From Planococcus versutus (GTDB lineage: Bacteria; Bacillota; Bacilli; Bacillales_A; Planococcaceae), in contig NZ_CP016540.2 of the NCBI RefSeq assembly GCF_001186155.3, forward strand, positions 2,582,001-2,646,000: a DNA stretch of 64,000 bases, read 5' to 3'. Positions 1-64,000 of this stretch are shown here, in pieces (positions within the stretch are counted from its first letter, which is position 1; every line of letters begins with the position of its first letter). The notes under the pieces are model-generated. The model worked only from the letters and a program-made list of their open reading frames with translations. It searched no databases and was not told the origin of the DNA. The position numbers were made by a program, and so were the translations under genes.

Positions 1-3000
1 TGCATAAGGACTGATTTTCGAGCTGTCTTTGAATTTGTGCGATGCGTCTAAGCCTTCAAGCAATGATGCTTCTTGATACTTAACAGCACGAATGATCATT
101 ACCGCTGCGTCTTGACGAGAAATCGACGCTTTTGGATCAAATGTTCCGCCTGGCAATCCTTGAACGATGCCTGCGCGAGCTGCTGCTTCAATTTCTTTTG
201 TTGCCCATGTCGTTTTCTTGTTTACATCTTCGAACATGCCTTCTTCTGCTGTCAAAGGTAACTTCAGTGAACGCACAAGCATTGTTGCGTATTCAGCGCG
301 TGTTACATCCGCTTTTGGTGCAAATAGGTCATCAGTTTTACCTAAGATGATTCCTTTTGAAGCCAATGCTTCAATTTGAGTTTTTGCCCAGTAGTTTTGG
401 ATGTCGCTGAATGTTACTTTTGATGCTTTCGTGATGGTGAATGTTTTCTCAGTGATGTTACCCGCTGCGTCTTCAACCATGACTGTATAGTTGTTAGCAC
501 CAATTTTCTTCACTGGAATTTTCACTTTGATGTTTTTGTTAAAGCTGGCTTTGCCGTATGGCTCGCCTAGCTCTTGTTTGAAGATTTCGTTGCCATCAAT
601 AGACGCCGTGATTTGGTCCAAGTTGTCTTTGATGTTCACTGTAGCTTCAATTTCAGTTGTGTTGGCACCCACTGTTTTCGCAGTGTTGACGATTGTGATA
701 GTTGCAGGTGTTGTGTCTACTAAAATTTGGCGGCGAATTTCTGATTCGTTGCCGAATTCATCTACAGCTTTTACAGTTACGTATTGTGAACCGTCTTTAA
801 ATGTAAGGCTGTGCTTGAATGTTTTGCCGTCAAATGATTTTGCTTTGACGCCGTTTACTGTCAATGAAACAATTTTCGAATCATCTTCTACAGTTCCGGA
901 AACTTCTACTGTTTTCGTGTCGTATACGTTTAATACTTGCGGTGAATCAAACAAGATCACTGGTGCTGTCGTTTCTTTGTTTGATGAAGCGGTAAGATTT
1001 ACTTCTGTTACGTTGCCTGCGATGTCATAGAAAACTGCAACTAATTCGTCGCCTGTTTTGATGTTCGCTTCCACTTTGTAAGAAGTCATTGTTGGTGCAA
1101 GCGATTCGTCTGCTGGCGTTTTGTCGTTTTCTGTCAATTCCTTGCCGTTCAAGTAAACTTCCCAACGATCTACGCCAACGCCAGAAGCGTTATCCGCAAA
1201 TTTTGATACATTTACTGTTTTTGTTGAAGCTGCATATGTTGCTGCTGCTTCAGGTGCTACTGTGTCTACAATGATTGGGAATGTCAGTGTTTGCCATTCT
1301 GCACCTTTGTAGTCGATTACTGCGCGAAGTTGGATTTGGTACTTGCCATCTTTGGCAGGTTTGCCATCAATCATTCCATCCCATCCGTTAAGTGGGTTGA
1401 ATGTGTATTGTGGATTTGTTGCTGATGCTGCATAGTTTTTCGTTAAGTTTGAAGCTGAACGAATGGTGCGAAGCTCTTTGCCTTTTGCATCCAATACGTT
1501 TACTTCAAATTGTTTTGCGTTTCTCATTAATGAGTAAACCGGAACGGCCATGTCTTGCAAGCCATCATCATTTGGTGAGAAAGCAAAGCGTTCAGGTACA
1601 TAGTCTTCTGATGCATGAGTTCCGCCTGTAATGTCGTTACCTTCGTCATCAGCTAGTAATGTGATGCCGTAAAACGTATCTTTGGCCCATGTGAATGTAT
1701 CAAAGATGTTGGCATCGTCCCATCCGCCATTAAAGCCGAAGAACGGAACAACTAGTTCAGGGTTACCTGTTACTTCTTCGTTTTTGTCTGTCATTGTCAC
1801 AAACCCATCAACGAAGAATCCGTTCACAAATGCCGCATATTCCGGCATGCCTTTAAGTGCTGAAACATCAACAGTGACAGCAATTTCTGCTGTTCCTTTT
1901 GCAGGTACTGTGATGGTTTTCGGAGCGTTTACTGTAACGTCTTCTGTAACCACGTAAGATCCTGTAAGGTTTGGTGCTGTTACTTCAAAGTCGCCCACTT
2001 TCGCCGTATTGTCCGTTTGAACATTTACGCCTACATCGTATGTTGCTGCTGTGTCTGAGTAGTTCTGAGCTTTCAATGTGAACGTGAATTTATCGTTCGC
2101 AATTTCTTTCAATGCTACTTTCGCATCACCAGTTGCTTTGTTTGTTACCATTACATCTGTTGATAATGCATCGTGCAATTGCATTAAGCCAGCACCTTGA
2201 CGGCGTGGTGAAATGTATTGGTCTTTTTTGAACTCAACTGGAGCAGCTGTGTTCATCATTAAGTTTTTCGCGAAAGTTACACGATCGCGACCTGTTAGGC
2301 CAAGCTCTTCAATGCGTTGGAACATTAATGCTGTACCACCCGCAACGTGAGGAGCCGCCATTGACGTACCGCTCATAATGCCGTACTTATCGTCATTCAA
2401 TGTCGAGAAGATGTTGCCACCTGGAGCTGTGATTTCAGGTTTGAAATCAAGGTTTGGTGTTGGACCCCATGACGTGAAATCACTCATTTCACCTGCTGAT
2501 GGGTTTGGTGTTTCCAGGTATGCGCCGTCAAATGAAACGGATACTTTTTTGCCTGCATCTAAAGCTGTTTTCATTGCCACGCCGTCAGCTTGTAGCGCTG
2601 ACATGTATGGAATTTTAATCGCTGGGTCAGATGCCATATTGATCGTGCCTGTTGTGTTGTTGTAAATAATTACGCCAATCGCACCAGCTGCTTGAGCTGC
2701 TAATCCTTTGTCGGTAAAGCCGATTTCTCCGCGTGAAATCAATGCGAATTTACCGGTAAAATCTTTGCCTGTAAAGTCTGCTGGTTTCCCAAGACCTGCT
2801 GCTACTACGTCATAGCTCGCGTTCGGCAATGCTTCTGGATCTGCATCATTTGATAAAATGTACAATGCGCGTCCTGCTGCTTGACCGTCCACTTGGTAGC
2901 CTAAGCTTTTCGCTGTGATAAAATCATTTTCAAATGACGCAACGCCAAATGAATCGATTGATGTACTTGGTGAACCTGTTAAACCGTAATCCTGGTTATT

Positions 3001-4137
3001 CGCACGCGGGTATGGAGAAGTTGCTACGCCTGATGCGAACATATCCGAGTTACCTGCTGAAATGGCAACTAAGAGTCCGTTGTTTGTTGCTCTTTCTACT
3101 GCTTTTTGTTCAGGGTTTGAAGAATCTACAAATCCTGCAGTGGATCCTAGTGACATGTTGATCACGTCTGCACCCAATTTGATCGAATCATCGATCGCTT
3201 TGATGTAAATGTCTCCGTATGTTGATGGGTAACGTGGATCGTTGCCGAATACTTTCAGCGCCAATAATTGGGCTTCTGGTGCAACGCCTTTGATCCCGCC
3301 ATTTTCTTCGTTGCCATTTGCTCCAACTGTTCCGGCAACGTGCATGCCGTGCATAGAAGCTTCTGGTCCTAGGTCAAGAATTTCGTTGTTGCCATCCATG
3401 TAGTTATAGCCGAATGGCACTTTTGCTGTGTAAAACTTACCGTTTTCGATTGATTTGTCAGCTACTAACGCTGCCACATCTGATTTCGTGATGTCGCCTG
3501 TCGTGTTGTCTGTCAAAATCATGTCTTTGTGGCTTGGGTCAATTCCAGTGTCAATAACACCGACAACTAGTCCTTCACCGCGGTAACCGTAATCTGTCCA
3601 CGCTTGTTGCGCTTGTACTAATTCTTTCGAATATTTCATTTCTGGTTGAGCTTCTGGACGTTGATACTCAGTTGATTCGTAAACCGCTTTAACACCTTCT
3701 AATTTCGCGATGTCTTCAACTAGTCCCGCTTCAACTTGAGCAGAAAACCCGTTAAATACCGTTGTGAAATTTTCAAGATATGTAATGCGTGGAGCAATAG
3801 AAGCGATTGACATTTGAACAGATTCTTGACCTGTCACAACTGCTGCTTCTAGTGATTCTTTTTGCTTACCAGGTAAACTCTTGTAGAGTACCCCTTTATT
3901 TGTAGCGCTTTCAATCGCCGGCGCTTTTTCAAGCTCGATGATCACTCGCACTTCTTTCTTCGGATCTTCTGGATTTACTAACGTTTCAGGAATTTTAACT
4001 TCCTGCTGTTTCAGTTCAACGTTTGGTACGTCCGCTGAGTTCACTGCGGCTGAAACATCTGTCAGTCCGAAGAGAGCCGAACTGAATGTCATTACGAAGA
4101 CCAAGGCCAACAATAAAAACGGTTTAAACTTCGTCAA
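1..4137 (-). CDS. Cell-envelope subtilisin-like protease (S8) with PA, Fn3-like and SLH domains, C-terminus cut by window edge
   Basis: Secreted serine protease expected to digest extracellular protein while held at the wall. Reading from the TTG at 4137, preceded by AAAGGGGG at 7 nt, the frame stays open for 1379 codons to the window edge, so the C-terminus is missing. A signal peptide (about 1-32) is followed by an I9-like propeptide and the S8 domain with Asp196 (VGVIDTGID), His263 (HGMHVAG) and Ser592 (GTSMAAPHVAG). A PA-like insert lies between His and Ser, as in lactocepin-type proteases. After Ser592 come Fn3-like and Ig-like repeats. The last 150 or so visible residues are SLH repeats (TRAEYATMLVRSL, then ISRQDAAVMIIRA). 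The His motif reads HGMH rather than the common HGTH. An ATG-only search misses this gene. Family and domains are clear; substrate is unknown. Confidence 0.93.
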   Translation of the reverse strand, partial: MTKFKPFLLLALVFVMTFSSALFGLTDVSAAVNSADVPNVELKQQEVKIPETLVNPEDPKKEVRVIIELEKAPAIESATNKGVLYKSLPGKQKESLEAAVVTGQESVQMSIASIAPRITYLENFTTVFNGFSAQVEAGLVEDIAKLEGVKAVYESTEYQRPEAQPEMKYSKELVQAQQAWTDYGYRGEGLVVGVIDTGIDPSHKDMILTDNTTGDITKSDVAALVADKSIENGKFYTAKVPFGYNYMDGNNEILDLGPEASMHGMHVAGTVGANGNEENGGIKGVAPEAQLLALKVFGNDPRYPSTYGDIYIKAIDDSIKLGADVINMSLGSTAGFVDSSNPEQKAVERATNNGLLVAISAGNSDMFASGVATSPYPRANNQDYGLTGSPSTSIDSFGVASFENDFITAKSLGYQVDGQAAGRALYILSNDADPEALPNASYDVVAAGLGKPADFTGKDFTGKFALISRGEIGFTDKGLAAQAAGAIGVIIYNNTTGTINMASDPAIKIPYMSALQADGVAMKTALDAGKKVSVSFDGAYLETPNPSAGEMSDFTSWGPTPNLDFKPEITAPGGNIFSTLNDDKYGIMSGTSMAAPHVAGGTALMFQRIEELGLTGRDRVTFAKNLMMNTAAPVEFKKDQYISPRRQGAGLMQLHDALSTDVMVTNKATGDAKVALKEIANDKFTFTLKAQNYSDTAATYDVGVNVQTDNTAKVGDFEVTAPNLTGSYVVTEDVTVNAPKTITVPAKGTAEIAVTVDVSALKGMPEYAAFVNGFFVDGFVTMTDKNEEVTGNPELVVPFFGFNGGWDDANIFDTFTWAKDTFYGITLLADDEGNDITGGTHASEDYVPERFAFSPNDDGLQDMAVPVYSLMRNAKQFEVNVLDAKGKELRTIRSASNLTKNYAASATNPQYTFNPLNGWDGMIDGKPAKDGKYQIQLRAVIDYKGAEWQTLTFPIIVDTVAPEAAATYAASTKTVNVSKFADNASGVGVDRWEVYLNGKELTENDKTPADESLAPTMTSYKVEANIKTGDELVAVFYDIAGNVTEVNLTASSNKETTAPVILFDSPQVLNVYDTKTVEVSGTVEDDSKIVSLTVNGVKAKSFDGKTFKHSLTFKDGSQYVTVKAVDEFGNESEIRRQILVDTTPATITIVNTAKTVGANTTEIEATVNIKDNLDQITASIDGNEIFKQELGEPYGKASFNKNIKVKIPVKKIGANNYTVMVEDAAGNITEKTFTITKASKVTFSDIQNYWAKTQIEALASKGIILGKTDDLFAPKADVTRAEYATMLVRSLKLPLTAEEGMFEDVNKKTTWATKEIEAAARAGIVQGLPGGTFDPKASISRQDAAVMIIRAVKYQEASLLEGLDASHKFKDSSKISPYA

Positions 4138-4157
4138 TTTTTTTCCCCCTTTGATTC

Positions 4158-4194
4158 TATTTCGCAATTATAAAGAATTATTACAATTGCACAA
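4158..4194 (-). promoter_or_regulatory. Likely promoter of the S8 protease gene
   Basis: On the minus strand a perfect TATAAT (4167-4172) lies 16 nt downstream of TTGTGC (4189-4194). The start codon at 4137 would have a short leader of about 20 nt containing the AAAGGGGG ribosome site. The -35 matches the consensus only in part. Confidence 0.45.
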
Positions 4195-4197
4195 CAA

Positions 4198-4525
4198 CTT
4201 AAATTTACCATAAATTTTCAGACTTGCAAATTATATTTGTGAGTATTTTCATATAATTGTCACCTTTTTAAGAGGTATTTACTAGCAAAGCCTTGATATT
4301 ATTTAGTTTGTCGAACTAAAAAAAGAATTTAAATAATTTAAAAATATTTTTAGAATGTGCTTTTGAGACTCAGAATTGTAAAATGCGACCGAGCCAGCGA
4401 CCGATTTGTCTAGTTATGTCGGTCTTTCGAGCTATTTATTTTTTTAGACAATTGCTGTGAGAGAATTTTTTTAGTATGGATAGCTAGTTAAGGATGAGTA
4501 ATTTTATGTAAAAGGTATTGGTTTA
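4198..4525. other. AT-rich intergenic stretch without a gene
   Basis: Upstream of the protease promoter the DNA is AT-rich and I see no open frame with a ribosome site. Nothing beyond scattered A/T tracts can be supported. Confidence 0.5.
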
Positions 4526-4780
4526 GAAATCGCTACAGGTGGACGCTTTCGGGCCGCAGGAAGCGGGTTATGCAGCTAACGCGACAGGTCGCGGTGCTGG
4601 CTGCCAAGGGCTTGCAGAGTGAGAGATTAAAAAAGAAATTGTAGGTTCAGAAATCGCTGCAGGTGGACGCTTTCCTGCGGGCTTGCGTCGAACTAACTCG
4701 GGCTCTGGCCCGAGTGGATTTCGACACTTCGCTTTCCCGCGGGAGTCGCCACCTTTCGCTCTTTCTGAAGGTTTTGGTAT
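4526..4780. repeat. Two adjacent copies of an interspersed GC-rich repeat
   Basis: The phrase AATCGCT(A/G)CAGGTGGACGC occurs at about 4528 and again at about 4650. Each is followed by GC-rich sequence. The second copy contains an internal hairpin (CTCGGGCTC / GGCCCGAG, about 4698-4716) and ends with CGGGAGTCGCCACC. The composition contrasts with the AT-rich flanks. Short antisense frames across it have no ribosome site, so it is non-coding repeat DNA of the kind scattered through Bacillales genomes. Confidence 0.6.
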
Positions 4781-4964
4781 TAGTAGTGAGAGAGTGGGCT
4801 ACTATTTGTGAAGCATAATTTTGAATGACTGACATCTCGTGATTTGTACTTTCGCTTTTCGTAAGCGAAAAGCCGGCATTAGATGAGTTATGCTTTTTTG
4901 TGTGATTCATGTATAAAAAGCGAACACCCGGGTATAACCGCAACGCTGTAATTTTTCACGCCAA

Positions 4965-5935
4965 AAGCGAAGGCGCGTGGTCTATCGCCGTCAAGCGATT
5001 TCAGAATATCTCTCCATCTATTTATTTCAAACAATTTATAGACGCATCCTATCAATCCACGCCTAGCCGAGGCGCGTCATGGAGTGGACGAAGCGGTAAG
5101 ACTGGCGAGCACAGCGACGCCCGGCTTAGCGCGAGAGTCCACTCCCAAGCGCCCGAAGGCGAATTCTCAACCCACACAACAGCTCCCACTACTCTCCCAA
5201 AAGATACTTAAGCGAAGGCGCGTGGTCTATCGCCGTCAAGCGATTTCAGAATATCTCTCCATCTATTTATTTCAAACAATTTATAGACGCATCCTATCGA
5301 TCCACGCCTAGCCAAGGCGCGCCCCGGAGTGGACGAAGCGGTAAGACTGGCAAGCACAGCGACGCCCGGCTTAGCGCGAGAGTCCCCGCCAAAGCGCTCG
5401 AAGGCGATTTCTCGAACCACATAAAAACTCTCTTACTACTCTCCCAAAAAGACTCCAAGCGAAGGCGCGTACACCATCGCCGCCGAGCAACTCTAGAATA
5501 TCTCTCCATCTATCTATTTCAAACAATTTATAGACGCATCCTATCGATCCACGCCCAGCCGAGGCGCGCCCCGGAGTGGACGAAGCGGTAAGACTGGCAA
5601 GCACAGCGACGCCCGGCTTAGCGCGAGAGTCCACGCCAAAGCGCTCGAAGGCGATTTCTCGAACCACATAAAAACTCTTATTACTCTCCCAAAAAAACTC
5701 CAAGCGAAGGCGCGTGCACCATCGCCGCCGAGCAACTCTAGAATATCTCTCCATCTATCTATTTCAAACAACTTATAGACGCATCCTATCAATCCACGCC
5801 TAGCCGAGGCGCGCCCGAGTGGACGAAGCGGTAAGACTGGCAAGCACAGCGACGCCCGGCTTAGCGCGAGAGTCCCCTCCAAAGCGCCCGAAGGCGACTT
5901 CTCGAACCACATAAAAACTCCTACTACCCTCTAAC
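4965..5935. repeat. Tandem array, four copies of a unit of about 245 bp
   Basis: The unit begins with AAGCGAAGGCGCGT at 4965, 5210, 5457 and 5702 (spacing 245, 247, 245). All copies share ATCTCTCCATCTAT, a 'gacgcatcctatc' block, and GC-rich text containing CGAAGCGGTAAGACTGGC. Several minus-strand frames of 70-127 codons cross copies, but they start inside the repeat, have no ribosome site and exist only because the unit is repeated. I call this non-coding. It separates the two left-most SLH genes. Confidence 0.9.
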
Positions 5936-5973
5936 AGGTTTCATTCATAAACCACATTTCATTCATAAACCAC

Positions 5974-6005
5974 AAAAAAGCTCGATCAGAAAATCTGATC
6001 GAGCT
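5974..6005 (-). terminator. Rho-independent terminator of the SLH nuclease gene
   Basis: An 11-bp perfect stem (AGCTCGATCAG / CTGATCGAGCT, 5979-6005) is followed on the minus strand by six T. It begins 15 bp after the stop codon. Confidence 0.9.
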
Positions 6006-6019
6006 GAGTGGTGCCATGA

Positions 6020-9000
6020 TTACTTAACGAGATATGAACGGAACAGCGAGAACATTTTCGCTGTTTCTTCGCGTGTCGTGAACTTCTTCGGCATGTATTT
6101 GCCGTTGTAGCCTTCGACTACTTCAAAATCGTATAGCATTGTGATGGCTTTTTTCGTTTCATTATTGAATCTTTCGTAATCCGTGAATGGTGCATACGTG
6201 CTTACTTTGTAAGTGCCGTTTTTCATTTCGTAAACACGGTTTAGCATCAATGCGAATTGTGCGCGCGTGATGAATTCAGTTGGCTTGAATTCTGTTGTCG
6301 TAACGCCGTTAACAATTCCTGCTTGGTAGGCAGCATTGATTTGGTTGCGGTAAAGTTCTGGAAGTTTGGAGATGTCTTTAAATGGTGACTTCTCATTTCC
6401 AGTGATTTCAAGATCCATGATGCGTGTCAAGATGGTAACAGCTTGCATACGTGTCAAGTTGTCTTTAGGAGCATACAGAGTATCTGTTTTTCCTTTGATC
6501 AAATTGCGGTCAAACAAATCTTTAATGTACGGGTACGCCCAATCTTTTTTGCTAACATCTGTGAACGGGAATTCTTTTGCAGGTACTTCTTCTTTTTCAA
6601 ATTCGATTTGCGCAAGCAATGGATCGTGATCCGATGCACGGCCTTGTTCTTCCATGAACATCGAGTTGATGTGAACCATGTCCATTTCTGTGCGTTTTGC
6701 CAAGTTGTTTGTCACCAGCAAGTGATCTAGAACTTGCGAGTTTCCTTGGTAATAATACGAGTAACGATCTTCTAGTGGCACATCTTCTACTTTATTGGTC
6801 AAGATGTCGCCTTTTAATGCTTTTAGTGCAGGTGTGAATTCAAAGTCGTTCATGTCTCCAGCAACAATCACATTCAAATCAGGGTTTTGTTTCAAGCCGT
6901 CTTGAATAAAGCCATTGATAGCTGTTGCTAATTGGATGCGTTCTGCTACAGAGCCAAGAAACGGTGGCTGGTTCTTGCCGTATAAGGGCTGGTCTCCGCC
7001 TTTAGAGTTTAAGTGTGCGCCAATAACTACAACTTGTTCGCCTTGGAATTCAAATTGTGCAGCAATCGGTTTACGTGTGTTTGGCATTGCGATTGGCTGA
7101 ACGCGTCCTGGATTTAATGCCAGTTCGCCGTCTACCCATGTGTTGTCTTGTGTCGCTGTACCTTTTGTTCCTTCAGAAAGCGTTACACGTTCTGGGTTGT
7201 AAAGATAGCCCACGCGAATGTTTCCACCTGGTTGTCCGCCGTCTTTGTTGTATTCAGGTGCGATGTCTGTCCATGCGTACGTTGGACCTCCTGCAGTTTT
7301 GATGTCTTTGATCAGACGCTCATAGCTTGCTGTTGCGTCACTGTTGCCTGACGTAATCGGACCGTCGTTGTCTTGGACTTCTACCATCACAATAACGTCA
7401 GGTGAGTTTAAGTCGTTAACAAATGATTCTGCAATGCGCTGCGCTTTAGCATCTGTCGTGTGGCTTGGGTCTGCAGAATAGTTCTCCACGTTGTAAGCCG
7501 CAACTGTCAGTTTTTTATCGTCTTTAACGATCCATGTTTTTTCTGGTTTTGTGCCGCCATCTACTAGTTTAGGTAAGTTGCTTTCGGCAGTCCACAGTTT
7601 GTAGTTGCCAAAACCAAAGCCCATTACACCGATGATGTCGCCATCGAATAAGTCGCCCGCTTTAGCTATGAATTTTTCATTGTCAAAATCGACTACGATG
7701 CGTTCTGGATTGTAATCATTTTCCGAGATGAGTATTCCACCTTGTTTGTGGAATTCTGTGTTCGGTGAGTTTTCTGCTACTACCACTACTTCTCCGTAGT
7801 TTTGAGGACCTACTACTTTTCCTTGCGGTACTGCTAAACGCATCAATTCAAGAGATTCCCAGAAATCAATGCCGTCTTCTTTTGGATCAAACGAAGTCAA
7901 CCCGTCATTATCGATAATTTCAGATGGTGGCTGAACATCTTCTCCAACAACAATCGGTTCTGGAAGTGGAGCTGTTCCTGTTTTCACTGCTTCTGTTGCG
8001 CGAATGCGCGTAATTGGCAGGTCATTGTCTTTGGCATCTGAATATCCTTCTTGGAAATGCTCTTCTACCGTGCCGTTAACCGTAACAAGATCTCCAACTT
8101 GAAGGCCGTTTGATGCTTTGTTAACCATCAATGCTTCTGAAGTTGTTACGTCATCGTCTTGGTTTGTATCTTGAATAACAAAGTTTGCTGAATTGTATAG
8201 ATGCGTAACTACACCCACAATTTCGTTGACTACTGCGCCTTGGTAATCCGAGTAATGGCCATCTCCTTGGATGTCACGGATGCGAAGGTCACCTGTTTTT
8301 AATACTGTGTACGTAAATGTGAAAATCTCTGACGTTTCGTCAGCGATTGCAATTGCTTTAATCGTTGTGTCTTTTGTTAATACGATTGGTGCTGTGTATT
8401 TTGTGCTTGATGCTGTTGGCTTTGAACCATCAAGCGTAAAGTAAATGGTTGCATCGTCCATGCCAGAAGCTAGTGTAATGCTAGTGCCTTCTGAAACGAC
8501 ACCTGGGAAAATATCTGCATAAACGCCTGGTTTGTTTACTAATTCAAAGCTTTCGAACCCTAGTGTCTTAACTTGGTAGCTATCGTTAAATTTCGAAGCG
8601 ATGCCCGTTACATGGATTAAATCGCCTTCTTTGTATTGTTTCGTGAACTCTTCAAGACTCAATCCATTGCGGTTATCGTTGCGGATTGTTACAGCTTCGC
8701 CATTTTCAGCTTTTGCCGAAAACTCAAATGTTCCGTATTCGTTCACGGATTGCAAGCCTGTAATTGTTACGTTTTTTAGTTCAATGCGCTCACCTTGCGT
8801 GTCTTCAGCGACACCTGCTGGCGTAACGGTTTGAACTGCTGGTAATGGATTTGTTGAAGAAAGAACTTCTACCGTATTGGGTTGAAGTTGCAGTTCGCCA
8901 CCGTATTCAGAAATCCCGCCCGTTAAACGAACAATGTCTCCTGGTGAAACGTCTGCACTTGAAGTAAAGACATACATGCCAGCTGTATCATCTTGAACGT

Positions 9001-9553
9001 AAAATGCATTTCCGCCCCAGATGCCTGTTCTAGTGGTTACAGTTGCATCGACTTGGATCAACTCGCCTTGCATTGTACGTGCTTTTGCAAGAGAATCAAC
9101 GATCACGGCTTCAGGTGGTGCTTCGCCTCCTGAAAGAATCGTGAAGTCTGTTGGAGATTTAAGACCTGGCACTTGGAAATAACCCTCCAATGTTCCTGTG
9201 ATGGTAACTTCTGCTTTAAAATTTGTTGGATTATCTACTAGGTTTAAACCTGCGCGGATTTTTCCTGTTGGTAATTGTACCGGCATGATTTTCGTTGGAT
9301 CTGTTTCATCCGCGGAATCTGCAATGCCTAAATTTGTCGAAGATGCAAAAGGTGCTTCTTGATCATAGTTGGTCCCGCTAGTTGCTGTTCCAACTACAAA
9401 GCCTTTTACTGTTGCTTTACCTGTGTTGTTTGCAATGGCTTCAGCTACCGTAATGGGTTCTGCCGCGCTTGCAGTTGTTGCCAGATAAGGCAATGCTACT
9501 GATAAAACTAAAACAAAGCTTAAAAGAATTTTACTCAAAGCATGTTTGGTCAA
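6020..9553 (-). CDS. SLH-anchored extracellular nuclease (endonuclease/exonuclease/phosphatase family) with OB-fold modules
   Basis: Predicted wall-bound nuclease. Order from the N-terminus: signal peptide ending near ATTASAAE; a DUF6359-like module; two OB-fold-like modules (about 155-340) resembling the N-terminal part of B. subtilis YhcR; a chitobiase-C-like module (FTLDGSKPTASS, about 370); another OB-like module; the EEP catalytic domain (about 680-1000) with AAYNVENY, VMVEVQDNDG, IVAGDMNDFEF and a final GRASDHDPLLA; and three SLH repeats to the end. An open frame extends to a GTG at 9562, but that codon overlaps the AGGAG. The TTG at 9553 sits 8 nt behind AGGAG and is preferred. With the SLH 5'-nucleotidase further along, it could release phosphate and nucleosides from environmental DNA (inference). 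Confidence 0.9.
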   Translation of the reverse strand: MTKHALSKILLSFVLVLSVALPYLATTASAAEPITVAEAIANNTGKATVKGFVVGTATSGTNYDQEAPFASSTNLGIADSADETDPTKIMPVQLPTGKIRAGLNLVDNPTNFKAEVTITGTLEGYFQVPGLKSPTDFTILSGGEAPPEAVIVDSLAKARTMQGELIQVDATVTTRTGIWGGNAFYVQDDTAGMYVFTSSADVSPGDIVRLTGGISEYGGELQLQPNTVEVLSSTNPLPAVQTVTPAGVAEDTQGERIELKNVTITGLQSVNEYGTFEFSAKAENGEAVTIRNDNRNGLSLEEFTKQYKEGDLIHVTGIASKFNDSYQVKTLGFESFELVNKPGVYADIFPGVVSEGTSITLASGMDDATIYFTLDGSKPTASSTKYTAPIVLTKDTTIKAIAIADETSEIFTFTYTVLKTGDLRIRDIQGDGHYSDYQGAVVNEIVGVVTHLYNSANFVIQDTNQDDDVTTSEALMVNKASNGLQVGDLVTVNGTVEEHFQEGYSDAKDNDLPITRIRATEAVKTGTAPLPEPIVVGEDVQPPSEIIDNDGLTSFDPKEDGIDFWESLELMRLAVPQGKVVGPQNYGEVVVVAENSPNTEFHKQGGILISENDYNPERIVVDFDNEKFIAKAGDLFDGDIIGVMGFGFGNYKLWTAESNLPKLVDGGTKPEKTWIVKDDKKLTVAAYNVENYSADPSHTTDAKAQRIAESFVNDLNSPDVIVMVEVQDNDGPITSGNSDATASYERLIKDIKTAGGPTYAWTDIAPEYNKDGGQPGGNIRVGYLYNPERVTLSEGTKGTATQDNTWVDGELALNPGRVQPIAMPNTRKPIAAQFEFQGEQVVVIGAHLNSKGGDQPLYGKNQPPFLGSVAERIQLATAINGFIQDGLKQNPDLNVIVAGDMNDFEFTPALKALKGDILTNKVEDVPLEDRYSYYYQGNSQVLDHLLVTNNLAKRTEMDMVHINSMFMEEQGRASDHDPLLAQIEFEKEEVPAKEFPFTDVSKKDWAYPYIKDLFDRNLIKGKTDTLYAPKDNLTRMQAVTILTRIMDLEITGNEKSPFKDISKLPELYRNQINAAYQAGIVNGVTTTEFKPTEFITRAQFALMLNRVYEMKNGTYKVSTYAPFTDYERFNNETKKAITMLYDFEVVEGYNGKYMPKKFTTREETAKMFSLFRSYLVK

Positions 9554-9605
9554 GTTTTTCACTCCTAATTCAAATTTTCCTTACTAATTTAGTATACATG
9601 ATAAA

Positions 9606-9619
9606 TGGAAGCGCTTTAT
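9606..9619. promoter_or_regulatory. Possible CcpA (cre-like) palindrome upstream of the nuclease gene
   Basis: TGGAAGCGCTTTAT centres on the palindrome AAGCGCTT, about 55 bp upstream of the nuclease start. It fits the cre consensus with about two mismatches, so catabolite control is only a suggestion. A TATACT (9591-9596, minus strand) just downstream could be the -10 box, but I see no good -35. Confidence 0.25.
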
Positions 9620-9668
9620 ATTATTTTTGTAAATTTTCTATCAATTCCCTTTTTTTATTGCTTTTCAC

Positions 9669-9708
9669 AAAAAAAATCCTCATTTATCGATCGCGTCGAT
9701 AAATGAGG
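9669..9708 (-). terminator. Terminator of the FAD oxidoreductase gene
   Basis: A 13-bp perfect stem (CCTCATTTATCGA and its complement, 9678-9690 / 9696-9708) with a five-base loop. It is followed on the minus strand by a run of T and starts 6 bp after the stop codon. Confidence 0.92.
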
Positions 9709-9713
9709 TAGGT

Positions 9714-11531
9714 CTATTGGAGATCATTTAGAATGAGCGCTGCTAAATAATAGCCTTCTGCACCAGTTAGCTTTTTGTTTTCGTTTAGTTTTTCGTAGAT
9801 TGTGTCATCTGTCATGTTAAGTTCGACTAAATAATCCCAAGCTGCTCCATTTTCTCTTTCTAAGCCCTGTAAAGCGAGAATCATCTGTGCAGCTTTGTCT
9901 CTTGTTAGTTGCTGATCTTCTGTCACAAGTGAACGAAGTGCAGCGATATTTTCAGTTAGTTTTTCAGCTTCTGAAGAATTGATTCGTTGAATGCCATTAC
10001 TCAATATGTTCGCAAATGATACTTCCATCAATGGTTTATCGACAGGCAATTGGTTTTCGTATCCCCCGACGATTAACCCATAATTCAATAAAGTTTTTAT
10101 ACCAGGATAAAACCATTCGCCTTCATACGGAAAAGCTTCTGAAAAGGCATAAAGATTAGCCCCTTGTTCTTTTAGTTTTTCTTGAAGTTGCGCAATCGCG
10201 GCTTTGTCTTCTGCTAATTCACGAAAGTTCTGTTCTGCGTTTATGGAAATAGCGGAAGCAGCACCCGCTGCTTGTCCAGTTGTCATTCCTACGGGTAATA
10301 CGCGTGCGCTTGCCGCAGCGAGTGAACTATAACCCGATGCTTTACTGGCGACTAGTAAATTATCCACTTCTAGCGGTACTAATGAGCGGAATGGAATTGC
10401 GTATTGTACCGGTTTGCCATAAACGTAGCCGTAATCACTTGGTGAAGTGGCTTGCACATCTACTGGATAAGCGCCAAACCCGATACTGTCCCAATGATCT
10501 TTGTTTTCCCATACATCGCTAAGGGGCAATTGATATTCTGCTTGCACATGAACCGTTTCTCTTACATACAACTGATCGGGGAAACTTTCGATTTCTGCAT
10601 TTTCAAATCCTGGAAAATTTTGTTGTAAATACGTTAAAATGTACTTGGTTTCTTCTTTTCCAATTTCAATGGCTTGTTGTTTTTCGGCTTCGTCTAATCC
10701 ATCTACACCAAAAATTTGAAGCGCATTAACGATAACACTGCCGTCGTTTTCTTTTACAATATTCAAGCCGCGAAGTCGTGTCAACTCCGCGTAATGAGGT
10801 TTGTATGTGTCATGCAATTCACTAAAGCCCCATGCCACATTGCCATTAACACCGCCACCTCCAAAGACACCCTCTTTAGCTGCTTTAGTCACTTGATCCC
10901 AATCGACGTTATTGAAATGGAACATTAACGTAACCGCCATTTTCTTGTCTTCTAATCCGATATCGCGCCCACCAATAAAGTACGGCGCTCCTGCTGCGAT
11001 TGCCAAGTCAGCATCTTTGGAGCTATCGATAAATCGTTTAGCTGTGATGGTTTGCTCATCACCTGACTCATTTGTGATTTCAATTGCTGTTAAAGCTTTT
11101 CCATTTTTTACTGCGTCGGACAATTCGACACCTTCACGTAAAGTTAGGTTTTTTTCGCTGTCGATCATTTCCATGAAGGCCGCGCGTGCTTCGCCAATAT
11201 CAAAGCCAATTGTGCCGCCTACTTTTTCATGCCATTCTTGAAAAATCCCAGCATTGGCCGGATTGCCTTTTTGATCTGAGCTGACGTCTAGGAAATTCAG
11301 CATACCTGAAGTCATCAATCCACCAATGTCTTCTTCGCCAACGATCAACACGGTCTCCATTCCATTGCGTGCAGCGGAAACGGCTGCGGCAATGCCTTCC
11401 GGTTCTCCACTGAGAACGGCTACATCAAAGTTTGTTTTGGCCTCTTCTTTTTTATCTGCGAATATCGTAACCGCAAGAACTCCTACTATGATCACGGCAA
11501 GAATCGCAATTCCCATTAATACTCTTTTCAT
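9714..11531 (-). CDS. Membrane-anchored FAD-dependent oxidoreductase (FAD_oxidored family)
   Basis: Predicted flavoprotein attached outside the membrane by an uncleaved N-terminal helix (about residues 5-25, no obvious cleavage site). The Rossmann segment follows (DVAVLSGEPEGIAAAVSAAR, about 36-55), then GGLMTSGMLNFLD, typical of the PF12831 group that includes xanthan-lyase-like oxidoreductases. A second conserved stretch reads AIPFRSLVPLEVDNLLVASK, with ARVLPVGMTTGQAAGAAS after it. The usual GxGxxG appears as SGEPEG, which is normal for this family. The last 150 residues resemble no catalytic domain and may be helical. It stands alone with its own terminator, and substrate is unknown. The ribosome site (AGAGAG) is weak. 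Confidence 0.8.
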   Translation of the reverse strand: MKRVLMGIAILAVIIVGVLAVTIFADKKEEAKTNFDVAVLSGEPEGIAAAVSAARNGMETVLIVGEEDIGGLMTSGMLNFLDVSSDQKGNPANAGIFQEWHEKVGGTIGFDIGEARAAFMEMIDSEKNLTLREGVELSDAVKNGKALTAIEITNESGDEQTITAKRFIDSSKDADLAIAAGAPYFIGGRDIGLEDKKMAVTLMFHFNNVDWDQVTKAAKEGVFGGGGVNGNVAWGFSELHDTYKPHYAELTRLRGLNIVKENDGSVIVNALQIFGVDGLDEAEKQQAIEIGKEETKYILTYLQQNFPGFENAEIESFPDQLYVRETVHVQAEYQLPLSDVWENKDHWDSIGFGAYPVDVQATSPSDYGYVYGKPVQYAIPFRSLVPLEVDNLLVASKASGYSSLAAASARVLPVGMTTGQAAGAASAISINAEQNFRELAEDKAAIAQLQEKLKEQGANLYAFSEAFPYEGEWFYPGIKTLLNYGLIVGGYENQLPVDKPLMEVSFANILSNGIQRINSSEAEKLTENIAALRSLVTEDQQLTRDKAAQMILALQGLERENGAAWDYLVELNMTDDTIYEKLNENKKLTGAEGYYLAALILNDLQ

Positions 11532-11732
11532 ATTTTCACTCTCTCATTCTTTTTTGCATAGATGCTCATAACGATATCAAAGTCGTCTGTTAGTTTCAAT
11601 GCTTTCCTTTGGAACAATTGACTTTCTGCGGAATTCCCATAGAATATACAGTAGTCTTACACTCCTTCACTCCTTGTTTCTACGTCTTTTATAGAAGAAA
11701 ATCAAAAATACGAATACATTAGGTGGTCCTTC

Positions 11733-13610
11733 ATGAAAAAATCTTTTCTCTTAAACTTGTCTAAAAGCCATTTCTTTATTTTTACTGGCATTCTCTTTCT
11801 CAAAGTACTTTTTTTGCGGTATTTGTTGTTTCAAGATATTGAATTTACACAAACCATCGTTTTAGAATTAAGTTATATTTTAATTTTTACTTCGTTGTTT
11901 GAATTGGCTAAACCGAGTTGGAAACCCGTTCTTTACTTTTTATTGAACACATTGTTTTCCATTCTCTTTTTAGCAGTGATTCTGTACTACTCGTTTTTCG
12001 GCAGAATTGTTACATATTTTGCGCTTTTCCAACTTGGTCAAGTTGGCACTATTAATGAAAGTGTATCCGCATTACTACAGCCTATATATTTGTTGTTCTT
12101 CCTAGACTTGATTTTCATTTTGGTATTAATGGTTTTCAGAAAATATCCGTTACCGCCACTACAGCTTAACAAAAAAATGATGATGGGTGTTTTACTGTTC
12201 TTGGGCTTGGGTGTATCGGCATTGAATTTCAACCTTCACAAAGACGAAGCCATTTCAAATAACGTTATTGCGGCACAAGAAAAAGGCATCTTGAACTACG
12301 AGGCACTGGAAATCTATTATGGTCCTGACAGTTTAACGGGTGTCGAAACCAACGTATCTGTCGAAAACGTAGCCGAACTAAAAGAAGAAATTAACCGCAT
12401 TAAAGGATTGGAAATTGTTCCAGAAAGCGAGCGGAATTATTTTAGTGATGCCAAAGGACGAAATTTGATCGTTATTCAAGTAGAATCCATGCAAAATTTC
12501 CCGGTTGGTTTGGAACTTGATGGCGAAGAAGTGACGCCTCATTTGAATAAGTTGATCGATGACAGTTTTTACTTTCCGAACACCGCTCAACAAACAGGAC
12601 CGGGCAATACGTCCGACGCAGAGTTTATTTTGAACACCTCTCTTTACCCAGTGGCGTTCAATCCCACTTCACAAACGTATGGCCAGAAAAAATTCCCGAG
12701 CTTGCCGCGTTTGCTTGCAGCTGAGGATTACAATTCCTTAACGTTCCACGCAGACGATATTAGCTTTTGGAACCGTGATGAATTGTACCCGGCTCTTGGC
12801 ATTGGCAGTTATTATTATGGTGACTTTTTCGGCAAAGAAGATGTCATCGGCATTGGTCCATCTGATCGCGTGATGTTTGAAAAAGCAATGCCAATTTTGC
12901 GTGAACACCATAAACGGGACAAACCGTTTTATGCACAACTTATTGGGTTAACCAGTCATCATCCTTTCACACTGCCAGAAGCTGACCGAAAGTTCCCGCT
13001 TCCAGAGCGTTTTGAGGATTCGTTAACGGGTGATTACTTAGTATCAATCAATTACATGGATACGGTGATCAATGATTTCATCGAAGAGTTAAAACGAGAA
13101 GGCATTTACGAAAACTCTGTAATTGCGATTTACGGTGATCATTTTGGTCTTCAGCAAAGCGCCATTAGTCCAAACGATGTCGACTTGGTGAGTGAAATAC
13201 TGGGCCGCGAATATGGCACATTGGATCGGTTAAATGTACCGTTTATTGTCCATGCACCCGGCATTTCAGATGACGGCGAGACATTCGAGAAAACGAGCGG
13301 CCAGCTGGATATGATGCCGACGCTTGCGAATTTACTAGGTGTTTCGCTTGATGACCAAATTGTTTTTGGTCAAGATTTGTTAAATCACGACAGCAACTTG
13401 CTCGGTGCTCGTTATTACTTGCCTATCGGTTCTTTTTGGAATGATGACATTTTGTTTATTCCTGAAAAAGATTTTAACGATGGCACTGCTTACGATTTAA
13501 AGACCGATCAAAAACTTGATGCATACGATCAATACCGCGAAGATTACGACCGCGTGTTGCAGCTTGAAAAGTTATCAGATGAGTATATGGAAAGTTTGCC
13601 TGAACAGTGA
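11733..13610 (+). CDS. Lipoteichoic acid synthase family protein (LtaS-like)
   Basis: Polymerises glycerol-phosphate from phosphatidylglycerol onto the lipid anchor of lipoteichoic acid, outside the membrane. About five transmembrane helices fill residues 10-165, a linker runs to 240, and the sulfatase-like domain follows. Glu251 (VESMQ), Thr293 (GPGNTSDAEF) and Asp469-His470 (YGDHFG) match the metal-binding and nucleophile residues of Staphylococcus aureus LtaS in spacing and order. Length (625 aa) is usual for the family. The start is supported by AGGTGG 7 nt upstream, and a strong terminator follows. As B. subtilis has several paralogues, I cannot say whether this is the main synthase or an LTA primase/stress version. 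Confidence 0.9.
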   Translation: MKKSFLLNLSKSHFFIFTGILFLKVLFLRYLLFQDIEFTQTIVLELSYILIFTSLFELAKPSWKPVLYFLLNTLFSILFLAVILYYSFFGRIVTYFALFQLGQVGTINESVSALLQPIYLLFFLDLIFILVLMVFRKYPLPPLQLNKKMMMGVLLFLGLGVSALNFNLHKDEAISNNVIAAQEKGILNYEALEIYYGPDSLTGVETNVSVENVAELKEEINRIKGLEIVPESERNYFSDAKGRNLIVIQVESMQNFPVGLELDGEEVTPHLNKLIDDSFYFPNTAQQTGPGNTSDAEFILNTSLYPVAFNPTSQTYGQKKFPSLPRLLAAEDYNSLTFHADDISFWNRDELYPALGIGSYYYGDFFGKEDVIGIGPSDRVMFEKAMPILREHHKRDKPFYAQLIGLTSHHPFTLPEADRKFPLPERFEDSLTGDYLVSINYMDTVINDFIEELKREGIYENSVIAIYGDHFGLQQSAISPNDVDLVSEILGREYGTLDRLNVPFIVHAPGISDDGETFEKTSGQLDMMPTLANLLGVSLDDQIVFGQDLLNHDSNLLGARYYLPIGSFWNDDILFIPEKDFNDGTAYDLKTDQKLDAYDQYREDYDRVLQLEKLSDEYMESLPEQ

Positions 13611-13631
13611 CAAACAAAGCGCCTATATGTA

Positions 13632-13676
13632 CTGTAGACAACTCGAATAAATCGAGCTTGTCTACAGTTTTTTTTT
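13632..13676 (+). terminator. Terminator of the ltaS-like gene
   Basis: Long stem starting CTGTAGACAA and closing TTGTCTACAG (13632-13667), followed by a run of nine T. Its base sequence CTGTAGACAA recurs at the ends of the elements at 30948 and 43621. Confidence 0.93.
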
Positions 13677-14605
13677 GTTGGAAACCGATCGCTCTGGTCG
13701 CTTTGGGGAGACGTAATAAAAACGTATAGATGAAGTGTCAAAAAATAGAGAGGGATTCCGGTAGCTTTTTATCTGTAGTTTTTTTGTTGGAAACCAATCG
13801 CTCTGGTCGCTTTGGGGATGGCTCTTGCGAGAAGCCAGGAAGACCACCTGTCTTCTCGCTTCGCCTACCCCGTGGACGCGCCTTCGCTAGTATAAGGTTC
13901 TTTTTTTATGATTGGCAAGTGGTTTTGGTTTTGTTGGAGACGTGATAAGAACGTATAAATCAAGTATCAAAAAGTAGAGGGATTCCGGTAGCTTTTTATC
14001 TGCAGTTTTTTGTTGGAAACCAATCGCTCCGGTCGCTTTGGGGATGGCTCTTGCGAGAAGCCAGGAAAACCACCTGTCTTCTCGCTTCGCCTACCCGCAG
14101 ACGCGCCTTCGCTAGTGTGAGGTTCTTTTTTTATGATTGGCAAGTGGTTTTGGTTTTAGTTAGGGTGTTATTGGAGACATGATAAGAACGTATAGATAAA
14201 ATATCGAAAAATAGAGAGGGATTCTGATAGCTTTTTATCTGTAGTTTTTTTGTTGGAAACCAATCGCTCCGGTCGCTTTGGGGATGGCTCTTGCGAAAAG
14301 CCAGGAAAACCACCTGTCTTCTCGCTTCGCCTACCCCGTAGACGCGCCTTCGCTAGTGTGAGGTTCTTTTTTTATGATTGGCAAGTGGTTTTGGTTTTGT
14401 TGGAGACGTGATAAGAACGTATAGATGAAGTGTCGAAAAATAGAGAGGGATTCCGGTAGCTTTTTATCTGCAGTTTTTTTTAGAAACCAATCGCTCCGGT
14501 CGCTTTGGGGATGGCTCTTGCGAGAAGCCAGGAAGATCACCTGTCTTCTCGCTTCGCCTACCCCGTGGACGCGCCTTCGCTAGTGTGATGTTCTTTTTTT
14601 ATGAT
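13668..14605. repeat. Tandem array of a unit of about 230 bp downstream of the ltaS-like terminator
   Basis: GAAACC(A/G)ATCGCTC(T/C)GGTCGC recurs at 13681, 13790, 14016, 14256 and 14483 (spacing 109, 226, 240, 227). The first unit is a short version fused to the terminator's T-tract. Full units contain GCGAGAAGCCAGGAA, CTTCTCGCTTCGCCTACC, ACGCGCCTTCGCTAG and a TTTTTTTATGATTGG stretch, then AAAATAGAGAGGGATTC. Antisense frames of 60-90 codons within it are repeat artefacts without ribosome sites. Confidence 0.88.
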
Positions 14606-14739
14606 TGGAAATTCGTTTTGTTTTTGTCGGATATATAGTAAGAACACATACATTAAGTATTGAAAAATAGAGAGGGATTCCGTTTTTTGTCTGTACGCTG
14701 AAACGAATATATGCTTTTTTTTGCTTAATTGATAGAGTA

Positions 14740-15267
14740 TCACTCGTGATACGCCATCAACCAACAATCTTGATATTGCTCTTCGTGGAGCTCGTGGTTT
14801 GGAAGTAATTTCACTTTGCTGAATCCACATTTTTCATAGCATCTTATCGCTCTGGTGTTTTTTGTTTGAGGATCCATAACGATTCGGTCTGCATGTTTTT
14901 CTTCTGTTAAAAATCGAATCATGGAGCTAACTAGCAAAGTACCAATTCCTTTATTCCAATACTCTACTTCTCCAATAAATTGGTCTGTTCCATATACATT
15001 TTCGCCAAAATATCCGTATTTTTTTTTCGTTTCATTATCTAATTGATAGAATTGAATGTAGCCAACTGCGTACCCATCGTATTCAACAATGCATTTGCTT
15101 TTTTCCTCTCCAAAAGCATAAAACAATTTATTCACTTTTTCTAAATCAAAAGCGTTATCTCTTCCTTCATAAAACTCAAGAACAGTTGGATTTGAAAGCC
15201 ACTTTGCCAATAGAACGTTATCTTCTTTTTCTAATTTCCGAACCTTCAATTCCCCATTATGGATCAC
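14740..15267 (-). CDS. GNAT acetyltransferase resembling aminoglycoside 6'-N-acetyltransferase (AAC(6')-Ie type)
   Basis: Acetyl-CoA-dependent N-acetyltransferase of 175 aa. It starts at a GTG 8 nt behind GGGGGAG. The whole length follows the acetyltransferase half of the bifunctional AAC(6')-APH(2'') enzyme as I recall it: LEFYEGRD near residue 30, GTDQFIGE and YWNKGIGT in the acetyl-CoA region (about 92-112), DPQTKNTRAIRCYEKCGF (about 133-150) and a closing HELHE...DCWLMAY. Base composition is clearly more AT-rich than the neighbours (roughly 32% GC in the lines I counted, against about 42%). It sits alone between two repeat arrays, which suggests acquisition by transfer. Family is clear; whether it confers drug resistance or is a chromosomal cousin cannot be read from sequence. 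Confidence 0.85.
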   Translation of the reverse strand: MIHNGELKVRKLEKEDNVLLAKWLSNPTVLEFYEGRDNAFDLEKVNKLFYAFGEEKSKCIVEYDGYAVGYIQFYQLDNETKKKYGYFGENVYGTDQFIGEVEYWNKGIGTLLVSSMIRFLTEEKHADRIVMDPQTKNTRAIRCYEKCGFSKVKLLPNHELHEEQYQDCWLMAYHE

Positions 15268-15388
15268 CTTTATAACTCCCCCTGAAATTTTTTCTATTCA
15301 ATCGTTTAACCACTTTACAAGTTCAATTTGAGTTTACCTCTTAATCTTGAATATGTATCAAATGATTTCTATTAACAGCCTGATATTA

Positions 15389-15886
15389 GCTTGTAGTGCA
15401 GGCGCTCGACTCCTGCGGAAACAGTGCGGGCCGGAGCCACTGGACTGAGCGGAGCGAAGGAAGCGGCAGAGGCTGCACCCGCGGAAAGCGTGCACCGGAA
15501 CGGAAAGCGATAGCTTAAACTAGTTCTTTATTGTCTTCCATTCCTCTCCTGCTTTTCCATTAGAAATGCATTCCTAGCTTGTAGTGCAGGCGCTCGACTC
15601 CTGCGGAAACAGTGCGGGCCTGAGCCACTGGACTGAGCAGAGCGAAGGAAGCGGCAGAGGCTGCACCCGCGGAAAGCGAGCACCGGAACGGAAAGCGTCA
15701 GCTTAAACTAGTTCTTTATTGTCTTTCGTTCCTCTCCTGCTCTTCCATTAGAAATGCATTCCTAGCTTGTAGTGCAGGCGCTCGACTCCTGCGGAAACAG
15801 TGTGGGCCTGAGCCACTGGACTGAGCAGAGCGAAGGAACCGGCAGAGGCTGCACCCGCGGAAAGCGAGCACCGGAACGGAAAGCGA
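15389..15886. repeat. Three tandem copies of a unit of about 187 bp
   Basis: Units start with AGCTTGTAGTGCAGG at 15389, 15576 and 15764 (spacing 187 and 188). Each contains CGACTCCTGCGGAAACAG, GAGCCACTGGACTGAGC, GAAGGAA(G/C)CGGCAGAGGCTG and CACCGGAACGGAAAGCG. The first two also carry an AT-richer spacer ending CCATTAGAAATGCATTCC. The copies differ by only a few bases. The CTCCTGCGG core with a matching GC-rich arm is a common Bacillales intergenic repeat style. A 63-codon antisense frame here is not a gene. Confidence 0.9.
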
Positions 15887-16019
15887 TTTTCTAAACCTCT
15901 TTCTATTCTCTTACCTTTTATCTTTTTTTGTTCTAACACAAGCCTATTACCAGTTTATAGTGACCACAGAACTGAGTGAAGCGATTAGTTAACCTAGCCG
16001 TCAACACTGATTTTATTCA

Positions 16020-16065
16020 TAAAAAAACCTCCTTTTCCCGCTACAAACTGCAGGGAAAGGAGGTT
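16020..16065 (-). terminator. Terminator of the SLH 5'-nucleotidase gene
   Basis: Stem AACCTCCTTT(T)CCC / GGGAAAGGAGGTT with a loop of about 12 nt. It is followed on the minus strand by seven T and starts about 10 bp after the stop codon. Confidence 0.9.
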
Positions 16066-16074
16066 ACTTGTTGC

Positions 16075-18246
16075 TTATTTTGTTGTGTGTGGTGCGAATA
16101 GAGACATTATTTTAGCTGTTTCTTCACGCGATGTGAATTTAGAAGGCATGAATTTGCCGTTGTAGCCTTGAACGATTCCAAGGTCATCTAATAGCGTGAT
16201 GGCTTCTTTTGTTTCCGCATTGTGCTTGCCGTAATCAGAGTACGAAGCGTATTCGTCAACTTTGTATTCACCGTTTGTTTTTTCGTAAACACGGTTAAGC
16301 ATCAACGCGAAGTGAGCACGTGTAATTTTTTCTCTTGGGTTAAACGTTGTGTTTGTTTTCCCCATTACATAGCCTGCATTGTAAACTGCGTTAATTTCTT
16401 TTTGACGCTCTAGAGGCATATCCGAGATATCCGTAAATGGTGATTTTGAAGCGGTATCTGTCTCCAACTTCATGATACGTGAAATGATTGTTGCTGCTTC
16501 CCAGCGCGTTAATTCGCGTTTAGGTGCGAATGTTGTGTCGTTTATTCCTTTGAAAATGCCTCTGTAGTAGACATCGTTGATGAATGGGTATGACCAGCTA
16601 TCTGTCGCTACATCCGTTAACGGTGTGATCGCGTTGATACGGTTTTCAAGCATTGGTTTTACTTGATCTAATGATTTAGCGTGATCGATAAACATTTCAT
16701 AATCGATGTTGCCTGGCTCACTTACGCGGCCTTCTTTGTACGCTTTTCCAAATGACTCAAACCCATCTCCGCCTCCAGCAGTAAATGTGTTTGTTGCGAC
16801 TTTGTATGATTTTTTCAGATCAAGTGGTGTTAATCCATTCTCGTTTTTAACGTTTACTTCTGTCACACGTGATCCTGCTGGTTTTGTTGCATCAAACGAA
16901 AACTGCAAACCTGATACGTGTAAGAATCCTCCGTTTTCAGCTGGGAATTGACGAACACTGTGTTCAAGAGCTGATTTCAATTCTTCGCCCGTGATGTTCA
17001 TGATTGCCAATGCGTTACCAAATGGCATTGTTGTTAACACTTCACCAACTGTAATATCGCCCACGTTGATAGAAGCGCGAATTCCGCCGCCGTTTTGAAC
17101 AGCCATGACTGTATCTGAATCGATTTTCTTAGCTGTTGCTAACATGCCATCTGTAATTAAGTTTCCAAGATTTGTTTCAGAAGCACGAACGCCCCCCGCA
17201 TTACGTCCGCCGTTTAAGAAAACTTCTGCGCTTGCTTCTGTTGATTGGTTTTTAACTTCTTCTACCTCTTTTGCAAAAGGCGCAAGAATGGCAGTGGCTT
17301 CTTCATCTGGTACGATTGCTTTATCATTCACATCAAGCAATTGACCTGTTTGTTCTGTAATGACACCATTTTCATCAAATGTCACATCTAGTTGGCCTAA
17401 AAATTTATTGTATTCATTTGCTTGCACAATCACTGTTGGGTCTGTATTCCCTTTGAAAACAAATGGTTCCACTAGTTTCTTGTGTGTATGCCCGCCGACA
17501 ATAACATCAATGCCTTCAACAGCTTCTGCTAATAGTTGATCGTTATCAAATTCAGCAGAATCATCAAAGCCGATATGTGTTAATGCGACAATTTTGTTTA
17601 CGCCTTCTTTTTCAAATGCAGCAACTGCTTCTTGTGCGGCATCGATGTAATTCGAAAATTTGATTTCGCCCGGGCTTGAAATGGAAGCGGTCTCTTCTGT
17701 TGTCAAACCGAAAATGCCTACTTGTTCTCCATCAATTTCTTTAATCACGCCATTGTAGATTTCGCCGTTATTGTAATCTGCTGTGTATACTTTGTTTTGG
17801 AATCCAGCCATATCTGTATCGCCAGAAAAATCAACGTTAGCTGATACTAACGGAAACTCAGCGCCTGCAACAAATTCAGCAAGTGATTTATGACCACGTT
17901 CGCTTGCGCCTAAGTCGAATTCATGGTTACCAAAAGTCATTGCATCGTATTTCATCAAATTCATTAATGGCAAATCGGCTTGGCCTTCAAAGGTATTAAA
18001 GTAAAGTGTGCCAGAAAAAACGTCTCCTGCATCAAGTAGTAAGTTATTTGGATTTTCACTACGAATTTGCTTGATGAGCGTTGCACGGTTTGGTGCTTTG
18101 TCCAAGTTTGCGTGCGTGTCGTTCGTGTGCATAATCGTTAGTTCAAAATCTCCTGCCGCTGCGTCTGTTGGTGTTGGCGACTGAATAGCCACTACGCTTG
18201 CAGTCAAAGCAACTGCAACTGCTGATTTAAACATTTTCCCCTTCAT
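16075..18246 (-). CDS. SLH-anchored 5'-nucleotidase / metallophosphatase
   Basis: Extracellular enzyme of the UshA/YfkN type that removes phosphate from nucleotides. A signal peptide (1-30) precedes the calcineurin-like domain with Asp43 and His45 (HTNDTHANL), Asp75 (LLLDAGDVF) and Asn107-His108 (FGNHEFD). GGHTHKK is the usual distal metal motif. The 5_nucleotid_C substrate domain follows (about 340-510, QNGGGIRASI, MPFGNALAIM, TFTAGGGDGFE). Three SLH repeats fill about 545-720 (TRWEAATIISRIM, ITRAHFALMLNRV, TSREETAKIMSLF), nearly the same arrangement as in the neighbouring nuclease, which suggests domain copying within the island. ATG start with AAGGA at 9 nt. Confidence 0.93.
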   Translation of the reverse strand: MKGKMFKSAVAVALTASVVAIQSPTPTDAAAGDFELTIMHTNDTHANLDKAPNRATLIKQIRSENPNNLLLDAGDVFSGTLYFNTFEGQADLPLMNLMKYDAMTFGNHEFDLGASERGHKSLAEFVAGAEFPLVSANVDFSGDTDMAGFQNKVYTADYNNGEIYNGVIKEIDGEQVGIFGLTTEETASISSPGEIKFSNYIDAAQEAVAAFEKEGVNKIVALTHIGFDDSAEFDNDQLLAEAVEGIDVIVGGHTHKKLVEPFVFKGNTDPTVIVQANEYNKFLGQLDVTFDENGVITEQTGQLLDVNDKAIVPDEEATAILAPFAKEVEEVKNQSTEASAEVFLNGGRNAGGVRASETNLGNLITDGMLATAKKIDSDTVMAVQNGGGIRASINVGDITVGEVLTTMPFGNALAIMNITGEELKSALEHSVRQFPAENGGFLHVSGLQFSFDATKPAGSRVTEVNVKNENGLTPLDLKKSYKVATNTFTAGGGDGFESFGKAYKEGRVSEPGNIDYEMFIDHAKSLDQVKPMLENRINAITPLTDVATDSWSYPFINDVYYRGIFKGINDTTFAPKRELTRWEAATIISRIMKLETDTASKSPFTDISDMPLERQKEINAVYNAGYVMGKTNTTFNPREKITRAHFALMLNRVYEKTNGEYKVDEYASYSDYGKHNAETKEAITLLDDLGIVQGYNGKFMPSKFTSREETAKIMSLFAPHTTK

Positions 18247-18366
18247 TTGGCACCATCCTTAAAATTTTTTTGAACGTTAGCGCCTGATAGCTGCATGAAT
18301 AATATGACCTAAGACTATTAGAATATAAAAATTAGGAGTTGCAGCTACTTACCGAGCGAAGTCATT

Positions 18367-18402
18367 CAGTTTCAGTGTAGCACGATAGAATTTTTTCAAC
18401 AA
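18367..18402 (-). promoter_or_regulatory. Likely promoter of the 5'-nucleotidase gene
   Basis: Minus-strand TTGTTG (18397-18402), a 17-nt spacer, and TACACT (18374-18379) preceded by TGC, an extended -10. The 5' leader would be about 120 nt. Confidence 0.5.
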
Positions 18403-18563
18403 TAGCATTATTATAACTATAACAATTTCGCTACAAATTCTTTACATTTTTTACAGTGGCATAAACTCTCATCTCTAACTGGGTACTATGTTCATAAGCA
18501 TGGTAGAATTGACAAAGACTGTTTACTACCAGGCTGTTAATTGTGCGGAAAGAATGGTGACTT

Positions 18564-19727
18564 ATGAAACCACTAGCTAGAAAGCATTTGGATGAAGTTC
18601 AATATGCTCGTGTGCTTGCTTTATTAGGAGTGTTTGCGGTTCATTCAACTTCTACAGGGGTTGTTGAATCCAATCCCGAATCCTTCACGTTTATTATTTA
18701 TAATTTCTTTAATATCGCTGGAAAGATCGGCACACCTGTTTTTATTTTTTTGAGCAGCTTTGTTCTTTTTTATACGTACTACCCGAGGCAATTGACCTTT
18801 AGCTTGTTTCAGCGTTTTTATAAAAAACGATTATTGTATATTTTAGTTCCTTATGTGGTTTTCTCAGCGTTTTACTTTTTATTTAGAGCTTATTTAGGTC
18901 AGAACTTTGAAACCTTTCCTGCAATGGTGAAACGCTTTCTGATCGATTTGTCTGCTGGAAATGCACAATATCATCTTTACTTTGTTTTTGTGAGCGTTCA
19001 ATTTTATCTAATGTTTCCGATTATTCTTTATTTGTTTAAACGGTTTGAATTTATTCGAAAATACGCAATTCCGCTTGGTATTATTATTCAATGGACATGG
19101 GTTGTTTTGAATTCGCTCTACATTCAAGTGCCATCTAAAGGATCTGTGTCCTTGTCGTACTTCATGTTTTACTTTTTTGGGGCTTTTCTCGGCGTTTACT
19201 ACGAACAAGTGGTGGCGTGGATTCGCAATTGGCGCAAGATTTGGCCTGCGATCGCAGCCATTGTGCTTGGCTATGTCTTTATGATTTATCTGTATGTCAC
19301 GATTTATTACGATATTCGAACAGGGCAATGGACGGGTCATAATAAATGGGTTGAATTTGCGTGGAGTACACACGCGTTCTTCGCTGCAGCTGTGATTTTC
19401 ATTTTTGTTCATTATTTAGAAACGTGGAATTTTCCACGCATCAAAAAATTTATGATTGAAATTGGGGCTGTGTCTTTTGGTATGTACTTGATTCACCCAT
19501 TTTTCTTAACCAGCTTAAGATTGAACGCGCCTCTTAGTGGTGAGCCACTGATTTTCCATTCTTGGCAGTTGCTCACTTTGATTTTGACGTTCTTTAGTAG
19601 TTGGCTGGTGGTTCGCTTGTTTTATGATTTTGTGCCGCATAGTTGGATTTTCTTTGGAAATGGCAATCGTGTTTTCAATAAGCCAAAGAAATCGAAAGTA
19701 AAAGATAAAAAAGAAGTCAACGTGTAA
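18564..19727 (+). CDS. Membrane acyltransferase (acyltransferase 3 family)
   Basis: Integral membrane O-acyltransferase of 387 aa with about ten hydrophobic helices. It opens with the family signature LDEVQYARVLALLGVFAVHS, whose His near residue 27 is the usual catalytic one. Basic loops such as FYKKRLLYILVPY follow, and the C-terminal tail is lysine-rich and cytoplasmic. Relatives O-acetylate peptidoglycan, teichoic acid or exopolysaccharide. Here it converges with the csaB operon, so modification of a wall polysaccharide is a fair guess but not shown. The ribosome site is weak. A shared bidirectional terminator separates it from csaB. Confidence 0.85.
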   Translation: MKPLARKHLDEVQYARVLALLGVFAVHSTSTGVVESNPESFTFIIYNFFNIAGKIGTPVFIFLSSFVLFYTYYPRQLTFSLFQRFYKKRLLYILVPYVVFSAFYFLFRAYLGQNFETFPAMVKRFLIDLSAGNAQYHLYFVFVSVQFYLMFPIILYLFKRFEFIRKYAIPLGIIIQWTWVVLNSLYIQVPSKGSVSLSYFMFYFFGAFLGVYYEQVVAWIRNWRKIWPAIAAIVLGYVFMIYLYVTIYYDIRTGQWTGHNKWVEFAWSTHAFFAAAVIFIFVHYLETWNFPRIKKFMIEIGAVSFGMYLIHPFFLTSLRLNAPLSGEPLIFHSWQLLTLILTFFSSWLVVRLFYDFVPHSWIFFGNGNRVFNKPKKSKVKDKKEVNV

Positions 19728-19751
19728 GCAAGTTTTGCACAAAGAGCATAG

Positions 19752-19792
19752 AAAAAGGCTAGCCAAAAAGTTTATTTTGGCTAGCCTTTTTT
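19752..19792. terminator. Bidirectional terminator between the acyltransferase gene and csaB
   Basis: A 17-bp near-perfect stem (AAAAGGCTAGCCAAAA and its complement) with T-runs on both strands serves the convergent genes on either side. Confidence 0.92.
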
Positions 19793-19798
19793 CTATTT

Positions 19799-20875
19799 TC
19801 ATGCTTGTACAGCGTCAATAACGGTTTGTGCGGTTTGATTGGCTTTGCTTTGGAGCGGCTCGACTGCTTGTATAAATGCAGTGACGCGAGCCGGGTAGTT
19901 AGCAAAAACTTGTTCTATTTTATCGACAAGGTCGTCATGATTCCAGTCACTCGATTCGATGTGACCCACAACAGGCTGATCGACAATTTTGGCAAATGAA
20001 TCAATTTTCGGATCGTATGATAGTGCAACAAAAGGTGTATGGCCGACAGCTGCAAAGATTAACGCGTGTAACCGCATGCCGAACAGCAAGTCCGATTCTT
20101 TGATGATGGCCATTTTTTCTTGAATGGTGCTGTCATATGGTGCGATGGCAGCAGTTGTTATCATTAAGTCTTGTACTTGCTGAGATGTTTGAGCATCGTT
20201 TTTTCCGTGCATTGGCACAAATACAATGTGATATCCGGCATTTGCTAATTGGTCGAGTGCTTTCGCAATTTCTGGAAAAGCTTGATGATCGTTTGGCCAG
20301 TTCCGGACGGAAACCGTAATGACTTTGCCTTGAAACTTTTGTTGACCGAGCCAACTGCTGTGAAACTCGTTTGCATCAATTCCCATGACAGGATCTGGCA
20401 CGAGGTGAATGGGTTCAGCAACACCGATTTCTTTTAACAATTGCTCGGATTGACTATCACGTACGGTTAGAAGTGTTGCTCTGTTTAACACATGCTTAAC
20501 GATTAGTTGATTGAGCTTGCTTTTGATAGGACCCATGCCTTGTGCGTAAATAAATACCGGTTTTTTCAATTGTTGTGCAATTTTTATAATGCCTGCATAG
20601 TACGGGATACTTTTGCGACCGGTTTCGTCTTGCAACAAGCTTCCCCCACCACTGATCAATCCGTCAGAAGCTTTGAGTGTAGCGCGAACTTCTTTCAAAC
20701 TCCATCTGTTTACAGCTTTGACACGGTATGTTTCTGCTGTTTTTTCCGGCTTGTTGGACAACACCACAATGTCAATTTTCGGATTGTATTCTTTTAACGA
20801 ATGGATAATGGCATAGAGGATCGCTTCATCTCCCACATTGTCAAAACCATAGTATCCAGATAACACCAATCTCAC
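19799..20875 (-). CDS. csaB: CsaB, polysaccharide pyruvyl transferase
   Basis: Transfers pyruvate from phosphoenolpyruvate to a sugar of the secondary cell-wall polysaccharide. In Bacillus anthracis and Paenibacillus this ketal is what SLH domains bind. The protein (358 aa from the GTG at 20875) opens with LSGYYGFDNVGDEAIL and keeps GGGSLLQDETGRKS and FGMRLHALIFAA, all typical of the family. The open frame extends 14 codons upstream, but the GTG has AGGTGG 5 nt in front and overlaps the stop of the upstream gene by four bases, so I prefer it. It is the last gene of the four-gene operon and the functional key to the SLH proteins around it. Confidence 0.93.
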   Translation of the reverse strand: MRLVLSGYYGFDNVGDEAILYAIIHSLKEYNPKIDIVVLSNKPEKTAETYRVKAVNRWSLKEVRATLKASDGLISGGGSLLQDETGRKSIPYYAGIIKIAQQLKKPVFIYAQGMGPIKSKLNQLIVKHVLNRATLLTVRDSQSEQLLKEIGVAEPIHLVPDPVMGIDANEFHSSWLGQQKFQGKVITVSVRNWPNDHQAFPEIAKALDQLANAGYHIVFVPMHGKNDAQTSQQVQDLMITTAAIAPYDSTIQEKMAIIKESDLLFGMRLHALIFAAVGHTPFVALSYDPKIDSFAKIVDQPVVGHIESSDWNHDDLVDKIEQVFANYPARVTAFIQAVEPLQSKANQTAQTVIDAVQA

Positions 20876-22740
20876 GTCTGCCACCTCATCTTTATGATAG
20901 TCACTACTTTTTTCCACACTTTTTCATATAGCCAAATAAGAACAAGTCCAATCAAGAAGCCTAAGACGATACTGTAACCACTTCTGAGTAGTGAAATCAA
21001 TAGTGGAATATGAAGATGAGTAAAAGTATTGACCATTGATAAAAAGCCAATTACTCCAGGAATGAGCAAGAAGTAATATGCTTTCGGATACGATTTTGCA
21101 ACATGAAGCGCTAAGATAAACAACGGAAAGCCAATTAAAAATTCTTTTGTCCGTGGTCTTACATATAAAATTTGCTCTAACAACAAACGCGCTTGAAGTT
21201 CAAAGTTCGATACTTGTCCTGCATTTCCAGTACGTGTGTAATAGTAAAATGCAATACCTGCAACGAATACACCAACTGCTATGTGCCAATAAACCACGTT
21301 CATAGTTAACAGATTTTTGATATTTCCCCATACCGCATAAATCAAAATAAAAGCAATTGGCACAATGTAAACCAGTGATACCCCTCTAAACAAATCAATG
21401 CCCAAAATGTATTGATTGCCGCTTAGCAAAATGACGATTAGCCAAATGCCAATGGCCGCAATACCGACAGCTTGTGCAAAAGATTTTAAAAGATACGCTT
21501 TTTTCTGCGGTTCTTTTTTCACCAACACAGCCCAAATAGGTGCCGTGATTGCGACTGCGAGCGCAAAAGTTTTCAATAGTATACTTTGCTGTACCACTAA
21601 ATACAAAACAGCAAACAAAAGAGATCCAAAAAATGCAATATAGGTCAATTTTTTATTTTTAAAGACAGATTGTGCTGCGAGCGTTAAAAATGCGACAGCT
21701 CCAAGTAATGCCAATGCAGTTTGCCATAGCGGGACGCTATATGGCTCAAACGTTTTTGCAACGCCTCGTTTAAAGCTTGCTGGCAAAGTGTTGTCTACTT
21801 GCTTTTGTAATTCTGTTAGTGCGGGTAGTGCTTGTTCATATTCTTTTTGGGACATATTTAAGAAAAATGCTCGGAAATTTCGTTCTTTTGCTGCGCGTAC
21901 AATTTTATCCGAGCTTTCGCTCATATTTTCATCTGTGACGCCGAGACTGTGAAGACGCACTAGATTTAAATCCGTCATATAAGCCAACTGATTCAAGCCA
22001 TCTTGAAGAGCAAATTCGATGCTCAACAACGTGTAACCAGCTGTTTTGAGTTGCTCACCAAATTCTTTTAAACGAACGGGATCTGAAAAAGCCGGTACTT
22101 TGTCTCCAATAAACAAGACTTTTTCGACACCTGGCTGTTTAATGGCAATAAGTTCGTTGATCATTTGATCAAGCTGTTTTTCATCGGAATACGCTCTTAG
22201 TCGTGGAACTATTGATAAACCTGAATCTAAAACAGCTGCAATGACTTCTCGATCATACGCAATGGGCGTAGATTGAATCGCCGCTGAATCACCAGGGACA
22301 AACAAATAGTCTGTTCCGTCTAAGCTAAATTCAAACTGCTCTTCGAACAAACCTTTTGTCACTTTCTCAAAGTCAAACAAACCGGTTGAATGAATAAACA
22401 AGCCTGGTTTATCAAAAGGTGCTTCTAACGGCTCTTTTTGCGTGAGCAATATGTTTTCGTGCATACGCGACGCACTCACTGTCGTAATCAGCCTTTTTCG
22501 TTCTAGTGAACTGACAGTATCTGGTTCTAAACTAACGCTTTGAATGCCAGTTTCTTTAAAATCTTTTAAGATTTCATCAACTGTTAAATTTGGGTCTTCA
22601 ATCATCCAACCAATTGCCGATTGATACGGGACTATGGTTTCGATGGTTTTGTTTGACTCTTCTATTTGTACGCGCTGAACTGCCGTTGGAATGGTTAGTA
22701 GCAATGCGGCCAGAAGGATTCCGATTAATACTTTCTTCAC
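20872..22740 (-). CDS. DUF5693 family membrane protein in the csaB operon
   Basis: Function unknown. Chosen start is a GTG giving MKKVLIGILLAALLL; an upstream in-frame GTG (22752) lies too close to AAGGG. After one N-terminal helix there is a soluble extracytoplasmic domain (about 30-320) with the pattern PYQSAIGWMIEDPNLTVDEI and strand-rich text such as LSIEFALQDGLNQLAYM. About nine hydrophobic helices follow (335-620). Genes of this family regularly neighbour csaB in Firmicutes, from memory. Topology fits a membrane partner of wall-polysaccharide assembly or pyruvylation. It is translationally coupled to csaB (4-bp overlap) and lies 49 bp after the flippase gene. Confidence 0.8.
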   Translation of the reverse strand: MKKVLIGILLAALLLTIPTAVQRVQIEESNKTIETIVPYQSAIGWMIEDPNLTVDEILKDFKETGIQSVSLEPDTVSSLERKRLITTVSASRMHENILLTQKEPLEAPFDKPGLFIHSTGLFDFEKVTKGLFEEQFEFSLDGTDYLFVPGDSAAIQSTPIAYDREVIAAVLDSGLSIVPRLRAYSDEKQLDQMINELIAIKQPGVEKVLFIGDKVPAFSDPVRLKEFGEQLKTAGYTLLSIEFALQDGLNQLAYMTDLNLVRLHSLGVTDENMSESSDKIVRAAKERNFRAFFLNMSQKEYEQALPALTELQKQVDNTLPASFKRGVAKTFEPYSVPLWQTALALLGAVAFLTLAAQSVFKNKKLTYIAFFGSLLFAVLYLVVQQSILLKTFALAVAITAPIWAVLVKKEPQKKAYLLKSFAQAVGIAAIGIWLIVILLSGNQYILGIDLFRGVSLVYIVPIAFILIYAVWGNIKNLLTMNVVYWHIAVGVFVAGIAFYYYTRTGNAGQVSNFELQARLLLEQILYVRPRTKEFLIGFPLFILALHVAKSYPKAYYFLLIPGVIGFLSMVNTFTHLHIPLLISLLRSGYSIVLGFLIGLVLIWLYEKVWKKVVTIIKMRWQT

Positions 22741-22789
22741 GTAAGTACACACCCTTAACTTTTCTTGGTATTGCCTGACTTGCCGGCCA

Positions 22790-24349
22790 TTATTTTTTGG
22801 CGATCCATTTGTTTATGACAGGAATGCGTTGCAATACGCTTTGGTCAACTGCTTTGGTTATCAACAACAAACTAAAGTAAATCACTCCGCCAATTGCTAC
22901 AGCTGCTGCTATATACAGTAAAGCAAATCCTCTCGATAGCTCTTCAAAATCTACCAAGAAACTTGGCAACCAAATCACTGCTCCCATGACAAGTGAAGCA
23001 CCCACGATAAGACCCGTCTTTTCGGGGAAATAACTAACTCCAGTAAACTTCCGAATCGCTATCGCGTTGACAATAAATAAAAAGACATAAATCGCGACGG
23101 TTGAAATTGCCGCTCCTTCTAATCCATATAAGTTGACTAAAATCATATTAAGAACTAGTTTGATCGTCACACCTATTACAATAATCCAAGCACCGAGACG
23201 TGCTTTGTTGATGCCTTGCAATACACCCGTTCCAAGTACGGTTAATGACGTGAATAATGAACTAAACGATACGATAGCTAACACGGTACTGCCTTGTAAA
23301 TCCGTAAACAATCCCAGGTTGATTGGCAACGTCAAAACGACAAGTCCCACGGCTGCGGGAACAGACAATAAATAAGTTAAGAAAAATGTATTATTGATCA
23401 GCTTCTTGGCACCTATTTTGTCATTTTTCATTAGTTTCTCAGAAATCGATGGAATTAATGGCAAAATCACCGATGTTGCAAAAACGGTTACAATTTGAAC
23501 CAGTGCCAAGCCACGTCCATAAATTCCGTAAAGCAAATTAATGTCTTGTTGAGCTTCGCCATGCATTTTTAATGCTGTTGGAATAGTCACTGAATCAATC
23601 AAATTCAATAATGCCATTGTAATGGCTCCAATTGCAATAGGGATCGAAATTTTTAAAATAGGTTTGAATGTCGTTTTAAAATCGGCTAACTTAAACTGCG
23701 ATTGCTTTGCCACTCGGACAGCTGAACGAGTGTACAACAAGCGTAAGTAAACAAATGAGCCTATTGCTCCTATAAGCGAACCGATCATGATACCACCCGC
23801 AATTTGTTCGTCGCTATAGAGACGATCGACCATGAAAATGGCAACGAGCAAAATCAAGCCCACACGAATAAACTGTTCGATTACTTGCGATACTGCAGTA
23901 GGTGTCATATGTTGATGACCTTGAAAATAACCTCGGTAAACGGCCATATAAGGGGCAACAAGCAATGTACATGCCACAATAATTAATGCCAAACGCGTCG
24001 ATTCACCGCCAAGAACAGCTGCGATTTGATGCGAAAATCCATAAAGAAGCAAGAAACTTGTGATGCCAAAAATGACCGCTAGTATACTTGAAGTGAAAAA
24101 AAGGTTTTTGACTTGCTGCTCGTCGTTGATAGCACGAGCTTCTGAAATCAGTTTCGAAATGGCAATGGGAATGCCGGCAACCGACAACGTCAACGCGACC
24201 ATGTAGACAGGATACACTAACGTAAAGATTCCAAGCACTTCGTCTCCTGCTATATTTTGGAGCGGAATCCGGAACAAACTGCCGAGTATTTTTGATAACA
24301 ACGCGGCGATGGATAATATTAAGGTGCTTTTGACTAAAGTGTTTTTCAT
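22790..24349 (-). CDS. Polysaccharide flippase (MATE/MurJ-like, SpoVB/YtgP group)
   Basis: Membrane protein of 519 aa with about 14 hydrophobic helices, of the polysaccharide_synt family that flips undecaprenyl-linked oligosaccharides across the membrane. The opening STLILSIAALLSKILGSLFR and the IPLQNIAG motif are typical of the SpoVB/YtgP/MurJ group. It overlaps the tagA-like gene by four bases (ATGA) and precedes the DUF5693 gene, so it probably exports the wall polysaccharide made with that glycosyltransferase. A role as a redundant lipid II flippase cannot be excluded. Confidence 0.87.
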   Translation of the reverse strand: MKNTLVKSTLILSIAALLSKILGSLFRIPLQNIAGDEVLGIFTLVYPVYMVALTLSVAGIPIAISKLISEARAINDEQQVKNLFFTSSILAVIFGITSFLLLYGFSHQIAAVLGGESTRLALIIVACTLLVAPYMAVYRGYFQGHQHMTPTAVSQVIEQFIRVGLILLVAIFMVDRLYSDEQIAGGIMIGSLIGAIGSFVYLRLLYTRSAVRVAKQSQFKLADFKTTFKPILKISIPIAIGAITMALLNLIDSVTIPTALKMHGEAQQDINLLYGIYGRGLALVQIVTVFATSVILPLIPSISEKLMKNDKIGAKKLINNTFFLTYLLSVPAAVGLVVLTLPINLGLFTDLQGSTVLAIVSFSSLFTSLTVLGTGVLQGINKARLGAWIIVIGVTIKLVLNMILVNLYGLEGAAISTVAIYVFLFIVNAIAIRKFTGVSYFPEKTGLIVGASLVMGAVIWLPSFLVDFEELSRGFALLYIAAAVAIGGVIYFSLLLITKAVDQSVLQRIPVINKWIAKK

Positions 24350-25083
24350 CCTTTACGGAAAGCCTTTCGTCCAATTACTGTTGCTGCAAATTTCGGCAAT
24401 ACCAGCATTCGTTTCCACCTCGAAGGCTGTTTGACTAACCGGTAAAACCATTCAAGGTTCATTTTCTGCCACATTTCCGGCGCTCGTTTTACAGAACCTG
24501 AAAACACATCAAAACTTCCACCAATGCCAATAAACACTCCTTTATCAAATTGGTCAATATGAGTACCAATCCATTGTTCTTGTCTTGGGAAGCCAAGTGC
24601 AACAAACACAATATCTGGTTTCATGTTTTGGATTTGTTGAGGCAGTTGGTGGTCATTCCAATCGAAAAAGCCATTTTGACTGCCAACAACTTTTATACCG
24701 GGATAATCGGTTTTTGCTTTTTTGACGGTGGCTTGCAATACGGCTTCTGACGCTCCTAAAAAAAACACACGCGCATGTGTTTTGTTTGCTGATTCCAACA
24801 AATCGAGCATCACATCGTAGCCACTCACGCGCTCTGGTAGCGGTTCTCCGATAATTGCGGCTGCTTTAACGATACCGATGCCGTCTGCTGTAATGTATGT
24901 AGCTTTTGCTAATAGCTTTTTGTATGGCTGGTCTTTTAACGAATGCATAACAATTTCAGGATTAGCCGTTACAACAAAAGTTTTTTCCTGTTTGTCGATG
25001 CGCTCTTCCAATGTAGCAATAAAATCTTTCTGGTTCGTGTGAACAAACGGCACTCCCAGTATATGAACGAATTTTAAAGTCAT
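24346..25083 (-). CDS. WecB/TagA/CpsF family glycosyltransferase
   Basis: Adds N-acetylmannosamine (or a related sugar) to undecaprenyl-diphospho-N-acetylglucosamine, the committed step of teichoic acid and related wall polysaccharide linkage units. The 245-aa protein shows the GT26 pattern: TANPEIVMHS (about 38-47), TADGIGIVKAAAIIGEPLPERVSGYD split across about 65-90 with the catalytic Asp of ADGIG, FLGASEAVL, and FVALGFPRQEQWI. GAGGAG lies 7 nt before the ATG. First gene of the operon with flippase, DUF5693 and csaB, which makes it the likely initiating enzyme of the SLH-binding polysaccharide. Confidence 0.9.
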   Translation of the reverse strand: MTLKFVHILGVPFVHTNQKDFIATLEERIDKQEKTFVVTANPEIVMHSLKDQPYKKLLAKATYITADGIGIVKAAAIIGEPLPERVSGYDVMLDLLESANKTHARVFFLGASEAVLQATVKKAKTDYPGIKVVGSQNGFFDWNDHQLPQQIQNMKPDIVFVALGFPRQEQWIGTHIDQFDKGVFIGIGGSFDVFSGSVKRAPEMWQKMNLEWFYRLVKQPSRWKRMLVLPKFAATVIGRKAFRKG

Positions 25084-25118
25084 GATTTATCTCCTCTTCA
25101 GGCAAAATATCTTAAGCT

Positions 25119-25149
25119 AGTATAACATAAAGAAGAGCCCCATGTTCAA
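25119..25149 (-). promoter_or_regulatory. Possible promoter of the tagA-flippase-DUF5693-csaB operon
   Basis: Minus-strand TATACT (25119-25124) lies 35 nt before the start. TTGAAC (25144-25149) is 19 nt upstream of it, a long spacer. The -35 falls inside the upstream gene's terminator hairpin. Confidence 0.35.
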
Positions 25150-25182
25150 GCTCTCAAGGCTCTTACATGGGACTCTTCTTTT
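25129..25182 (-). terminator. Terminator of the SLH glucosaminidase gene
   Basis: AAGAAGAG(T)CCCATG pairs with CATGGGGCTCTTCTT around a 21-nt loop that can itself pair (GAGCCTTGAGAGCTT). Three T follow on the minus strand. It separates this gene from the csaB operon. Confidence 0.75.
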
Positions 25183-25199
25183 AAGTTTTATCAAGTTTA

Positions 25200-27167
25200 T
25201 TACTGTGCAAGAGGTAACATTTTAATGTAAGCACCGTGTACATAAGCTTTCGTATAAGCTTTGTTTTCAGAGGCTACTTCGTACCACATGGCATTGTTTG
25301 AAGCTTTAACTTCGTTCATGATGACAACCGGAACTTTTTCCGTTTTCAATGTATAAATTTGCGCGACGTTCGTGCTTGGATCTTGTCTGAAGTTTAATGG
25401 CGTTGTTGTTGTGTAGCCCAGTTTGTTTTGGTTTAAATCTTTGCTGCCAAGGTGAAGATCGGTGCGGTACATATGCCCCGCAATTTTTTCTCCCCAGTAA
25501 GCGTCTGATGCGTAGCGAACATTCATACCGATTCCTTTATTGCCTAAGACTGAACCATTATAGTAACTTCCTGTTGGAGAATGGTAGCCTTTGTTAATAC
25601 GATCCGCTGCATCTTTAATAGATTCTCTAAACGAATAATACGAATAAGCTCCGTTGTAAGCATTGCCATCAACCGCTCCGTAACCAAAAAGATTGTATTT
25701 GTCTTGTGCAATTTTACTCGTTCCCCACTGACTTTCGTGAATCGCATGAGACATCAAGTAAAGCGCATTAATTTTATGCGTTTTTTCCATTTCTTTAAAA
25801 AACTTACCCGCACCAACAAGTGGACTGGTTTTCCATTTCTTGCCGTAAAGCGTTTGGTTATAGTACGGGAATTTATCCGCTAAATACTGGTCCAGCTCTT
25901 GGGCTGTGTAATTGGTTTCCGATTGAAGAGGCAGCATATTGAAATACTGATAGCTTTCTGTTATTTCTGCACCCGATTCGTTCGTGAAAGTCGCACCGTC
26001 CCAGCTATAGTATTTCATGCCTGCAACAAATTCTTTTGGCGCTTTGCCTACAATGCCTGTTGAAGCATAGCTTCTAGTCGCGTGATTGAAAATTTTGTGG
26101 ACTAAACTACTGCCCGACACTTCATAATACGATCGACCTTTTTGCAATTGCTCAGGAATTAACCGAACTACTTTTGAACTTACATACCCGACTTTTCCTG
26201 CGAGTTCCACTTTAACTGTTGTCGCTGTCGCATCGATGTATTTCATCTCTGTATTAGATGGTAAGTAAGGACGGAATGTGCCGTTGCTTGCTTTCAAGCT
26301 TTCTGTTGGATAAATTTCTGTAAAAGCATTGTTCGTCACAATTCCTTGTTTCATCCAAAGAATTTGGTTGCTGCGCTCTACAACTTGTGCTGCCGTGTGT
26401 TTTTGTGCATATTCTTTTGCTTTGGCAAAAGAATCAAAATGTTTTAAGACTTTTGTTTGATCAGCTGTAATGGCTGACACTTGAAACTCGAGGTTTTGAG
26501 GCGGGAAAACTTCAGCTCGTGCTCTTAGCATAACAATCGCCACCATCCATCGTGTTGAGCTGTCTTTAGGTTTGAATGTTTGGTCTTTGTTTCCTGTAAT
26601 GATGCCCAAGTGAGAAAGAATTTGAACATCTTCTTGATGGTCTTTTCTAATCTCTGAGACATCGGTAAAGTCTAAGCTATTTGTTTCTGAAGCTTTAATG
26701 ACAATTCCTTTTGCTGTCAATGCACGCGACACCATTGTCGACATTTGTTCACGGTTGATCAATTCATTGGGTTTGAATGTATTGTCAGGATACCCTTTAA
26801 TAATACCTGCATCTACAGCTGCTGTAATTACTTCATAATACCATTCTCCCGATTGAACATCTTTAAATCCTGCAATGGCAGTTGTTGCAGCATTTGTAAA
26901 TCCGGCATTTTCAACCGAAGCTCCTTTTACGGTTGCTCCAAGTTCAAATGAGTTGACAATCATCTTGGCAAACTCTGCACGTGTCACTTCTGTATTCGGG
27001 CGAATGGTTCCATCTTTATACCCTTGAATAACACCTAAATCCATTAATTCTCTTATTTCAGCTTCATATGCATGACCTGTTAAATCATCCGCTGCTTTGG
27101 CAGTTTCTTGTGTAAAGGCCGTTACTAATAAGAACAACGTTAAAAACACTACTACTACTTTTTTCAT
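25200..27167 (-). CDS. SLH-anchored N-acetylglucosaminidase (GH73 autolysin)
   Basis: Cleaves the glycan strand of peptidoglycan at the surface. A signal peptide (1-26) is followed by three SLH repeats at the N-terminus (about 28-220: VTRAEFAKMIVNSF, INREQMSTMVSRAL, STRWMVAIVMLRA), unlike the C-terminal placement in most neighbours. A linker and SH3-like region come next. The glucosaminidase domain (about 445-575) has HAIHESQWGTSKIA with catalytic Glu478, then KYNLFGYGA and YWGEKIAGHMY. A last SH3-like segment (TPLNFRQDPSTNVAQIYTL) ends the protein. ATG start with GAGGGGG 11 nt upstream. It is divergent from the SLH amidase, so the two wall hydrolases share a 420-bp control region. Confidence 0.92.
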   Translation of the reverse strand: MKKVVVVFLTLFLLVTAFTQETAKAADDLTGHAYEAEIRELMDLGVIQGYKDGTIRPNTEVTRAEFAKMIVNSFELGATVKGASVENAGFTNAATTAIAGFKDVQSGEWYYEVITAAVDAGIIKGYPDNTFKPNELINREQMSTMVSRALTAKGIVIKASETNSLDFTDVSEIRKDHQEDVQILSHLGIITGNKDQTFKPKDSSTRWMVAIVMLRARAEVFPPQNLEFQVSAITADQTKVLKHFDSFAKAKEYAQKHTAAQVVERSNQILWMKQGIVTNNAFTEIYPTESLKASNGTFRPYLPSNTEMKYIDATATTVKVELAGKVGYVSSKVVRLIPEQLQKGRSYYEVSGSSLVHKIFNHATRSYASTGIVGKAPKEFVAGMKYYSWDGATFTNESGAEITESYQYFNMLPLQSETNYTAQELDQYLADKFPYYNQTLYGKKWKTSPLVGAGKFFKEMEKTHKINALYLMSHAIHESQWGTSKIAQDKYNLFGYGAVDGNAYNGAYSYYSFRESIKDAADRINKGYHSPTGSYYNGSVLGNKGIGMNVRYASDAYWGEKIAGHMYRTDLHLGSKDLNQNKLGYTTTTPLNFRQDPSTNVAQIYTLKTEKVPVVIMNEVKASNNAMWYEVASENKAYTKAYVHGAYIKMLPLAQ

Positions 27168-27588
27168 CTTTACTAAATCCCCCTCATTGTTAAAAAAACC
27201 CTTTTATTTTAATATCTCTTTTAATATTTACTCTAGACAACCGCAACGTATACCAAATAATTTTTTAGGGTATAGGGAATTGTTAATTATCCATCTTTAT
27301 ACAGTTAATAGTGCATAAATAGTTATCACTTTTTTGAGTGTACCATTAACCTTCTGCCAGTAGTAAAGAATTTTTTTTATTTTTAACAATTTTTTTCAAA
27401 AATATTTATTAATATAACAGTTCTTGTTGCATAAAGTAGGTATTAATAACTAAAATAAAAGTCCCGTTTCGAAAATTTAATTTTTAAACAAGTCTTTTCA
27501 CTCATTTATTTATAAAACCCATTAATTTGCATAAATATCTGCTATTATCACTAACAGATAGAAATTATTAGGGGGAAATGACAAATTT
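27168..27588. other. Divergent intergenic control region between two SLH wall hydrolase genes
   Basis: AT-rich and gene-free apart from a four-codon frame just before the amidase (27578-27592). It must contain promoters for both flanking genes. A TATTAT at 27543-27548 could be a -10 for the amidase, but I find no convincing -35. No riboswitch or palindromic operator is obvious. Confidence 0.5.
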
Positions 27589-28977
27589 ATGAAAAATGCA
27601 TTATCGAAAGTTTTTTTGTTTCTAGTTGCTGCTGTTTTTGTGATTACGAGTTTTGGTGCACAACCCGCTTCTGCTGCAAGTAATCCGTTTAAGGATGTTT
27701 CATCTTCAGACAAGGAAATTCTTTATTTATGGAACAAAAAATTGATTAATGGCATTGATTCAATTACATTTGGCCCGACTGATGCAGTTACTCGCGAACA
27801 AGCTGCCACTTTAATCGGTCGCGCGATCGGGTTAAAAGGTGATTTGCGGAATACAACATTCCCAGATGTGAACCCGAAACGGTATAGCTCAGGATACATT
27901 CAATCAGCTTATGAAAAAGGCATCATTACTGGAAATCCGGACGGTAGTTTCCGCCCACAAGATACAATGACTCGTGGAGAAATGGCTTTTCTGTTAAGCC
28001 GCGCATTTAACTATACTTCTACTGGTAATGTGTTCTTCGATGATATTAAATCTGATACTAGCAGCACCAGCTTGTATACAGCAGTTAGCAAAATTGCTAC
28101 TGCAGGTGTTTCAAACGGTACTGGAACTGGTACATATACACCTACCAAAGAATTGGTTCGCGGTGAATTTGCTGTTTTCTTAGCTCGCGCACTCAACTCA
28201 AACTTTAAAGTTGCTTATAAAAATACGGTGTCAGAAAACTTAACCGTTATTGTCGACAACTTGAATGTGCGAACTGGACCAAGCACAGGCTACCGCGCAA
28301 TTGGCAAAGTAAATACCGGTGCAGAATTCCAAGTTTACGGCTATAAAGGTGTATGGGCATACGGTAAAAGCGGCAATGTCACAGGTTATGTGCATTCTGA
28401 ATTTATCGGCAAATCTGTACCAGCTGCTGCCAATAACCGGTTTATCACAATTGATCCGGGACATGGCGGTCACGACCCAGGCGCTACAGGGAATGGCTTG
28501 CGTGAAAAAGACATCAACCTTGATGTATCAAAACGCGTCGAAGCAAAACTAAAAGCAAAAGGCATTAAAGTTTATATGACGAGATCAACAGACGTATTCC
28601 ATTCGTTAAGTGCTCGCGTTGACAAAGGAGTTGCTAGTGGATCAGATGCTTTCCTAAGCATCCACACAAATGCAGCTTCTCCTGGTGCAAGTGGATCGGA
28701 AACTTTCTATTCTGCTTCTGTTGGTAATGACAGCAAGCAATTAGCGACTTTCATTCAAAACAGACTCTATAAAGCAATGGATCATCCAAACCGAGGTGTA
28801 AAAAACTACGGTTTCCAAGTAATCCGCACAAATCCACTTCCAGCAGCATTGGTGGAATTAGGTTTTATTACGAACAAGTACGATTCAGCTAAATTAGCAT
28901 CGGGTACTTACAAAGACCGCGCTGCTACAGCGATTGCTGATGGTATCGAAGATTACTATAATTGGAAAGCAAAATAA
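27589..28977 (+). CDS. SLH-anchored N-acetylmuramoyl-L-alanine amidase (Amidase_3) with SH3 domain
   Basis: Zinc amidase that cuts stem peptides from muramic acid. Signal peptide to about residue 27 (PASAAS), three SLH repeats (about 30-200: VTREQAATLIGRAI, MTRGEMAFLLSRAF, LVRGEFAVFLARAL), a bacterial SH3 domain (about 217-277, NLNVRTGPSTGYRAIG), then Amidase_3 (285-460) with DPGHGGHDPGA, a Glu in LREKDINLDV, the SIHTNAA motif and a closing ALVELGFITN. The ATG at 27589 is 13 nt from GGGGG, which is far. A short frame (ATG at 27578) closes with TGA overlapping this ATG, so coupled initiation is possible. Followed by its own terminator. Confidence 0.93.
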   Translation: MKNALSKVFLFLVAAVFVITSFGAQPASAASNPFKDVSSSDKEILYLWNKKLINGIDSITFGPTDAVTREQAATLIGRAIGLKGDLRNTTFPDVNPKRYSSGYIQSAYEKGIITGNPDGSFRPQDTMTRGEMAFLLSRAFNYTSTGNVFFDDIKSDTSSTSLYTAVSKIATAGVSNGTGTGTYTPTKELVRGEFAVFLARALNSNFKVAYKNTVSENLTVIVDNLNVRTGPSTGYRAIGKVNTGAEFQVYGYKGVWAYGKSGNVTGYVHSEFIGKSVPAAANNRFITIDPGHGGHDPGATGNGLREKDINLDVSKRVEAKLKAKGIKVYMTRSTDVFHSLSARVDKGVASGSDAFLSIHTNAASPGASGSETFYSASVGNDSKQLATFIQNRLYKAMDHPNRGVKNYGFQVIRTNPLPAALVELGFITNKYDSAKLASGTYKDRAATAIADGIEDYYNWKAK

Positions 28978-28985
28978 TAATTTCT

Positions 28986-29012
28986 AAAACGGACTTTTTA
29001 GTCCGTTTTTTT
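28986..29012 (+). terminator. Terminator of the SLH amidase gene
   Basis: Stem AAACGGACT / AGTCCGTTT with a four-base loop, followed by a T-run. It starts 9 bp after the stop codon. Confidence 0.88.
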
Positions 29013-29055
29013 GTTGTATACTACAGGGAACTTACTGTTTCTAGGAGGGATTCTA

Positions 29056-30174
29056 TTGAAGAAAATAGTCATTTTAGCTAGTTTTATACTTTTTTTTGGT
29101 GGATTGGCTAGTCATGCAGCCGCCACTGAAGGCACTGATGCTTCAGACCACCTCATTATTTCTTTTAAAGACACCATCGATTATGCACTTTTAGAAGAAA
29201 TGGGTGCAGTCATTCATGAAGAATTTGACGCAATTTCTGCTGTTTCTGTCACGTTGCCAAGCGAACAAATGGTTCAAGCTGCAAGCAACCATTCATCGAT
29301 CGAATATATAGAAGAAAACGCGATTGTAAAAGCGGCAGCCCAAACAACCACTTGGGGTTATAAAGCCATTAAAGCCAATACAGCTACAAGTCTCGGTTAT
29401 ACCGGTAAAGGCGTAAAAATTGCCATTATCGATTCGGGAATCAACTCAAAGCATCCCGATTTAAAAGTAGCTGGGGGTGTCTCCAAAATCGAAAATTCAA
29501 GCGCTTTTACGGATGGTAATGGACACGGCACACATGTTGCCGGTGTTATTGGTGCACAAAACAACTCTATTGGCACAGTCGGCGTTGCGCCAAGTGCTTC
29601 ACTTTACTCAGTAAAAGTGCTTTCTGCCAATGGTATTGGCACATTAGAAGGTGTCGTTGCAGGCATTCAATGGGCAATCGACCAAAAAGTAGACATCATC
29701 AATATGAGTTTAACCATCGATAATGACAAACAATCGCTGCGCAATATTACGAAAAAAGCCTATGACGCTGGCATCGTAGTGGTAGCAGCTGCTGGAAATG
29801 AACGAGAAAAAGGATTGTTCAAGGATGTTTTGTTTCCCGCGCGTTACTCTTCAGTTGTTGCTGTAGGGTCGGTATCTAAGCTCAACAAGCTGTCTTATTT
29901 CTCAAATTACGGAGCTTCACAAGAACTGGTTGCACCGGGTGAAGGTATTTTGAGCAGCTTTACTAATGCTAAAACCACAACTCAAGATGATTACGCAATT
30001 TCAGAAGGAACGTCAGTTGCTGCACCTTTTGTAGCTGGCACATTTGCACAATACATGGAAGCTTATCCGCATCTTTCAAATAAACAATTACGTGAAACAG
30101 TCAAACGTGCCACCATCGATTTGGGGCAAAAGGCCGTGACAATTTGTACGGTCACGGGCTGGTGCAATCATTAA
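29056..30174 (+). CDS. Subtilisin-like protease, N-terminal part of a frameshifted SLH protease
   Basis: Secreted S8 protease. TTG start at 29056 with AGGAGGG 7 nt upstream; the frame runs further up without a ribosome site. Signal peptide to about residue 24, an I9 propeptide (HLIISFKDTIDYALLEEMG to YIEENAIVKA), then the catalytic domain with Asp (IAIIDSGIN), His (GNGHGTHVAG) and Ser (EGTSVAAPFVAG). All three catalytic residues are intact. The natural end of the domain is lost: after RATIDLG the frame reads QKAVTICTVTGWCNH and stops. The following reading frame supplies the expected GRDNLYGHGLV and three SLH repeats. One extra G in the GGGG at 30123-30126 would join them. As read, the product would be secreted but not anchored. 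Confidence 0.88.
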   Translation: MKKIVILASFILFFGGLASHAAATEGTDASDHLIISFKDTIDYALLEEMGAVIHEEFDAISAVSVTLPSEQMVQAASNHSSIEYIEENAIVKAAAQTTTWGYKAIKANTATSLGYTGKGVKIAIIDSGINSKHPDLKVAGGVSKIENSSAFTDGNGHGTHVAGVIGAQNNSIGTVGVAPSASLYSVKVLSANGIGTLEGVVAGIQWAIDQKVDIINMSLTIDNDKQSLRNITKKAYDAGIVVVAAAGNEREKGLFKDVLFPARYSSVVAVGSVSKLNKLSYFSNYGASQELVAPGEGILSSFTNAKTTTQDDYAISEGTSVAAPFVAGTFAQYMEAYPHLSNKQLRETVKRATIDLGQKAVTICTVTGWCNH

Positions 30175-30707
30175 AAACCAAAGCTGCACTATTTCCAGAC
30201 TTGAAAAACAAGGTTTGGTATTCCGAACCGATTAAGCAAGTGTTTGATCGCAAAATTGTCAAGGGCTTCCCAGACGGCACGTATCGTCCAAACGCTACCA
30301 TCACGCGTGCTGAAGCCGTGACGTTTATCGGACGCGCATTAACACTGGATGGCGAAAATCCGAATGGCAAGTTCCGTGACGTGCCAAAAGATTCGTTTGC
30401 GGCGGGTTATATTAACAGCGCGTTTGAAAAAGGCTATATCAAAGGCGTTACCGCCAAAGATTTCCGTCCAAACGAGCCGATTAAACGAGGCGACATGGCA
30501 CTTATAATGAAGCGTGCCTTCAACTTGTCAGGCACTCAACAACTGTCTTTTACAGATGTTCCTAAAACCAAGTACTATTACGAAGCTGTACAAGCGGCCT
30601 ACGCAAGCAATGTCGTTAAAGGATATAAAGACAACACGTTCCGCCCGGAGAAGTCGATTACACGTGCTGAAAGCGCTGAATTTTTAACCAATGCCTTGAC
30701 GCAGTGA
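30144..30707 (+). CDS. SLH part of the frameshifted subtilase (three SLH repeats)
   Basis: Continuation of the upstream protease in the +1-shifted frame. The true join is near 30126; the listed start is only the first TTG in this frame. YGHGLVQSLKTKA is the conserved last helix of the S8 domain. It is followed by SLH repeats (ITRAEAVTFIGRAL, IKRGDMALIMKRAF, ITRAESAEFLTNAL). No ribosome site precedes the TTG, so independent translation is unlikely and this part is probably silent unless the frame is restored. Confidence 0.75.
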   Translation: MYGHGLVQSLKTKAALFPDLKNKVWYSEPIKQVFDRKIVKGFPDGTYRPNATITRAEAVTFIGRALTLDGENPNGKFRDVPKDSFAAGYINSAFEKGYIKGVTAKDFRPNEPIKRGDMALIMKRAFNLSGTQQLSFTDVPKTKYYYEAVQAAYASNVVKGYKDNTFRPEKSITRAESAEFLTNALTQ

Positions 30708-30710
30708 ATA

Positions 30711-30755
30711 AAAGCAAAAGCCCAACCGATCGACTCGGTTGGGCTTTTGCTTTTT
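30711..30755 (+). terminator. Terminator of the split subtilase gene
   Basis: A long perfect stem (AAAGCAAAAGCCCAACCGA and complement, loop TCGACT region) ends in a T-run just after the stop codon. Confidence 0.93.
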
Positions 30756-30914
30756 AAATTGGAGATAAAAATTTCAGACTTTGTGCGTACGTGATCTCGT
30801 TCTTTACAAAGATCCAACTAGATTTGATTTCTCGCACGATAAGACTTTACTTTACTTTACTTTTCTCCTCTCTACAAAATTATATCGTTACATTGAAGGA
30901 TTTATTCGTAAACA
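30756..30914. other. Gene-free AT-rich stretch
   Basis: Between the subtilase terminator and the left hairpin copy of the neighbouring element I see no frame with a ribosome site and no clear signal. Confidence 0.4.
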
Positions 30915-30947
30915 AAAACCAGCAAACTCTAAAGAGGTTGCTGGTTT
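30915..30947 (-). terminator. Distal copy of the NlpC/P60 gene terminator hairpin (left flank of the element)
   Basis: AACCAGCAAACTCT / AGGTTGCTGGTTT hairpin with loop AAAG, almost identical to the hairpin at 31507-31541 and in the same orientation. On the minus strand it is followed by TTTTTG, the usual U-tract. One stem mismatch. Confidence 0.75.
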
Positions 30948-31506
30948 CAGCTCGTAGACAAAGTCTTATTAAACTGAATAGTGACGTATAACCTCCAACT
31001 GGGCTGGCCACTTCGCTTTCCAGTGGGCTCAGCTTCAGCCTCCTCGTCACTGACGTTCCTGCGGGGTCTTCAGCTTTCGCTGTCCCACAGGAGTCTTCGT
31101 GGACCAGCCCAGTTGGAGGGTTCCAGCTTCAATCAAAGTGAGACTATTTAGTCCATTTCACAATAAAAATACATGATCAAGCCTTTTCATCTACTCACTT
31201 AAGGATTCGGAGCACCAAGTGGTGAAGGGCAAAGATATGCTCCTGCATCGCTGCGCTAGCTTCGTCGCAAAGCCACTGCCCAAATTTCCTTCGGTCACTG
31301 ACTTTCCTGCGGAAAAACGAAGGGATGAGACCCCGCAGGAGCTTGCGACGAGGAGGCTCAGCGCGGAGTCCTTGGCAGCTGGCACCGCGACGTCCTATCG
31401 CGCCAGTTGCATGACCCACATCCTGTGGGCCCAAAGCGTCCGCTTGGTGTGGAGAATCATAGATGCATACAAAAAAAACGAATAATCATTCTTTTGTCTA
31501 CAGTCT
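30948..31506. mobile_element. Short non-coding element 1, inserted within a terminator, with a nested second insertion
   Basis: Ends are GTAGACAAAGTCTTATT on the left and the inverted TTTTGTCTAC on the right. Inside is a 124-bp GC-rich block (30994-31117) bounded by a perfect 13-bp inverted repeat (TCCAACTGGGCTG / CAGCCCAGTTGGA), then AT-rich text including AATACATGATCAAGCC. The same order is found in the element at 43621-43897. This copy is longer because another repeat (about 31211-31495) sits between GGATTC and TTTTGTCTAC. No transposase is encoded, so if it moves it needs help in trans. Confidence 0.65.
31211..31495. repeat. Nested repeat inserted inside element 1
   Basis: Absent from the sister element, where GGATTC runs straight into TTTTGTCTAC. 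It has inverted ends CACCAAGTGG (31213-) and CCGCTTGGTG (-31449). Its GC-rich core (CTGCGGAAAAACGAAGG, GACCCCGCAGGAGC, GACGAGGAGGCTCAGCG) is of the widespread Bacillales type. ATTC is present on both sides and may be a 4-bp target duplication. Frames crossing it have no ribosome site. Confidence 0.6.
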
Positions 31507-31541
31507 AAAACCAGCAACCTCTAAAGAGTTTGCTGGTTTTT
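31507..31541 (-). terminator. Proximal copy of the NlpC/P60 gene terminator hairpin (right flank of the element)
   Basis: AAAACCAGCAACCTCT / AGAGTTTGCTGGTTTTT hairpin 8 bp past the stop of the SLH-NlpC/P60 gene. One stem mismatch, at the same base-pair position as in the left copy but in the other arm. Confidence 0.8.
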
Positions 31542-31548
31542 GTGTACG

Positions 31549-32562
31549 TTATTTTGCAAGTGCTCTGTGTACGAATGCTGTGTACTCTGCTCGTTTGGCA
31601 TTAGCGTTTGGTTGGAATGAGCCGTCTTTATGGCCAGTTGCTAGTTCGTGAGCGGCGATTGTGTTGATTGAACTTTCAGCCCAGTGGCCGCTAATGTCTG
31701 TGAACGATGATGACGGTTTTGCAGCTGACAATGCAAATGCGTTCGTCAGCAGTTTGCTGATTTCAGCGCGTGTGATGCTCTCGTTTGGCGCAAATCGGTC
31801 AGCTGAACGTCCTTGCACAATTCCCGCTTTTTGAACAGCGTTAATGTTGCCAGCTGCCCAGTGCGAAGCGGGAACATCTGTAAATGCTGAGCTTTTTACT
31901 TTTTCTAATTTTAATGCACGTGCAATGATGGTTGCCGCTTCTGCACGTGAAACATTAGAATTTGGCTCAAAAAGGCCATTGCCTTTTCCTGTGATGATTT
32001 CTGTAACGGTTAAGTCTTTGATTTCATCGGCTGCCCAAAATCCTTTTGGTACATCGTGGTACTGACCTACCGAAAGATTTGGTTTCGAGACGGGTTTTGC
32101 TTGTTCGCTTATTCCGTCTAGACGACGCGCGCCTGTGTATTTAGGTCCCCAATATGGGTTGGTGTTCAAATTGGCGATTGTAACTCCTCCGCTTGTTGCT
32201 GAAAGGAAATTACCATCTCCTATGTATATTCCTGAATGTGAAATTCCGCGTTTGTATGTGTTTGAAAAGAAAACCAAGTCGCCTTCTTTCAGGTTACTTT
32301 TGCTGACGCTCGTACCAATTTGGTATTGTTGCGCAGAGGTACGTGGAATTGCAATATCAAATTCATCGTACACATAGCGTAAGTATCCTGAACAATCAAA
32401 TCCTGACGGTGTTGTTCCGCCGAATTTATAAGGCGTTCCTAAAAATTTCTTAGCGTATGTTGTTAACTCGTTTGGTGTCGCTGCACTCGCTGAGTTGGCA
32501 TTGAATGGACTAATTGATAGCACTAAGACCGCAATTATCATAAGTAGTAGACGTTTTTTCAC
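31549..32562 (-). CDS. SLH-anchored NlpC/P60 peptidoglycan endopeptidase
   Basis: Cysteine peptidase that cuts peptidoglycan stem peptides. Start taken as the GTG at 32562 (AGAGG 6 nt upstream, giving a lysine-rich signal peptide MKKRLLLMI). The open frame runs 14 codons further up with no support. Signal peptide to about 28, NlpC/P60 domain 30-150 with Cys57 (SGFDCSGYL), His109 (ISHSGIYIG) and the usual third position in NPYWGP, then three SLH repeats (VSRAEAATIIARAL, ITRAEISKLLTNAF, AKRAEYTAFVHRAL) to the end. Fifth or later SLH enzyme of the island. Its terminator carries the element insertion described separately. Confidence 0.93.
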   Translation of the reverse strand: MKKRLLLMIIAVLVLSISPFNANSASAATPNELTTYAKKFLGTPYKFGGTTPSGFDCSGYLRYVYDEFDIAIPRTSAQQYQIGTSVSKSNLKEGDLVFFSNTYKRGISHSGIYIGDGNFLSATSGGVTIANLNTNPYWGPKYTGARRLDGISEQAKPVSKPNLSVGQYHDVPKGFWAADEIKDLTVTEIITGKGNGLFEPNSNVSRAEAATIIARALKLEKVKSSAFTDVPASHWAAGNINAVQKAGIVQGRSADRFAPNESITRAEISKLLTNAFALSAAKPSSSFTDISGHWAESSINTIAAHELATGHKDGSFQPNANAKRAEYTAFVHRALAK

Positions 32563-32775
32563 TCGGCACCTCTTCGTTTGAATTTCGGGATGGTGATCAC
32601 TCATCGACCGTTAGTTGTTTCTTTAATATAATTTTGATTGTAACAGTAAAAACATACTTTAAACGTTACATTTGTGTTACAAGTGTGTAACAAAGACTAT
32701 TCTACTGTTTAATTTTAGGAGAAAAACATATATAAGTACTTATATTTAAGAAAGATAATAAGGAAATAAAAACCA

Positions 32776-32811
32776 AAAAAGACCATTTTGCAAAAAGCAA
32801 AATGGTCTTTC
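32776..32811 (-). terminator. Terminator of the alanine/glycine symporter gene
   Basis: A 14-bp stem (AAGACCATTTTGC with complement) around AAAAA, followed on the minus strand by T-rich sequence. It starts about 11 bp after the stop codon. Confidence 0.88.
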
Positions 32812-32821
32812 GATTCCTTTA

Positions 32822-34237
32822 TTAGTGACGATTTTCGTTTTCGCCCCAGCATTCTGTGTTTTTCAGGCCAGGTATGTTTTTTGCGAAAAACTCAGGATTT
32901 TTTCCAGCTTTGCGCTGGCTTGTGTAGTCATCAAGCACTTTGAAAGCCGTTTTGCCGAGCAAAGCAATAACCACTAAGTTGAGTACGGCCATGGTGCCCA
33001 TAAACAAATCTGCCATGTTCCAAACGAGTTGAACTTGTGCTAATGCACCAAACATAACCATTCCAAGTACTCCAAAACGATAAGCTGTTAACCAAGCGCT
33101 GTGCGCGTTGATAAATTCAATGTTTGTTTCACCGTAATAGTAGTTTCCAATAATTGAACTAAATGCGAAGAACAAGATGGCGATTGCCAAAAAGTAAGGC
33201 GCCCAGCTGCCAAGATGAACATCTAATGAAGCTTGTGTCAGTAAAATTCCAACTTTTTCACTTGTTGAATACAAACCAGCCAAGATAATGATAAAAGCAG
33301 TTGCTGAACAAATGACGATCGTATCGAAGAAAACGCCTAAACTTTGTACTAAGCCTTGTTTAGCAGGATGCGAAACGTTGGCCGATGCTGCTGCGTTTGG
33401 CACAGAACCCATACCAGCTTCGTTTGAGAACAATCCACGACGAACTCCTTGCATAATCGCAGCACCAATTCCGCCGCCGATTGCTTCTTCTAAGCCAAAG
33501 GCACTTTTCACAATCAGCATGAAAACTGCAGGAATTTCAGTGAAGTTCATAATGACAATGTACAATGCCACAATGATGTAGATCGTTGCCATAATCGGTA
33601 CAACGATTTGTGTCACGCTAGCAATTCGTTTAACGCCTCCAAAAATAACAATTGCAGTTAAGACGACAAGTCCTAAACCAACAGACCAATCTGGAATATT
33701 GAAGACATCTTCAAACGATTGCGCAATTGTATTTGATTGAACCGAGTTAAAAATAAAACCAAAGGCTAATGTTAAAAGAACAGCGAAGACGATTCCTAGT
33801 TTGCGATTTCCTAAAGCTTTTTCCATGTAGTAAGCAGGGCCTCCGCGGAATTGTTCGCCGTCACGAACTTTGTAAACTTGCGCTAACGTACTTTCAACAA
33901 AAGCGGTCGCCATTCCGATAATCGCAACCATCCACATCCAGAAAACCGCTCCAGGTCCACCGATGGCAATTGCCAAAGCAACCCCGGTAATGTTCCCCGT
34001 ACCGACGCGTGATGCTGTTGAAATCGTAAAGGCTTGGAAAGCTGAAATTCCGCTATCACCATCCTTTTTTTCTGTGATGACACGAAACATCTCACCAAAC
34101 AGACGAACTTGAACGAATCGCGTGCGAATCGTAAAATAAAGGCCAAGGCCCATAAGAAGTGCAATTAGTATGTATGTCCATAATAACGTATTGATGTTAT
34201 CCACGAACCACGTGATTCCGTCTATAAAAGCATCCAT
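32822..34237 (-). CDS. Alanine/glycine:cation symporter (AGCS family)
   Basis: Sodium- or proton-driven uptake of alanine or glycine. The 471-aa protein has about 11 membrane helices. It carries the family signatures FQAFTISTASRVGTGNITGV (about 66-85), FVESTLAQVYK with FRGGPAYYMEKALG after it, and GLFSNEAGMGSVPNAAA (about 267-283). ATG start with GGGGGAAAG upstream. It closely resembles B. subtilis AlsT/YrbD/GlnT members, and the exact amino acid is not readable from sequence. Confidence 0.92.
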   Translation of the reverse strand: MDAFIDGITWFVDNINTLLWTYILIALLMGLGLYFTIRTRFVQVRLFGEMFRVITEKKDGDSGISAFQAFTISTASRVGTGNITGVALAIAIGGPGAVFWMWMVAIIGMATAFVESTLAQVYKVRDGEQFRGGPAYYMEKALGNRKLGIVFAVLLTLAFGFIFNSVQSNTIAQSFEDVFNIPDWSVGLGLVVLTAIVIFGGVKRIASVTQIVVPIMATIYIIVALYIVIMNFTEIPAVFMLIVKSAFGLEEAIGGGIGAAIMQGVRRGLFSNEAGMGSVPNAAASANVSHPAKQGLVQSLGVFFDTIVICSATAFIIILAGLYSTSEKVGILLTQASLDVHLGSWAPYFLAIAILFFAFSSIIGNYYYGETNIEFINAHSAWLTAYRFGVLGMVMFGALAQVQLVWNMADLFMGTMAVLNLVVIALLGKTAFKVLDDYTSQRKAGKNPEFFAKNIPGLKNTECWGENENRH

Positions 34238-34315
34238 TCGCTTTCCCCCATTTCATAAACTTAACTTTGTGTCTATACCCCATTTGCAGTAACAGAAAAC
34301 GTTGATCGAACTCAA

Positions 34316-34351
34316 ATAGAAAAATGAGACCCTCTAGTAAAAGAGGATCTC
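34316..34351 (-). terminator. Terminator of the M20 amidohydrolase gene
   Basis: GAGATCCTCT / AGAGGGTCTC stem with one mismatch and loop TTTACT. It is followed on the minus strand by CATTTTTC and lies about 90 bp after the stop. Confidence 0.65.
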
Positions 34352-34436
34352 GGATGTCGGCATTATTATTTTATCACGTGTTTTTCTTATAGAAGAATTT
34401 TTAGTGTTTTAAAGTTATTTCCCGGGAAATGTTGCA

Positions 34437-35528
34437 TCATGTTGCTTTTAATATATTGGCCAACACTCGTGCTCCTATATCAAGCGCATCATGATTAAAG
34501 TCCATATCGGGGTGATGTAGCCCCGGCGACAAGTCTGCGCCAATGCCAATCATAGCAGCATGCAATTCTGGTTTTTTGATTGTGTAAAAATGAAAATCGT
34601 CCGCACCGGTTGTATGAACGGGCGCTGCCGTTGCCGCGTCTCCCAGTGTTTTGCGAATCGCTGCATCGGCAATTTGCATCGCTGTTTCTGAAACTTCTGC
34701 AGCAGGCGTGTAATCAGTCCATTCAAACGTAATGTCAACATCGTGTAAAGAGGCTATCGCTCCTAAGCCGTCGCCGATTTTCTGCTGAAGCTCTTTCATG
34801 AGTTCATTTGATTGAGAACGCACATCCATCGAGAAGTGTGCACTTCCGGGAATGATGTTCAAACTATCGCCACCCGTTTGGATATGTGTGAGTTTTGCCG
34901 AATACGACTCAAATGGTGAAAAGTAAATCGATTTCATGAATTGATGGATAGCGGCGATTACATCAATTGCGTTTTTCCCTTGATGTGGACGCGCTCCGTG
35001 TGCGTCCACTCCTGTAATTTTTCCTCTTAAAAAAATTCCCGACCCGTGATGGAGTGCTGGTGTTACTTGCCCAAACGGCAATTCTTCGATTGGACGTAAA
35101 TGAACACCGTATAAATGCGACACTCCATCCATCGCGCCGCGCGCTATCATCGATAACGAACCATTGCCCAATTCTTCTGCTGGCTGAAAAATAAAACGTA
35201 CACGTTTTGTCAGTGGTTCGTCTTTTAAATACAACAACGCACCGAGTACCATAGCCATGTTGGCATCATGTCCGCACGAATGATTGGCCTGCAATATACC
35301 ATCGACTTCTTGCCAAAGCGCATCCATATCCGCACGCACCGCAACCACTTCGTCTCCTTGTCCAATTTCGGCAATCACTCCGGTAACGTCCGAAAAGGTA
35401 TGATGCTTAACGCCAAGATCCGTCATAATCGCGGCTAGTTTTTTAGTGGTCTCGGTTTCTTTCCAACTCACTTCTGGATGTGTATGAAAATGATTAAAAT
35501 ACGCCAGCGTTTGTTGCTTGATGTTCAT
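34437..35528 (-). CDS. M20 family amidohydrolase/peptidase (hippurate hydrolase-like)
   Basis: Metal-dependent amidohydrolase acting on N-acyl amino acids or small peptides in the cytoplasm. Start taken at the ATG of MNIKQQ (35528), with AAAGGAGAGG upstream; the frame runs 17 codons further up. Residues show HPEVSWKE near 18, VRADMDALWQ, the metal motif HSCGHDANMAM, the EELGNGS proton shuttle and a late GADDFHFY. Length (363 aa) is usual for the IAA-amino-acid hydrolase group. It is a single-gene unit and substrate is unknown. Confidence 0.88.
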   Translation of the reverse strand: MNIKQQTLAYFNHFHTHPEVSWKETETTKKLAAIMTDLGVKHHTFSDVTGVIAEIGQGDEVVAVRADMDALWQEVDGILQANHSCGHDANMAMVLGALLYLKDEPLTKRVRFIFQPAEELGNGSLSMIARGAMDGVSHLYGVHLRPIEELPFGQVTPALHHGSGIFLRGKITGVDAHGARPHQGKNAIDVIAAIHQFMKSIYFSPFESYSAKLTHIQTGGDSLNIIPGSAHFSMDVRSQSNELMKELQQKIGDGLGAIASLHDVDITFEWTDYTPAAEVSETAMQIADAAIRKTLGDAATAAPVHTTGADDFHFYTIKKPELHAAMIGIGADLSPGLHHPDMDFNHDALDIGARVLANILKAT

Positions 35529-35617
35529 GTGACCCTCTCCTTTTGTATTAGGATTCCCGTTGATAGTTTGATTGTACACGAGCGGAGTTGAGAGTTAAAT
35601 GGGTGTGGTGTGGATGG

Positions 35618-35645
35618 TTACCCGGGTGTTCGCACTTTATACTAG
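35618..35645. repeat. Short segment shared, inverted, with 4910-4937
   Basis: GGTTACCCGGGTGTTCGCACTTTATAC here corresponds to the reverse complement of GTATAAAAAGCGAACACCCGGGTATAACC near 4911. The shared core is GCGAACACCCGGGTA. No function assigned. Confidence 0.45.
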
Positions 35646-35675
35646 CGAAATTACCAGTTATACATAAAGGTGAGT

Positions 35676-36632
35676 TTATTTGTGGAGTGGGTGGTAGATG
35701 TATTTACGATATTTGCGTCCGCCTACGGGTTGGCAGTGGTTATTGAGTAGAAAGCGTTTAGCTGTGTCTAGACTTTTGAGTCCGATGAAATCGCGGCATT
35801 CCACTGTGTTGATAGCGGGTTTTATTAGCATAAACCAATCGTGTAGCGCTTCGATGTGGGCATTTCTACTGACGAGTCTGCATGTCTCGCATTCCCATGC
35901 AACCTGAGTTCTATGCATTTTGCCAAATTGGCAACGTGGGCAAAAGACGCCTGTTTCAATTTCAGTTTGCTGAATTTGAAATTTAGGAGCGAGTGGAAAT
36001 GGTTGGTAGTCTTGATGTGCTGCGAGGAATTTTTCGCTTAGCTGGTTGAGTTCTTCTATAGACAGAATCGACTTTGGCAGGTTTAATTCGGTTAAATAAA
36101 AATTTACTTCGCTCGCTGCTAAAATGCGCGAGTTTGGTGGCGTGTCTTCAACAGTTTGGGAAGGATGCGCAATGACTATGATGCTGAAAATTGGTAAATG
36201 AGAACCTATTTTTTCCAGAAATTTACACATTCGCATCGTTGTTTCGTTCATTTGCGTGATAGGGCTTTTATAGCTCCGAATTTCTCCATCCGCCAATGTG
36301 GAATAAAGCGCGCTCGGGTTTTGCTTGAATTGTAGCTTGCCGGTAATGTTTTTGACTTCTAGCAAAAAAATAGCGCTTTGTGTAATCAAAACGGTATCCA
36401 CTTGGATTTTGAATGGCTCGGGCAAGGAAAAATCTTGGATGATTTGATGAGCATACGGCGGATCGAAAAAAAAGAGCGCTTCATCTAACCGTTCTTCTCC
36501 ACTGAAACCTGCTCTCGCATTATTGAGACTATTTTTAACAGCCGCTCGTTTCGGATGAGTAGGTGACAATCTTTTCAATAAAGCTTCGTACCCCGCAATT
36601 TTCACTGGTTTTCCTCTGTATTTAATGATCAT
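35676..36632 (-). CDS. NERD domain protein with C-terminal zinc ribbon
   Basis: Nuclease-related domain protein of unknown role. The NERD segment (about 45-170) contains GFSGEERLDEAL, the strand with a conserved Asp in QVDTVLITQSAIFLLEVKN, and a Gln-containing SPITQMNETTMRM. These match the restriction-endonuclease-like fold core. The C-terminal part holds a four-cysteine ribbon (CPRCQFGKM then CETCR) and a short helical tail. Perfect AAAGGAGG 6-8 nt before the ATG. Relatives are common in Bacillales as single genes; DNA cleavage has not been shown for most. Confidence 0.85.
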   Translation of the reverse strand: MIIKYRGKPVKIAGYEALLKRLSPTHPKRAAVKNSLNNARAGFSGEERLDEALFFFDPPYAHQIIQDFSLPEPFKIQVDTVLITQSAIFLLEVKNITGKLQFKQNPSALYSTLADGEIRSYKSPITQMNETTMRMCKFLEKIGSHLPIFSIIVIAHPSQTVEDTPPNSRILAASEVNFYLTELNLPKSILSIEELNQLSEKFLAAHQDYQPFPLAPKFQIQQTEIETGVFCPRCQFGKMHRTQVAWECETCRLVSRNAHIEALHDWFMLIKPAINTVECRDFIGLKSLDTAKRFLLNNHCQPVGGRKYRKYIYHPLHK

Positions 36633-36829
36633 AAGTTTCCTCCTTTTTAACTAGCTTAGCAGGTCTTTTAACCGCTTGCCATTTATATCCAAATTTGATT
36701 TTTGATTGGCCTATGAGGGTCGTATATGAGATTTGGTGGATAAGGAGGTCTCATTTCTATATAAGCTTTTCGCAGGCGAAAAGTTTATCTTCTTTGCCTA
36801 ATTTTCTACAAGTATTCTGTGTACGCATC
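36633..36829. other. Gene-free gap with a small hairpin
   Basis: AAGCTTTTCG CAGG CGAAAAG (about 36768-36785) forms a hairpin closely like the one at 4855-4874 (GCTTTTCG TAAG CGAAAAGC). Nothing else is visible. Confidence 0.45.
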
Positions 36830-36854
36830 AAAAAAAAGCCGCCTTAATGGCGAC
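36830..36854 (-). terminator. Terminator of the rocB-like gene, with the stop codon in the loop
   Basis: Stem GTCGCC / GGCGGC (36849-36854 / 36838-36843) encloses ATTAA, which contains the TAA stop of the gene. Eight T follow on the minus strand. The stem's 5' arm is therefore coding sequence. Confidence 0.85.
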
Positions 36855-38457
36855 TTTTTATGGGTATAGATAGGATCATGTCTTCTAAAAGCATGGGCAT
36901 TTCTTCAAATGTGTTTTTGATGTGCAAGCGCTCTGTTCGTCTGTGTGCGTCTTTGCCGTAAGGGCCGACATTTAGAACAGGAGCGGTTAGTTGTTTCATT
37001 GCTTGGAACGGGATACTGTATGGATCGCCATATACGGGTGTATTGTTTTCGTAGGCGATCCAGCCGTCATTTTGGTCGTTGTAACTGACGTAGCTTAAGT
37101 CTGAGATGCCGTTGAAGAAATGGCTTTGTTTGACATCAAGGTCAAATTTTTCTTTTGCGTTTTTTGTGACTTGTTCAACGCACCGTTTAACTAGTTCGTT
37201 TTCGGTCGAGTTTACAGATGGGTAATATGGCGGCGCGAACATCAGTACTATCGCAGGCGTTAGCTCTTGGCAGTTGATCAGCAAGATGTCTGTGACGTGC
37301 ATCGATTTTTCACGGATGTCTAAATCTGGAAGTGCTAACGTGTCATGCAGCAAATCGGTAATGTAGTCATGGCCGAATTTAGTGCGTGCGTATTCCATAA
37401 GTTCTTCGTAGCGTAACACCTTTATGCCGCCGACAGGTTCAATATTTTCGCGTTCACACATAGCAAAGTAGTCGCGTTCGCAATGCGCTGCCGCTTCTTT
37501 TGCGACCGTTTCGAAAATCTCAAACACTTCTTCTGCAGTTCGTTTCATAGTAAAGACATTGTACATTGCTGACGTGCGGTACGGCGTTTGTGCTGAGTAT
37601 TCTAATTTCATATCACGTTGCGTGAGAGTTACCGGCAGCGGCGTGGATTCTCCGTAAACCACTTCTTTAAAGCTCGTATTCCATTCCATACGATGGGTTA
37701 AGTAAGTTGAGATATAACTTGATGTAATGCCTGATAGCGGTTCGCCCACATGCGTTTCTTTGCCATAAAATAAAGCAGACGGCATGATTTTGCCGATAGA
37801 TCCGGTGTATACATAATGTGCAGTATCTCCGGGTTTGCTCGCGAAGACAGGCTCTCCGTTTAAGAACAATATAAATTCTAAGTTGTGCTCGCGTTCGATA
37901 TCGAGCAGTCGCGATACACCATAACGCATACCTGCAGAGTTTACTTCTTCGTCTGGTACGGTCATCAATAGTAAGTTGATGTTCCACTTTTCGATCGACG
38001 CTTTCTCGATTAATGCCATGTGCAGTGCGAGTCCTGCTTTCATGTCCATTGTTCCGCGACCAAAAAGATATTCTCCTGAGTCAAGGTCTCGCAATGTATC
38101 TTCATCTAACTCTTCACGAATTTGTTTAAAAGCTTCACCAAGCAATTCTGGATTGCCTGCTAATGGTTCCAAATCGCCGTATTCGCCCGTATGAACGGTA
38201 TCGAAATGGCTAATTAACACAATCGTATCGACTGCCTCTGGATGTTTGTAAAGAGCCGTCACATTTTGGCGTCCCCAGTTGACTTCTCCCATTCCAATAT
38301 AATCTGGATGTTCTTGAAAATAAGGCAGTTCCATTAATTTATCTTTTAACTTATACGCAAACTCCACTTCTCCATCAGTTAAAGTTAAGCTTTTCCAACT
38401 GACAAGTTCACATAATAATGCTTGTAATTTTTCTGGTGTTCCCCATAATGCGGTCAC
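36844..38457 (-). CDS. RocB-like M20 family peptidase
   Basis: Metallohydrolase resembling RocB, a protein of the arginine utilisation regulon whose exact reaction is uncertain. The 537-aa protein is longer than ordinary M20 enzymes and has SHFDTVHTGEYGDL, then FGRGTMDMKAGLALHM (about 137-152) and TVPDEEVNSAGMRYG, the metal and catalytic positions. The C-terminal part is longer than usual, with FFNGISDLSYVSYNDQ. GTG start with GGGAG 9 nt upstream. No other roc genes are adjacent here. Confidence 0.83.
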   Translation of the reverse strand: MTALWGTPEKLQALLCELVSWKSLTLTDGEVEFAYKLKDKLMELPYFQEHPDYIGMGEVNWGRQNVTALYKHPEAVDTIVLISHFDTVHTGEYGDLEPLAGNPELLGEAFKQIREELDEDTLRDLDSGEYLFGRGTMDMKAGLALHMALIEKASIEKWNINLLLMTVPDEEVNSAGMRYGVSRLLDIEREHNLEFILFLNGEPVFASKPGDTAHYVYTGSIGKIMPSALFYGKETHVGEPLSGITSSYISTYLTHRMEWNTSFKEVVYGESTPLPVTLTQRDMKLEYSAQTPYRTSAMYNVFTMKRTAEEVFEIFETVAKEAAAHCERDYFAMCERENIEPVGGIKVLRYEELMEYARTKFGHDYITDLLHDTLALPDLDIREKSMHVTDILLINCQELTPAIVLMFAPPYYPSVNSTENELVKRCVEQVTKNAKEKFDLDVKQSHFFNGISDLSYVSYNDQNDGWIAYENNTPVYGDPYSIPFQAMKQLTAPVLNVGPYGKDAHRRTERLHIKNTFEEMPMLLEDMILSIPIKSRH

Positions 38458-38550
38458 GGCTCTACACTCCCTAATTATTCTTTACTTTTCTTCATTATAA
38501 TGAATTTTTTGTTAAATAAAAAGAAGATGACTCTAAAATATTTTTGCAAC

Positions 38551-38580
38551 AAAAAACGACTCATGAAAAAAGCCGTTTTT
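38551..38580 (-). terminator. Terminator overlapping the end of the EamA transporter gene
   Basis: AAAAAACGGC / G(T)CGTTTTTT hairpin around TTTTTTCATGA, which contains the stop codon. A T-run follows on the minus strand. Confidence 0.65.
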
Positions 38581-39475
38581 TACGTTTTTTCATTAAATCT
38601 TCAGCAGCCCCTGATCCAAATAGCACACCAATAACGATGAGCACCAATCCATAAATATGGCCAGAGGTAATTTTTTCATTTAAAATCACACTAGCGCCAA
38701 CTAATGAAAATAATGTATTCAAGTTCATAAAAATTGCAGCTTTTGTTGGGCCAGCTTGCCCTATCGAATAATTGTAAAGCATATGACCGACTGCGGTTCC
38801 GAGCATTGCAGAAAAGAAAAAAGCGACCCAAAAAGATGTGGGTGCATCAGCAAAAGCTGCAATTTCACCCGGTTCTTGTAGCAGCGAAATGACAAACAAC
38901 ACGACCGAGCCGATGATAAACATATAACCTGTTAGTAAGCGTGGATCCAAGGTACGGGCGGCATTGGCGATAACAATATAACTTAGCACTTGCGCCAAAA
39001 TCGACAAGAATACGTAAACGTCTCCAATGTTCAAACCCGTTGATGCTCCACTGCCCACCATAACCGTAGCGGCCACACCCGCAAATCCAACAACAACTCC
39101 AAACCATTGAAGCTTAGATGGGTAATTGCGCATAATTAATGACACCAGCACCGCCGTTAACATCGGTCCTGTCCCGAGAATCAATCCAGCATTTGAGCCG
39201 GTTGTTACGGCTAAGCCATTTGACAAGAAATAATGATGTCCTACGACATTGAGTAGCGAGCCAAGAAAAATAAATTTCCATTCTTTTTTAGCTGGCCACC
39301 GCAACAGTTTGAACCTTGTGAGAATTGCCATCACAGACAAGCCTGCCAAAAAAATACGAAATGCGGTTAAAGTGACAGGATCGACAAATGACAACATGTA
39401 TTTAACCGCGGACAAGTTAAAGCCCCAGACAATCATCACAGCCGTTAAAATGCCATAAATTTTCCATTGATTCAA
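38561..39475 (-). CDS. DMT superfamily transporter (EamA domain protein)
   Basis: Ten-helix metabolite exporter of the drug/metabolite transporter group, with two EamA repeats (about 8-140 and 152-290). Helices include AVMIVWGFNLSAVKY and GPTKAAIFMNLNTLFSLVGA, both typical. The TTG at 39475 lies 9 nt behind GAAGG and is preferred to the TTG two codons earlier. Substrate unknown. It sits upstream of the rocB-like gene in the same direction with a gap of about 100 bp, so co-transcription is possible but unproven. Confidence 0.86.
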   Translation of the reverse strand: MNQWKIYGILTAVMIVWGFNLSAVKYMLSFVDPVTLTAFRIFLAGLSVMAILTRFKLLRWPAKKEWKFIFLGSLLNVVGHHYFLSNGLAVTTGSNAGLILGTGPMLTAVLVSLIMRNYPSKLQWFGVVVGFAGVAATVMVGSGASTGLNIGDVYVFLSILAQVLSYIVIANAARTLDPRLLTGYMFIIGSVVLFVISLLQEPGEIAAFADAPTSFWVAFFFSAMLGTAVGHMLYNYSIGQAGPTKAAIFMNLNTLFSLVGASVILNEKITSGHIYGLVLIVIGVLFGSGAAEDLMKKRKKRLFS

Positions 39476-39538
39476 ATCCAAAGACCTTCTTTCGCCTTTC
39501 TGTAGAAAAGCCCTTATTTTTGATTTTTTTGGAACAGT

Positions 39539-41002
39539 TTACTTAGGTGTTTGGATAGTGTATTGATATGCTTTTCGATCGATCAATAAACTGAAAGCGA
39601 TAAAAGCAGCAAGCGATAATAACACGGGTACTGTAACGGTATGAACACCGAACAAATTACCGTTTGCCAGGTTGTAAAAATGCAAAGCGATATAGCTACT
39701 AATTCCTGTCATCATCGATGCAATGGCGCCGTATTTATTGCCCCATTTCCAATACAACCCCAGCACAATCGGCCAAATAAAGGCCGCTTCCAACCCACCA
39801 AACGCAAACAAATTCAAGAAAATGAGCAGTTCAGGTGGATTTAATGCGAGCAAAAAGACAATTATGCCGAGTACGCCCGTCACACCAAACGAAATGCGTT
39901 TAATGGTTTTAAGTGTGGCATCTGGTTTTACATAATTCAAATACACGTCTTTCACAATCGATGAACTAACTAGTAATAACAACGAATCGACGGTCGACAT
40001 AATCGCAGCCATTGGCGCGGCGAGGACGATTCCAGCGACCCACGGCGGCAAAGTTTCAAGCGCAATTAGCGGAATGACTTTATCCCCAATTTCAATGCCT
40101 GGCATAACAGGACGTGCAAAAACGCCGATCAAATGCATATTCAGCATGATAAAACCAGTTACAAACGTGCCAATAATTAACGCCCTGTGCATGGCACGCG
40201 AATTTTTATAAGACATAGCACGTACTGCAATTTGTGGCAAGCCAACAACGCCAACGCCGACTAAAATCCAAAAAGAAGAAACGTAAGCAGCGGTTAAATC
40301 ACCGTTTGCACCATATGGCGTGACTAAATTTGGGTTTTCAGCAATCAAATCATTGACGATGTTTGGAATGCCCCCTCCTGCAACAATGACCGCAATCAGT
40401 AACACAAGTGTACCGATAAGCATGACGGCTCCTTGTACAGCATCGGTCAAGGCAACGGCACGAAACCCACCAATCGTCACATACACAAGCACACTAACAG
40501 CAAATAAAAACAACGCTGAATTATAAGATAATCCTGTCAGTGATTCCACAAGACGCGCACCGCCAATCCATTGTGCGGCCATTGCGGAAAATAAGAAAAC
40601 AATAATGCTAAAAGCTGACAGCAAGACAACGAAAGTGCTATTGTAACGAGCTTTCAAAAAATCAATCATGGTAATTGCTTTATAGCGCCGTGCCATAATG
40701 GCGTATTTTTTACCAAGAATCATTAACACAAAATAACCTGTAACCACTTGTGCCATGGCAAGCAACACCCAACCAAACCCTAACGTATAGGCGGTTCCAG
40801 GACCTCCAAGAAAACTTGACGCACTGCCGTAAGTCGCAACCATCGTCATAGCGAGTACAAAGCCACCTAGTTCACGGCCACCTAAAAAATAATCGCTAAT
40901 AAAATTGGAAGAACTCGCTAATTTACGGCTTGACCAATAACCGATAAAAAAGATGATCAGTAAAAACACGAGCATGGGTACTAATACGGCGTAATTCATC
41001 AT
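39539..41002 (-). CDS. panF: Sodium/pantothenate symporter PanF
   Basis: Sodium-coupled uptake of pantothenate for coenzyme A. The 487-aa protein has about 13 helices of the sodium:solute symporter family. It opens with LVFLLIIFFIGYWSSRKLA and carries SDYFLGGRELGGFVLAMTM, ATYGSASSFLGGPG and MAAIMSTVDSLLLLVSS signatures of PanF. Identification is strengthened by the upstream YhdT-family gene, with which panF is usually paired. The two overlap by four bases (ATGA). Confidence 0.9.
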   Translation of the reverse strand: MMNYAVLVPMLVFLLIIFFIGYWSSRKLASSSNFISDYFLGGRELGGFVLAMTMVATYGSASSFLGGPGTAYTLGFGWVLLAMAQVVTGYFVLMILGKKYAIMARRYKAITMIDFLKARYNSTFVVLLSAFSIIVFLFSAMAAQWIGGARLVESLTGLSYNSALFLFAVSVLVYVTIGGFRAVALTDAVQGAVMLIGTLVLLIAVIVAGGGIPNIVNDLIAENPNLVTPYGANGDLTAAYVSSFWILVGVGVVGLPQIAVRAMSYKNSRAMHRALIIGTFVTGFIMLNMHLIGVFARPVMPGIEIGDKVIPLIALETLPPWVAGIVLAAPMAAIMSTVDSLLLLVSSSIVKDVYLNYVKPDATLKTIKRISFGVTGVLGIIVFLLALNPPELLIFLNLFAFGGLEAAFIWPIVLGLYWKWGNKYGAIASMMTGISSYIALHFYNLANGNLFGVHTVTVPVLLSLAAFIAFSLLIDRKAYQYTIQTPK

Positions 41003-41265
41003 TCCTCCTCCTCTTCATCAAACGGGACTTCGACAAAGAAGAATTTAACGACAATGACAACCAATACCGAAATTAATAGGAATCCTACCACACAGCTATA
41101 AAAAAACCAATCCGGCAAGCCGAAAACGTAACGGTACTCTTCAACAGGACGTGAGCCTAAGCCGTAAGCAAAGCCAAACCACCACAAAAAATTGAACAAG
41201 GCTAAGCCAAGCCCAATCCATGCTTCTCGGTGCGCTATTTTAAAACGCCAATCCAATTCCTCCAT
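40999..41265 (-). CDS. YhdT family small membrane protein (DUF997)
   Basis: Small two-helix membrane protein (88 aa) found next to panF in many bacteria and presumed to assist the symporter. Start chosen at the ATG of MEELDW (41265) with GGAG 8 nt upstream; the frame extends 20 codons further without a ribosome site. Helices are about 16-35 and 52-75, with a family-typical WFGFAYGLGSRP loop between. The tail is acidic (EVPFDEEEEE). Translationally coupled to panF. Confidence 0.88.
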   Translation of the reverse strand: MEELDWRFKIAHREAWIGLGLALFNFLWWFGFAYGLGSRPVEEYRYVFGLPDWFFYSCVVGFLLISVLVVIVVKFFFVEVPFDEEEEE

Positions 41266-41381
41266 CACATACACTCCGATCGTTGTCTTTTTATGGCTAT
41301 TTCTCGCGTTGTTCTTTTTCTTCATCTATCGTACACCATTGACGAGTTTTGATTAACCCCTACGTGTGCTTTTTAAGCAGG

Positions 41382-41413
41382 TAAAAACCCGAAAGCTTAA
41401 ACTTCCGGGTTTG
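41382..41413 (-). terminator. Terminator of the HlyD-like adaptor gene
   Basis: AAACCCGGAAGTTT / CTTTCGGGTTT stem, followed by TTTTTACC on the minus strand, 4 bp after the stop codon. Confidence 0.85.
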
Positions 41414-41417
41414 AGTT

Positions 41418-42716
41418 TTAACGAGCTAGTAAATATTCTACATATGCACGCCAATAGGTATTTTTCGCTTCTTCGAAATCTGGTTGGCGGCTCGGGAAAG
41501 GCATAAACACTTTCGGTGGCACAACAAATTTCTCCAGTTTTTCTTCGTGGATTATAACCGTTCCAACTTCAGGAGCTTCAGATAATACCGCTTTTGTGCC
41601 ATCTTCAAAATTGGTCGTCACTGACACTGTTTTGGGTCGTCCGTTTATATGTAACGAATGCGCTTTGCCGGTAACACCGTCATAATCAAAAAGCCAAGAA
41701 ATCGGCAAGGCTACTGCATCACTAGCTGACTTTAACGTAATGGCGGTGTTGACATTGGCGCCATAAGGCAATGGATTTTCGATCGGTGCATCAGCGACGA
41801 TGCGTATTTCATAATACGCCAACGGATTGTTTTGTTGTTTTGGATCTAATTGATGATAAGCTTCTAGCCATTTCGATTCTTCGGCAGGCATTTCAGAAAT
41901 ACGTTGAACCGTTCCTGTGACGATGCCATCGATGCCTTCACCTTGAATTTGAACAGGATCTGTCACTTGTACCGATGGCCACTCGTCTTCTAATACATAA
42001 CTCAAAAACACTTTTTCTGTTGAATAAATTTCGATGCTTAATGGTTCTGTATCACGATTGATTTTCGAAACTGTTCCATCAACGGGACTAATTACCGAAG
42101 GACTTGATAAATTTTGTGCAAGCTGCGCATTTAAAACCGCTAATTGTGAGTCTAGTGCAGCTAATTGTTGCTCAGCTTGCGCAATTCCTGCAGCGTATGA
42201 ACCGTCTTGTGGTACTGCAACACCCACAGAAACGTTAACATCAAATTTTATAACTTCGTCTTCTTCATTGGTGATTTCGGAATTATTGGATGCATCTCGT
42301 GACACCGCACCCCCTTGTGCAGCTTTTGCTTGTTCCAATGTTGCAAGTGAAGCTTTCACTTCGGTGCGTTGACTTTCTAATGCTATTTTTTGGGTTTCCC
42401 ATACAGCTCGTTGGTCCTCTGTTTCCGCTTCATTTAAAATGGCCAACTCAGATCCAGCAGTAACCGCGTCTCCTTCGTTAACTGTCCATTGCTGCAATGC
42501 TTCGTTGTCTTGAATATAAATTTCGACCGTATCTTCAGGGACCGTTAAGGCTTCTTTAAACAAATTGGTCGTGTAAGCATGCGCATATGTTTGTTCATAA
42601 TCATCGACGTAAACGCTTTTTGGCAAAATGCTTTTCTCACCGAACAGTAATAACGCATTGGCAGTCAAAAAAGCGACAATCGCTACGGATAACCCAACAA
42701 AATAGAATTTATTCAA
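41418..42716 (-). CDS. HlyD-like efflux adaptor (membrane fusion protein), no transporter partner nearby
   Basis: Secreted adaptor-like protein with one N-terminal anchor helix (about 5-26). After it comes a biotinyl/lipoyl-like half motif (QWTVNEGDAVTAGSELAIL, about 77-95), a coiled-coil hairpin (100-200, rich in Gln/Ala/Glu), the second lipoyl half (SPSVISPVDGTVSKI, about 210-225) and beta-barrel text. This is the order of membrane fusion proteins. In Gram-positives such adaptors normally pair with a MacB-type ABC transporter, which I do not see here. It overlaps the preceding membrane-protein gene by eight bases, so the two form an operon. Confidence 0.78.
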   Translation of the reverse strand: MNKFYFVGLSVAIVAFLTANALLLFGEKSILPKSVYVDDYEQTYAHAYTTNLFKEALTVPEDTVEIYIQDNEALQQWTVNEGDAVTAGSELAILNEAETEDQRAVWETQKIALESQRTEVKASLATLEQAKAAQGGAVSRDASNNSEITNEEDEVIKFDVNVSVGVAVPQDGSYAAGIAQAEQQLAALDSQLAVLNAQLAQNLSSPSVISPVDGTVSKINRDTEPLSIEIYSTEKVFLSYVLEDEWPSVQVTDPVQIQGEGIDGIVTGTVQRISEMPAEESKWLEAYHQLDPKQQNNPLAYYEIRIVADAPIENPLPYGANVNTAITLKSASDAVALPISWLFDYDGVTGKAHSLHINGRPKTVSVTTNFEDGTKAVLSEAPEVGTVIIHEEKLEKFVVPPKVFMPFPSRQPDFEEAKNTYWRAYVEYLLAR

Positions 42717-43401
42717 AGGGATTCCCGCCTTCCATAAAACCGCCTAGTATATCGTCCACTGGGATTAAACTAACTGACGCAACAATCAAGGCCGACACTA
42801 TGTGAAGAATGATCAAACCAAACAAAATCAGTGCCGGATTTATCTTCGTAAAGCTCCGAATAAATCGGTATTGCACCGCAATGATTAGCGACGTAAACAA
42901 CGTTAGCTGATTAAAAAAATAAATCAAAAACGAATGGTCCAAAAACGTATAAGCAATCGGACCGAACGAGAAAATAGAGACCGACATCGTATAGCCAGTC
43001 ACTGCAAACAACAGACTAATCAATCCCTTTTCAATGATCAGTAAAGCCGTCACATAAATTTGCATAATGAGCGCTGCACGCCACGGCAACCGTAAGAGTT
43101 TGCTGTACAAAAATGCTGTTCCGTAAACATGAAAAGCTACATAAAAACCACCCCATAGAAGCGTTCCCATAAGTGATGTCCAACGCGCGACTGTATATGC
43201 ATCCCACATACCTGCTGCGAGAAGAGGTGTCAGTGATTCTGTATTCATGCCCCAAACTTCACTAACGGCAAAAACCAAAAGACCCATTAGAAAAATCCAA
43301 GCAATGCGTTTACTAACGTTCCGCATTTCGGTTGTTTGTATATTATGTATAAGCTGCCCTTGTCTCGGGAAAAAGTGCCAAAATCTAAAGTCTGATATCA
43401 T
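42709..43401 (-). CDS. Polytopic membrane protein, possibly YIP1-like, paired with the HlyD-like adaptor
   Basis: Unknown function. Start chosen at ATG 43401 (MISDFRFWHFF) with AAAGGA 9 nt upstream. A short cytoplasmic N-terminus precedes five or six hydrophobic helices between about residue 35 and 220. Layout resembles YIP1-domain proteins, but I cannot name diagnostic residues, so this is tentative. The 8-bp overlap with the adaptor gene implies joint expression and perhaps a joint complex. Confidence 0.65.
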   Translation of the reverse strand: MISDFRFWHFFPRQGQLIHNIQTTEMRNVSKRIAWIFLMGLLVFAVSEVWGMNTESLTPLLAAGMWDAYTVARWTSLMGTLLWGGFYVAFHVYGTAFLYSKLLRLPWRAALIMQIYVTALLIIEKGLISLLFAVTGYTMSVSIFSFGPIAYTFLDHSFLIYFFNQLTLFTSLIIAVQYRFIRSFTKINPALILFGLIILHIVSALIVASVSLIPVDDILGGFMEGGNPFE

Positions 43402-43419
43402 GCGTATGATTCCTTTCAA

Positions 43420-43597
43420 GGCAATTGACGTTCTGCTTCACTTTACTTTACCAAAAAAGCGCTCTCTTTGAAACGTATTCGCTGACACATTTTACAATAT
43501 ATGAGCTGTTTGAGTCAAAAGACATAGAAATACGGTCGAATGGCGTGGGTTTGTTTGCGACTTGCCCAGTGTTTGCTTGGCTTACTCCAAAACAAAA
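43420..43597. other. Gap between the membrane-protein gene and the element-bearing terminator
   Basis: About 180 bp with no supported frame. It must contain the promoter of the membrane-protein/adaptor operon, but no clear -10/-35 pair was found. Confidence 0.4.
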
Positions 43598-43620
43598 AGG
43601 CTGTTCACAAGGAACAGCCT
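43598..43620 (-). terminator. Distal copy of the DUF2187 gene terminator hairpin (left flank of element 2)
   Basis: AGGCTGTTC ACAAG GAACAGCCT, identical over 23 bp to 43898-43920 and in the same orientation. On the minus strand this copy alone is followed by a T-tract (TTTTTGTTTT). Confidence 0.85.
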
Positions 43621-43897
43621 CAGACTGTAGACAAAGTCTTATTAAACTGAATAGTGATGTATAATCTCCAACTGGGCTGACCACTCCGCTTTCCGGTGGG
43701 CTCAGCTTCAGCCTCCTCGTCACTGACGTTCCTGCGGGGTCTTCAGCTTTCGCTGTCCCACAGGAGTCTTCGTGGACCAGCCCAGTTGGAGGGTTCCAGC
43801 TCTAATCAAAGTGAGATTATTTAGTACATTTCACAATAAAAATACATGATCAAGCCTTTTCATCTACTCACTTAAGGATTCTTTTGTCTACAAGCCG
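43621..43897. mobile_element. Short non-coding element 2 (277 bp), inserted within a terminator
   Basis: Begins CAGACTGTAGACAAAGTC and ends TTTTGTCTACAAGCCG, giving inverted ends TGTAGACAAA. The central 124-bp block (43667-43790) with 13-bp perfect inverted repeats differs from that of element 1 at few positions. Flanked by two 23-bp identical terminator hairpins exactly 300 bp apart. No coding capacity. Confidence 0.7.
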
Positions 43898-43927
43898 AGG
43901 CTGTTCACAAGGAACAGCCTTTTTTTC
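43898..43927 (-). terminator. Proximal copy of the DUF2187 gene terminator hairpin (right flank of element 2)
   Basis: Same 23-bp palindrome, 9 bp past the stop codon. On the minus strand it has an A-tract before it but runs into CGGCTTG of the element instead of a T-tract, so alone it should terminate poorly. Confidence 0.75.
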
Positions 43928-43935
43928 TAGTTAGT

Positions 43936-44163
43936 TTATGATTCAATAATACGGTATTTCTTATGTGAAATTACGGTCATGTTAGATGCCGCACCAATTT
44001 CTTTTGCGTCTTCTGGTGAGATTTCTACAATCACTGAGTTGTCCATAATCTTGAAAATCGTTCCATTAACATCCACATCGTTACGAGTGAAAGATATCCA
44101 TTCACCGATGTAGCGCGCCGCTACGAATTCTGATACTTCTTTTTCATGGGGTTGGAAAGCCAT
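43936..44163 (-). CDS. DUF2187 (YkvS-like) family protein
   Basis: Small soluble protein, 75 aa from the ATG at 44163 (MAFQPHEKEV). It is beta-rich, with VAARYIGEWISFTRNDVDVNG split by a turn and ending VISHKKYRIIE. The layout matches DUF2187, a small SH3-like family of Bacillales with no known function. The frame runs three codons further up, but that GTG overlaps the ribosome site. An extended -10 promoter lies about 40 bp upstream, so it is a single-gene unit. Confidence 0.8.
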   Translation of the reverse strand: MAFQPHEKEVSEFVAARYIGEWISFTRNDVDVNGTIFKIMDNSVIVEISPEDAKEIGAASNMTVISHKKYRIIES

Positions 44164-44200
44164 CAATACCACGCCTCTCTTTTTAAAACGCTATCTGTCT

Positions 44201-44209
44201 ATTATACCA
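44201..44209 (-). promoter_or_regulatory. Extended -10 promoter of the DUF2187 gene
   Basis: Minus strand reads TGTGGTATAAT: a perfect TATAAT (44201-44206) with a TGG extension. The -35 region is weak. Confidence 0.55.
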
Positions 44210-44274
44210 CAAACTGACTTCTATTTCATCTTTGACGACAAGGCATTCTTGAATGTTTTTATTCAATACTTTTT

Positions 44275-45213
44275 TTATTCGTGGTCTTCTTTTTCCATAA
44301 AGCGACGAACTGCGCATAGTTCCACTTCGTGCTTAGTGCCAGCCAATTCAATAATTTCTACTGATTTCCCTGGTGTCGGTGAATGCAACATGAGTCCATT
44401 GCCGTAATAAACTCCGACGTGATGCAGTTTGCCTTTGCCTTCTTCGTACGCAAAGAACAATAAATCGCCGATGTGCCAAGAACTTTCATCGTGCTGGTCA
44501 ATTTCTGTTCCTTCTACCGCTTGATCAACTGCATCGCGCGAAATGATGACGCCACTTGCTTTCATTAAGTTGTAAGTAAACCCCGAACAATCAAAGCCGT
44601 AGCTCGACATGCCTGCCCATAAATACGGCAAATCTAAAAAGGATGCACCGAGTGCAGCAATGTCTAAACCGGTCGCTTGAGAACTTTGGTTATGAGTTGC
44701 AACAATTTCTACTGCATCTTTCATGATTAACGCATTGCCATCAGGAGTTTGTAGACGAACAAAGTCACCCAGTCCTTTGATGGGAAGCATCGTATTAAAC
44801 GGCACTACTGTTAACGGATGAAACTCTTCTGTCCACAGTTGTGCTTTGTCGTGCATGACGCGTGCATAGCCCAGTTCTGCCAAAGTCTCCACTTCTTGCA
44901 ATTGACTCATTGGCACCCAGCCGGGGTAGCCACGCTCATCTTTTTGACACGGTTGCCAAAGCGCAATAATTTTTGCCCAGCCGTCAACCACTTCATCAAT
45001 CAAAACCGGTTCGCCGTAAAGAAGCTGTGTTTGGATGCGGTTCCCATCGACCAAGTCTTGCGTATCGTCTCGGCTCATTTCTTGTAGCCATTTATTGATG
45101 TTTGGGTTTTCTGCAATGCCATCTGCATCGATTGGACGCACTTTTTCAGGTGCCGTCCAAACAGTTGCAACAGGTACACTACATACCCATGCCGTAGATT
45201 CGGTCTGCAACAA
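44275..45213 (-). CDS. NlpC/P60 family muropeptide hydrolase (YkfC-like)
   Basis: Resembles B. subtilis YkfC, gamma-D-glutamyl-L-amino acid endopeptidase, which acts on imported or released wall peptides. There is no signal peptide. Two SH3-like segments (about 10-170) precede the NlpC/P60 domain with Cys in YGFDCSGFTYN, the His in LHHVGVYYGNG and a third LHSPTPGK. Start taken as TTG at 45213, 8 nt behind GGAG, since the GTG three codons upstream overlaps the ribosome site. It follows the LD-carboxypeptidase gene by 24 bp. Confidence 0.87.
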   Translation of the reverse strand: MLQTESTAWVCSVPVATVWTAPEKVRPIDADGIAENPNINKWLQEMSRDDTQDLVDGNRIQTQLLYGEPVLIDEVVDGWAKIIALWQPCQKDERGYPGWVPMSQLQEVETLAELGYARVMHDKAQLWTEEFHPLTVVPFNTMLPIKGLGDFVRLQTPDGNALIMKDAVEIVATHNQSSQATGLDIAALGASFLDLPYLWAGMSSYGFDCSGFTYNLMKASGVIISRDAVDQAVEGTEIDQHDESSWHIGDLLFFAYEEGKGKLHHVGVYYGNGLMLHSPTPGKSVEIIELAGTKHEVELCAVRRFMEKEDHE

Positions 45214-45237
45214 ATCCTTCACTCCGTTTCTTTTGAA

Positions 45238-46161
45238 TTATTGAACACCCGGAAGAATCGTCAAGGTTTTTGCATCTCCATCTAGTCGAGCAAGAGCACC
45301 TAAAGGAACGGAGAAATGCGGTTCGCAATGTCCAATTTTAAAGCCTTTGACTATCGGAATTTTTAATCCGCTGAAATAATCAGCCAATACTTGTTCTAGC
45401 GAAAACGAAGGCTTGCGTTTATTTGGCTCAGCGTTTTTAAAGTCACCAATCACAATTCCCGCAGCTTCATCGAATTTGCGTGCCATGCGTAAATGATTGA
45501 GGATTTCGTCCACTTCAGCCGGCTCTTCATCGATATCTTCGATCAATAAAATCTTGCCCTTTACGTCTAGATCAAACTTCGTACCAATCGCGCTACGAAT
45601 CAACGATAAATTTCCGCCAACTAGCTGGCCTTGTGCCACTCCGCTCACGATGGTTTCGAGTGGTGACACTTCCTCGGTGTAATGCAGTTCAAACGGTTCG
45701 AACAATTGGCCAAACATGCGACGGCTGCGCTCGTGAAATTCAGGTTTGCCTACATCTGAAGCAAGCATTGACCCGTGGAACGTCACCATTTCCGCATATT
45801 CGCCCAGTGCAGTATGTAAAAAGGTAATATCCGAATAGCCCCAAAATACTTTTGGGTTTTCTTTAATCATGGCGTAATCGATTTGGTCAGCATACCGTGC
45901 AGCACCATATCCTCCACCTGCACAAAAAATACCAGCGATTTCTGGGTCTCTAAACATCGCATGCAAATCAGCTAATCGTTCTTTATCGGTTCCTGCTAAA
46001 TAGCCCTTTTCTTCATATACCGATTTGCCAAGCTTAACATTTAACCCAAGCTCTTCTAAAAACGGCAATGCTTTTTTCAAATTTTCTTGATCTGGAGGAC
46101 TTGAAGGTGAAATCACACCGACGGTATCCCCTTTTTTCAATCGTTTTGGTAATGTTCTCAA
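45238..46161 (-). CDS. Muramoyl-tetrapeptide (LD-) carboxypeptidase, S66 family
   Basis: Serine peptidase removing the terminal D-Ala from tetrapeptides (LdcA, YkfA, MccF group). The 307-aa protein has GDTVGVISPSSPP at the N-terminus, FCAGGGYGAARY, the nucleophile Ser in GYSDITFLH, a Glu in LLIEDIDEEPAEVD, and the His of IGHCEPHFSVPLG. That is the full S66 triad. TTG start with AAAGGAG 9 nt before it. It lies in an operon between dppA and the ykfC-like gene, so it likely works on muropeptide recycling rather than microcin immunity. Confidence 0.92.
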   Translation of the reverse strand: MRTLPKRLKKGDTVGVISPSSPPDQENLKKALPFLEELGLNVKLGKSVYEEKGYLAGTDKERLADLHAMFRDPEIAGIFCAGGGYGAARYADQIDYAMIKENPKVFWGYSDITFLHTALGEYAEMVTFHGSMLASDVGKPEFHERSRRMFGQLFEPFELHYTEEVSPLETIVSGVAQGQLVGGNLSLIRSAIGTKFDLDVKGKILLIEDIDEEPAEVDEILNHLRMARKFDEAAGIVIGDFKNAEPNKRKPSFSLEQVLADYFSGLKIPIVKGFKIGHCEPHFSVPLGALARLDGDAKTLTILPGVQ

Positions 46162-46238
46162 ACTTATCTACTCCTTTAGACTCTAGTCAATCTGTATTCA
46201 GTATAAACGAAATGCGCCATAATCTATCAACTCAAAAT

Positions 46239-47063
46239 TTAACAGAATTTTGCTTGCATCGCGAGTTCAGTCATTACTAACATCGCTCGGTAAGCTTCTA
46301 ACATATCTTTTGCTTGAAACTGAACAACGGGTGCGTCTTTTTGCAGCTCGCAACCTGGCATCATCGCAGCTAGTTCCGCTTCACCGTAATTAGTAAATTC
46401 GATTTTCAATAATGGTTTTTCTGGTGGTCTTAATGGTTTCACATTGGCACGGTTTTCAATCGCTCGAATGGTTTGTTCTTGCAACAACTTTTGTGCTTTT
46501 TTTGGGTGTAATGTACGAACCGTCGAACGAGTTACTGACTGTTTTACTGCAACGGTCGTCACATTTGGAATTAATGCCTCCGCTTCCTTACAGGCACAGT
46601 CATCTCCTGCTACCAATAAAACCGGCACTCCGTGGTAACCCGCAACATAGGCGTTCAATCCCAGTTCACCTACTTCTACTTCATTGATCCACATCGAACG
46701 GACGGCAAAAATCATAGAATGTGCCATCACACCTTTTTGTCCAGCACGAGCATGATAACCCGCAAACAAAGCACCCGTATAACTTTGATCTAGACCTTCT
46801 ACCATCGAATACGTTTTTACTCCGCCTGTAATCAACTCAGCTTCTTCATGCAAATCTTCTGCAATTAAATTATTCATCTTTGAATGACTGTCGTTTACGA
46901 GAAACGTTTTTGCTTCTGCCATAAAAGCGCCGCGAATAATCGCGTTGGCGTCTTCTGTCATTAAGCGGCGGCCGCGTTCGTAATTGGCTTCAGTTGAATC
47001 GACATATGTATAATCGGGTAGCGCCGTGACCCCTTCCATATCCATAGACAAATAAAATTTCAT
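46239..47063 (-). CDS. dppA: D-aminopeptidase DppA (M55 family)
   Basis: Zinc D-aminopeptidase releasing D-Ala from D-Ala-containing peptides. Metal ligands and nucleophile reported for B. subtilis DppA are present at identical numbers: Asp8, Glu10 (SMDMEG), His60 (VNDSH), His104 (AGYHAR), His115 (MAHSM) and Glu133. Start ATG with AAGGAG 7 nt upstream. In B. subtilis dppA heads the dipeptide permease operon; here it heads a recycling trio with LD-carboxypeptidase and the YkfC-like hydrolase and no permease. Confidence 0.93.
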   Translation of the reverse strand: MKFYLSMDMEGVTALPDYTYVDSTEANYERGRRLMTEDANAIIRGAFMAEAKTFLVNDSHSKMNNLIAEDLHEEAELITGGVKTYSMVEGLDQSYTGALFAGYHARAGQKGVMAHSMIFAVRSMWINEVEVGELGLNAYVAGYHGVPVLLVAGDDCACKEAEALIPNVTTVAVKQSVTRSTVRTLHPKKAQKLLQEQTIRAIENRANVKPLRPPEKPLLKIEFTNYGEAELAAMMPGCELQKDAPVVQFQAKDMLEAYRAMLVMTELAMQAKFC

Positions 47064-47319
47064 TTAAAAACTCCTTTTCATTCTTATCCAGCTACTTTAT
47101 ATCATTCAATGTACCAATCTCCAACAGATAGTTCAATCTAAGAGGTGTTCATTTTTATGCAAAACTGGGCTTAATCTATTCATTTTATTTTATATTTTAG
47201 AATTTTTAGTTAATTTGTATGATGTTTATTAGAAATCATTCATTTATACTAAAAACAAGTTAGCAAACAGCTTAACTTACCAGTGATATCTTCCACTAAT
47301 ATACATTTAAAAGGAGCGG
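47064..47319. other. Gap holding control signals of the divergent dppA and small-protein genes
   Basis: AT-rich, with no gene. TATACT at 47245-47250 is a possible -10 for the small gene downstream, without a clear -35. Confidence 0.35.
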
Positions 47320-47325
47320 ATGAAA

Positions 47326-47433
47326 ATGATGAATTTCGACAAAATACTTGAACTGGGCTGGGAAGATCTTGCAATTGGAATAGCTGGTTCGGCAGCTGTT
47401 ATGTTGTTTATCAATTTTTATACATTGATGTAA
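47326..47433 (+). CDS. Small single-helix membrane protein (35 aa), unknown
   Basis: Short frame with gene-like signals: AAGGAG 9 nt before the ATG at 47326 (an in-frame ATG at 47320 is too close), and a strong terminator about 30 bp after the stop. The product starts MMNFDKILELGWEDLAIG and continues IAGSAAVMLFINFYTLM, an acidic N-terminus with a hydrophobic helix of about 20 residues at the C-terminus. I recognise no family. Possibilities include a membrane regulator or toxin-like peptide, both speculative. Confidence 0.6.
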   Translation: MMNFDKILELGWEDLAIGIAGSAAVMLFINFYTLM

Positions 47434-47443
47434 GGGGTGACAT

Positions 47444-47464
47444 ATGAAGAACCTAGACACGTAA
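47444..47464 (+). CDS. Six-codon micro-frame after the small membrane gene
   Basis: ATGAAGAACCTAGACACGTAA encodes MKNLDT. AAGGGG lies 6 nt before the ATG, and the stop runs into the terminator stem. It could be a leader-like peptide or chance. Low confidence as a gene. Confidence 0.2.
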   Translation: MKNLDT

Positions 47465-47501
47465 AAGCTCTTTTCCCGATAATGCGGAAAAGAGCTTTTA
47501 C
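47461..47501 (+). terminator. Terminator of the small membrane protein gene
   Basis: GTAAAAGCTCTTTTCC / GGAAAAGAGCTTTTAC, a 16-bp perfect stem around CGATAATGC. A T-run (GTTTTTT) follows at a distance of a few bases. Confidence 0.82.
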
Positions 47502-47520
47502 TATGGCGTTTTTTCCTATT

Positions 47521-47556
47521 CAAAAACGCCTTTCCCCATATTCCGGAAAGACGTTT
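47521..47556 (-). terminator. Terminator of the IDEAL-domain gene
   Basis: AAACG(T)CTTTCC / GGAAAG(G)CGTTT stem with one mismatch, followed by TTTTTG on the minus strand. It converges with the preceding terminator. Confidence 0.75.
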
Positions 47557-47583
47557 CTTTATCCATAGGCTGCTGTTTCCACT

Positions 47584-48054
47584 TTACAAACCTCCATATA
47601 GTTGCTGTGATTGGCGTTGTTGAGACAATAACGCATCAAACATCGCTCGATTTCCTGCACTTAAGGCTTCATCAATCATTCGACTGTAATTTTCCTGCTC
47701 CAAAAAGTAAATTGCATCTGTAGCTTCTTGTCGCGTTTGTTCATTGACTTCAATCAATTCATTTCGTTCTTCTTGCAAAATCGTTTGCAAATGCCTGTGA
47801 ATGTCCGACACCAATAACAATTGATACAAGGGCAAGCGAATAAACCGGTTGCCTTTTTGAAAAACAAACACTTCTGAGAGATTTTCTACTTGAAAAGTAT
47901 TCAGGTTAACAATAATTTCTTTACCTTCCACCGGGATAAAGTGAAACAGCTCATCATCTTTCATGATGGAAAAATACTGATAAGCAAACACAAACTTTAC
48001 CAGATGCCCTTCTTTCTTCGTATAGAATGGCTTCATGAGCTTTACATGCAACAT
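47584..48054 (-). CDS. IDEAL-domain protein, function unknown
   Basis: 156 aa from the ATG of MLHVKLMKPF (48054), 8 nt behind AAAGGGG; the GTG three codons earlier overlaps the ribosome site. The N-terminal two thirds are beta-rich and unassigned. Near the C-terminus YSRMIDEALSAGNRAMFDAL matches the IDEAL domain (PF08858), a short helical motif of Bacillales proteins. A basic stretch and a Gln-rich tail flank it. It has its own extended -10 promoter and terminator. No clear link to its neighbours. Confidence 0.75.
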   Translation of the reverse strand: MLHVKLMKPFYTKKEGHLVKFVFAYQYFSIMKDDELFHFIPVEGKEIIVNLNTFQVENLSEVFVFQKGNRFIRLPLYQLLLVSDIHRHLQTILQEERNELIEVNEQTRQEATDAIYFLEQENYSRMIDEALSAGNRAMFDALLSQQRQSQQLYGGL

Positions 48055-48100
48055 TGTAATCACCCCTTTTCTTATTTATCATAATATTCTGACTAAATTA

Positions 48101-48109
48101 ATTATACCA
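48101..48109 (-). promoter_or_regulatory. Extended -10 promoter of the IDEAL-domain gene
   Basis: Minus strand reads TATGGTATAAT: perfect TATAAT (48101-48106) with TGG extension. The leader is about 40 nt. Confidence 0.55.
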
Positions 48110-48431
48110 TAGAAACTTCTTTTCGAAAATAGATGTGGTTAAAAATTCCCTTATCTAGTAGACGTTTCAAAATTTATTTGTCACAAAATTCACACATTTT
48201 TCGAAAAGTATCATTTTCAATGATTTCTTTACTTAACTTTCCCATTCGAATCTTGAAAAATTGTGTGACTCCATTCTACAGCGTCCAAAGGCGACTCTCA
48301 AAATCTTCGAAAACTACTTACTGTTCACTAAAAAAGCATTTATTCGCTGTACACCCCTGTTAACTTCTAAACAATAGAAAAAGTCCACCATCCACCTATG
48401 TCGGTAGCCAACGGACCGCTAAAAAAGTCTA
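48110..48431. other. Gap between two poorly known minus-strand genes
   Basis: About 320 bp, AT-rich, no frame with a ribosome site. An imperfect hairpin (GTCC...GGAC, about 48387-48416) before AAAAAG may terminate the gene starting at 48803. Confidence 0.35.
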
Positions 48432-48803
48432 TTATTTTTTTGAACATGTTCGTTGATGTCGATGTTGGGGAGGCACCACCATAAAATGCATTTCGTTCGA
48501 GTTGATGTAAATGGATACCTTTTCCATAATATAAGCTACCAAACTATGAAATTCTTCATTAGACATTTCGCGTTTGTAGAAAACGATTCGGTTCATTTTG
48601 AAATCAACTTGCACTTGCTTCAGGTAATCTGGAAACAGTCGGGGATTTTGAACACTGTAACGATCACCATCTGCTGAAATTTGCCAACTAATCTGGCTAA
48701 ACACTAACTCAGCTTTTGCATAGACTACTTCCCAAGCCAAAACGTCTTTGGGATGCAACACCAAACGCAAGTCAGGAATTTCTAAAACAAACGAATTAAA
48801 CAA
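48432..48803 (-). CDS. Hypothetical protein, 123 aa
   Basis: No family recognised. TTG start with CAGGAG 8 nt upstream makes it a credible gene. The product is predicted soluble, mixed alpha/beta, with a hydrophobic start (FNSFVLEIPDLRLVL), several Trp residues in WEVVYAKAELVFSQISW, a basic centre (VDFKMNRIVFYKREM) and a His/Arg-rich tail (PPQHRHQRTCSKK). It is divergent from ywqB, with a gap of about 200 bp. Confidence 0.65.
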   Translation of the reverse strand: MFNSFVLEIPDLRLVLHPKDVLAWEVVYAKAELVFSQISWQISADGDRYSVQNPRLFPDYLKQVQVDFKMNRIVFYKREMSNEEFHSLVAYIMEKVSIYINSNEMHFMVVPPQHRHQRTCSKK

Positions 48804-48941
48804 CGATCATTCTCCTGTCTAGATTGATTTAATCGGGCCTTTATAACTCTTATAATACCATTTATTTTACATAAAAAGATGACTTATAAAAAATAAAAAG
48901 AGTAGGGATCGAGCTTATTGCCATCAACTTACTCTTCATCG

Positions 48942-48970
48942 TTTACGGAGCAGTCGATAAGTCGTATAAT
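48942..48970 (+). promoter_or_regulatory. Promoter of the ywqB-ywqA operon
   Basis: TTTACG (48942-48947), a 17-nt spacer and perfect TATAAT (48965-48970). A start codon upstream of this box would not be transcribed, which decides the start of ywqB. Confidence 0.7.
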
Positions 48971-49001
48971 AGAAGGAAAGTTTTATTTTGGGGCGATGCA
49001 T

Positions 49002-50534
49002 ATGGCTACGGTTCAATCCCTGGCGAAAAGATTCGAAGATACAATACACAATTATATGGCTGCTATCGACAAATCACTTCTACCAACGCGTGCGTTGGAT
49101 GAGGAAATGGTTCGAAAAGCAGTCTTTTTAGTGCGACATGACGGTGTTCAAATTCAGTCGTTCAATGAAGAACGTTTATTGCTTGAAGCTGTCGTTAAAG
49201 ATGCACACGCAGTTAAGGTGATTCTTAACTTCGATAAAATGACCGCGATCTGTGCCTGCCCGCAAGAACAAATGTGTCGACACCGGTTGGCTGTTATTTT
49301 TGCGCTTTATCAAAAAATTGGATCTCTCTCTGAATGGGTTGCCACTTGGCGTGAACCCGAAAGCAAACAGATGGCTTTGTTATCTGAAAAACGTTCTCCC
49401 GAGCAATGGACAAAACTCATTCGCAGTATTTGGCGTGACGCCATTCCAGAATACACGACTCGCAATTATTTTTATTTTGAACAAATGTATGATGGTCGGT
49501 TTAAAAACGCATTATCGTATGTTCCATTAGAACGTGAATGGAAAGTGCTTTATCGCACGTATGCTTATTTGATTTCATTAACAGAAGTATGGTCAACTTT
49601 TGTCTCAGGCTCCCAAGAAGTTCATCATTCGTTCTTTAAAACTTGGTTTGATGATAGACTGCATGAATTGCGTGAGTTAATGGGACAACTTCGCGTGCAA
49701 CATCGTACATTTGAAACAGATGCTTTTTTTGAACACTTAAAACAATTAATTCGCGAATTTATTGCAGTGAAAGACGCTTCATTTTCACAACGTTTTTCAC
49801 TGTATCAATTGTTTTGGACAACGTTATTTACGACAAATAGATTGCGCGAAGAAGAACTTCTTGCTTTACAAAATCCAGATGAACGATTAAAAGCCTTTTT
49901 CTACATTTTATTGCAGAAAGATCTTGATGTTAAAAAAATACTCCCACATGAAACACCGGACTGGGTCGCGTTGGCAGTTCTTGCTGAAAACGAGCAGCAC
50001 CCGCAAGCCTTAACGAATATTTTAATGGCTGTTAAGCCGCATGTGAAAACGTTCCTATTTGAAGGACTTTATACACAATACCGTCATCAGTATGTTCGAA
50101 CACTTAGTCGTTTGTTTTCACAAATCGAATTAAGCGAACTGGATTGGGAAGATTTGTTCAAGCAATTTGGTCATTACGGCTTGCCAGCATATTCCGCTTA
50201 TTTGATCGAAAAGGAAATGTTTAAACAATGGGCAGAATTGCATCATCTTCATAATTCACCTTTGTATTTTGCGGAAGAATGCGGTCTTAAAGAAGTGCAA
50301 AATGCAGCACCTGATTACGTGCTTCCCCTTTTGCATCGATATGCGCTTTCTTATCTAGAAGAACGCAACCGTCCAAGCTACAAACAAGCTGTGCGTATTT
50401 GGAAAAAGATGAAAGCAGCCTGTAAAAAAAGCGGTCAAATGGAGTTCTGGACTGCGTACATCACTGAAATCCGCACACAGAACAAACGCCTGCGTGCATT
50501 GCAGGAAGAGATCGAGAAAGGAAATCTTATATGA
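49002..50534 (+). CDS. SWIM zinc finger protein (YwqB-like)
   Basis: Partner of the SNF2 helicase YwqA; role unknown but likely nucleic-acid binding. The SWIM motif is Cys84-x-Cys86-x5-Cys92-x-His94 (ICACPQEQMCRHR). The rest (510 aa in all) is helical. The open frame runs up to 48918, but the promoter lies at 48942-48970, so the start is the ATG at 49002 (GGGGCG 6 nt upstream) or that at 48996. The stop overlaps the start of ywqA by four bases (ATGA), as expected for the B. subtilis-type ywqB-ywqA pair. Confidence 0.88.
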   Translation: MATVQSLAKRFEDTIHNYMAAIDKSLLPTRALDEEMVRKAVFLVRHDGVQIQSFNEERLLLEAVVKDAHAVKVILNFDKMTAICACPQEQMCRHRLAVIFALYQKIGSLSEWVATWREPESKQMALLSEKRSPEQWTKLIRSIWRDAIPEYTTRNYFYFEQMYDGRFKNALSYVPLEREWKVLYRTYAYLISLTEVWSTFVSGSQEVHHSFFKTWFDDRLHELRELMGQLRVQHRTFETDAFFEHLKQLIREFIAVKDASFSQRFSLYQLFWTTLFTTNRLREEELLALQNPDERLKAFFYILLQKDLDVKKILPHETPDWVALAVLAENEQHPQALTNILMAVKPHVKTFLFEGLYTQYRHQYVRTLSRLFSQIELSELDWEDLFKQFGHYGLPAYSAYLIEKEMFKQWAELHHLHNSPLYFAEECGLKEVQNAAPDYVLPLLHRYALSYLEERNRPSYKQAVRIWKKMKAACKKSGQMEFWTAYITEIRTQNKRLRALQEEIEKGNLI

Positions 50535-52801
50535 ATCAATTCCAACCTGAAGCAAGTCGTCTCTACTATTTAACCATTTCGCGTGGAGAACTATTTCGTA
50601 TCCAAGCATCCAATGAAGCCGGCAATCGAATTCCACCAGAAATTTGGAAGCAGTATTTATATTTCTTGGATAAAGATAGCTTTTACGGCTTGACCGCACA
50701 ACTGGATGGATTGGATTTGGTCTTGACTCCTGCTGATTTTGTTCGCTTGTTTCAAAGTGAACCTCATCATTACGTGACATTTGCTGGACAGCGCGCTGAA
50801 GATGAAGAGTGGTTGAAACTGGCTGAGAAAGTCGCCGATTCCTTAAATGATGCTGATTTGTGGAATCATGTATCTAGTAAAGAAAACAACATTGTTATAG
50901 ATGAGCATTATGGTGATCAAGAAATCCGAACATTCATCGCCGATACCATACAGCACCAATTGCGCCAAAAAGGCTTGTCTGTTGCTCAATTGCCGTTTAT
51001 TCGAGACTTTGTCCAACAAGTCGGTTGGGATGGTCTAGCTGATGCCTCAGACTATGTAATGGCGGTTCAATTGAGTGAGCCTGATGCTACTGACTTTTGG
51101 TCATTCAAGGTAGTCATGCGCGCTAAACGAGGCAGCGTTTACTGGTCTCCTTCTAAGCGTCGTGCAGATGAACCTATTCCAACAGCTTTACCAGAGAAAT
51201 GGCGCGCTTTTGCACCTGATATAAAAAATCGACAATCACTCATGTTGAGCTTATGTCCGTCTATTGACAGCTTTGACGAAACTCGCTTTTATCATACTGA
51301 ATGGACAGATGCTGAAATTCTCGAATTTTTGCGAAACGATGCTGAGATTTTACAAGCTTTTGGAGTTGAAGTATCGATTCCCTCTTGGCTAAAAGCGGTT
51401 CAAGAATCAAAAATTCGTGTAAAAGCGAATGTCAATTCAACAATCAAAAAAGCTTCTGTTGTAGGACTTGATCAAATCATTAACTTTGACTGGCAGTTTT
51501 CGTTAAATGGGCACGACCTTAGCATGCAAGATTTCCAGCGTTTAGTTTCTGAGAATAAAGAATTTATTCGTATTGGGAATGAATGGGTCCGAGTTGACTC
51601 AAACTTGTTGATGCAATTGCGAAAAATGATTGAAGAAGCAGAAGATGCTGATTGGACCATTAAGGATATGCTATTCCAAAATGTTCCAGAAATAATGTTA
51701 GAAGAAACAGCTGAAGAAGACGATCCACTTGTGGAATTTCATTTAACTAGATCGCTGAAGACATTGCTCGACAAGTTATTGGATAAACGTGACTTACCGG
51801 AAACTCCACTGCCACAGAATTTGTTGACGGAGCTACGTCCTTATCAAAAAGTTGGTTTTGACTATTTGGTATTTATGCGCGAAGAGGGATTTGGTCTTTG
51901 TTTAGCAGATGATATGGGACTTGGTAAAACCGTTCAGTTGATTACTTATTTACTGCATGTTCATGGAAAAAAACCTGATCAGCCATCGCTAATTGTCTGT
52001 CCGACTTCTGTTCTCGGCAACTGGCAAAAAGAAATAGAGCGTTTTGCGCCTGATTTGAAAGTAGTCACTCATTACGGCAGTGTTCGTCCAAAAGGCCAAG
52101 AATTTAATGCCTTTTTAGCTGAAGAAAAACCTGACGTTGTGTTATCAACTTATGGCATTGTTTCTTCTGATGGAGATGAAATGCAAAGTCTTCACTGGAC
52201 GAGTATTACGCTTGATGAAGCGCAAAACATTAAAAATATGTACACGAAACAATCAAGAACAATTCGAAAATTCAAAGGTGACCACCACATTGCCTTAACG
52301 GGAACACCGATTGAAAACCGGTTGTCTGAATTGTGGTCAATATTTGACTTTATCAATAAAGGGTATTTGTATCGCATTAAGCAATTTCAAGAAAACTTTA
52401 TGATTCCGATTGAACGTGACAACTCGGAAGAACATAAGGAAAAATTACGTCAGCGGATTCAGCCGTTCTTGCTTCGTCGGACGAAAAAAGATCCCGATTT
52501 GCAGTTAAACTTGCCTGAAAAACAAGAACAGCTGGAGTATTGCCCACTGACTCCTGAACAAGCCGCTTTGTACGAAGGGCTGGTTCAAGATACGGTGCAG
52601 AAAATGGAGACGCTCACAGGTTTTGAGAAAAAAGGACTTGTATTGAAAATGCTGAGCAAACTAAAGCAGCTATGTAATCATCCGTCTCTTTACTTGAAAG
52701 AGCCGTATACGAACGCCGCTGAAGTTCTTCCTCGTTCTCAAAAACTCGAACGCATTGTGACCTTAGCCGGGGAAATTGCGGAACGCGGGAACAATGTTTG
52801 A
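50531..52801 (+). CDS. SNF2 family helicase YwqA, N-terminal part of a frameshifted gene
   Basis: ATP-dependent DNA translocase of the RapA/SNF2 type. After an N-terminal SNF2-associated region (1-430) come motif I Asp460-Thr467 (DDMGLGKT), motif Ia (VCPTSVLGNWQKE), motif II Asp562-Gln565 (DEAQ), motif III (ALTGTPIENR) and SNF2 text FLLRRTKKD. The frame ends at 52801 after AEIAERGNNV, just where helicase motif IV should begin. The following frame continues with IFTQYIGMG. One extra T in the TTT at 52797-52799 would give a single protein of about 907 aa, close to the 922 aa of B. subtilis YwqA. Confidence 0.88.
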   Translation: MNQFQPEASRLYYLTISRGELFRIQASNEAGNRIPPEIWKQYLYFLDKDSFYGLTAQLDGLDLVLTPADFVRLFQSEPHHYVTFAGQRAEDEEWLKLAEKVADSLNDADLWNHVSSKENNIVIDEHYGDQEIRTFIADTIQHQLRQKGLSVAQLPFIRDFVQQVGWDGLADASDYVMAVQLSEPDATDFWSFKVVMRAKRGSVYWSPSKRRADEPIPTALPEKWRAFAPDIKNRQSLMLSLCPSIDSFDETRFYHTEWTDAEILEFLRNDAEILQAFGVEVSIPSWLKAVQESKIRVKANVNSTIKKASVVGLDQIINFDWQFSLNGHDLSMQDFQRLVSENKEFIRIGNEWVRVDSNLLMQLRKMIEEAEDADWTIKDMLFQNVPEIMLEETAEEDDPLVEFHLTRSLKTLLDKLLDKRDLPETPLPQNLLTELRPYQKVGFDYLVFMREEGFGLCLADDMGLGKTVQLITYLLHVHGKKPDQPSLIVCPTSVLGNWQKEIERFAPDLKVVTHYGSVRPKGQEFNAFLAEEKPDVVLSTYGIVSSDGDEMQSLHWTSITLDEAQNIKNMYTKQSRTIRKFKGDHHIALTGTPIENRLSELWSIFDFINKGYLYRIKQFQENFMIPIERDNSEEHKEKLRQRIQPFLLRRTKKDPDLQLNLPEKQEQLEYCPLTPEQAALYEGLVQDTVQKMETLTGFEKKGLVLKMLSKLKQLCNHPSLYLKEPYTNAAEVLPRSQKLERIVTLAGEIAERGNNV

Positions 52802-53253
52802 TTTTTACACAATATATCGGTATGGGACATTTACTTCAACAAGCCATCAATGAGTTATATGGTCATGAAGTACCGTTCTTAACGGGGAGCATGCCAAAAC
52901 AGCAACGAGATACGTTGGTTGCTCAGTTTCAAGCCGGGAAATTCCCGATTTTCATCTTGTCTTTAAAAGCAGGCGGTACCGGTCTTAACTTAACGGCTGC
53001 CACGCACGTATTACATGCCGACAGATGGTGGAATCCAGCAGTCGAAAACCAAGCAACGGATCGTGCTTACCGAATTGGACAAACCCAATTTGTTCATGTC
53101 CATAAATTTGTGACAATTGGAACGATTGAAGAAAAAATCGATTCGTTATTGGTTCAAAAGCAATCCATGTCCGAGGAATTTATCCAATCCAGTCAATGGA
53201 TGACCGATCTTTCGGATAACGATTTGAAAGAACTCTTTACGTATTCCTTATAG
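52798..53253 (+). CDS. C-terminal helicase lobe of the frameshifted ywqA
   Basis: Carries motifs IV-VI: IFTQYIGMG, GGTGLNLTAATHVLHAD (motif V) and the arginine-finger motif ATDRAYRIGQ, followed by the usual VHKFVTIGTIEEKI tail. It begins at a TTG that overlaps the previous stop (TTGA), so reinitiation is conceivable, yet no ribosome site is present. I take it as the other half of a broken gene or of a sequencing error. Confidence 0.82.
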   Translation: MIFTQYIGMGHLLQQAINELYGHEVPFLTGSMPKQQRDTLVAQFQAGKFPIFILSLKAGGTGLNLTAATHVLHADRWWNPAVENQATDRAYRIGQTQFVHVHKFVTIGTIEEKIDSLLVQKQSMSEEFIQSSQWMTDLSDNDLKELFTYSL

Positions 53254-53265
53254 CTCGTTCCAAAT

Positions 53266-53303
53266 AATCCGGTCAGGTCCCCACCTGGCCGGATTTCCCC
53301 TTT
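53266..53303 (+). terminator. Terminator of ywqB-ywqA
   Basis: A 12-bp stem (AATCCGGTCAGG / CCTGGCCGGATT, one wobble) with loop TCCCCA, then TTTCCCCTTTT. Confidence 0.85.
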
Positions 53304-53316
53304 TAGACATGAATAC

Positions 53317-53460
53317 TTACCCTTTTTGAACAGAGCAAAAGTTTAATTTTAATTCACTTAATTCCCGCTCTGCTTTAACCAAACGTTGATGGAGCAAAGC
53401 GGTTAGTTTGATTAATTGCTCCATATGCACTTCCAATTGCAGTTGCACATCATTTGACAT
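53317..53460 (-). CDS. Small coiled-coil protein (47 aa) downstream of ssbB, unknown
   Basis: Short frame on the minus strand, starting at ATG 53460 with AAGGAG 10 nt upstream. It begins 28 bp after the ssb stop, so it probably shares the ssb transcript. The product MSNDVQLQLEVHMEQLIKL continues TALLHQRLVKAERELSELKL, with heptad-like Leu/Ile spacing over nearly its whole length, and ends with one Cys. I recognise no family. Confidence 0.6.
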   Translation of the reverse strand: MSNDVQLQLEVHMEQLIKLTALLHQRLVKAERELSELKLNFCSVQKG

Positions 53461-53488
53461 TGCTAAGTGTCTCCTTTCTTTCAAGTTG

Positions 53489-53899
53489 TTACGCGTTTAC
53501 TCGCTCGGTTCCTGGCGGTTGGAAATCGAAGTCTGCATCAGTTTGTGGCATTTCTTGTTGAGGTGTGACTTCTTCTTGTGCTTTTCGTTTATCGAGGAAG
53601 CGGATTTGATCGCCGAGCACTTCTGTAACATACATACGCGTTCCATCTTCTTTGTCGTACGAGCGCGATTGCAAATGGCCTGTAACAGCGACGAGGGATC
53701 CTTTTACACAGTATTTCGAGACATTGTGTGCAGGTCTTCCCCAAGTGGAGCACAGAACAAAATCTGTTTCGGTTTCTCCTTTCTGATTTTTGTAGTTTCG
53801 TGACACTGCAACAACAAAGGAAGTATGTACCCGTCCTTCATTCATTACGCGCATCGTTGGATCTTTTGTGAGACGTCCGACAATTCCAACTTGATTCAT
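53489..53899 (-). CDS. ssb: Single-stranded DNA-binding protein (SsbB/YwpH type)
   Basis: Binds single-stranded DNA. The 136-aa product has the OB fold (1-105): MNQVGIVGRLTKDPTMRV, then FVLCSTWGRPAHNVSKYC, and the usual VTGHLQSRSYDKEDG. The tail is short and acidic with FDFQPPGTERVNA rather than the DDLPF tip, which fits the secondary SSB used in competence in Bacillus. The frame extends 26 codons upstream, but the perfect AAAGGAGG right before this ATG decides the start. Synteny with ywpF and ywqA agrees. Confidence 0.92.
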   Translation of the reverse strand: MNQVGIVGRLTKDPTMRVMNEGRVHTSFVVAVSRNYKNQKGETETDFVLCSTWGRPAHNVSKYCVKGSLVAVTGHLQSRSYDKEDGTRMYVTEVLGDQIRFLDKRKAQEEVTPQQEMPQTDADFDFQPPGTERVNA

Positions 53900-54153
53900 T
53901 TTCTCACCTCCTTTTGCATACTTAGAGCATACTAAGAAGATTGAATTCTTTGCAAAACCGAAAAAATTAAATTTCATGCACTATCAGCGTTCATATTTCA
54001 TTTTTGAAGAGTTTCAAAAATATTTTTTAGAGATAAGTACTTGAATTACACAAGTTCTAGTTAAATTTCAATCTAAATCAAAACTGGCATTTGGCAATAA
54101 ATTGTTATTTTTGCATCAGCTGTTTCGATACACCGACAAAATCTTCTGTATGC

Positions 54154-54161
54154 TATACTAA
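54154..54161 (+). promoter_or_regulatory. Extended -10 promoter of ywpF
   Basis: TATGCTATACT: TATACT at 54154-54159 with TGC extension. The ribosome site GGAGG follows 17 nt later. Confidence 0.5.
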
Positions 54162-54190
54162 AACAAAGCAAGTATTGGAGGCATCATCAT

Positions 54191-54625
54191 ATGAAAACAT
54201 TTAAAATGCTGTCACTGGGTATTGAAAAAAACGATCAAGTAACAGATTACCCTGTATTCGACGGGATTATTATTAACCAAGAAAACGATGAACGTTCGTG
54301 GATTCTTGAAATGCTGATTGATTTACCGTATCAAGAATTTTTTGATCATTTATTGGGAACGAAAGAAGTCGTAGCTGTTCAAGTAGTGATTTCCTATCCT
54401 GGAAACGAACCCGCTCCTTTTGAAGTTATCGTTCAAGATGTAAAAGTTATGGGCGAGCAAGTTTCGGTATTGATGAAAGGGACATTAATACGGGCTCGTC
54501 GAAAATACGCAGAAACATTGCTGTCTGAGCTGTTAGAAGATGGACTGGAAGGACAACAACTTCTTGAACGGTTCGAAACTGATATGCGTACACGTCCAGG
54601 CCTTCGGATAGACGACGAAGTTTAA
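54191..54625 (+). CDS. ywpF: YwpF-like family protein
   Basis: Conserved Bacillales protein of unknown function, 144 aa. The start MKTFKMLSLGIEKND, the FDGIIINQENDERSWILE segment and the strand-rich middle match YwpF as I remember it. GGAGG lies 9 nt before the ATG. It sits between ssbB and fabZ, the same neighbourhood as in B. subtilis (ywpB to ywpH). Soluble, acidic, no catalytic motif. Converges with fabZ through a shared terminator. Confidence 0.8.
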   Translation: MKTFKMLSLGIEKNDQVTDYPVFDGIIINQENDERSWILEMLIDLPYQEFFDHLLGTKEVVAVQVVISYPGNEPAPFEVIVQDVKVMGEQVSVLMKGTLIRARRKYAETLLSELLEDGLEGQQLLERFETDMRTRPGLRIDDEV

Positions 54626-54642
54626 CCCGAAATTTCACGATC

Positions 54643-54695
54643 AAAAAAGCTGTTCACGAAAGTCAGAAACGATGACTTTCGTGAACAGCTTTTGT
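54643..54695. terminator. Bidirectional terminator between ywpF and fabZ
   Basis: A 21-bp perfect stem (AAAAGCTGTTCACGAAAGTCA and complement) with loop GAAACGA and T-tracts on both strands. Confidence 0.92.
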
Positions 54696-54708
54696 TGTTT
54701 GAGATTGC

Positions 54709-55146
54709 TTATGCTTCTACTACCGGCCCTAATGCAAAGAGAATATCACATTCACAAGCAATTTCTCCGTCTACTGTCGCAATGGCATGACCTTTGCCCA
54801 TCGATCCGCGCAATTTTGTCAAGACCACTTCTAAGCGCAATTGATCACCTGGCACAACTTGTCGTTTAAAGCGGCAATTATCAATTCCTGTAAAAAACGC
54901 CAGCCGTCCTTTATTCGCTTCTAGTTGCAACACTGCTGCTGCACCGACTTGTGCTAAAGCTTCAACGATTAACACACCCGGCATTACTGAATATCCAGGG
55001 AAATGACCGTTAAAAAATTGTTCGTTTGCGGATACATTTTTTAAGCCAACTGCTTTTTTGCCTGCTTCTATTTCCACCATACGATCTACCATTAAAAATG
55101 GGTAGCGATGCGGTAAAATTGCTTGAATTTGCTCTGTTGTCAACAA
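54709..55146 (-). CDS. fabZ: 3-hydroxyacyl-[ACP] dehydratase FabZ
   Basis: Dehydrates beta-hydroxyacyl-ACP in fatty acid synthesis. The 145-aa product from the TTG at 55146 (9 nt behind GGAG) aligns with the B. subtilis start ([17 protein letters not shown]). Catalytic His48 ([12 protein letters not shown]) and Glu62 (IVEALAQ) are present. The frame runs ten codons further up to a GTG without a ribosome site. It is followed on the same strand by no other gene and is convergent with ywpF. Confidence 0.94.
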
Positions 55147-55191
55147 TCCATCCATCTCCTTTAATCTTGTTTTCACACTTGAACTTACTTT

Positions 55192-55455
55192 TTATTTACC
55201 TGTCATAATATCAATAATGTGTTGCCACGTTTCCCATTTTAATGCATCGGCTGGTTTTCCATCTCCGACAACACCAAAACCAACCATTACGCCAAAGGCG
55301 ACGGCCAAAGCCAGCAAAGCGATGACAATAATGATGCGCAACCAGATTGGAAATAAACGAATTTGAACCCACCACGTTTTTTTAGGGGCTTCTGTGTCTG
55401 TCACTTGTCGTTCTGATTTTTTTCGAAAGAAAGCATTTTTCTTTAGTTCAGCCAT
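55192..55455 (-). CDS. EpuA-like small membrane protein (annotated in relatives as RNA polymerase subunit beta)
   Basis: An 87-aa protein with a charged N-terminus (KKNAFFRKKSE), the family core WVQIRLFPIWLRIIIVIALL, one transmembrane helix (about 36-60) and an external tail GKPADALKWETWQHIIDIM. This matches PF11772 (EpuA), whose database name as an RNA polymerase subunit is misleading. Function unknown; in streptococci epuA is next to murA. Here it lies 45 bp upstream of fabZ and may share its transcript. Confidence 0.83.
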   Translation of the reverse strand: MAELKKNAFFRKKSERQVTDTEAPKKTWWVQIRLFPIWLRIIIVIALLALAVAFGVMVGFGVVGDGKPADALKWETWQHIIDIMTGK

Positions 55456-55645
55456 TCATGCCGTCAACCTCTCTATTTACTGCATTCCCTTAGTTTGGGC
55501 ATTGCTACATTTACTATCGTTTATTGCCAATTTATTATGAGGTTACTAGTAAGATAGGCTTTTAAGATAAGATTTTGCACATATCTAGCAAGCTATCATT
55601 ACTTTAAATTATAACTAGAATGTGCTCATTTTGCTATCAGCTGTT

Positions 55646-56650
55646 TTAATTTTTTTTATTCTTGAAGATGCTTTCTTTTGCTTCTAGCATCAAACCTGTT
55701 CCTAACACGACACATTCTAATGGATCATCTGCAATGGAAACCGGTATACCTAATCTTTCCGAAAGGAGTTGATCCAGCCCATCAAGCAAAGCGCCTCCAC
55801 CTGTCAAAATAGCGCCGCTTTCACTAATATCGGAAGACAATTCAGGTGGCGTTTTTTCCAAAACCAATCGACTGGTTTCTACAATAGCCTCTACTGAATC
55901 TCTCAATGCTTGTTCAATTTCAACTGAACTGATCCATAAGGTTTTCGGAAAAGACGTTAAAATATCACGACCACGAACTTCCATCTTTTTTTCTTCGCTT
56001 TGTTTTAAGGCTGTTCCAATTTCTTGTTTAATATATTGAGCCGTTTTTTCACCGATCAGTAATTTATGCTGTTGCTTTACATACTTCATAATTTGCTGGT
56101 CAAAACGATCTCCTGCAATTTTAACCGTCTCACTCGATACGAGATCCCCCATAGACAGAACGGCGACATCGGTCGTACCGCCACCAATATCTATAACCAT
56201 AGACGCCTTAGGACGATAAATGGCCAAACCTGCACCAATAGCTGCTACTTTGGGCTCGACTTCTATATACACTTTTCTAGCTCCTGCTTTTTCTGCAACT
56301 TCACGAATGGCGTTTTTCTCGATACTTGTCACATTGGTCGGACAGCAAATGAGTATGCGCGGCTTAGACATAAAGCCTTTTAATTTTAGTTCATTCATAT
56401 AATGCTTTAACATCGCTTCGGTAACGTCAAAATCATAAATGACGCCATCTTTTAACGGCCTAATCGATTCAATATGCTTTGGCGTTCTGCCGATCATGTT
56501 ATAGGCATCTTGACCAATTGCCAGTATTTCATTGGTTTTGCGATCTCTTGCTACTACTGATGGTTCATTTAACACAATTCCTGTTCCTTTTACATAAATT
56601 AATATGTTCGCTGTTCCAAGATCGATTCCGATATCTTTAGAAAATATCAA
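55646..56650 (-). CDS. mbl: MreB-like cell shape protein Mbl
   Basis: Actin-like cytoskeletal protein guiding lateral wall synthesis. Start taken as TTG 56650, 8 nt behind GGAG, giving MIFSKDIGIDLGTANILIYV; the GTG three codons earlier overlaps the ribosome site. Actin-family motifs: phosphate 1 DIGIDLGTAN, PTNVTSIEKNAI, phosphate 2 DIGGGTTDVAVLS, and adenosine motif GAILTGGGALLDGL. 334 aa, usual length. Position beside murA matches the Mbl locus of B. subtilis. No mreC/mreD here, which also supports Mbl over MreB. Confidence 0.9.
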   Translation of the reverse strand: MIFSKDIGIDLGTANILIYVKGTGIVLNEPSVVARDRKTNEILAIGQDAYNMIGRTPKHIESIRPLKDGVIYDFDVTEAMLKHYMNELKLKGFMSKPRILICCPTNVTSIEKNAIREVAEKAGARKVYIEVEPKVAAIGAGLAIYRPKASMVIDIGGGTTDVAVLSMGDLVSSETVKIAGDRFDQQIMKYVKQQHKLLIGEKTAQYIKQEIGTALKQSEEKKMEVRGRDILTSFPKTLWISSVEIEQALRDSVEAIVETSRLVLEKTPPELSSDISESGAILTGGGALLDGLDQLLSERLGIPVSIADDPLECVVLGTGLMLEAKESIFKNKKN

Positions 56651-56860
56651 ACCGCTCACTCCTTTTAAACCATTTATGTAACCTACGTTTACTCACTGCA
56701 CGGAATACAGCTCCGAGTAATTCGATATTGTCTATGTAGAAATTGATATTTAGTCGTTCTAGTAAGTGCATTATCATGCGAAAAAACTTTCTTATCTGCA
56801 TATTTTATCATAATGAAGAACACGTTGACAAAAAAGCTTCTCTCTATTTCGAGTAACTAA

Positions 56861-56896
56861 AAAAAGCTTACGGAACTGATACTCAGCACCGCAAGC
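56861..56896 (-). terminator. Terminator of murA
   Basis: GCTTGCGG / CCGTAAGC stem with a 15-nt loop. TTTTTTT follows on the minus strand. Confidence 0.8.
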
Positions 56897-56910
56897 CTAT
56901 TAGGAATGGA

Positions 56911-58209
56911 TTAAACCAATTGCTCAACTTTTTGTTCAACTTCTTTAGTTGTTACACGCTCAATGTCGGCGCCTAAAGCAGCTAGTTTCAAGTGAAAGTC
57001 TACATAACCGCGATCTAAATGATAAAGTTCGTTTACTCGAGTAATGCCATCTGCAGCGAGTCCTGCAAGAATAAGTGCAGCTGCAGCGCGTAAGTCTGTC
57101 GCAGCAACTTCTGCGCCTTGTAATTTGGATGGACCTTCCATGATTACTGAACGACCTTCAATTTTAACAGAAGCATTCATGCGACGGAATTCTTCCACGT
57201 GCATAAAGCGATTTTCAAAAACCGTTTCCGTCAATAACCCGTTGCCAGTTGCAGTTAACATAAGAGACATCATTTGTGACTGCATATCCGTTGGGAATCC
57301 TGGATGAGGCATTGTTTTGATATCGATCGAACGGAGAGGGCGAGTTGCACGAATACGCAATCCTTCTTCTGTTTCTTGAATATCGACACCCATTTCACCC
57401 ATTTTAGAAATTAACGCTGCCATGTGTTCAGGAACAGCGTTTTCGATAATTACATCGCCTTCTGTTATTGCCGCAGCTACCATAAACGTTCCAGCTTCTA
57501 CACGATCTGGAATAATGTAATGTTCAGCACCATGCATTTCTTCAACGCCTTCAATGCGCATAGTATCTGTACCTGCACCAATAACACGGCCACCCATTTC
57601 GTTGATGTAATTTGCCACATCCACAATTTCAGGCTCTTTTGCAGCGTTTTCGATAATTGTTGTGCCATCTGCTAGAGCAGCAGCCATCATAATATTTTCT
57701 GTTGCCCCAACACTTGGAAAATCTAAATAAATTTTTGCTCCACGTAAACGACCCGTCGTTCTTGCTTCAACAAAGCCGTTTCCGAAAGTAATGTTTGCAC
57801 CCATCGCTTCGAACCCTTTTAAGTGTTGGTCGATTGGACGTGACCCAATTGCGCAGCCTCCTGGTAAAGCAACACGAGCAAAACCATTACGTGCCAGTAC
57901 GGGTCCCATCACTAAAATTGAAGCACGCATTTTACGTACATATTCGAATTGAGCTTCACTTGATAATGTTGCTGAAGAATCAATCACCATTTCATTTTTT
58001 TCCGGTGAATATTCAACCGTTACGTTTAAGCTTCTTAACACTTCTTGAATTGTATAAACATCTGCTAAATTTGGTACTTCTTTAATGACACTTTTCCCTT
58101 TTGAAGCTAGTAACGCACCAGCCAATACGGGTAAGACTGCATTTTTAGCCCCTTCAACCCGTACCTTTCCTGTTAACTTTTGGCCGCCTTTTACAATGAT
58201 TTGATCCAC
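56911..58209 (-). CDS. murA: UDP-N-acetylglucosamine 1-carboxyvinyltransferase MurA
   Basis: First committed step of peptidoglycan synthesis, transferring enolpyruvate from PEP to UDP-GlcNAc. With the GTG at 58209 as start (GGAGGG 7 nt before it), Lys22 (EGAKNAVLP) and the fosfomycin-target Cys119 ([13 protein letters not shown]) fall where expected. The ATG five codons earlier overlaps GGAGG. Length 432 aa. Gram-positives often have two murA copies; this one holds the ywzB-murA-mbl position of B. subtilis murAA. It uses the same cofactor donor (PEP) as CsaB in the surface island. Confidence 0.95.
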
Positions 58210-58512
58210 TACTATGCCCTCCATGTGTTTAATAATTATTTATAATTTTTCCTTTATATACATTTTTAACGTTCTTTGTCATTCTCAATAAACAAAACCT
58301 TATTCATATTACCTTTTTTTTTAACAAAAAACAAGGAACTTTGTCCTCAACTTGTTTTTATTTTGTTTTTGTCCCACTTATTGGTCAATTAATAATCTTT
58401 TTTTGCACCTATCAGGGCAAAAAGTCACACATTAAAATTACTTATATTAGTTCTTTTCCCCTTGAATATTCCTTTAAACCTCTTACATAAATTATTTCCC
58501 ACGAAAAGATGT
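58210..58512. other. Gap upstream of murA
   Basis: About 300 bp, AT-rich. It should include the murA promoter, but several T/A tracts prevent a confident choice. No gene or repeat seen. Confidence 0.4.
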
Positions 58513-58563
58513 TTTTGCCGTTTTGCCATAACCATGAGCTTCAAAGACATGGCAAAACGGCAA
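58513..58563 (-). terminator. Strong hairpin after the DUF1146 gene, terminator-like but without a clear U-tract
   Basis: A 15-bp perfect stem (TTGCCGTTTTGCCAT / ATGGCAAAACGGCAA) with a 19-nt loop, right after the stop codon. On the minus strand AAAAC rather than T follows, so termination efficiency is uncertain. Confidence 0.5.
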
Positions 58564-58565
58564 TT

Positions 58566-58799
58566 TTAAAATAAGTAAGGTAGTTGCTTAGACCAGGATG
58601 AAATATTTAGGAAAAAAGTAGATACCATAGTACCGATTGCAATGCTTAAGAAAATATAAAGTATTTGTGCTTGTAGCACATGATGTTTGTGTATGATTTT
58701 CTCAATCATTAATGCGCGCAACGCATAAAAAGCAACTCCTGTAAAAAAGATATGACTCACTATTGATATTAAAGCATTTTGACCAATCATGTTTTCCAT
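58566..58799 (-). CDS. ywzB: DUF1146 family membrane protein (YwzB-like)
   Basis: 77-aa protein with two membrane helices, the same length as B. subtilis YwzB. It begins MENMIGQNALISIVSH, and the loop RALMIEKIIHKHHVLQAQIL is typical of DUF1146. GAAAGGAGG lies 6-7 nt before the ATG; the frame extends further up without support. It sits between atpC and murA as in other Bacillales. Function unknown. Confidence 0.88.
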   Translation of the reverse strand: MENMIGQNALISIVSHIFFTGVAFYALRALMIEKIIHKHHVLQAQILYIFLSIAIGTMVSTFFLNISSWSKQLPYLF

Positions 58800-58904
58800 G
58801 TGATGCCTCCTTTCGAATGTAGTTTTTGGATTTAGCGCTATGTGTAACATCTGTGATTACAATATTTGAATGGTATAAATAAAAAACGAACAAAAGTCAA
58901 TTTC

Positions 58905-59235
58905 CCTTTTGTCCGTTTTCGCTTTTCTTTCTGTGCGGCAAAGAACGCCGCTTCGCCAAAGCGTCTTATGCCCGTCGAATCTACACGGGCTCTTACGCTT
59001 TTCTTGCTGTCTAGCTTCAACGGCCAACTCCTCGGGTCATAAGTCAACAGCTATGTGGCAAAGAACGCCACACTGCTGGTCTGTCTTATGCCTGTCGGAG
59101 CTGTGCCGCCGTTTTGGCTTTTCTTACTGTCTAGTTCCAACGGCCAACTCCTCGGGCCATAAGTCAACCCACCTGCGTGGCAAAGTGCGCCACACTGTTG
59201 GTCTGCCTTATGCCTGTCGGAGCTGAACGGCCGTT
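58905..59235. repeat. Tandem copies of a Bacillales interspersed repeat, period about 121 bp
   Basis: G(C/T)GGCAAAG(A/T)(A/G)CGCCAC recurs at 58935, 59055 and 59177. It is accompanied by CTTATGCC(C/T)GTCGGAGCTG, CTTTTCTT(A/G)CTGTCTAG and CCAACTCCTCGGG(C/T)CATAAGTCAAC. I know this pattern (GTCTAG, CTCG-GTCATAAGTCAAC, GGCAAAGTGCGCCAC) as a repeat widespread between Bacillus-type genes. Frames crossing it lack ribosome sites. Confidence 0.82.
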
Positions 59236-59247
59236 TTCACTTTTCTT

Positions 59248-61116
<1,869 letters not shown>

Positions 61117-61119
61117 TTA

Positions 61120-61262
61120 TAAAATTCCCTTTTAGGGATGCTCGTAATTTTTATTGTTCAACCTTCAGCACCCGGATTCTCGAGGTCTTAAGTCAGCCTA
61201 CTACGAAAATTATATTTTCTTCGTGTTCTACCTTAAGCCCGTCGAATCTACTTGGGCACCTC
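61120..61262. repeat. Diverged interspersed repeat between atpG and atpD
   Basis: CTTAAGCCCGTCGAATCTAC and TTGGGCACCTCTG here resemble CTTATGCCCGTCGAATCTAC and CGGGCTC at about 58965-58995. TTCTCGAGGTCTTAAGTCAG resembles CTCCTCGGGTCATAAGTCAA. A small hairpin lies in the middle (ACGAAAA / TTTCTTCGT). It widens the atpG-atpD gap to 178 bp within one operon. Confidence 0.55.
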
Positions 61263-61270
61263 TGCTGTTC

Positions 61271-62143
<873 letters not shown>

Positions 62144-62175
62144 TTATTATTTTTTCTTCGTATTCGAACTCAGTA

Positions 62176-63705
<1,530 letters not shown>

Positions 63706-63711
63706 TCATAA

Positions 63712-64000
63712 TTAACCGATTAATTGACGTTTTAGACGTGCCATTTTCGTGCTCACGCTGCTGTCATAAATGCGATTTCCGATTTGAATACGCAACCCAC
63801 CGAGTAACGACGGATCGAGAATGTTTTCAATTCGTAACGATTGTTTACCCATTTTTTTAGCGAATACAGAAGAGACAGATGCGCGTTCTTCTTCAGTCAA
63901 TGGACGTGTAGAATAAACTATTGCATCTTCAATTCCTTGTGCTGTATTAGACAAAGCCACAAACTCATCAGCCATAGAGCCAACTTCGTTCAATCGTTTG
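63712..64000 (-). CDS. atpH: ATP synthase delta subunit, N-terminus cut by window edge
   Basis: C-terminal 96 or so codons of the stator subunit linking F1 to the b subunit. The frame is open to the window edge (KRLNEVGSMADEF...). ALSNTAQGIEDAIVYSTRPL and the closing ILDPSLLGGLRIQIGNRIYD with SVSTKMARLKRQL are the standard OSCP/delta ending. The remaining N-terminal half lies outside the window. Confidence 0.93.
   Translation of the reverse strand, partial: KRLNEVGSMADEFVALSNTAQGIEDAIVYSTRPLTEEERASVSSVFAKKMGKQSLRIENILDPSLLGGLRIQIGNRIYDSSVSTKMARLKRQLIG

Follow-up and report, generated by a model that had tools for sequence, protein, structure and literature searches.

The window, a stretch of 64,000 nucleotides from Planococcus versutus, contains two short elements with inverted ends, each placed between two direct copies of a hairpin. 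Does this hairpin belong to the element, or is it a target that was doubled as a whole upon insertion? An earlier note on this DNA, which proposed the latter, placed both elements correctly apart from the end of the first (31507, not 31506) (Table 1). The direct repeats are 32 bp long at 30.9 kb (30/32 identical) and 23 bp long, with a perfect match, at 43.6 kb, and the hairpin sequence differs between the two sites, as had been stated. The mismatch between the left and right 30.9-kb copies is confined to one base-pair position. Sequence comparison identifies the 43.6-kb element as a shorter version of the 30.9-kb one; the note was right about this sharing and gave too small an extent, as the common stretch is 255 bp (96% identity) and not a 124-bp core. 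The inverted ends it described are also present, except that the ends proper take in the 5-nt tips outside TGTAGACAA, which are usually CAGAC on one side of the element and either CAGCT or GAGCT on the opposite side. Neither element contains a transposase gene: the longest ORF overlapping the 30.9-kb element is 88 aa long, and the 43.6-kb element is too short to encode one. In a terminator consensus scan, the left and right hairpin copies at 43.6 kb are a minus-strand and a plus-strand terminator, respectively, in agreement with the suggestion that this terminator was split, leaving the A-tract on one copy and the T-tract on the other. The scan flagged neither copy at 30.9 kb, and an Rfam search of the window returned no family above the gathering score.

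Table 1. The two elements and their flanking hairpin copies, in window positions (tips read inward)
Feature	Position	Strand	Remarks
Left direct copy of target hairpin, site 1	30916..30947	.	32 bp; sequence, repeat and fold
Non-autonomous element, site 1	30948..31507	+	560 bp with 5-nt tips: left CAGCT, right TAGAC
Left terminal inverted repeat CGTAGACAA, site 1	30953..30961	+	
Right terminal inverted repeat, site 1	31494..31502	-	reads TTGTCTACA on +
Right direct copy of target hairpin, site 1	31508..31539	.	just past 3' end (31549) of minus-strand ORF 31549-32604
Left direct copy of target hairpin, site 2	43598..43620	-	23 bp; minus-strand T-tract retained
Non-autonomous element, site 2	43621..43897	+	277 bp with 5-nt tips: left CAGAC, right CGGCT
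Left terminal inverted repeat TGTAGACAA, site 2	43626..43634	+	
Right terminal inverted repeat, site 2	43884..43892	-	reads TTGTCTACA on +
Right direct copy of target hairpin, site 2	43898..43920	+	adjoins 3' end of minus-strand 78-aa ORF 43936-44172; plus-strand T-tract retained

Element-free loci have one hairpin at every site that could be judged. A single hairpin is seen in 6/7 such loci for the 43.6-kb site and in 4/8 for the 30.9-kb site, loci viewed on the wrong side being counted as not judged. At the empty 30.9-kb sites, the hairpin occupies the same place with a stem sequence unlike that in the window. The element-free sites for locus L102 (5/5 examined) and locus L147 (3/3 examined, by one flank only) likewise carry a single hairpin.

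We surveyed copies of these elements in the genus. Of 140 ends picked by the end motif alone, 116 have a hairpin foot no more than 2 nt from the tip at a score of 7 or higher, versus 3/140 stretches taken 100 nt further out and 2/140 shuffles. At a score of 9 or higher, the corresponding counts are 90/140, 0/140 and 0/140. The other 24 ends have no clear hairpin, and several of them resemble decayed hairpins by eye. When copies were required to have a flank repeat score of at least 14, 91 remained, and 88 of them have tip-to-tip duplications of 16-41 bp. As a set, these duplications are centred on the hairpin dyad, since pairing of the outer seven positions reaches 510/616 in the dyad-symmetric register and 299/616 in the next best one. 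Chance is excluded as the source of the flank repeats because, when the left flank of one copy was combined with the right flank of another, 0/2966 pairs reached the score of the true pairs (all 149 true pairs reach it, having been selected by that score). The 88 copies contain 86 different hairpin sequences and the element-free relatives have one hairpin, indicating that the duplicated hairpin is the target's and not the element's. The survey thus supports the note's proposal that the element is non-autonomous, recognises terminator hairpins and gives rise to long, structured duplications of its target; neither copies without flanking hairpins nor one and the same hairpin everywhere is the rule.

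Several finer regularities were considered and rejected. Among copies with a lopsided tract, orientation relative to the terminator tract shows no clear preference (MITE 11/7/7/7, IS 16 vs 11). The arm pattern of the 30.9-kb copies recurs in 2 others among 60 differing pairs and the opposite pattern occurs in 4, and therefore we claim no general exchange of arms between hairpin copies. The two tip types are mostly tied to element polarity, and a strict link fails in a minority of copies in which they are swapped; an old inversion of the element interior explains the swap most simply. In the window's own genome, swapped tips were seen by eye in the 30.9-kb element and in loci L002 and L005.

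Going beyond the earlier note, we identified an autonomous partner, an insertion sequence (IS) of the IS1182 family. Two transposases score 481.2 and 466.1 bits against the NCBIfam IS1182 model (cut-off 270), and the Pfam domains DDE_Tnp_1_6, DUF772 and DDE_Tnp_1 are above cut-off. The end CAGAC-TGTAGACAA is common to the window elements and the autonomous IS loci. A hairpin duplication of the same type as in the 88/91 selected MITE copies, 19-42 bp in length, is present at 61 of 80 surveyed loci that encode a transposase relative. The two hairpin copies are identical in 58 of these 61 loci, all 61 hairpins are different, and pairing is 393/427 in the dyad-symmetric register and at most 159/427 in slid registers. 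The 19 loci without a strong repeat comprise 7 whose ends were not located by the scan and 12 with weak repeats, some of the latter having a different hairpin at each end. Among six plasmid records, four have a hairpin duplication, two of these being the same ISEfa7 site, and two have none. Neither a match to a transposase of this clade nor an intact transposase came up in searches of the window's own genome, which yielded only a 40-bit IS1182 fragment on another contig with ends that do not match; within the genus, close similarity is limited to one partial copy in G137 (63% identity over 221 residues). On sequence grounds, the window elements are MITEs, non-autonomous relatives of one IS1182-family clade.

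Within the same bacterial family, IS1182 clades other than this one behave differently and leave either repeats of 8-9 bp or none that is consistent. In a phylogenetic tree, the hairpin-duplicating rows form a clade (99/98) separate from the rows with 8-9 bp repeats and those without a consistent repeat, with a program warning that long branches meet. One no-repeat clade seems to replace the hairpin at the one site checked in four relatives. In one of the four, L435 (80-86% identity), a single hairpin occupies the IS position; the nearest relative, L434, carries an IS remnant. Such IS1272-like loss was not encountered at the window elements or the surveyed copies, where both hairpin copies are kept.

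As read from the flanks, the hairpin-duplicating elements target hairpins, most of which bear an A- or T-tract like that of intrinsic terminators (76/88 MITE sites, 53/61 IS sites). Insertion leaves the complete stem-loop directly repeated to either side of the element, usually together with 0-4 A/T bases at the foot of the stem; the boundaries, over the set, are symmetric about the dyad, and the repeats, 16-42 bp long, vary in length with the hairpin. In textbooks, a target duplication marks a stagger of constant length. In the present case the shape of the target DNA, and not a fixed ruler, seems to determine how much is copied, because related elements in many bacteria make the same kind of duplication at considerably more than a hundred distinct hairpins.

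Other origins of this pattern have to be weighed. That the hairpins are the element's own long ends, or a product of recombination between repeated terminators, would fit their presence on both sides of most copies, but is contradicted by their diversity (86 different sequences among 88 MITE copies, 61 among 61 IS copies) and by the single hairpin in relatives without the element; we give it practically no credence. Alternatively, insertion might be widespread, with a variable long stagger and no direction by structure, and survive selection only in terminators. Intergenic terminators are indeed permissive sites and most targets carry a tract, so that selective survival could contribute to the hairpin pattern. 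As a full explanation it is very improbable, as it accounts neither for the dyad-symmetric repeat ends nor for the 8-9 bp or inconsistent repeats of the other clades in the same bacterial family. A more serious possibility, which we nevertheless regard as rather unlikely, is that recognition takes place on a hairpin in single-stranded DNA (the lagging strand or an R-loop), not on a double-strand cruciform, and that the duplication arises during replication. Terminators fold readily in single strands, and the sequence outcome by itself does not fix the substrate. However, attack on both strands is simplest given that the set-wide boundaries are symmetric about the dyad, and the orientation counts show no clear preference relative to the terminator tract.

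The best explanation, and in our judgement a highly probable one, is that these MITEs are moved in trans by the IS1182-clade transposase at hairpin targets, with the whole stem-loop duplicated on both sides. At the moment of attack, the hairpin would be extruded as a cruciform or otherwise offered in stem-loop form. Each 3' end of the element would join the 5' foot of one stem-loop; these two feet, 16-42 bp apart in the duplex, would lie side by side at the four-way junction. Gap repair would then copy through both hairpins. We lean slightly towards a more specific form, in which this DDE transposase clade treats the extruded hairpin as a four-way junction, so that a stem-loop of any length is duplicated, while IS1272-like clades would join the other strand pair, at the 3' feet, and delete the hairpin; duplication and deletion would therefore be two settings of a switch at one junction.

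If true, every insertion splits and doubles a terminator, and such elements would therefore reshape gene 3' ends. Pneumococcal SPRITE repeats are described as short and enriched near gene 3' ends (PMC3049150), but SPRITE is itself terminator-like, whereas here the terminator is the host site's. The direct repeats of the IS1182 family are said to span 2 to 60 bp, an extreme case of variability (PMC7335449); the accessible passage offers no reason, and a 16-42 bp duplication that tracks the target hairpin could explain the long ones. ISEfa7 of Enterococcus faecium, also of the IS1182 family (transposase 55% identical to the clade query, ends CAGACTGTAGACAAAG), resembles the window elements in hairpin duplication, seen in 2/3 records inspected, both being the same plasmid site, and is itself an autonomous IS. 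In the open-access texts and excerpts available to us, we found no description of whole-hairpin duplication as an observed outcome; Wan et al. 2017 draw it as a hypothetical pathway b (Fig. 13). Hairpin targeting by the IS1182 family is already known from IS1272 and TnSha1, which are reported to target inverted repeats, often terminators, without a primary-sequence consensus, and to remove or substitute the hairpin in whole or in part with no duplication (PMC5678879, PMC4923244). Transposase family and inverted-repeat target are thus shared, whereas IS1272 and TnSha1 lose the hairpin and the window-type elements keep and duplicate it whole. These elements are a tangible example in which structure-directed transposition can be tested, and the contrast among IS1182 clades (hairpin duplication, 8-9 bp repeats and seeming replacement at one site) is a natural comparison for finding the part of the transposase that sets the outcome.

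The two elements in the window are 96% identical across 255 bp, the 43.6-kb element being the shorter form, and each is flanked on both sides by a direct hairpin copy, the hairpin of one site being unrelated to that of the other. No ORF overlapping the 30.9-kb element is longer than 88 aa, and the 43.6-kb element, at 277 bp, is too short to encode a transposase. The right hairpin copy at each site is located shortly past the 3′ end of an ORF on the minus strand (31549-32604 at the first, 43936-44172 at the second). At 43.6 kb, a terminator consensus scan calls terminators on opposite strands, minus for the left copy and plus for the right, indicating that the ORF-adjacent copy lost the T-tract of that ORF. 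The far copy retains it, in agreement with the earlier note. Neither hairpin copy at 30.9 kb was flagged as a terminator by the same scan.

Coordinates of the two elements and their flanking hairpin copies (window positions)
Feature	Position	Description
Element, site 1	30948-31507	5-nt tips counted, lying outside the inverted repeat TGTAGACAA
Element, site 2	43621-43897	5-nt tips counted, lying outside the inverted repeat TGTAGACAA
Direct hairpin copies, site 1	30916-30947 and 31508-31539	32 bp, 30/32 identical
Direct hairpin copies, site 2	43598-43620 and 43898-43920	23 bp, identical

A single base-pair position distinguishes the two 30.9-kb hairpin copies, and each copy is mismatched there; their outer arms pair perfectly together, as do their inner arms, as if the arms had been exchanged via inversion. 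The strand of the 43.6-kb element folds much more stably than its shuffled versions (z -4.55 with DNA parameters), and its core forms a long, imperfect stem. The additional stretch in the longer element (around 31200-31450) resembles a repeat that matches many genomes of the genus, including genomes without an end-motif match.

Searching the same genome yielded 23 matches, including fragments that belong to a single copy. Eight copies (the two in the window, L002, L004, L005, L006, L007 and L010) are each flanked by a duplicated hairpin specific to that copy, the repeat being interrupted at L010, while L008, L009, L011-L014 and L041 are truncated or have a hairpin at only one end (by eye). In a minority of copies, the two tip types have changed places with respect to the interior of the element; the 30.9-kb element, L002 and L005 are among these (these three by eye).

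We also compared sites without the element. At the 43.6-kb site, the printed stretch has one hairpin and no element in six of seven relatives (by eye; the seventh showed the wrong side). A single hairpin is found at the same place as the 30.9-kb site in four of eight relatives (by eye; the other four showed the wrong side), with a stem sequence unlike that of the window. Two further sites also have a single hairpin in the relatives examined: L102 in 5/5, with both flanks matching, and L147 in 3/3, judged by the left flank only (79-94% identity). The right flank of L147 was not found in these three relatives, indicating that this site was also rearranged. In both copies of the L147 hairpin (1126-1156 and 1494-1524), the loop is the reverse complement of that in L404 and L405, close relatives without the element.

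The end motif AGRCTGTAGACAAAR is present in 21 of the 46 genomes of the genus, and its reversed control gave one match in total across the 46. From a sample covering most, but not all, places with AGRCTGTAGACAAAR, 140 distinct ends with enough flank were selected by motif only. A hairpin with its foot at most 2 nt from the tip (score at least 7) is found at 116 of them, versus 3/140 stretches lying 100 nt further out and 2/140 shuffles; at a score of at least 9, the numbers are 90, 0 and 0. When every end-like word was considered for pairing, 196 pairs resulted, whose repeat scores show a gap, with none at 12 or 13. After removal of doubles, 93 rows score at least 14, and excluding two alternative right ends leaves 91 MITE copies, some of which may be a single insertion seen in two species. 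In 88 of these 91, which were selected for that repeat score, the repeat extends all the way between the tips and has a length of 16-41 bp (median 27). The 88 copies carry 86 distinct hairpin sequences, and the two hairpin copies are identical in only 28, so that most of the 88 insertions are not fresh. The outer seven positions pair in 510/616 cases in the dyad-symmetric register, versus at most 299/616 in registers slid by 1 to 5 bases. None of 2966 swapped-flank controls attains the score reached by all 149 true pairs; these pairs were chosen by that very score, and the control addresses chance, not frequency.

A search with the IS1182 model matched 75 of 101 genomes of the bacterial family. 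IS elements with transposases of about 450-460 aa share their ends and insertion habit with the MITEs (L045 and L047, by eye), and two such transposases reach 466 and 481 bits with the IS1182 model (cut-off 270). The same habit is found in 11 of 17 rows of the groups G046a (with L044 of G010), G049 and G096; among the remaining six, some carry unlike hairpins at their two ends and others have an end that was not resolved. From a public genome scan, we kept 80 loci encoding a transposase relative, in Sporosarcina, Lysinibacillus, Ureibacillus, Cytobacillus, Peribacillus, Mesobacillus and others, including one unclassified MAG. The hairpin is duplicated at 61 of the 80 (19-42 bp, median 26). All 61 hairpins are different, the two copies are identical at 58 loci, and pairing is 393/427 in register versus at most 159/427 when slid. 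The other 19 loci comprise seven with ends missed by the scan and 12 without a strong repeat, some of which carry a different hairpin at each end (by eye), the outcome that recombination between copies would give. Among six plasmid records inspected, four show duplication of the hairpin (one from Peribacillus, one from Sutcliffiella, and two of ISEfa7 that represent the same site), and none was seen in the Exiguobacterium and third ISEfa7 records. Just inside the ends of two autonomous IS elements (L046, 1248-1291; L048, 3028-3070; by eye), the terminal repeat recurs in inverted orientation, giving a hairpin with its foot near the tip, followed in L046 by a T-run; these IS ends thus resemble the target.

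The duplicating group, with 27 rows, makes up one clade in the tree (support 99/98), in which rows are labelled by group, L043, L046 and L049 themselves having no visible duplication, and for which the program warned that long branches meet. Other IS1182 clades in the same bacterial family behave differently. Elements with the ends GAGGGCACTGAAAAA have plain 8-9 bp repeats in six of eight rows (L297-L302; the ends of L060 and L063 are unresolved). Those with ends like AAGGGGCTGTCC or GAGGCTGGGACA have no consistent repeat: 22 of 24 rows score at most 9, and the other two are L283 (score 11, imperfect) and L279 (score 15, over a stretch including its own end). At one site of this no-repeat group, the one informative relative of four has a single hairpin at the IS position, consistent with hairpin replacement as described for IS1272 by Wan et al.

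How might a whole hairpin be duplicated? A single fixed synaptic complex does not readily account for joining points 16-42 bp apart in a duplex. If the hairpin were extruded, these points would be its two 5′ feet, brought close together by a four-way junction whatever the stem length, and joining there followed by fill-in would leave the whole stem-loop on both sides. On either side, 0-4 A/T bases separate the tip from the first G or C in 60/61 IS and 82/88 MITE copies, and 6-11 in the rest. As sequence patterns, the symmetric register and short A/T foot fit joining at the 5′ feet of an extruded hairpin. The substrate may be a cruciform or a hairpin in single-stranded DNA. This route corresponds to pathway b, which Wan et al. 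drew as a possibility beside IS1272 replacement (PMC5678879).

Direct repeats of 2-60 bp are given for the IS1182 family, citing ISfinder (PMC7335449), and IS1182-related transposases are described as acting with or without target duplication and as possibly recognizing DNA structure (PMC12056078). We found no whole-hairpin duplication reported as an observed outcome in the open-access literature, as far as its text was available; ISfinder or subscription papers may record one. The targets of IS1272 and TnSha1 are likewise hairpins and terminators (PMC5678879, PMC4923244). As described there, these two elements delete all or part of the hairpin, whereas the window elements keep the whole hairpin on both sides.
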